Assembly: GCA_030631455.1 (NCBI GenBank) | Contig: DAOVLC010000039.1 | Location: forward strand, 1 to 8,827 | DNA length: 8,827 bases | Direction of reading: 5' to 3' | DNA from: Candidatus Zixiibacteriota bacterium | GTDB lineage: Bacteria > Zixibacteria > MSB-5A5 > JAABVY01 > JAHJOQ01 | In this document: positions 1 to 8,827 of the stretch, piece after piece | How positions within the stretch are numbered: the first letter of the stretch is position 1 | Layout of the letters: each line of letters starts with the position of its first letter | Notes under the pieces: generated by a model | Database searches by the model: none | The model's input: only the letters and a program-made list of their open reading frames with translations | Told to the model about the DNA's origin: nothing | Position numbers and translations under genes: made by a program

Positions 1-745
1 CGATTTCCAGATCGTTGACGTGACAGCCCTCAACGTTGCAGGCATTGGTATTTTCATCCTCTCCACTTTCCATCTCGAAAGTGTGGCCGCCCATTTCATA
101 ATCGACGCCGACCCTGAAATGGCACTTCACGCAGCCTTCGGCCACGCCAGTGGTATGCCAGGAGTTATCGTCGTAGTCGTAACCATCGTATTCATAGGCG
201 TTCTCGCCCAGCAACATGTCGGACTGGGGGCTGTGATGCGGCCCGAAGTGGCCACTCAACTCCACGCCATCGGGGACGTACGTTTCAACGTTGCGCCGCG
301 ACTTATGGCACTGGACACAGAGGTTCGAAACGCCTCGGTCGTAGGTGGCACCGTTCCCCAGTACGACCGCGTCGGTGATCCTGAGTTCAAAATCACCGTT
401 GGTATGAGGATCGTGGCAGGTGAAACAGCCGACGGACGTGAAATGATCGGCGGTTACATCGTCGCCGGTTACGCTGGCCACAAACCCTTCATTGGTGTGA
501 CAGGGTCTGCAGGATCCGCTGCTTCTCATGGCATTGCCGGACCCATGCGCCGAGTTTTCCCACTGCCGAGTGGCCAGAACAACCTCTGTACCGAGATCGT
601 TGGCGCCGTCGTGGCAAGCGAAGCAATTGACAGAGCTGTTGTCCTCAAGATGTTCCACATTGCCAGTGATCTTCCGTTCACACGATGCCATGGAAGCCAC
701 AAGAGCTACGAGACAAATGGTTCCTAGCAGCTTCAGAACGTTCAT
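1..745 (-). CDS. Multihaem c-type cytochrome, candidate outer-membrane/surface lipoprotein (3' end beyond window)
   Basis: Translating from the ATG at 745 gives 248 residues with no stop before the left edge. Residues 1-21 are a signal sequence ending in SMAS before Cys22, a lipobox-like site (Met at -3 is not ideal), so a lipid-anchored mature protein is plausible. Covalent haem sites visible: CFACH 41-45, CRPCH 79-83, CFTCH 107-111, CVQCH 143-147, CVKCH 205-209, and an expanded CX4CH site at 236-242. Distal-ligand candidates include His67, His114, His170 and His171. AGGAGG (751-756 on the complement) sits 5 bases before the ATG and overlaps the stop codon of the barrel gene, so the start is firm. 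As the third partner after a decahaem cytochrome and a barrel, it probably does the job of MtrC/OmcA or a Geobacter OmcB-type protein: passing electrons from the conduit to extracellular acceptors. That role rests on position. The sequence itself supports only a secreted multihaem cytochrome. Confidence 0.85.
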   Translation of the reverse strand, partial: MNVLKLLGTICLVALVASMASCERKITGNVEHLEDNSSVNCFACHDGANDLGTEVVLATRQWENSAHGSGNAMRSSGSCRPCHTNEGFVASVTGDDVTADHFTSVGCFTCHDPHTNGDFELRITDAVVLGNGATYDRGVSNLCVQCHKSRRNVETYVPDGVELSGHFGPHHSPQSDMLLGENAYEYDGYDYDDNSWHTTGVAEGCVKCHFRVGVDYEMGGHTFEMESGEDENTNACNVEGCHVNDLEI

Positions 746-750
746 AGTAC

Positions 751-756
751 CCTCCT
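751..756 (-). promoter_or_regulatory. Ribosome binding site AGGAGG for the surface cytochrome
   Basis: A perfect AGGAGG on the minus strand lies 5 bases before the ATG at 745. Its first two bases are the last two of the TAG stop of the barrel gene (755-757), so termination and re-initiation occur on the same short stretch and the genes are probably translationally coupled. Confidence 0.85.
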
Positions 757-2320
757 AAAACGATAGATCCTTTATAATTTTAATTTCTACAATATTGGCC
801 GTGTAATACTCGTCGAATTGGCTTGTATACACGAAATCATCGAAGTTGTGAACGTTGTATTCGAGTTCGACGTGGTAGTCTTCGAGGAACCGGTAGCCAA
901 GACTGAAACGAAGCCAGGATTTCTCGACGTCCAGGTCGCGTTTACTTCGATAATATGTCCCGCCGAACCCGGCAGTGAAGTTATGACACTCTCGCGAGAC
1001 TATGTCGGCGTAGATCGTGTGATCCCTGAATTCGAAGCCCCCGTCTACATTGGTATAGATACCCCGTGCATATGAATACCCCCCAATGAAACTTGCAAAG
1101 CGCCAGAAATCGCCACTCAGGTCGACCGTGGGCCGCACAAACTCCGACTTACTGCCGAGCTGCTCGTTCTCCCTGATGCGGGCATCAACCTTGACCGCGA
1201 TTGTGGCATCTCTGGGACAGCGGTATTTCACTGAGAACTTGTATTTCTGGCGATCTTCATCGCCAATAAGTCTGCGTCCTCCCTTGACTTCCTCACTGCG
1301 CGCGCCATACTCGCCTCGAAGCTCAAGCTCTGAGATCGGCTTGACCCGGCCTGAGAAATAATAAGAACTAACCTGCACCTCATCGGAGAGATCGTCGTTG
1401 TAGTCTTTGATGTATCCCGCTGTCACCTGAGCAAGTCCCGGCCAGACGTGTGACGCATAGAGTGCATGAGATACATTGTCAGTTTTGACCAGATCACTCT
1501 CCGATCCCGACCTGTCGAACACAAGGGCGTACTTCAGCGCGAAATTCTCCGGCAATGCGACAGTAGCGCCACCCCAGCCCTTGTTGGATGTGATTTTGCT
1601 GCCGGAAGCATTGTACTCTGCGGTAAATCGTCTGAATCCTCCGAAGACCGAGACCTCCTCATATTTAGGAAGCGGTCCAGCAGCAGTAGCCATGAAGCTG
1701 AGACGATCCTGATCGCGACTCGAATTCAGATCGTCGGCGTAATTAGATGCTCGGATCTCGGCCCGCAGCATCCTCCCCATATGATTGAACTGTACACCAC
1801 CGTTGTAGTGCTTCTGGGTATAGTCTGTCGTGAGACCCGTACCGGGCGCAGTAGCGTCGAATAGCTCGGTCATGGAACCTGATTTGTCGACGAACGAGCC
1901 ACCCCCGAAGAGCTTCACGTACCTGTGCGGGAATACCCAGATCGATCCGCCGGTCCGATGACGTTTCGTGAAGCGACCTCCTTCGAAATCATACAGCCGT
2001 CGATACTTGTTGTGGAATAAACTGACACCGAAAAGGCCCACCCTCCGTAAGCTTGCCTTCAGGTTCCGGTTGTTTAGTGTAATATTCCTAAAGTCCGCTC
2101 TAAGGTTCATACCATTGGTGAACCTGTACCTGAGGTTCTCGAAAGACAGGGCTGCGCCCTCATAGTCATTGAAAGTCGATTGGTTGACCGACTGATTCCC
2201 TTCCTCGTCAAGGAATATGTAACTGAGAGCTACATCGCCGCTACCGGACGATGAGTGAGCGACGGAAGCGATTAGAAGCAGCGCCAACATACTTGTGATA
2301 GCTATATTTATGACTCGCAT
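755..2320 (-). CDS. Outer-membrane beta-barrel protein, MtrB/PioB-like porin of a porin-cytochrome conduit
   Basis: 521 residues from the ATG at 2320. A second ATG directly upstream (2323) is possible, but AGGAGG at 2327-2332 is 6 bases from 2320 and only 3 from 2323. Residues 1 to about 23 form a signal peptide (MRVINIAITS, then a Leu-rich core, then SVAHS). The rest is a long series of alternating polar and hydrophobic stretches, each about 10 residues and rich in Tyr, Phe and Gly, separated by charged turns. It ends in Ser-Phe; a C-terminal Phe is the usual BAM recognition residue. This is a transmembrane beta-barrel profile. It lies 11 bases after the decahaem gene and 9 bases before the surface cytochrome, the arrangement of MtrA-MtrB-MtrC and Geobacter porin-cytochrome clusters. 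Its likely job is to hold the decahaem protein in an outer-membrane pore. It is shorter than Shewanella MtrB (about 700 residues) and lacks an N-terminal CXXC pair; its only cysteines in the mature part are Cys368 and Cys445. The family label rests mainly on fold and context. Confidence 0.8.
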   Translation of the reverse strand: MRVINIAITSMLALLLIASVAHSSSGSGDVALSYIFLDEEGNQSVNQSTFNDYEGAALSFENLRYRFTNGMNLRADFRNITLNNRNLKASLRRVGLFGVSLFHNKYRRLYDFEGGRFTKRHRTGGSIWVFPHRYVKLFGGGSFVDKSGSMTELFDATAPGTGLTTDYTQKHYNGGVQFNHMGRMLRAEIRASNYADDLNSSRDQDRLSFMATAAGPLPKYEEVSVFGGFRRFTAEYNASGSKITSNKGWGGATVALPENFALKYALVFDRSGSESDLVKTDNVSHALYASHVWPGLAQVTAGYIKDYNDDLSDEVQVSSYYFSGRVKPISELELRGEYGARSEEVKGGRRLIGDEDRQKYKFSVKYRCPRDATIAVKVDARIRENEQLGSKSEFVRPTVDLSGDFWRFASFIGGYSYARGIYTNVDGGFEFRDHTIYADIVSRECHNFTAGFGGTYYRSKRDLDVEKSWLRFSLGYRFLEDYHVELEYNVHNFDDFVYTSQFDEYYTANIVEIKIIKDLSF

Positions 2321-2326
2321 CATTCT

Positions 2327-2332
2327 CCTCCT
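2327..2332 (-). promoter_or_regulatory. Ribosome binding site AGGAGG for the barrel gene
   Basis: AGGAGG on the minus strand starts with the final A of the TGA stop of the decahaem gene (2332-2334). The spacing of 6 bases to the ATG at 2320, against 3 bases to the ATG at 2323, is the reason for choosing the inner start. Confidence 0.8.
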
Positions 2333-3267
2333 CACTTGCTCAGAAAGTGGCAATAGCAATCAAATGCGAGATCCGGATCGAGAAACATGCGGTTATCAAA
2401 CGATCCATGGATATCGCTGTGACAGTTCACGCAGGTGTGCTGGCCCCCGATCCCACCATGCACGACCCTGTGCTTGGGCGGAATGCCATGGCACTGTATG
2501 CAAACGCCGTCCCCGGCCTGATTCAGCAGACGGTCGTTAGGTGAACCGTGAGGCTGATGACACTCGACACAACCTCCCCCTTCTACAAGATGAGCATTGA
2601 CGACCGGGTGCTCATACAAAAAAGGTCCGGAAAGCTCAGAGTGGCAGTCCTGGCACGTCCAGTCGAGTCCTGTGGCAAAGATGGGATTCTGCATGCCCGA
2701 AAGGTCGTGGCAGTCGACACACCTGATATTCCCTGACTCTAACGGATGCGCGGAGCGGCGTTTGAATTCCGTTGCGATGCCGCCGTGGCATGACAGGCAA
2801 AAGACCTCGCGGTCATTCGCCACAAGTTTCTCGTTCGAATTGAAGTGAACAGTGTGGCACTCAAGGCACGCAACACCCGCATTGCCGTGTGGGTCTGTCG
2901 AGACCATCGCCACCTGATGAGCTGTCACGTGGCATCGACCGCAGACCTCCGCCTGCATTGCGGCCGAGAGTCCGAAGCCCGTGGTTATGTTGTCGACCGT
3001 CGGATCTTCGACGTGCACCTCCCATCCATCATGGCAGCCAATACAGCCGATCGAGATGGCCGATGAGCTCGATTCCGATGTGACCCGGTGTACTGACCCG
3101 TCGAGAGATTCGGCCATATCATCGTGGCAATCGAGACAGAGTTCAGTTGTCTCAAGTAACTTATCCTTCGAGTAGGAAACCGGTGTCGATGCGGTAACAG
3201 ACAGGGCCAGAAGGACCGTCGGCAACAAGATCATAGCCCAGAAACAAAGCGCTTTGCTCGCTGTCAT
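2332..3267 (-). CDS. Periplasmic decahaem c-type cytochrome, MtrA/DmsE family
   Basis: 311 residues with an N-terminal signal segment (hydrophobic core about 8-25, then VTAS). Ten CXXCH motifs start at residues 44, 75, 109, 134, 157, 183, 205, 233, 256 and 279. Haem count and length match MtrA/DmsE-type proteins, and the stretches GPFLYEHPVV (214-223) and CVECHQPHGSPNDRLL (233-248) plus a final CVNCHSDIHGS resemble that family closely. These proteins form a haem wire that inserts into an MtrB-type barrel and carries electrons from the periplasm across the outer membrane. The frame is open to an ATG at 3336, but GGAGGGGAG lies immediately before the ATG at 3267, a signal peptide follows it, and a promoter occupies 3306-3333, so the longer start is rejected. 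The gene is the first of a three-gene unit with the barrel and surface cytochrome. Odd feature: the C-terminus carries CYCH (304-307), two cysteines separated by one residue before His, which is not a standard haem site. Confidence 0.9.
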   Translation of the reverse strand: MTASKALCFWAMILLPTVLLALSVTASTPVSYSKDKLLETTELCLDCHDDMAESLDGSVHRVTSESSSSAISIGCIGCHDGWEVHVEDPTVDNITTGFGLSAAMQAEVCGRCHVTAHQVAMVSTDPHGNAGVACLECHTVHFNSNEKLVANDREVFCLSCHGGIATEFKRRSAHPLESGNIRCVDCHDLSGMQNPIFATGLDWTCQDCHSELSGPFLYEHPVVNAHLVEGGGCVECHQPHGSPNDRLLNQAGDGVCIQCHGIPPKHRVVHGGIGGQHTCVNCHSDIHGSFDNRMFLDPDLAFDCYCHFLSK

Positions 3268-3271
3268 CTCC

Positions 3272-3276
3272 CCTCC
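3272..3276 (-). promoter_or_regulatory. Ribosome binding site GGAGG that sets the decahaem start
   Basis: GGAGG within GGAGGGGAG on the minus strand, 4 bases before the ATG at 3267. No comparable site precedes the upstream in-frame ATG codons, which supports the shorter protein. Confidence 0.75.
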
Positions 3277-3291
3277 GTATTTAATTCCCGT

Positions 3292-3316
3292 ATTCATGAA
3301 TCGTGAATATATGAAT
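3292..3316. repeat. Palindrome ATTCATGAAT and three phased TGAAT copies at the internal promoter
   Basis: A perfect 10-base palindrome occupies 3292-3301. TGAAT occurs at 3297-3301, 3304-3308 and 3312-3316, steps of 7 and 8 bases. The set covers the predicted transcription start and the -10 element, a position where a repressor would act. The region is AT-rich, so chance is a real alternative. Confidence 0.3.
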
Positions 3317-3333
3317 TCTATTCCCTTCGTCAA
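3306..3333 (-). promoter_or_regulatory. Candidate sigma70-type promoter for the decahaem-barrel-surface cytochrome unit
   Basis: On the minus strand TTGACG (complement of 3328-3333) and TATATT (complement of 3306-3311) are separated by 16 bases. Each hexamer matches the consensus at five of six positions. Transcription would start near 3299, leaving a leader of about 30 bases with the ribosome binding site at 3272-3276. The gap between the nonahaem stop and the decahaem start (3268-3455) is the only long gap within the six-gene series, where a second promoter would be expected. I see no convincing terminator in it, so readthrough from the upstream genes is also possible. Confidence 0.6.
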
Positions 3334-3455
3334 CATCTTTTTCGGATAAAATGCACCTTTTTAGTCCAATAAGTCCACATTAATCAAGCGTGTTCGACCA
3401 TAAGAATACGATCCTGAGCCTTCATCGACAGATATACAATATACGCATTCATAAA

Positions 3456-4724
3456 CTAAAGTGATTGCTGTCGCGCATCGATCTGGCGGGCTTTCAGCCA
3501 CAAGAGCAGCGCCAAAAGGCCGAGAAAGAACACAGATACGGCAAGGCCAGCGCGTCTGAAAACATAACCGGCAAGCAAATCGTCAGCGGCAACATCTGCC
3601 TGGGAAGCCAGTTCCAATCCTTCCGCTGTAACTCCTGTCACCTTGCCCAAGTCGAATGTGTGCACAGCAGTTTTGGCAGCAAACTCCTTCTGCCGGGCCT
3701 CCTGCCATGTGAATAGTGCATTCGTTACAAACAAACCCTTCCTGTCCGATTCATCTAACTTCTCTTTGACCACCGTCAGTGAAGTGTTCAGGCTATCTAT
3801 GCTTTTCCGCATTCCATCTGCAGCCTCGAGGCCTTCAGGGCTTTCATCCGAGTTGTGGCACTGTGCACAAACAGAAGTTTCACCATCCAAAATGTCCGTA
3901 GACGGGCTATCCACGTAATGATTAGAGTGGCATGTCTCACAGGCCGGCATTTCCAGAGCATCGAAGTATTCATTATGTGTAGACTGATCGAAGTTAGTCA
4001 TGTTATTTGCGTGACAGAGGCCGCATACTTTGTCAATGGAGCCAACTTCCGGCGGTACCGCCCCGTGGTTTCCATGACAATCATTGCACGCCGGCGCACC
4101 GATATCCCGCTTCTCTAACAGCGCTATTCCATGAACAGATCTTTCGTAATCCGTATGTTGATCCGTCGCAATATCGTACCCTGCCATGTACACGTTGTTC
4201 GCGTGGCATGCCGCGCATGTACCGGGCAAATTGAACGCATACGTGGATGATTTCGGATCGTTGGCTTTCCGAATATCGTGTGCGCGATGGCATGATGCAC
4301 ATTGGGCAACCTTGGTGTCCCCTGCGCTGTTACGAATACCATGGATCGATGTCATGTACTTTGCGTATTGGTCGATTGCCAGACCTGGATCGAAGCTTTT
4401 CATAAAAACCGGATCGCTATGGCATTTTGAACAGATCTTCGGAATGTCTGTGGGATCGGGCACACCGATGAAACCGGTCGCTTCGCTCATCGCCAGATCC
4501 TCATCATCGCTGGTCGGGTCACCGCCATGGCACCCCACGCAGCCCAAGGCCGCCTGATTGTGAATATCATTCTTAAACAACTCTGTAGGAGCCTCAATGT
4601 CCCCGTCGTCCAACTCAGAGTGGCAGTTTACGCAACCGCTTACTTCATCCTGACACAGGGCGCAAGGAGCGAGCAACAACAGACTCACCACCAAGTATAA
4701 GATGATCGGGAACAGTATCTTCAT
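3456..4724 (-). CDS. Membrane-anchored nonahaem c-type cytochrome of the Rieske/cytochrome b unit
   Basis: 422 residues. Residues 1-25 are a signal peptide (hydrophobic 4-18, likely cleavage before Gln25). Nine CXXCH motifs start at 31, 62, 98, 142, 170, 213, 234, 262 and 286. A haem-free, helix-prone stretch follows (about 300-385, with His355 in AVHTFD), and a single transmembrane helix at about 392-410 is followed by KARQIDAR, placing the C-terminus in the cytoplasm and the haem domain in the periplasm. The middle contains a repeated di-haem unit with a shared SxHGI element (126-130 and 196-200). It lies 9 bases after cytochrome b, and its only ribosome-binding-like sequence is the weak TAGG overlapping that gene's stop, so it is probably translationally coupled. 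No cytochrome c1 or f gene is present in the window, so this protein most likely takes electrons from the Rieske protein and hands them to periplasmic or outer-membrane carriers. The exact family is not identified. Confidence 0.85.
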   Translation of the reverse strand: MKILFPIILYLVVSLLLLAPCALCQDEVSGCVNCHSELDDGDIEAPTELFKNDIHNQAALGCVGCHGGDPTSDDEDLAMSEATGFIGVPDPTDIPKICSKCHSDPVFMKSFDPGLAIDQYAKYMTSIHGIRNSAGDTKVAQCASCHRAHDIRKANDPKSSTYAFNLPGTCAACHANNVYMAGYDIATDQHTDYERSVHGIALLEKRDIGAPACNDCHGNHGAVPPEVGSIDKVCGLCHANNMTNFDQSTHNEYFDALEMPACETCHSNHYVDSPSTDILDGETSVCAQCHNSDESPEGLEAADGMRKSIDSLNTSLTVVKEKLDESDRKGLFVTNALFTWQEARQKEFAAKTAVHTFDLGKVTGVTAEGLELASQADVAADDLLAGYVFRRAGLAVSVFFLGLLALLLWLKARQIDARQQSL

Positions 4725-4733
4725 GTCACATGC

Positions 4734-5822
4734 CTACGTACTTGTGTACCCAAGAATAGTCAACGCGATTATGTATAGGACAACGATCAAACCAACAAGT
4801 CGAACGAATCTGCTCCATCTCTTCCTGCTGCCGTCACGGTCAAAAACGGGCACGAGAGCCCAGAGCAAGCCACCGAGGCCGAACATCAGGATGCCCAGTA
4901 TTTCACCTTCGATTGACATAACATGAGCAGGTATATACTTAAGCGTTTGGAACATGAACATGAAATACCACTCCGGCTTGATGCCCGCGGGTGCCGACGT
5001 AAACGGATCCGCCTTCAGACCCAATTCCCACGGGGAGAGCACCGCCAGAACGGCCACAACTGCAAGCACCGCCGACCAGAGAGCAAAATCTCGCAACAAA
5101 AAATCCGGAAAGAACGGTGTGTAGCTTTTTTCGCTCTCAGGAAGGTCTTTCCAGCGAGGCGGCTCAGACATCCCCTGCCTCTGCACAAAGAGCAGATGCA
5201 TACTTAATATCAGCACAAACAGCCCGGGAAGTATGGCAACATGAATGCCGAAGAATCTCGACAGGGTGGTTGCGGTAACATCTTCCGAACCACGCAGGAA
5301 CTCGAGCAGAGGTTCGCCGATAAGCGGCACAGCACCAACAATGTCCGTTCCAACCTTGGTGGCAAAGAAGGCCAGTTCATTCCACGGCAGCAGGTAACCC
5401 GAAAAGCCAAAACCAAGACTGAGAAACAGCAGGAGTATGCCGGAAAACCATGTCAGTTCACGGGGAAAGCGATACGCCTTGGTGAAGAACACGGCGAACA
5501 TGTGAATGAATACGAACAGAATCATCAGGTTTGCGGACCAAGAGTGGATGTCGCGGATAAGCCAGCCGAACGGCACCTCCGACATTATGTATCGAACGGA
5601 CTCGAATGCCGAGTCGGCGCTTCCTTTGTAGTACATAAGCAGAAGAATGCCGGAGCAGACCTGCACAACGAACAGAAACATCGCCACACCGCCAGTATAG
5701 TAGAAGATCGAATGGCTGTGCCTTGGTACCTTCTTACTGCTCAGGAATGCAACAAGAGCGTCCAGCTTGAACCGAACGTTCAATTGGTCATACAGCTTAC
5801 TGTCTGTTCTCGTCACCTGCAA
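4734..5822 (-). CDS. Cytochrome b of a Rieske/cytochrome b quinol oxidase, b6-type with fused subunit IV domain
   Basis: 362 residues with about eight hydrophobic segments. The haem b ligands are His93, His107, His194 and His209. The 15-residue step in the second pair is the b6 spacing (14 in mitochondrial-type cytochrome b). All four sit exactly 7 residues after the plant b6 positions 86, 100, 187 and 202. The C-terminal half carries PEWY at 283-286, the quinol-oxidation (Qo) site motif of subunit IV, so the b6 and subunit IV parts form one chain. The position matching Cys35 of b6, which binds the extra haem c, is Tyr42 (in IFYYTGG), so that haem is not expected. The protein would oxidise menaquinol in the inner membrane with the Rieske protein. 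The frame begins with TTG at 5822, 3 bases after the Rieske stop; GTG at codon 3 is the alternative, and there is no usable ATG near the N-terminus. GGGG, 7 bases before the TTG, is the only ribosome-binding-like sequence. Confidence 0.92.
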   Translation of the reverse strand: MQVTRTDSKLYDQLNVRFKLDALVAFLSSKKVPRHSHSIFYYTGGVAMFLFVVQVCSGILLLMYYKGSADSAFESVRYIMSEVPFGWLIRDIHSWSANLMILFVFIHMFAVFFTKAYRFPRELTWFSGILLLFLSLGFGFSGYLLPWNELAFFATKVGTDIVGAVPLIGEPLLEFLRGSEDVTATTLSRFFGIHVAILPGLFVLILSMHLLFVQRQGMSEPPRWKDLPESEKSYTPFFPDFLLRDFALWSAVLAVVAVLAVLSPWELGLKADPFTSAPAGIKPEWYFMFMFQTLKYIPAHVMSIEGEILGILMFGLGGLLWALVPVFDRDGSRKRWSRFVRLVGLIVVLYIIALTILGYTST

Positions 5823-5825
5823 CCG

Positions 5826-6254
5826 TTAACCCCGCAATGAAACATAAACCTCGTTTCCCTTCAGGTGAACGTCAAACTCCTCAAGTGGTCTCGGTGGAGG
5901 CCCGGATATGTTCTTGCCGTTTATGTCAAACCGCCCGTTGTGGCAAGCGCAATAAATCGCTCCCATGTCTTTTCGATATTGAACCACGCAGCTCAGATGT
6001 GTGCAGGTTGCATGAAACGCCCTGAATTTCCCGTCCGCATCATGAATCAGCAGCCCCGGCTTGCGCCCGAACTTAAAGATCGTGCCGGAATCGAGAGGAA
6101 AATCCTCAATGGTTCCGACTTTCAGACTGGAGATGGCAGCCTCCGGGATCTCCTGCGGTTCAAGGTATCTGGCTGCGGGATAGAGTATGGCCGCCAGTCC
6201 TGCAAATACCGTACCTCCCAGCAGCCAATCAAGAAAGGAGCGTCGATCAATCAT
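5826..6254 (-). CDS. Rieske [2Fe-2S] protein of the cytochrome b complex
   Basis: 142 residues. The N-terminus (MIDRRSFLDW, then a hydrophobic stretch to about 25) is a twin-arginine-type signal anchor. Both Rieske boxes are intact: CTHLSC at 84-89 and CACHNGRFD at 102-110. From the family, Cys84 and Cys102 bind one iron, His86 and His105 the other, and Cys89-Cys104 form the disulfide. GPPPRPL (118-124) is the conserved proline loop. The short length and Thr-His-Leu box fit the b6f/prokaryotic type. It accepts an electron from quinol at the Qo site of cytochrome b and carries it to the c-type partner, here presumably the nonahaem protein. GGAG at 6261-6264 lies 6 bases before the ATG at 6254; the ATG 4 bases upstream opens only a three-codon frame. 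It is the first gene of the minus-strand series, with cytochrome b starting 3 bases after its stop. Confidence 0.93.
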   Translation of the reverse strand: MIDRRSFLDWLLGGTVFAGLAAILYPAARYLEPQEIPEAAISSLKVGTIEDFPLDSGTIFKFGRKPGLLIHDADGKFRAFHATCTHLSCVVQYRKDMGAIYCACHNGRFDINGKNISGPPPRPLEEFDVHLKGNEVYVSLRG

Positions 6255-6333
6255 TCATCGCTCCGGTTCCTCCGCCGTCAGATGATCCAGTGTCGTCATG
6301 TGCAGCTTTCAATTTGTGTGTTACCACAGAATT

Positions 6334-6361
6334 AACATAGTCAAAGCAAATGTAAACACAA
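6334..6361 (-). promoter_or_regulatory. Weak candidate promoter for the Rieske-cytochrome b-nonahaem unit
   Basis: On the minus strand TTGTGT (complement of 6356-6361) and TATGTT (complement of 6334-6339) are 16 bases apart in an AT-rich stretch, about 80 bases before the Rieske start. The -10 matches four of six consensus bases and the -35 is poor. A TTGACT nearby lacks a good partner. This is the best pair I can see, but it is not compelling. Confidence 0.25.
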
Positions 6362-6408
6362 CAACAAAAGTACACAATCTCGTCTAGTACATAGAGCCCC
6401 AAGTCTGT

Positions 6409-6426
6409 AGTGCAGATCTGCGCACT
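6409..6426. repeat. Imperfect inverted repeat centred on GCAGATCTGC
   Basis: The 10-base perfect palindrome GCAGATCTGC (6412-6421) is flanked by AGT on the left and GCACT on the right, extending the symmetry with a two-base offset. It lies about 50 bases upstream of the candidate Rieske promoter, where an activator or repressor could bind. No family-specific operator was recognised. Confidence 0.3.
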
Positions 6427-6506
6427 CAAACTTCAAGCTTCGAAGAGGATCGGGCAGTCGAAGTAACTGGAAGAATCGCACGCCCAAGAGTTCACCGGAG
6501 AATCAG

Positions 6507-6545
6507 ATGAATGACAATAAGATATTCAACCTTGCCAAAGTATGA
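6507..6545 (+). other. 12-codon mini-ORF with a good ribosome binding site
   Basis: ATG to TGA encodes MNDNKIFNLAKV. GGAG at 6497-6500 is exactly 6 bases upstream, a better initiation signal than that of the following dehydrogenase gene. It could be a leader peptide, the remains of a decayed gene, or chance. No amino-acid bias of an attenuation leader is seen. Confidence 0.2.
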
Positions 6546-6560
6546 ACCTTCACATAGATT
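6532..6560 (+). promoter_or_regulatory. Candidate promoter for the dehydrogenase gene
   Basis: TTGCCA (6532-6537) and TAGATT (6555-6560) have the ideal 17-base spacing, matching consensus at five and four of six positions. An alternative is TTGACT (6616-6621) with TATGAC (6641-6646), but its 19-base spacing is long. The first would give a leader of about 115 bases, the second one of about 30. Confidence 0.3.
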
Positions 6561-6681
6561 CAAGATAAGAACACTCCGGTAACGTATAACCGAGTGATGG
6601 TACACTGAATGAGCATTGACTGACGCCATAAAAGCCAAGGTATGACTTGCGGCACAGATTAACACTGGGACCGACTAAGCG

Positions 6682-8193
6682 ATGGCTGAACGTACAGAAT
6701 ATACCGTATCAAGTCCACCTGACTGGTTCTGCCAGAACCTACCTACTAAACCTCTCCGGAAAGTTGGAAAACTCCTTGTAACCGGTGGTTCTGGCTATAT
6801 CGGAGGCAGACTCGTTCCCGAGCTTCTGAGGAGAGGATACAAAGTGAGGGTGATGGTGCGAGGTGACGCTGGCTCGGCGCGCAGCCTGTTCCCTGGAACG
6901 GAAATAGTGGAGGCCGATGCACTGAGTCTCGACCAATTGCGGACGGCTCTAAAAGGAATCGATACGGCTTTCTACCTGATTCACTCTCTTTACCTGGGAC
7001 CGAAGGAGTTCGAAGCTGCGGACATTGAAGCCGCACGGAATTTCAGAAAAGTCGCCGAGGAAGAAGGTCTCAAGAGAATCATCTACTTGGGTGGACTTGG
7101 AGATATCAGGGTAGCGCTCTCTTCCCACCTTCGCAATCGGATAGAAGTGGCCGCGGAACTGAGCAAAGGGAGTGTCCCTGTCACTATCCTCCGAGCAGCT
7201 ATAGTCATCGGATCAGGAAGCGCATCTTACGAAATCATCCAGTATTTGGTCAGAAGGCTGCCCGTTATCATAATCCCACACTGGGCGAGAAACAGGTGTC
7301 AGCCAATATCAATCCGGGACGTGATTAAGTATCTTGTGGGGGTGCTCGAAACACCTGAGACGATCGATCGCTATTATGATATCGGGGGAGGTGATGTGCT
7401 GTCGTACACAGACATGCTGAAGAATCTCGCCTCGATACTCAACAGAAAGATTATCATCATTCATATCCCCATTTCAATTATGTCAATTTATGCGTATGTC
7501 GTGAGTCTTCTCACCCCAGTGCCGAACACTATCGTCCGATGTCTGATCACCGGCCTGAAGAACGAAGTAGTCTGTCAAGATGATTCGATAAAGCGTATCC
7601 TACTCTTTGAACCGATTTCTTATCGGGAAGCGATTGTCGGTGCCATGACGCGTGAAGAACAAGACAGAGTTTACACTCGCTGGTCGGATGCGTATCCACC
7701 TGCTCATGAGTTGGCCCTAAAACTTCGTGAGTTGGGTGGCCAGACCGGTTATTCTGCAGAGTATTCGCTGCTGACGTTCAAAGATTCCAACTCTCTATTT
7801 CGTTCAATCTGCAAGGTCGGAGGTAGAGAAGGGTGGTTTCACAGTAACTGGATGTGGAGACTGAGAGGTGCTGTGGACAGAATACTCTTAGGAGTCGGTA
7901 GCTCACGAGGACGGAAACGGCGTAGCCGCGTTGAGGTTAATGATGTTATAGACTTCTGGCGAATAGAGGATGTCAGGTTCAACAGAAGGTTGCTCCTCCG
8001 CTCGGAGATGAAGCTACCCGGAAAGGCCTGGCTCGAATTCAACATCAACGAAGAATCTGAAATGAGGAGGCTGACGGTCAGAGCATCCTACGACGCTCAC
8101 ACACTGTTTGGCAAGATATACTGGTATATTTTCCTGCCGTTCCACAGCTTCATCTTCAAGTACTTAATACAAGCAATCGAACGAAGAAGTTGA
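6682..8193 (+). CDS. Atypical short-chain dehydrogenase/reductase (NmrA/NDUFA9-like) fused to a DUF2867-like domain
   Basis: 503 residues. A 29-residue N-terminal extension precedes a Rossmann fold: KLLVTGGSGYIGG (30-42) is the dinucleotide-binding glycine motif and VRVMVRG (55-61) the second strand with an Arg favouring NADP. YLIHS (98-102) and IIYLGGLG (133-140) follow; the classical Tyr-X3-Lys pair is not evident at the latter, as expected for atypical or extended members. RAAIVIGSGSASYE (171-184), a region around TPVP (278-281) and GLKNEVV (291-297) are typical of the DUF2867-linked SDR family. The C-terminal part (about 360-503) carries VIDFWRIED (422-430), MKLPGKAWLEF (443-453) and the terminal YWYIFLPFHSFIF (480-492), typical of DUF2867. 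The substrate is unknown. The start is the first ATG after an in-frame TAA at 6676 and has only a weak GGGA upstream. The gene is divergent from the electron-transfer series and no functional link is evident. Confidence 0.88.
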   Translation: MAERTEYTVSSPPDWFCQNLPTKPLRKVGKLLVTGGSGYIGGRLVPELLRRGYKVRVMVRGDAGSARSLFPGTEIVEADALSLDQLRTALKGIDTAFYLIHSLYLGPKEFEAADIEAARNFRKVAEEEGLKRIIYLGGLGDIRVALSSHLRNRIEVAAELSKGSVPVTILRAAIVIGSGSASYEIIQYLVRRLPVIIIPHWARNRCQPISIRDVIKYLVGVLETPETIDRYYDIGGGDVLSYTDMLKNLASILNRKIIIIHIPISIMSIYAYVVSLLTPVPNTIVRCLITGLKNEVVCQDDSIKRILLFEPISYREAIVGAMTREEQDRVYTRWSDAYPPAHELALKLRELGGQTGYSAEYSLLTFKDSNSLFRSICKVGGREGWFHSNWMWRLRGAVDRILLGVGSSRGRKRRSRVEVNDVIDFWRIEDVRFNRRLLLRSEMKLPGKAWLEFNINEESEMRRLTVRASYDAHTLFGKIYWYIFLPFHSFIFKYLIQAIERRS

Positions 8194-8195
8194 CC

Positions 8196-8218
8196 GTCGC
8201 TGCCCGCCGGACAGCGAC
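8196..8218 (+). terminator. GC-rich hairpin just after the dehydrogenase stop (possible terminator)
   Basis: GTCGCTG (8196-8202) pairs perfectly with CAGCGAC (8212-8218) around a 9-base loop, starting 3 bases after the stop codon. The following bases are AGATTGAAG, not a T run, so it is not a canonical intrinsic terminator. It may protect the 3' end of the transcript or terminate inefficiently. Confidence 0.45.
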
Positions 8219-8323
8219 AGATTGAAGTACGACCAGTAAAGGCTCCAGATAAAGCTTGCGTTCGGAGCAGCCGTCTCATAACTTTCGGTACCTTGAGTGC
8301 ACATATAGGGAGAGAGTGATTGA

Positions 8324-8827
8324 ATGGAATCAGTTGGCAACGATAGGCGTGATCTGGTTCGCGGAATCTACGAGCAACACTGCTCGCATGTCAGGCATGC
8401 AGAGAGTCAGAGACTCTGGTTTACGATCATATTCGCTCTTCTGACCGCAGGCTGCCTGACCGTATTGCGATGTGAGTTGTTTGCAGCCGCCAACTGGCCG
8501 ATTGTCGGGTTCATGATGATCCTCTCGCTATTCGGATTGATCTTCTGTCTTGGAATTCAGTCCGCTCTCAAAGCGTACACTGACGCCGCAGATCTGATTC
8601 CGAGGAGATACAGCCTGGCGCACTATCTGCCCAGGTACAAGACGAACTCTCCGCACAGACTCTTCGGAGTGTCGAAGCTATTTCCGTTATTCTACCTTCT
8701 GCTCTTCAGCTTCTTCCTGTTCGTTCTACTTCAGATGGGACTTTGCAGCGTCTGGAAGAGCATACCTATTCCCGTTCTGATCTTTGTCATTGGCAGTATA
8801 ACCCTCTTTATCTCGAGATTCGATCAA
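8324..8827 (+). CDS. Multi-pass inner-membrane protein of unknown function (3' end beyond window)
   Basis: An ATG at 8324 opens a frame of 168 codons that runs to the window edge without a stop. The N-terminal 30 residues are polar and basic (NDRRDLVRGIYEQHCSHVRH), followed by transmembrane stretches at about 32-46 and 54-74, a polar stretch with YTDAADLIPRRY (80-91) and YLPRYK (97-102), then two more hydrophobic stretches at about 115-131 and 141-157. A purine-rich GGGAGAGAG lies upstream of the ATG. The layout, a soluble N-terminal segment followed by two helices and a loop, is loosely like RipA-type bacterial membrane proteins, but I cannot assign the family. It begins 130 bases after the dehydrogenase stop on the same strand. 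Confidence 0.7.
   Translation, partial: MESVGNDRRDLVRGIYEQHCSHVRHAESQRLWFTIIFALLTAGCLTVLRCELFAAANWPIVGFMMILSLFGLIFCLGIQSALKAYTDAADLIPRRYSLAHYLPRYKTNSPHRLFGVSKLFPLFYLLLFSFFLFVLLQMGLCSVWKSIPIPVLIFVIGSITLFISRFDQ

What the first reader, a model, noticed from the sequence alone, without database searches (positions are those of the whole stretch)
1..6254. One locus encodes an apparent complete route from quinol to the cell surface
Seen directly: a Rieske protein, a b6-type cytochrome b, a membrane-anchored nonahaem cytochrome, a decahaem MtrA-like cytochrome, a C-terminal-Phe beta-barrel and a candidate lipoprotein multihaem cytochrome, all collinear, with at least 25 covalent haem sites. Known: porin-cytochrome conduits (MtrABC, Pcc) are usually fed by separately encoded quinol oxidases such as CymA, ImcH or CbcL. 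Inferred: a bc-type, possibly proton-translocating complex is dedicated to this conduit, so extracellular respiration would conserve energy at the quinol step. That wiring would differ from the well-studied model organisms.
Basis: partly seen in the sequence, partly recalled or inferred. Interest (0 to 1): 0.75.

Follow-up and report, generated by a model that had tools for sequence, protein, structure and literature searches.

The report
Quinol pump wired to surface conduit
An uncultured bacterium carries, side by side, genes for a membrane complex that likely takes electrons from menaquinol and genes for a protein wire predicted to carry them through the outer membrane; similar gene pairings occur in two other bacterial phyla, and the arrangement would let cells save energy while respiring something outside the cell.

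The parts
5826..6254 (-). Rieske [2Fe-2S] protein, 142 aa, N-terminal membrane anchor; cluster motifs CTHLSC and CACHNGRF at about 5940-6005
   Evidence: PF00355 E 3.7e-12, PF25471 PetC anchor below cut-off; cluster ligands invariant in 70 of 70 rows
4734..5822 (-). cytochrome b, fused b6 + subunit IV type, 362 aa; four haem His (93/107, 194/209), PEWY at about 4965-4976, no Cys at the haem ci position. Start TTG 5822 or GTG 5816
   Evidence: PF00033 2e-52, PF00032 1.6e-10; best solved relatives are cytochrome b6; residues in 69 rows
3456..4724 (-). nonahaem cytochrome c, 422 aa, signal peptide-like N-terminus, C-terminal helix bundle and transmembrane anchor (residues 392-410, about 3495-3551)
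   Evidence: 9 CXXCH, hydropathy, model pLDDT 83.6, 8 non-CXXCH His invariant in 40 of 40 aligned
3268..3455 (-). 188-bp gap between the two three-gene halves with a promoter-like site (3333-3306)
   Evidence: (1 site found, 0.7 expected by chance)
2332..3267 (-). MtrA/DmsE-like multihaem cytochrome (open frame to 3336; start at 3267 by ribosome-binding site), 10 CXXCH plus a terminal CYCH (2347-2358)
   Evidence: TIGR03508 171.6 bits; profile of 9 MtrA-like proteins vs 6r2q_A 2.2e-56; tails
755..2323 (-). 26-strand outer-membrane barrel of MtrB fold, C-terminal Phe
2..745 (-). lipoprotein multihaem cytochrome, incomplete at the contig end; 5 CXXCH and one CX4CH (about 20-40); Cys22 in a lipobox-like MASC followed by Glu
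   Evidence: five relatives of 352-367 aa
6682..8193 (+). divergent neighbour, NAD(P)-binding NmrA/epimerase-like protein with DUF2867; not part of the system

Best explanation
The six genes encode a Rieske/cytochrome b complex with a membrane-anchored nonahaem cytochrome, predicted to oxidise menaquinol by a Q-cycle, beside an MtrAB-type outer-membrane conduit with a lipoprotein cytochrome that would likely receive its electrons and hand them to an acceptor outside the cell. Shown by sequence and prediction: protein families, haem sites, cluster ligands, cytochrome b His and PEWY, the barrel's MtrB fold, and recurrence of the two halves side by side. Inferred: (1) menaquinol is oxidised at the Qo site, one electron going to the low-potential Rieske cluster and on to the nonahaem cytochrome, which stands in for cytochrome c1/f, the other recycled through the b haems, so that protons are released outside. 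(2) The nonahaem cytochrome reaches MtrA, directly or through a periplasmic carrier. (3) MtrA inside the barrel, extended by a C-terminal haem in most relatives, passes electrons to the lipoprotein cytochrome, taken to be on the surface. The acceptor is unknown.
For: Cytochrome b: three haem His in 69 of 69 rows, the fourth in 68; PEWY P 69, E 68, W 69, Y 67; Rieske ligands 70 of 70, Gly at the position of the potential-raising Ser in 70 of 70, and Phe for Tyr in the window and 13 other rows (the positions are assigned from the CxCHGSxY motif, recalled). Ser and Tyr raise the potential; losing them costs about 130 and 65 mV in yeast (PMC12954380, passages). menB above cut-off in the genome. 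Barrel fold; MtrA match. Adjacency in the own order, 5 of 6 sampled genomes with both, in three arrangements: window Rieske-cytb-nona-MtrA-barrel-lipo; G002 MtrA-barrel-lipo-Rieske-cytb-nona; G004, G006, G007 convergent with a six-haem gene between. Two more in family f18, also convergent (G060, G085); one Latescibacterota locus, MtrA-barrel-Rieske-cytb-nona (L041); five acidobacterial loci with an MtrA-like gene and a 705-763-aa candidate outer-membrane protein upstream of the trio (L023, L025, L050, L078, and L059 with two nine-haem ORFs between). On the cytochrome b tree the label on these 13 rows needs 8 changes, the number that well-supported branches force. Across 146 genomes nonahaem gene and barrel co-occur more than expected (49 both, 29 nonahaem only, 22 barrel only, 46 neither; Fisher p 2.7e-4, not corrected for kinship). 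No haem-copper oxidase (COX1) was found in the genome; its other, partial cytochrome b lies by a bd-like oxidase with a fused cytochrome c.
Against: Class-wide the halves are mostly apart: 7 of 49 adjacent. Of 146 genomes, 22 have the barrel without a nonahaem orthologue and 29 the reverse, so neither needs the other. The acidobacterial partner is not shown to be a barrel: it has only sub-threshold matches to MtrB-type (L050) and GSU2204-type models and no clear similarity to a bona fide MtrB next to one of them. The 188-bp gap could hold a separate promoter. TIGR03508 and PF11854 fall below their curated cut-offs for the window proteins. The nonahaem cytochrome has no decisive fold match, and one of its nine haems has no conserved non-CXXCH His. 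The genome is 79% complete, so absences are weak. I have no expression or biochemical data.
Confidence: 0.6

Rival explanations
1. Two independent modules sit next to each other by chance of genome order: a general-purpose bc-type menaquinol oxidase serving several periplasmic acceptors, and a conduit fed by other quinol oxidases.
For: Each half is a conserved three-gene unit on its own; 42 of 49 genomes with both do not show adjacency; 19-haem proteins of about 930 aa, one of them checked and CbcL-like (L002), lie beside the conduit or the trio in relatives.
Against: Adjacency recurs in several clades, in different orders and orientations; chance would give about 0.2 of 49 genomes within 5 kb (my estimate: 10 kb of a 3-Mb genome), against 7 seen, though those 7 are not independent; no CbcL-like protein was found in the window's own, incomplete genome.
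Confidence: 0.24
2. Electrons flow inward: the conduit takes electrons from Fe(II) or a partner cell and the Rieske/cytochrome b complex runs in reverse to reduce quinone at the expense of proton-motive force.
For: MtoAB and PioAB are conduits of Fe(II) oxidisers, and a bc1 complex can run uphill in Acidithiobacillus (PMC10654088, passages). The genome has a bd-like oxidase with a fused cytochrome c. Sequence does not fix direction.
Against: The Rieske motif looks menaquinol-type, low potential; the third conduit gene is a lipoprotein multihaem cytochrome, as in reducing MtrABC; MtoAB and PioAB lack one (recalled; none is listed for them in the table passage of PMC10654088).
Confidence: 0.1
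3. The nonahaem cytochrome is itself a terminal enzyme (a nitrite or hydroxylamine type reductase) and the trio is a self-contained respiration unrelated to the conduit.
Against: No PF13447 (HAO family) match in the window's genome; no CXXCK haem site in the protein; no PF02335 in the genome; profile matches to solved NrfA and related chains cover about 57-87 profile positions only.
Confidence: 0.06

Closest known systems
Geobacter ext cluster (extHIJKLMNOPQS, GSU2940-2930)
   Same: [quoted passage not shown] proposed as a bc-type quinol oxidation site and possible second proton-pumping site (PMC5877670, PMC2825233, passages).
   Different: ExtP and ExtM models score below cut-off and ExtN is not among the matches of the nonahaem protein at E <= 0.01; ExtI is weakly similar to phosphate-selective porins and was not required for Fe(III) citrate reduction; the cluster as listed has no MtrA-like protein but a rhodanese and a selenocysteine cytochrome.
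MtrABC / DmsEF outer-membrane conduits (6r2q)
   Same: MtrA-like wire and a 26-strand MtrB-fold barrel with an associated lipoprotein multihaem cytochrome.
   Different: Barrel only 12% identical and shorter (534-residue model vs 649-residue chain); MtrA relatives carry an 11th C-terminal haem site; the lipoprotein has about 6 haem sites and is below the MtrC/MtrF Pfam cut-off.
mtrAB/mtoAB clusters with cymA or mtrH/mtoC (e.g. Rhodoferax ferrireducens)
   Same: Quinol oxidase or reductase encoded with the conduit (PMC6295460, passages).
   Different: Those quinol enzymes are NapC/NirT or HydC/FdnI-like, not Rieske/cytochrome b; 'rieske' does not occur in that survey's main text.
Anammox Rieske/cytochrome b complexes with multihaem c subunits (Kuste4569-4574, Kustd1480-1485)
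   Same: bc-type core with a membrane-anchored multihaem cytochrome c (PMC12954380, passages).
   Different: High-potential Rieske proteins (+303, +335 mV) that keep the Ser; proposed role in NAD(P)H formation; no outer-membrane conduit in the passages read.

Membership tests
Rieske/cytochrome b (bc/b6f) complexes | Rieske protein with 2Cys+2His cluster ligands and disulfide Cys | tested here: met
   Invariant in 70 of 70 rows including the window
Rieske/cytochrome b (bc/b6f) complexes | Cytochrome b with four haem-ligand His and Qo motif PEWY | tested here: met
   69 rows; three His in 69, the fourth in 68; P 69, E 68, W 69, Y 67; His spacing 14 and 15 (b6-type, recalled)
Rieske/cytochrome b (bc/b6f) complexes | Cytochrome c1 or cytochrome f as third subunit | tested here: not met
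   Third gene is a nonahaem c-type cytochrome; so bc-type core, but neither bc1 nor b6f proper
cytochrome b6f | Cys binding haem ci in cytochrome b6 | tested here: not met
   Position aligned with the Cys of FYC in cytochrome b6 (Cys35, recalled) is Tyr42; no Cys there in 69 rows
MtrAB/porin-cytochrome conduit | MtrA/DmsE family decahaem cytochrome | tested here: met
   Profile vs 6r2q_A 2.2e-56; but TIGR03508 171.6 bits, curated cut-off 192.2
MtrAB/porin-cytochrome conduit | 26-strand MtrB barrel | tested here: met
   [not shown]
MtrAB/porin-cytochrome conduit | Surface-exposed multihaem lipoprotein partner | tested here: inconclusive
   Lipobox-like MASC-E and six haem sites; gene cut by contig end; surface location not testable
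MtrC/OmcA family | MtrC/MtrF domain above cut-off | tested here: not met
   PF22113 25.9 bits, cut-off 30; the visible protein is incomplete
Geobacter Ext system | ExtP/ExtN/ExtM orthology by NCBIfam cut-offs | tested here: not met
   ExtP 211.7 of 290 bits, ExtM 24.1 of 800, no ExtN match to the nonahaem protein at E <= 0.01
HAO/eHao octahaem cytochromes (for the nonahaem protein) | PF13447 match | tested here: not met
   No match in the window's genome
HAO/NrfA fold (for the nonahaem protein) | Shared fold | tested here: inconclusive
   [not shown]
Extracellular respiration | Electron transfer to an external acceptor | not testable with these tools
   Needs culture or heterologous expression

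The most novel reading that the evidence does not exclude
In Zixiibacteriota, Latescibacterota and Acidobacteriota a proton-translocating Rieske/cytochrome b menaquinol oxidase with a nonahaem c-subunit has been joined, several times independently, to an outer-membrane conduit (in Zixiibacteriota an MtrB-fold barrel with an eleven-haem wire), making one genetic unit in which extracellular respiration conserves energy at the quinol step, a wiring not known from Shewanella or proven in Geobacter.
Probability: 0.37. Interest if true: 0.78.

Novelty: new variant of a known kind. Interest (0 to 1): 0.56.

Why it matters
In the model extracellular respirers the quinol oxidases that feed the conduit (CymA, ImcH, CbcL) are not Rieske/cytochrome b complexes, and complex I is described as one of the few coupling sites in Geobacter sulfurreducens (PMC12307469, passages). 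A bc-type complex encoded with the conduit would add a coupling site, raise growth yield on external acceptors, and give a genomic marker for that strategy in uncultured phyla. Recurrence across lineages is comparative evidence for a functional link that a single operon cannot give. The conduit family, with a barrel that sequence models miss, an 11th haem site on the wire and a small lipoprotein cap, would also widen what annotation tools should recognise.

Tried and rejected
Considered and rejected or left open: (1) That the barrel is an unrelated porin: rejected by the fold comparison, although Pfam and NCBIfam miss it and a sequence search of solved structures gives only one chance-level match (E 0.66). 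(2) That the nonahaem protein is NrfA/HAO-like: PF13447 gave no match in the genome; fold comparisons were indecisive; sequence search gave no PDB match for the single protein and only short ones for the profile. (3) That the CYCH tail is a new haem motif: close relatives (P0241, 85%; P0251, 70%) have CX2CH there, so in the window it looks like a shortened site; four more distant relatives show CXCH too (L157-L160). A literature search for CXCH with haem terms found no paper. (4) A CbcL-like quinol oxidase in the own genome: only weak matches to the window's own nonahaem gene. (5) Futalosine menaquinone route: no PF02621; menB is present. (6) Rfam: no match at gathering thresholds in the window. 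(7) The acidobacterial 705-763-aa proteins as MtrB barrels: not shown. Five scanned with NCBIfam and three with Pfam gave only sub-threshold matches or none; they are one family with each other but show no clear similarity to the MtrB-type protein (L078:2221-4638) that lies near one of them. (8) Labels in the first tree missed adjacent rows, because identical sequences had been merged under other locus ids (L084, L087, L094, L095) and L059 had been overlooked; corrected. There L072 and L044, whose contigs end just upstream, were counted as not adjacent although L072 shows a fragment similar to the acidobacterial partner. (9) One search used a loose MtrA label; the strict list is, which leaves out truncated ORFs and repeats of the same sequence; one of its ten unpaired rows (L170) is a truncated copy of the window.
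Full report
What is there. The window is the whole of contig C300 of an incomplete genome (79% complete, 427 contigs). Six minus-strand genes run from 6254 to the contig end. Families: Rieske (PF00355), cytochrome b with both b6 and subunit IV parts (PF00033, PF00032), two multihaem cytochromes of the c3/c7 type, a barrel with only a sub-threshold MtrB_PioB match, and a lipoprotein cytochrome. The haem count of 25 (24 CXXCH and one CX4CH) is right. Start sites move: MtrA-like at 3267 and barrel at 2323 or 2320, each with a ribosome-binding-site-like sequence; the halves are then 188 bp apart. The lipoprotein gene is cut by the contig end; five aligned relatives are 352-367 aa.

The quinol half. 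The nonahaem cytochrome has a C-terminal anchor and 3752 homologues at E <= 0.001, a lower bound because only 7998 candidates were scored. They come from Zixiibacteriota, KSB1, Calditrichota, Ignavibacteria, Bacteroidota, Latescibacterota, Acidobacteriota, Gemmatimonadota and others. In the 82 source sequences (80 loci, the window and a 3.9-kb stretch of it) a Rieske ORF is found in 69 and a cytochrome b ORF in 75, typically in the order Rieske-cytochrome b-nonahaem. Of 40 homologues that I chose for alignment, 29 have 11 haem sites. Cytochrome b keeps four haem His and PEWY; the cysteine that binds haem ci in b6 is not there; the Rieske motif is C-x-C-H-N-G in 66 of 70 rows, with Gly where high-potential proteins have Ser in 70 of 70, and Phe for Tyr in 14 including the window. 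Both Ser and Tyr raise the cluster potential (PMC12954380, passages read). With menB in the genome this points to menaquinol. This is inference; no potential was measured.

Are the halves linked? Of 146 genomes, 78 have a nonahaem orthologue (my cut, E < 1e-40), 71 have the barrel and 49 have both. Gene starts within 5 kb: 7 (G000, G002, G004, G006, G007, G060, G085). On one contig but far: 6 (52-977 kb). On different contigs: 36, some of which may be assembly breaks. In the sampled genomes of the window's own order (G000-G007), six have both; five are adjacent and the sixth, G001, has them on two contigs; G005 has the barrel only and G003 neither. The adjacency takes three forms: window order; G002 with the conduit genes first, same strand; G004, G006 and G007 convergent with a six-haem gene between. 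G060 and G085 are convergent too, with a six-haem and a four-haem gene between. Outside Zixiibacteriota, L041 (Latescibacterota) has MtrA-barrel-Rieske-cytochrome b-nonahaem on one strand. L023, L025, L050, L059 and L078 (Acidobacteriota) have an MtrA-like gene and a 705-763-aa protein upstream of the trio, in L059 with two nine-haem ORFs between. The three of these MtrA-like proteins that were scanned (L023, L050, L078) exceed the TIGR03508 cut-off, but the large partner is only a candidate outer-membrane protein: sub-threshold matches to PF11854 (L050 of three scanned), to TIGR03509 (L050) and to the GSU2204 family (four of five). On a 90-row cytochrome b tree the 13 adjacent rows need 8 changes, the number that supported branches force, and the own-order rows form one clade (5 rows, 100/100) that is wholly adjacent. 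Gains and losses cannot be told apart; five of the 13 rows are the acidobacterial ones. Different orders and orientations argue for repeated assembly.

Against the link: class-wide the halves are mostly apart, and each also occurs without the other. A 19-haem protein of about 930 aa lies next to the conduit or the trio in several relatives; the L002 copy has a formate-dehydrogenase-gamma-type domain, as CbcL has, so other quinol oxidases may feed the conduit; none was found in the window's own incomplete genome. That genome has no COX1 match. Its second, partial cytochrome b lies next to a bd-like oxidase subunit with a fused cytochrome c, so two bc-type complexes may serve two outlets.

What is known. 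Geobacter's ext cluster is the nearest published arrangement (PMC5877670 and PMC2825233, passages); the latter already suggested a bc complex as quinol oxidation site and a possible second proton-pumping site. mtrAB clusters with cymA or mtrH/mtoC are known (PMC6295460, passages), so a quinol enzyme beside a conduit is not new. A Rieske/cytochrome b one beside an MtrAB-type conduit did not turn up in my searches of the open library (listings; passages of PMC4245776, PMC10654088, PMC12307469, PMC12133095, PMC10439189 and PMC6349859); most listed papers were not opened, and subscription papers are not covered. [quoted passage not shown] Caldithrix abyssi has Rieske and cytochrome b genes in its Nap locus next to a gene annotated eHao (PMC5317091, passages), so this kind of core is proposed for other outlets too.

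Verdict. New variant of a known kind.

Noticed in passing
window 2347-2358; tails: An 11th C-terminal haem site in the MtrA-like proteins of this conduit family (120 of 120 listed homologues; 29 of 29 next to the barrel); the window and four more distant relatives have a CXCH form whose haem binding is doubtful.
   Followed up: yes
L002:16950-19745; also L166, L122, L168, L162, L156, L161: A 19-haem, about 930-aa protein next to the conduit or the trio in relatives; the L002 copy has a formate-dehydrogenase-gamma-type membrane domain (CbcL-like): a second candidate quinol oxidase.
   Followed up: partly
L173 (own genome contig C64, 6579 bp): Second, partial cytochrome b beside a cytochrome bd-like oxidase subunit with a fused cytochrome c domain: a bc complex apparently paired with another outlet.
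   Followed up: partly
L002:11296-12834, L003:11284-12795 and 21 other ORFs of cluster 3: A mostly six-haem, about 500-aa cytochrome (L002 copy: NapC/NirT-like stretch) recurs beside the trio or conduit; role unknown.
   Followed up: partly
A6 columns; L022, L055, L060, L064, L067, L080: The nonahaem family has an 11-haem form, seen in Ignavibacteria/Bacteroidota/Chlorobiota loci; in the nine-haem window protein only eight non-CXXCH His are invariant, so one haem may be Met-ligated or open.
   Followed up: partly
L019 and L036: Acidobacterial loci with two Rieske/cytochrome b sets in tandem, separated by a 17-18-haem cytochrome; one cytochrome b of L019 is highly divergent.
   Followed up: no
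L078:1263-4638: A second MtrA-like gene with a full-score MtrB/PioB family protein (TIGR03509 above cut-off) directly upstream of the MtrA-partner-trio cluster.
   Followed up: partly
window 8324-8827: Partial ORF of 168 aa, hydrophobic, without a Pfam or NCBIfam match at E <= 0.01.
   Followed up: no
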